The translations under genes and the position numbers were made by a program. The notes beneath the pieces are model-generated. The model worked only from the letters and a program-made list of their open reading frames with translations, searched no databases and was not told the origin of the DNA. From NCBI GenBank assembly GCA_902803685.1, contig CADCQR010000045.1, forward strand, positions 1 to 7,079: DNA of 7,079 nucleotides, given 5' to 3'. This document shows, piece after piece, positions 1 to 7,079 of this stretch (position 1 is its first letter; each line of letters opens with the position of its first letter). This DNA is from an uncultured Erysipelotrichaceae bacterium. Lineage in GTDB: Bacteria; Bacillota_I; Bacilli_A; RF39; UBA660.

Positions 1-30
1 ACTTTCCATTATAAAAATATAATAGAAAGT
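1..30. repeat. Imperfect 30-bp palindrome at the window edge
   Basis: Arm ACTTTC-C-ATTATA (1-13) faces TATAAT-A-GAAAGT (18-30) across an AAAA centre, giving 12 of 13 pairs with one C/A mismatch. It could be an operator, a bidirectional terminator of an upstream gene or chance in AT-rich DNA. No U-tract follows on the + strand, and what lies to the left is not visible. Confidence 0.45.
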
Positions 31-104
31 AACAATAATCTATAATTCTAACATATTTTTACATTAATTTTTTATGCGATTGCCTTACACAAAAAAAGTA
101 ATAT

Positions 105-133
105 TTGACATATTAAGTGGAATATGATAGAAT
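105..133 (+). promoter_or_regulatory. Sigma-A type promoter of the OLE-like RNA
   Basis: A perfect TTGACA (-35, 105-110) is followed by a 17-bp spacer and TAGAAT (-10, 128-133, one mismatch to consensus). Transcription should start near 140, exactly where the G+C-richer structured segment begins. This near-consensus match predicts strong constitutive expression and shows the RNA has a dedicated promoter here. No other gene-like feature is visible in bases 31-104. Confidence 0.8.
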
Positions 134-139
134 GTACTA

Positions 140-760
140 GTAATTGATGGCACATTATTCTAGTCAATTTCTTTATTTAGAGGACGAGATTAAACAATCG
201 TTAAAGGGCATATCTGTGAGGCCTTTGGTGTTTGCTTCATACGCCCAGTTTGGGGTGAATGCTGGAGATGTAGGACAATGGGCGCCCGTAATGGCATACG
301 GCAATCGACCCACTGTTCGTGGAGACCTATTTTCAATTAGCTTTTAATTACTTATATTATGAGCTATATTGAATAGGATTAAACCTGTATGTGGCGAAAG
401 TTATGTACAGCGTAGCCTGTCTTGAGTGATGATATTGGGATAAATGATCTTGCATATACAAGCGGCCACTTGTGTATTGTCATGCGTTTTGAAATTATTG
501 TTGCAAAAAAGAATTATAATTAAAGAGTTGGGGAGGAAATCTCCTAGAGTGCACTATTATAATGGGATTGCAGTGGACACTAAGTGGTAATCAAGTCGTA
601 TGTTCGGTGACGACATATTGATTCTTTTAAAGGGGAACCGCAATTTTGGTAACGAAATTGTAAGAATTAGGGAAATCCTACTTGACCTAAGGTTCAAAGT
701 TAACTGTTATAGTAGCCAAACAATTAAGTAGTATTCAAAAGTAGGTGACTACTTTTTTTT
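140..760 (+). ncRNA. ole: OLE RNA (large structured noncoding RNA)
   Basis: OLE RNA is a noncoding RNA of about 600 nt found in some Bacillota. It forms a membrane-associated ribonucleoprotein with OapA and has been linked to cold, alcohol and magnesium stress in Bacillus halodurans. Seen here: a promoter-to-terminator unit of about 620 nt, richer in G+C than its flanks, with no credible reading frame. Local helices include 203-207/222-226, 242-247/279-284, 287-290/297-300 and 310-313/319-322. A GAAA-capped arm spans 385-395/400-410, and a 9-bp arm pairs 454-462 with 469-477. Further helices are 531-535/541-545, 548-555/572-581 (2-nt bulge), 589-594/618-623, and a GUAA-capped 8-bp arm at 641-648/653-660. 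Established: OLE typically lies just upstream of oapA, as here. Inferred: the identity, from size, structure and the downstream gene. The ends are set by the promoter and terminator. The alternative is another large ncRNA class with the same partner. The main uncertainty is that no Rfam model could be run. Confidence 0.8.
737..760 (+). terminator. Intrinsic terminator at the 3' end of the OLE-like RNA
   Basis: AAAAGTAG (737-744) pairs perfectly with CTACTTTT (749-756) around a GTGA (GNRA) tetraloop, and T continues to 760. The stem is weak, with only three G-C pairs, so termination may be partial and let some transcripts read into the membrane-protein gene 53 bp downstream. A competing 7-bp pairing, AAGTAGT (726-732) with ACTACTT (748-754), uses the same 3' arm. 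Confidence 0.65.
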
Positions 761-774
761 GTGAAATTTATAAT
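745..774 (+). promoter_or_regulatory. Possible weak promoter for the OapA-like gene
   Basis: GTGACT (745-750, four matches to TTGACA) lies 18 bp before a perfect TATAAT (769-774); a second TATAAT starts at 774. The -35 box overlaps the terminator hairpin of the upstream RNA. The stretch is so AT-rich that -10-like boxes are expected by chance, so this is tentative. The alternative is expression of the gene purely by readthrough. Confidence 0.35.
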
Positions 775-813
775 ATAATAAAATAATATATATAAAGGTT
801 AGATTGGAGAAAA

Positions 814-1410
814 ATGTTTAAATTTAATAAAAATAGTGAATTAAAGAATTTAATTGAAATAACGAAGAAGAAAGAAAAGGTTAAGAAAGAAATAATTGAT
901 TGGTCTTGGATTGCAAAAATACTATTCATATCATTTATAATTTCCTTTTTTATGAGTTTTATATCTGAGATTACGATACCAAACTTATCTTTAGTTTTTG
1001 GTATTTTAGTAACCTTGTTATTTATTTTTGTTGGAATATTATTTGATTTAGTTGGTGTTGCTGTTACTAGTGCTGATGAGGCTGTTTTTCATTCTATGAA
1101 TTCTAGAAAAGTTAAAGGTGCAAAAATGGCTGTAAAATTTAAGAAAAACGCCGATAAAGTTTCAAGCTTTTGCTGCGATGTTATAGGAGATATTTGTGGT
1201 ATTGTTTCCGGAGCAGCTGGTATAACAATTGCTAATCAAATGTCGACCTTGACTGGAATATCATTACTGATTTGTTCGTTATTTGTATCAGCAATTATTG
1301 CATCCTTAACTATCGGAGGTAAAGCAATTGGAAAAAGTATTGCAATAAATAACAGTGACATCATATTGTATGAATTTTCGAAAGCAGTGACTAATTTTTA
1401 TAAAGTTTAG
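814..1410 (+). CDS. oapA: OLE-associated membrane protein OapA
   Basis: This 198-residue integral membrane protein is the likely protein partner that anchors OLE RNA to the cytoplasmic membrane. Seen: a Lys-rich amphipathic N-terminus (about 1-30), then hydrophobic segments at about 32-52, 58-84, 125-142 and 146-170. Segments two and three are joined by a strongly basic loop (about 97-115) that could contact RNA. D122 and D126 form a DxxxD motif in CCDVIGDICG, next to two cysteines; as I recall, a DxxxD motif is functionally important in the B. halodurans protein. Length is close to the roughly 200 residues expected of OapA. The start is supported by GGAG at 806-809. It lies 53 bp downstream of the end of the OLE-like RNA, the arrangement known for this pair. 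Family knowledge links OapA to magnesium homeostasis and stress tolerance. The assignment rests on motifs, topology and synteny, because no database search was possible. Confidence 0.8.
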   Translation: MFKFNKNSELKNLIEITKKKEKVKKEIIDWSWIAKILFISFIISFFMSFISEITIPNLSLVFGILVTLLFIFVGILFDLVGVAVTSADEAVFHSMNSRKVKGAKMAVKFKKNADKVSSFCCDVIGDICGIVSGAAGITIANQMSTLTGISLLICSLFVSAIIASLTIGGKAIGKSIAINNSDIILYEFSKAVTNFYKV

Positions 1411-1450
1411 CCATTTTCTATTTTTTTGTTGCATTGCTTTTTCTTTTTTT
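1381..1450 (+). terminator. Possible large-loop terminator after oapA
   Basis: AAAGCAGTG (1381-1389, inside the end of the gene) can pair with CATTGCTTT (1432-1440), nine pairs with one G-U, followed by a T-rich run at 1441-1450. The 42-nt loop makes this a weak prediction. The region 1411-1428 is otherwise only T-rich. Confidence 0.3.
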
Positions 1451-1457
1451 ATATAGT
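1429..1457 (+). promoter_or_regulatory. Promoter of the four-gene ABC-F cluster
   Basis: TTGCAT (1429-1434), a 17-bp spacer and TATAGT (1452-1457) make a plausible sigma-A promoter starting near 1464, about 20 nt before the ABC-F start codon. The short leader leaves no room for the upstream-ORF attenuators seen before some antibiotic-resistance ABC-F genes. Confidence 0.55.
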
Positions 1458-1484
1458 AAAATTAAGACGTTTTGAGGTGATAAT

Positions 1485-3068
1485 ATGATACAAGCAACTA
1501 ATGTAAGTTTGAAATTTGGAAAGAGAACATTATTCGAGGATGTAAATATTAAATTTACAAATGGTAATTGTTATGGCCTGATTGGTGCTAATGGTGCTGG
1601 AAAGTCAACTTTTTTAAAGCTATTATCTGGAGAAATTGAAACTACAACAGGTGAAATTTCAGTTACTAAAGGGGAAAGAATTTCATTTTTAAGGCAAGAC
1701 CATTATCAATATGAAGATAAACGTGCCATTGATGTAGTTATCATGGGAAATACTAAATTGTATGAAATAATGGAAGAAAAAGATAAGATGTATCAACAAA
1801 CGGAATTTAGTGACGAAGATGGGATGCGTCTTGCTAACTTGGAAGCAGAGTTTATGGAATTAGATGGTTGGAATGCTGAACCAGATGCTGCACAACTATT
1901 GAACAATTTAGGTGTTCCAGAAGAAAATCGCTATATGTTGATGAAAGAAATACCAGTAAAATTAAGAGTCAAGGTACTACTTGCACAAGCTTTGTTTGGC
2001 AATCCAGATATTCTTTTATTGGATGAGCCAACCAATTCTTTGGATATAGAAGCAATTAAGTGGTTAGAAGAATTCTTGATTAATTTTAATAATACCGTTA
2101 TTATTGTTTCTCATGATAGACATTTTTTAAATAACGTTTGTACTCATATTGCTGATATTGATTACGGAAAAATTAAATTGTATGTTGGTAACTATGACTT
2201 TTGGTATGAATCTTCAGAATTATTACAGAAACAAATGAAGGAGTCTAACAAGAAAAAAGAAGAAAAAATAAAAGAATTACAGTCTTTTATTGCAAGGTTT
2301 TCTGCTAATGCTTCTAAATCAAAACAGGCAACATCGCGTAAAAAGATGTTAGAAAAGATTCAGTTAGATGAAATAGTACCTTCTTCAAGAAAATATCCCT
2401 ATATTGATTTTAAAATTGAAAAGCCAGCAGGTAAGGAGATATTAAAAGTAGAAAATCTTACTAAGATTGTTGATGGAAAGAAGATATTAGATAAAATTTC
2501 TTTTACAGTATTAAAAGGAGATAAAATATGCTTTTTAGCTGAAGATGATATGGTAAAGACAACTCTTTTTAATATATTAGCTGGGAAAGATAAATATGAT
2601 AAAGGTACTGTAGAGTGGGGAAAAACTATGTGTTTTGGTTATTTACCACAAGATAACTCTAATTTCTTTAGTGTTAATAAAAACATTATGGAATGGATAG
2701 GACAGTACTACGATATAAAAGATGAAACTGTATTACGTGGCTTCTTGGGAAGAATGTTATTTTCTGGAGAAGATGTATTTAAAAATGTTGAGGTTTTGTC
2801 AGGCGGAGAAAAAGCTAGATGCATGCTATCTAAAATTATGCTAGAACAACCTAATTTTTTGATTTTAGATGAACCTACTAATCATTTAGATTTGGAAAGT
2901 ATAACTTCTCTTAATAAGGGATTATGTAATTTTCAAGGAGAATTATTGTTTACATCCAGGGATTATGAATTAAACAGTACAGTTGCTAATCGAGTGATAG
3001 AAATAAAAAGCGATGGAACTATAATAGACAGGTCTATTCCTTACGAGGAATATATTAGTATTAAATAA
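1485..3068 (+). CDS. ABC-F family ATPase, YbiT/YkpA-like, with one altered ATP site
   Basis: This is a soluble ABC-F protein with two fused nucleotide-binding domains and no membrane segments. Family members bind the ribosomal E site and act in translation or antibiotic protection. Length (527 residues) is close to YbiT/YkpA proteins. NBD1 has Walker A GANGAGKST (34-42), Q71, Walker B LLLDEPTN (ending 184) and switch H210. A basic coiled linker covers about 240-300. NBD2 has KTT at 358-360, signature LSGGEK (438-443) and Walker B LILDEPTNHLD (ending 469). Odd features: NBD1 lacks LSGGEK and carries IPVKLR at 156-161; NBD2 Walker A reads LAEDDMVKTT (351-360), with A352 and V357 at the usual Gly/small positions; the NBD2 switch His is R492 (SRD). 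These lesions all fall in one composite ATP site, while the partner site is intact. The frame shows no decay, so this looks like specialisation. The start has GAGGTGA at 1474-1480. As first gene of the cluster it may be a self-protection or regulatory ABC-F; that role is inferred. Confidence 0.93.
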   Translation: MIQATNVSLKFGKRTLFEDVNIKFTNGNCYGLIGANGAGKSTFLKLLSGEIETTTGEISVTKGERISFLRQDHYQYEDKRAIDVVIMGNTKLYEIMEEKDKMYQQTEFSDEDGMRLANLEAEFMELDGWNAEPDAAQLLNNLGVPEENRYMLMKEIPVKLRVKVLLAQALFGNPDILLLDEPTNSLDIEAIKWLEEFLINFNNTVIIVSHDRHFLNNVCTHIADIDYGKIKLYVGNYDFWYESSELLQKQMKESNKKKEEKIKELQSFIARFSANASKSKQATSRKKMLEKIQLDEIVPSSRKYPYIDFKIEKPAGKEILKVENLTKIVDGKKILDKISFTVLKGDKICFLAEDDMVKTTLFNILAGKDKYDKGTVEWGKTMCFGYLPQDNSNFFSVNKNIMEWIGQYYDIKDETVLRGFLGRMLFSGEDVFKNVEVLSGGEKARCMLSKIMLEQPNFLILDEPTNHLDLESITSLNKGLCNFQGELLFTSRDYELNSTVANRVIEIKSDGTIIDRSIPYEEYISIK

Positions 3069-3089
3069 AAATGAATGAGGATGATGAAT

Positions 3090-3614
3090 ATGAAAGATAA
3101 GAAAAGCATTGCCTTTTTAAGTATTTCACTATTAATTATTTTTCTTGTAGCTATTTTTTCCTTTTTATATGAACCTACTGATAATATCAAGAAAAATATC
3201 AGTAATGATGACAATGCAGTACTTGCTAGGGCTACTATTGAGAGCAATTCTGTTATAAAGGAAGAAAAAAAAGACTTTATTAAAATAACAGTTGATGAAT
3301 ACCTGGATATATATAATAGTAATAATCCAGCTATTGTATTAATTGGAAGAATGGGATGTGCATATTGCCAGATTGCTGAGCCTATAATTCAAAATATAAT
3401 GTATCGACATGGAATTGATATTTATTATATTTCAACAGATGACTTTACCGCTGAGACGGAAGAAAAATTTATGAATTCCAATGAACAATTAAATTCTTTT
3501 GCTACCCCATTGTTATTAATTGTACAAAGTGGTAAGATAAATGATAAGCAGGAAGGGTTAATTGACACTGATGGTTACGAAAAATTTTTAAAAAAGAATA
3601 ATTTTATTAATTAG
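3090..3614 (+). CDS. Membrane-anchored thioredoxin-fold protein (CxxC)
   Basis: This is a 174-residue protein with a cytoplasmic KDKK start, one membrane segment (about 7-26), a polar spacer (about 28-62) and an extracytoplasmic thioredoxin-like domain. The redox motif is CAYC (C90, C93) in the context LIGRMGCAYC. A probable cis-proline is P140 in FATPLL. The IGR-x-x-C-x-Y-C pattern resembles bacteriocin transport accessory proteins such as PedC, which act as thiol oxidoreductases on secreted disulfide peptides. The start at 3090 is preferred because GAGGA (3077-3081) sits 8 nt upstream. In-frame ATGs at 3075, 3081 and 3084 would place this SD inside the gene. It begins 21 nt after the ABC-F stop, so it is probably co-transcribed. 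The fold is well supported. The substrate is unknown: no bacteriocin precursor was seen, and a general disulfide or thiol-repair role at the cell surface is equally possible. Confidence 0.85.
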   Translation: MKDKKSIAFLSISLLIIFLVAIFSFLYEPTDNIKKNISNDDNAVLARATIESNSVIKEEKKDFIKITVDEYLDIYNSNNPAIVLIGRMGCAYCQIAEPIIQNIMYRHGIDIYYISTDDFTAETEEKFMNSNEQLNSFATPLLLIVQSGKINDKQEGLIDTDGYEKFLKKNNFIN

Positions 3615-3624
3615 TGGAGGAAAA

Positions 3625-4059
3625 ATGGGGATTGTTTATGAAGAAGCCTTGAAATTTAAGGCGAAAAATCCATTAACAATAGGGTGGAGAATTAAAAAGA
3701 ATGCAGCGATTGTAGAGTCTCATATGGCAGAAGATGAGATTCCTGTATATACATTTGTAGCTCAAAAAAATGATTTGTTTTTTGATATTTTTTCGACAGC
3801 AATTGTATGTTTAACCAATAAGAGAATACTGATAGGTAGAAAAAGGGTAATATATGGATATTATTTAGATTCTATATCTCCTGATATGTTTGATGATTTA
3901 AAAGTTGTAAGCGGACTAATATGGGGCAAGATTAGGATTGATACAGTGAAAAAGCATATGATTTTGTCGCATATTGATACTTCCGCATTATCTGAGATAG
4001 AAAGTAATGTAAGTTCATACATGTCAGAGATAAAAGAAATGTATAAAGCTACAAAATAA
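3625..4059 (+). CDS. Small bacterial PH-domain protein
   Basis: This 144-residue protein consists largely of one bacterial pleckstrin-homology domain (about residues 37-137). The hallmark is the strand AIVCLTNKRILIGRKR (59-74): a hydrophobic strand, TNKRIL, then a basic turn. After it come further strands (about 75-116) and a C-terminal amphipathic helix (about 119-142) that would cap the barrel. Residues 1-35 are basic and do not look like a signal peptide, so it is probably cytoplasmic. Bacterial PH domains occur in membrane-associated and stress-related proteins, but no ligand can be predicted here. The ATG is preceded by GGAGG (3616-3620) with a tight 4-nt gap and starts 10 nt after the previous stop, so translational coupling is likely. 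The domain call is fairly sure; the function is unknown. Confidence 0.75.
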   Translation: MGIVYEEALKFKAKNPLTIGWRIKKNAAIVESHMAEDEIPVYTFVAQKNDLFFDIFSTAIVCLTNKRILIGRKRVIYGYYLDSISPDMFDDLKVVSGLIWGKIRIDTVKKHMILSHIDTSALSEIESNVSSYMSEIKEMYKATK

Positions 4060-4088
4060 TATGTTGTGTAGTAAAAGGTGAATCTATT

Positions 4089-5333
4089 ATGAAGAAAATA
4101 TTTTCGATATTTATACCTTTATTGTTGTTGTTATTAGCAATACAACTTATTGTCACACAATTTACCTCAAGTTATCAAATTGAGTATTCTATTAAAAATA
4201 AAGATAACTTTTTCTATGTTGAAGAGTTCTTTGATAAAAATAATCACTATAATTATGACTTTTCTATTTCCGATTCTAAAGGCAATAAGTACATTATTTC
4301 TTTGATGGCAGATTTAAATAAGCAAAAAAGAGTTATCAAAGATATTAAATACTATTCTGATGAGAACATCATGTGTATTTTTCCAATTTTTAGACGTGAT
4401 AAGAAAGGTGAAATTAGTTGTTTATATAATAATGAGCAGGTTAGCGTTAGTTATCTGGAAAGTATTGGAATACCTTTGAACAAATTATTCAAGACTATGG
4501 TGGCATATGGCTATGGTGAAAAGTTCTCAAATGATAATTTACAGCCAAAGGAATTTGTTACTCAAAATAGATCCAAATTTTATATATATGAAGATAATAT
4601 ATATGATGGATATACATACGCAATTTGGAATTATAATGGTTTGTTACTTTTAAAAAAAGATAATATAAAAGAAAAAGCATATTATAACAGCGATATTTAT
4701 GACAATAGTAATTCTGTGTTAGTAGGGAAATACTATTACATTCTAAGCTTTGATGGTGGTGACTCTATCGATATAGACTATGTTAACTTAGAAGATTTTG
4801 GTAAGACAACAATTACTTTATCACAGCCGCTTAGTTCAGATTTATATGTAAATGGCGTTTATAAAAATAAATTATATGTAACTGATATAAAGTCAAAAAA
4901 GCAGTTTATATTTGATTCTTTTAATCAAAAAGCTAATATTTATTCGGATAAATTTTATATTCTAATAGATGATAAGCTTAAGTCAGTTAGTAAAGATTAT
5001 TTCTTTTCTAAAAGATATTATTTTAATGATATAGCCTCCGCCGAATTAAGTAAAAAATATGGAAATATAAAATTGCTGGAGTATGAAAATTATTTCTACT
5101 TTTATTATGATAATGTATTTTATAAAGTTCATAAGAATTATTTAAATCAACCAATAAGATTATTAAAATATAATGAAGTTAGAGATTGGAAGATAAGTGG
5201 TGGGGATCTTATTTTTGTAAACGGAGATACTATGTATTTATATTCAGATATATATGGTATAAAACCAATTGTTAAAAATTCTGAATTTAAATTTAATTAC
5301 AATAATATTTGTAATTTTTATAAAAAAATGTAA
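4089..5333 (+). CDS. Uncharacterised secreted or membrane-anchored beta-rich protein
   Basis: I do not recognise this 414-residue protein. Seen: a KK start followed by a Leu-rich hydrophobic segment (about 5-24) without a lipobox Cys, suggesting an N-terminal anchor or uncleaved signal; the rest lies outside the membrane. The exported part is very rich in Tyr, Asn, Asp and Lys and is built from short alternating hydrophobic strands and turns, such as DNIYDGYTYAIWNYNG, KYYYILSFDG and LIFVNGDTMYLYSD. That pattern suggests beta-propeller-like or beta-solenoid structure. There are no obvious catalytic motifs and only three Cys. AAGGTG (4075-4080) lies 8 nt before the ATG. It is last in the cluster, 29 nt after the PH gene and just before a terminator. 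Being exported next to an exported thiol oxidoreductase, it might be a substrate, sensor or surface-binding partner; that is speculation. Confidence 0.7.
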   Translation: MKKIFSIFIPLLLLLLAIQLIVTQFTSSYQIEYSIKNKDNFFYVEEFFDKNNHYNYDFSISDSKGNKYIISLMADLNKQKRVIKDIKYYSDENIMCIFPIFRRDKKGEISCLYNNEQVSVSYLESIGIPLNKLFKTMVAYGYGEKFSNDNLQPKEFVTQNRSKFYIYEDNIYDGYTYAIWNYNGLLLLKKDNIKEKAYYNSDIYDNSNSVLVGKYYYILSFDGGDSIDIDYVNLEDFGKTTITLSQPLSSDLYVNGVYKNKLYVTDIKSKKQFIFDSFNQKANIYSDKFYILIDDKLKSVSKDYFFSKRYYFNDIASAELSKKYGNIKLLEYENYFYFYYDNVFYKVHKNYLNQPIRLLKYNEVRDWKISGGDLIFVNGDTMYLYSDIYGIKPIVKNSEFKFNYNNICNFYKKM

Positions 5334-5354
5334 TTGCCTATTAATGTTTTTTGC

Positions 5355-5413
5355 AACTATCTGATGTTAGTTTTAGTGAATGTTGATTTGTAGCTACTCA
5401 GATAGTTATTTTT
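5355..5413 (+). terminator. Terminator of the ABC-F cluster
   Basis: AACTATCTGA (5355-5364) pairs perfectly over 10 bp with TCAGATAGTT (5398-5407), followed by ATTTTTT (5408-5414). The 33-nt loop is large for an intrinsic terminator, but its place 22 nt after the last gene and before the tRNA promoter fits the end of the transcription unit. Confidence 0.6.
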
Positions 5414-5435
5414 TGAATAAATTTAATAAAAGTTG

Positions 5436-5464
5436 TTGAAATATAAAAAATAGTTTGATATAAT
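5436..5464 (+). promoter_or_regulatory. Promoter of the tRNA unit
   Basis: TTGAAA (5436-5441), a 17-bp spacer and perfect TATAAT (5459-5464) predict a start near 5471, about 40 nt before the mature tRNA-Cys. The leader would be removed by RNase P. Confidence 0.7.
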
Positions 5465-5509
5465 TTTTCTTGTCTTGAGGTTTGCTGTTGATTAGACCAT
5501 AAGATATAT

Positions 5510-5583
5510 GGGGCTTTAGCCAAGTGGTAAGGCGTGGGTCTGCAACACCCTGATCATCGGTTCAAATCCGTTAGGCCCCTCCA
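5510..5583 (+). tRNA. tRNA-Cys (anticodon GCA)
   Basis: A 74-nt cloverleaf including encoded CCA (5581-5583). The acceptor stem 5510-5516/5573-5579 is complete with one G-U, and the D stem is 5519-5521/5531-5533. The anticodon GCA is at 5542-5544 in loop 5540-5546, the T loop TTCAAAT at 5561-5567, and the discriminator is U5580, as expected for tRNA-Cys. Two U-U mismatches stand out: 5535/5551 at the base of the anticodon stem and 5557/5571 in the T stem. It is still probably functional. Confidence 0.92.
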
Positions 5584-5588
5584 TACTT

Positions 5589-5663
5589 GTGAATGTGGTT
5601 CAATGGTTAGAATATGGCCTTGCCAAGGCTATGATGGGGGTTCGATTCCCCTCATTCACTCCA
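5589..5663 (+). tRNA. tRNA-Gly (anticodon GCC)
   Basis: A 75-nt cloverleaf with encoded CCA (5661-5663). Acceptor stem 5589-5595/5653-5659 is perfectly complementary. D stem is 5598-5601/5610-5613, anticodon stem 5615-5619/5627-5631, anticodon GCC at 5622-5624, T stem 5636-5640/5648-5652 and discriminator U5660. Only 5 nt separate it from tRNA-Cys, so both are processed from one precursor. Confidence 0.95.
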
Positions 5664-5675
5664 TTGAGGAATCTG

Positions 5676-5724
5676 CTCGGAACAATACCGAGTTTGATAT
5701 ATAAATCTATCGTAAGATAGATTT
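5676..5724 (+). other. Two consecutive hairpins in the tRNA 3' trailer
   Basis: CTCGG (5676-5680) pairs with CCGAG (5688-5692) around a 7-nt loop. AAATCTATC (5703-5711) pairs perfectly with GATAGATTT (5716-5724) around a GTAA (GNRA) tetraloop. Neither is followed by a U-tract, so they are not terminators. They could be processing or stability elements, or part of a short structured RNA running into the terminator at 5727. Confidence 0.55.
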
Positions 5725-5726
5725 CA

Positions 5727-5771
5727 GACTGTTGACAAAGTAAACTTATTGTTAATAGTCTTTTTATTTTT
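5727..5771 (+). terminator. Intrinsic terminator of the tRNA unit
   Basis: GACTGTTGACAA (5727-5738) pairs with TTGTTAATAGTC (5749-5760), 12 continuous pairs with two G-U and a 10-nt loop, followed by the T-rich run 5761-5771. This is a convincing Rho-independent terminator. Confidence 0.85.
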
Positions 5772-5783
5772 ATTCAATTATTA

Positions 5784-5796
5784 TATAATTATCTTG
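5784..5796 (+). repeat. 13-bp direct repeat, copy 1, near the IS left end
   Basis: TATAATTATCTTG here is repeated exactly at 5860-5872, 76 bp downstream. Each copy begins with a -10-like TATAAT, and the second serves as the -10 of the transposase promoter. Copy 1 is followed by GTAAGAAC (5796-5803), which has its inverted partner GTTCTTAC at 5833-5840. Confidence 0.7.
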
Positions 5797-5805
5797 TAAG
5801 AACTG

Positions 5806-5882
5806 CTTTTATTCCCAAAATTTAAGCTTACTGTTCTTACTTTTTTATTGTTTAAATGCTATAATTATCTTGGGAATAAAAG
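5806..5882. repeat. 13-bp inverted repeat flanking the transposase promoter
   Basis: CTTTTATTCCCAA (5806-5818) is the exact reverse complement of TTGGGAATAAAAG (5870-5882). The arms enclose the transposase promoter, and the right arm ends 10 bp before the start codon. Such subterminal repeats may be transposase-binding sites. In a readthrough transcript the hairpin could also hide the start region, a known way for insertion sequences to limit transposase production from outside promoters. The terminal IS repeat itself cannot be fixed because the other end is outside the window. Confidence 0.65.
5837..5865 (+). promoter_or_regulatory. Promoter of the transposase gene
   Basis: TTACTT (5837-5842, four matches to TTGACA), a 17-bp spacer and perfect TATAAT (5860-5865) predict a start near 5872. 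The leader is only about 20 nt, so a transcript from here would lack the left arm of the inverted repeat. Confidence 0.55.
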
Positions 5883-5892
5883 AAAGTAAGTG

Positions 5893-7079
5893 ATGATTAT
5901 GGCTATGACTAAAAGATTAGAAAAACAATTCTCAAATGAATTTATAAATATTGAAGAAATGATTCCTGAAAATCATTTTCTTAGAGTTATTGATAAACAT
6001 TTTGACTGGAACTTTGTATATGATGAAGTTGAAAAACTATATTCTAAAATTGGTCGTAAAAGTATTGACCCTGTAGTTTTGATAAAGATTCATATATTAA
6101 AGTTCCTTTTTAATGAAGATAGTCTAAGAAAGACTTATGAAAATCTTAAATATAATATTTTATATAGATGGTTTATTGGTTATGAGTTAGGTCAAGATGT
6201 ACCTGATCATTCTACTTATTCGCAAAACTATAGAAGAAAGTTTTGTAAATTAGAAAAAGATTTACTTCAAACTGTTTTTGATAAAGTGACGAATCTTTTA
6301 ATTGAATGGAATTGTTTAGATATGACAGCTGTATATATTGATTCTACTCATACAAAGGCCTATGCAAATAAAAAGAAAAATCATAAGGAAGTCGTTAAAA
6401 TAGAAGTTAAGAAATATCAAAAAGAATTAGATTTAGAAATTGCCTTAAAAGGATTACATGATAAAGATTTAAGTGAGAAAGAATATTTTGAAGAAGTTGA
6501 AAAGATAATTAAATGTAATGAAGAAATAAATACCGAAGAAGTAATTGGAGAGAAAGAAATAATTGTAAGTGATGTAGATAAAGATGCAGGAATGTTATAT
6601 AAAAGTGATAAGGAGAAAATGTTTGGATATAATACAAGTGTAATATGTGATAATAATAACTATATACTAACTGTAGATACAAATGGAAGTAACATCCATG
6701 ACTCAGTTTCTTTTTATGATTCATTTGATAATTTAATAAATCACTACGATATTTCTAAAATAAATTATTTTGTTGGAGATGCTGCTTATTTAACTGCTCA
6801 TATTAGTAAAACAATTATAGATCTAGATATGATTCCTTCTATGCCATATTCAAGGAAAGGATATAAAGAAGGAAAATTTAAAAAATATGAATATGTTTAT
6901 GATGAATATAATGATATTTATATATGTCCAAATGAAAAAGATTTAATCCCTACTGGTCGAATAGATAAAAATGGGTATATTATTTATAAATCAGATTCTA
7001 ATGATTGTATAAATTGTCCGTTTAAAGAAAAATGCACTAAATCAAAATGCAAACAAATACTAAGACATGTATGGGAAGG
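5893..7079 (+). CDS. IS1182-family DDE transposase, 3' end outside the window
   Basis: This catalyses excision and insertion of the IS. At least 395 codons are open to the window edge, with no internal stop. The N-terminal part (about 1-125) is the conserved IS1182/IS5-like domain, with FINIEEMIPENHFLRVID and DHSTYSQNYRR. The catalytic core has the first Asp, D150, in IDSTHTKAYANKK. A Lys/Glu-rich insert follows, then DVDKDAGML, a GYNTSVICD strand and NGSNIHDS, and the second Asp, D296, in FVGDAAY. A Cys cluster typical of the family (C345, C372, C375, C381, C386) follows. The third acidic residue should be in the missing C-terminus. An in-frame TAA at 5887 limits the start to GTG 5890, ATG 5893 or ATG 5899. 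No clear SD decides between them, so the first ATG is taken. The gene is intact as far as seen; whether the element is active cannot be judged. Confidence 0.92.
   Translation, partial: MIMAMTKRLEKQFSNEFINIEEMIPENHFLRVIDKHFDWNFVYDEVEKLYSKIGRKSIDPVVLIKIHILKFLFNEDSLRKTYENLKYNILYRWFIGYELGQDVPDHSTYSQNYRRKFCKLEKDLLQTVFDKVTNLLIEWNCLDMTAVYIDSTHTKAYANKKKNHKEVVKIEVKKYQKELDLEIALKGLHDKDLSEKEYFEEVEKIIKCNEEINTEEVIGEKEIIVSDVDKDAGMLYKSDKEKMFGYNTSVICDNNNYILTVDTNGSNIHDSVSFYDSFDNLINHYDISKINYFVGDAAYLTAHISKTIIDLDMIPSMPYSRKGYKEGKFKKYEYVYDEYNDIYICPNEKDLIPTGRIDKNGYIIYKSDSNDCINCPFKEKCTKSKCKQILRHVWE

Follow-up and report, generated by a model that had tools for sequence, protein, structure and literature searches.

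A complete OLE RNA gene with an apparent promoter and terminator of its own upstream of oapA in an uncultured Erysipelotrichaceae bacterium

OLE RNAs have no known biochemical task and, to our knowledge, rank among the largest structured bacterial RNAs of which this is true. They are abundant and form membrane-localised ribonucleoprotein (RNP) complexes that are associated with stress phenotypes. The gene for the OLE-associated membrane protein, oapA, is found directly downstream of OLE in the commonest, though not universal, arrangement, and the textbook order of the cluster is ole-oapA-dxs-tlyA-argR.

The membrane OLE RNP is known from Halalkalibacterium halodurans (PMC9723947, PMC12054373, PMC12265935). 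According to the available portions of the literature on this organism, ole is reported to have its own promoter (PMC9723947), and it also lies in a polycistronic cluster with isoprenoid, DNA-repair and other genes and requires the proteins OapB and OapC (PMC9723947, PMC12265935, PMC10898510). Variant forms of the RNA, variant 1 in TANB77 and variant 2 in RF39, have been described by Fernando and Breaker (2024, PMC11332333); the accessible part of that work presents variant 2, which lacks P7 and P8, as common in RF39, and OapB and OapC as missing from the RF39 clade. The presence of OLE in RF39-type bacteria, its link to OapA and the lack of OapB and OapC are thus already published (PMC11332333), as is the existence of an own ole promoter in H. 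halodurans (PMC9723947). In the portion of the OLE and OapA literature that was covered (including PMC12286853, PMC12054373 and PMC10898510), no ole terminator, no oapA promoter behind such a terminator and no switching between types of transcription unit is described, although with partial coverage this is weak evidence of absence.

The window analysed here, by which we mean the whole stretch of 7,079 nucleotides from an uncultured Erysipelotrichaceae bacterium, contains the following features.

105 to 133, plus strand: ole promoter, TTGACA (105-110), 17-nt spacer, TG at 125-126, TAGAAT (128-133)
131 to 735, plus strand: OLE RNA within Rfam bounds, RF01071 at 388.6 bits, with covariation in 74 sequences
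737 to 760, plus strand: intrinsic terminator, hairpin at 737-756 with a GTGA loop, T-tract to 760
745 to 774, plus strand: candidate oapA promoter, GTGACT, 18-nt spacer, TATAAT, 10/12, overlapping the terminator
814 to 1410, plus strand: oapA, OLE-associated membrane protein of 198 aa, by homology and CNNM/CorC transmembrane fold
1485 to 3068, plus strand: ABC-F ATPase, recurrent downstream block
3075 to 3614, plus strand: thioredoxin-like protein, recurrent block
3625 to 4059, plus strand: bacterial PH-domain protein (bPH_3), recurrent block
4089 to 5333, plus strand: 414-aa protein without assigned function, recurrent block
5510 to 5583, plus strand: tRNA-Cys (gca), recurrent block
5589 to 5663, plus strand: tRNA-Gly (gcc), recurrent block
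5890 to 7079: IS1182-family transposase, running off the contig end, GC3 0.14

The region at 131-735 is a bona fide, complete OLE RNA gene. When the whole window was scanned against Rfam with E-values up to 1, three matches were returned, namely OLE RNA and the two tRNAs, and the OLE match covers the RF01071 model from end to end (1-616 of 616) with an E-value of 1.3e-111, its score being set against a gathering score of 50 bits. The assignment to the OLE class that had been made from the letters alone is thereby confirmed. Judging from the sequence, the ole transcript would start near 140 and extend over approximately 140-760, or about 620 nt.

The conservation of the RNA was assessed in an alignment of the window with 73 of the 80 OapA loci described below, the other seven being cut off or without a match, and the Rfam structure was mapped onto it via the window. 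Across the 152 pairs of this alignment, which still contains near-copy pairs, 86.6% of cells are paired compared with 75.0% in shuffles, and changes on both sides are found in 111 pairs, a number reached by 0 of 500 shuffles. The covariation score is 0.381, as against 0.167 for shuffles and 0.076-0.103 when partners were slid. The secondary structure of OLE is therefore kept by compensatory change. Weakly kept in the alignment are the inner portion of the 326-377 hairpin, with 40.6% of cells paired, and the helix at 451-482, with 64.5%; in the window RNA itself, 11 of the 152 pairs are broken. Folding of 140-735 gives a z-score of -2.86, with 0 of 100 shuffles as good, and 131-280 folded on its own shows none of this (z 0.09). 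The hairpins at 326-377 and 385-410 are both retained in the window and, from their order after J6/7, they are probably P7 and P8.

Near the OapC k-turn (window 264-275 and 318-327), J4a/5 reads GAUGUA compared with the Rfam consensus gUUAA, with relatives varying around GAUGA, and the GGAGA strand of J6/7 is mostly retained. A 67-aa frame at 144-347, which lies inside OLE and is one of 18 clustered frames drawn from the window and the loci, was considered as a gene and rejected as a by-product of RNA conservation.

The ole promoter matches the consensus at 11 of 12 positions and carries the TG of an extended -10, and it ranks among the top two sites of the window. Promoter-like sites as a class are as common in shuffles, with 57 in the window against a mean of 49.2 (sd 6.6) and hence no enrichment, so that support beyond chance for this promoter comes from the comparison with relatives. 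The stem of the terminator is made up of eight perfect pairs (AAAAGTAG/CTACTTTT), and the stretch 734-764 has a folding energy of -7.4 kcal/mol (z -2.44), at least matched by 5 of 200 shuffles. A consensus terminator scan returned nothing at 737-760 because it needs three G-C pairs and this stem has two; with so few, read-through is likely. The terminator ends 53 nt ahead of the oapA start, which is itself preceded by a GGAG ribosome-binding site, and the candidate oapA promoter that overlaps the terminator lacks TG and has a poor -35. The unit described in the sequence-only reading, a promoter, some 620 nt of structured noncoding RNA and a terminator ahead of an OapA-like gene, accordingly stands.

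The frame at 814-1410 is oapA, the immediate downstream neighbour of OLE, and encodes a membrane protein that is related to MpfA/CNNM and has a CNNM/CorC fold. In a single comparison it shares 38% identity over 177 aa (E 2e-43) with the protein that follows OLE in a canonical cluster, that of Pusillibacter faecalis, and a profile comparison gives 99.9%. The Foldseek match to MtCorB comes with a probability of 1.00 but an E-value of 5.3e-3, and searching PDB sequences with the OapA alignment yielded no E-value better than 0.64. In the protein search bearing on oapA, 120 of 7569 proteins were listed. Among viral contigs there were 15 pattern matches to OapA, of which 0 were confirmed.

Relatives of the locus were gathered in two ways. 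For the first sample, the 80 best of 488 confirmed OapA loci were taken from public genomes, which are annotated as Bacilli, Erysipelotrichaceae, Bacillales, Tenericutes, Firmicutes and the like. The relatives' genomes are 0.6-2.0 Mb in size and of gut origin; from these two features and PMC11332333 their order is probably RF39 of the GTDB, and the window appears to belong to this lineage of uncultured gut Bacilli with small genomes. Within these best 80, OLE was found near oapA by nhmmer in 79, and in the eightieth (L027) OLE and oapA lie on separate contigs of the genome. All 50 whole genomes searched from among the 80 contain a single OLE. Searches over more than 40 genomes were run with stricter filters. 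In the order of one relative, OLE is present in at least 79 of 117 genomes, with 51 matches scoring more than 330 bits and 28 scoring less than 290 bits, and in a sample of the phylum it is present in at least 10 of 295 genomes, both counts being lower bounds because only part of the candidates was scored in many genomes. The 28 weaker matches (L141-L168, in the order of G013) are short, at approximately 380-541 nt, with two of only about 380 nt, and full-length matches occur in the same order.

The second sample was selected by OLE, to avoid choosing by OapA, and comprises 70 of the 79 covariance-model OLE places in the order, 10 of which are also in the first sample. In 69 of these 70 loci oapA lies downstream of OLE on the same strand. 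One genome (G394, locus L133) has OLE with a promoter and a terminator and no detected OapA, so that either the assembly has a gap or OLE occurs there unaccompanied by OapA. Among the 38 genomes of the order that have no OLE match (20 listed as such and 18 deduced from the numbering), no strong OapA match was found, the one partial match having an E-value of 3.6e-4.

The setting of the window had been regarded as unusual, with OLE removed from its customary cluster. OLE does lie outside a dxs/tlyA/argR cluster here, and the ABC-F, thioredoxin-like, tRNA-Cys and tRNA-Gly genes are located as claimed. However, comparison of the context of homologues reveals the same block in many related loci, in the order OLE-oapA-(kinase-like)-ABC-F-thioredoxin-bPH-tRNA-Cys-tRNA-Gly, and the setting is therefore ordinary for its lineage and not a one-off. 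The block was counted over the 79 loci with an oapA frame, many of whose contigs end early and among which near-copy pairs are included; an ABC ATPase of the ABC-F cluster is found within six ORFs after oapA in 43 of them (at least 450 aa long in 41), and the same interval contains a kinase-like gene in 34, a PH-domain gene in 28, a member of the 414-aa family in 27 and a thioredoxin-like gene in 25. In 20 of 80 loci a tRNA-Cys and then a tRNA-Gly lie downstream in the same orientation, and five more have tRNA-Cys alone. Upstream of OLE the recurring families are a glucosaminidase-domain family (PF01832) and one of about 370 aa.

The signals that flank OLE recur as well. In 60 of 74 loci, a count that includes the window and still contains near-copy pairs, OLE is preceded at no more than 90 nt by a promoter with TG, at most one mismatch per hexamer and a 16-18-nt spacer; both hexamers are perfect in 47 of the 74. 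In all, 154 plus-strand sites of this type occur in 1.01 Mb of loci, including those of the 60 loci. Within the OLE-selected sample, the ole promoter is present in 53 of the 67 loci with enough sequence, compared with 33 of 700 random stretches.

A terminator follows OLE in 53 of 84 distinct loci, against 36 of 870 in a random control, and in 26 of 70 OLE-selected loci, against 41 of 700. None was found in the other 31 and 44 loci, respectively, so that the group does not consistently keep the two units apart. The counts depend on the rules applied: the first rules gave 47 of 80, or 48 of 90 with duplicates, and a single loosening after eight loci with A+T hairpins, which admitted stems of at least seven pairs with one G-C, gave 55 of 87. 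The figure of 53 of 84 leaves out duplicates (L086, which equals L052, and the pairs L024/L023 and L049/L046, which are the same in the compared stretch) together with L082, L083 and L088. L032 was scored as having no terminator despite a visible hairpin, and the 56-nt hairpin-plus-T junction of L016 folds no better than shuffles (z 0.02).

The presence of a terminator is linked to the distance between OLE and oapA. With a terminator, the last OLE helix lies at least 50 nt from oapA in 53 of 53 loci, with a maximum of 3220 nt, whereas without one the distance is at most 54 nt in 30 of 31. In the OLE-selected sample the corresponding gaps are 46-2437 nt (25 loci with oapA) and at most 51 nt in 40 of 44 loci, the exceptions among the latter, at 93, 97, 265 and 425 nt, running against the rule. 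The link is partly mechanical, since a terminator needs room. Six loci (L007, L015, L018, L042, L061 and L085) have ole-oapA gaps of 0.47-3.2 kb; the inserts of L007, L015 and L042 finish with a similar MFKD-D motif, and that of L061 contains a 516-aa ORF with a Pfam HopA1 domain.

Between the terminator and oapA, an extended -10 is found in 28 of 44 loci, near-copy pairs still being counted and the window, with its TG-less candidate, not being one of them, compared with 6.0% of dinucleotide shuffles. Before oapA in loci scored as terminator-less it is found in 5 of 34, compared with 1.7% of shuffles. In many relatives the T-tract passes directly into TGnTATAAT. The independent regulation that the sequence-only reading had proposed thus gains support from the relatives, though the window's own copy has no TG. 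The loci fall into two types of unit, a division that seems undescribed: in one OLE is terminated and oapA is often restarted from a -10 behind the terminator, and in the other OLE forms the leader of oapA.

On a quick OapA tree, in which 36 of 82 inner branches are open, the terminator state requires 10 changes among the distinct loci; other labels give 11 changes (loosened rule) or 12 (first labels, with the starred branches forcing at least five). One clade of five loci (L017, L033, L035, L039 and L048; support 98) has neither an ole promoter nor a terminator that could be found, and its OLE is squeezed in between oapA and a gene of the glucosaminidase family. For four of the five, the mapped start of OLE falls 14-15 nt past the latter gene, and in four a small hairpin is visible by eye just upstream of OLE.

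The protein complement of the complex also appears to differ from the one known. No match to PF01248, the family of OapC, was found in any of 30 related genomes, while 7 of 14 control genomes were positive, B. subtilis among them; this is in line with the available part of PMC11332333, and the OLE RNP here is thus likely to be simpler. Relatives in which OapA and a full-length OLE occur in the absence of any OapC-family protein would provide a smaller OLE RNP, amenable to in vitro rebuilding. Directly after oapA, a protein-kinase-fold gene is found in 33 of 77 loci, and in the 14 genomes searched the closest members of its family sit at the ole locus, although the best matches lean towards ole loci because the kinase alignment (A3) was made from them. 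The kinase-fold protein is, by the position of these closest members, a candidate for a further, new component of the OLE RNP. A phmmer search with one kinase-like protein gave nothing up to an E-value of 1.

A broader and tentative proposal, to which we would assign somewhat less than even odds, is that the ole unit of this order is a switchable module, with lineages alternating between an autonomous ole, in many cases with an oapA promoter fused to its terminator, and an oapA leader, with one promoterless clade read from the upstream gene and with the kinase-fold protein as a candidate partner. Were this so, OLE would act in trans, and selection would bear on how much RNA is made relative to OapA.

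For the window as a whole, the best explanation is an autonomous ole, a separately read oapA and an RNP that acts in trans, to which we give a probability of roughly 0.78. A strong promoter of the housekeeping type would drive a transcript of about 620 nt, bounded at its 3' end by the ole terminator. To judge from the relatives, oapA would be transcribed separately, in part by read-through and otherwise from a weaker promoter that lies close against the terminator. By analogy with H. halodurans, OLE may function in trans through its conserved fold, the binding of OapA and a membrane RNP, and the splitting of the units could allow far more RNA than protein to be made. Loci in which the RNA and OapA appear to be separate units, some of them kilobases apart, would represent natural evidence for OLE acting in trans and not as an oapA leader. 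OLE could instead be a cis-acting, attenuating 5' leader of oapA, in which 737-760 is a regulated terminator, oapA is reached by read-through only and the folding of OLE or its binding of OapA sets expression. The short distance of 53 nt between terminator and oapA, the absence of a strong consensus oapA promoter from the window and the 31 of 84 and 44 of 70 loci without a terminator, in which the ribosome-binding site of oapA mostly follows OLE within some 50 nt, would all suit such a leader. It is nonetheless unlikely, given that six loci have terminator-to-oapA gaps of up to 3.2 kb, that an extended -10 follows the terminator in 28 of 44 loci, that the Rfam OLE structure contains no pairing with the 737-760 hairpin and that, in the accessible part of PMC12265935, OLE works as an RNP in H. 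halodurans. Lower still is the probability that OLE is cut from a longer transcript of the upstream gene, with the promoter- and terminator-like sequences being incidental; a near-perfect promoter in 60 of 74 loci and in 53 of 67 OLE-selected loci argues against it, even if the promoterless five-locus clade, in four of which OLE starts so close behind the glucosaminidase-family gene, and the transcription of the H. halodurans gene cluster as one polycistronic RNA (PMC12265935, available part) point in its direction.

Among these alternatives the least probable, and a very improbable one, is horizontal acquisition of the RNA-protein pair, which the sequence-only reading had raised, with the pair now lying among genes foreign to it. 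Such an origin might be read from the patchy distribution in the phylum sample (at least 10 of 295 genomes), from the IS1182-type transposase at 5890-7079, from the 4 of 21 splits that are common to the OapA and RpoB trees and from a canonical ole cluster on a plasmid-labelled 504-kb replicon of Pusillibacter. Tests on the relatives do not support it: OLE is in at least 79 of 117 genomes of the order, the downstream block recurs across relatives, and OapA and RpoB distances agree among 24 relatives (Spearman 0.65, with 0 of 2000 permutations as high), six of the 30 genomes having been dropped (four without a match and two fragmentary). Furthermore, oapA and the four genes behind it in the window are alike in GC3, at 0.21-0.25, compared with 0.14 in the transposase; the phage collection yielded no match; and the sole match in the plasmid collection is that different, canonical cluster. 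Transfer inside the group itself may nevertheless have taken place. In the RpoB set, the row of genome G023 is oddly placed, perhaps through contamination of the assembly.

The locus can finally be set beside the described systems. The canonical cluster of Pusillibacter faecalis (L198; NZ_AP023421.1, 195907-205968, on pMM59_01) is complete and has an OLE of 399.8 bits. Like the window, it has OLE followed by a CNNM-domain protein, the one that is 38% identical to the window OapA, but its oapA is followed by dxs, tlyA, NAD kinase and argR, and no hairpin-plus-T terminator is seen by eye at its OLE-oapA junction. The 504-kb replicon that carries it is labelled a conjugative plasmid and may be a secondary chromosome.

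The window resembles the ole-oapA locus of H. halodurans, whose complex is the bTOR RNP, in its RF01071 RNA of about 600 nt, its oapA neighbour and, from the available part of PMC9723947, its own promoter, which can thus no longer be taken as a distinguishing feature. In contrast to H. halodurans, the OLE of the window has a terminator of its own and other neighbours, and 30 of 30 tested relatives are without a PF01248 match. With the RF39 and TANB77 variants, as far as the accessible part of PMC11332333 describes them, the window shares what is probably the same bacterial group, reduced genomes, the retention of OapA and, in the tested relatives, the absence of the OapC family. Unlike variant 2, which lacks P7 and P8, the window RNA has the hairpins at 326-377 and 385-410, and with these taken as P7 and P8 it is an OLE RNA other than variant 2.
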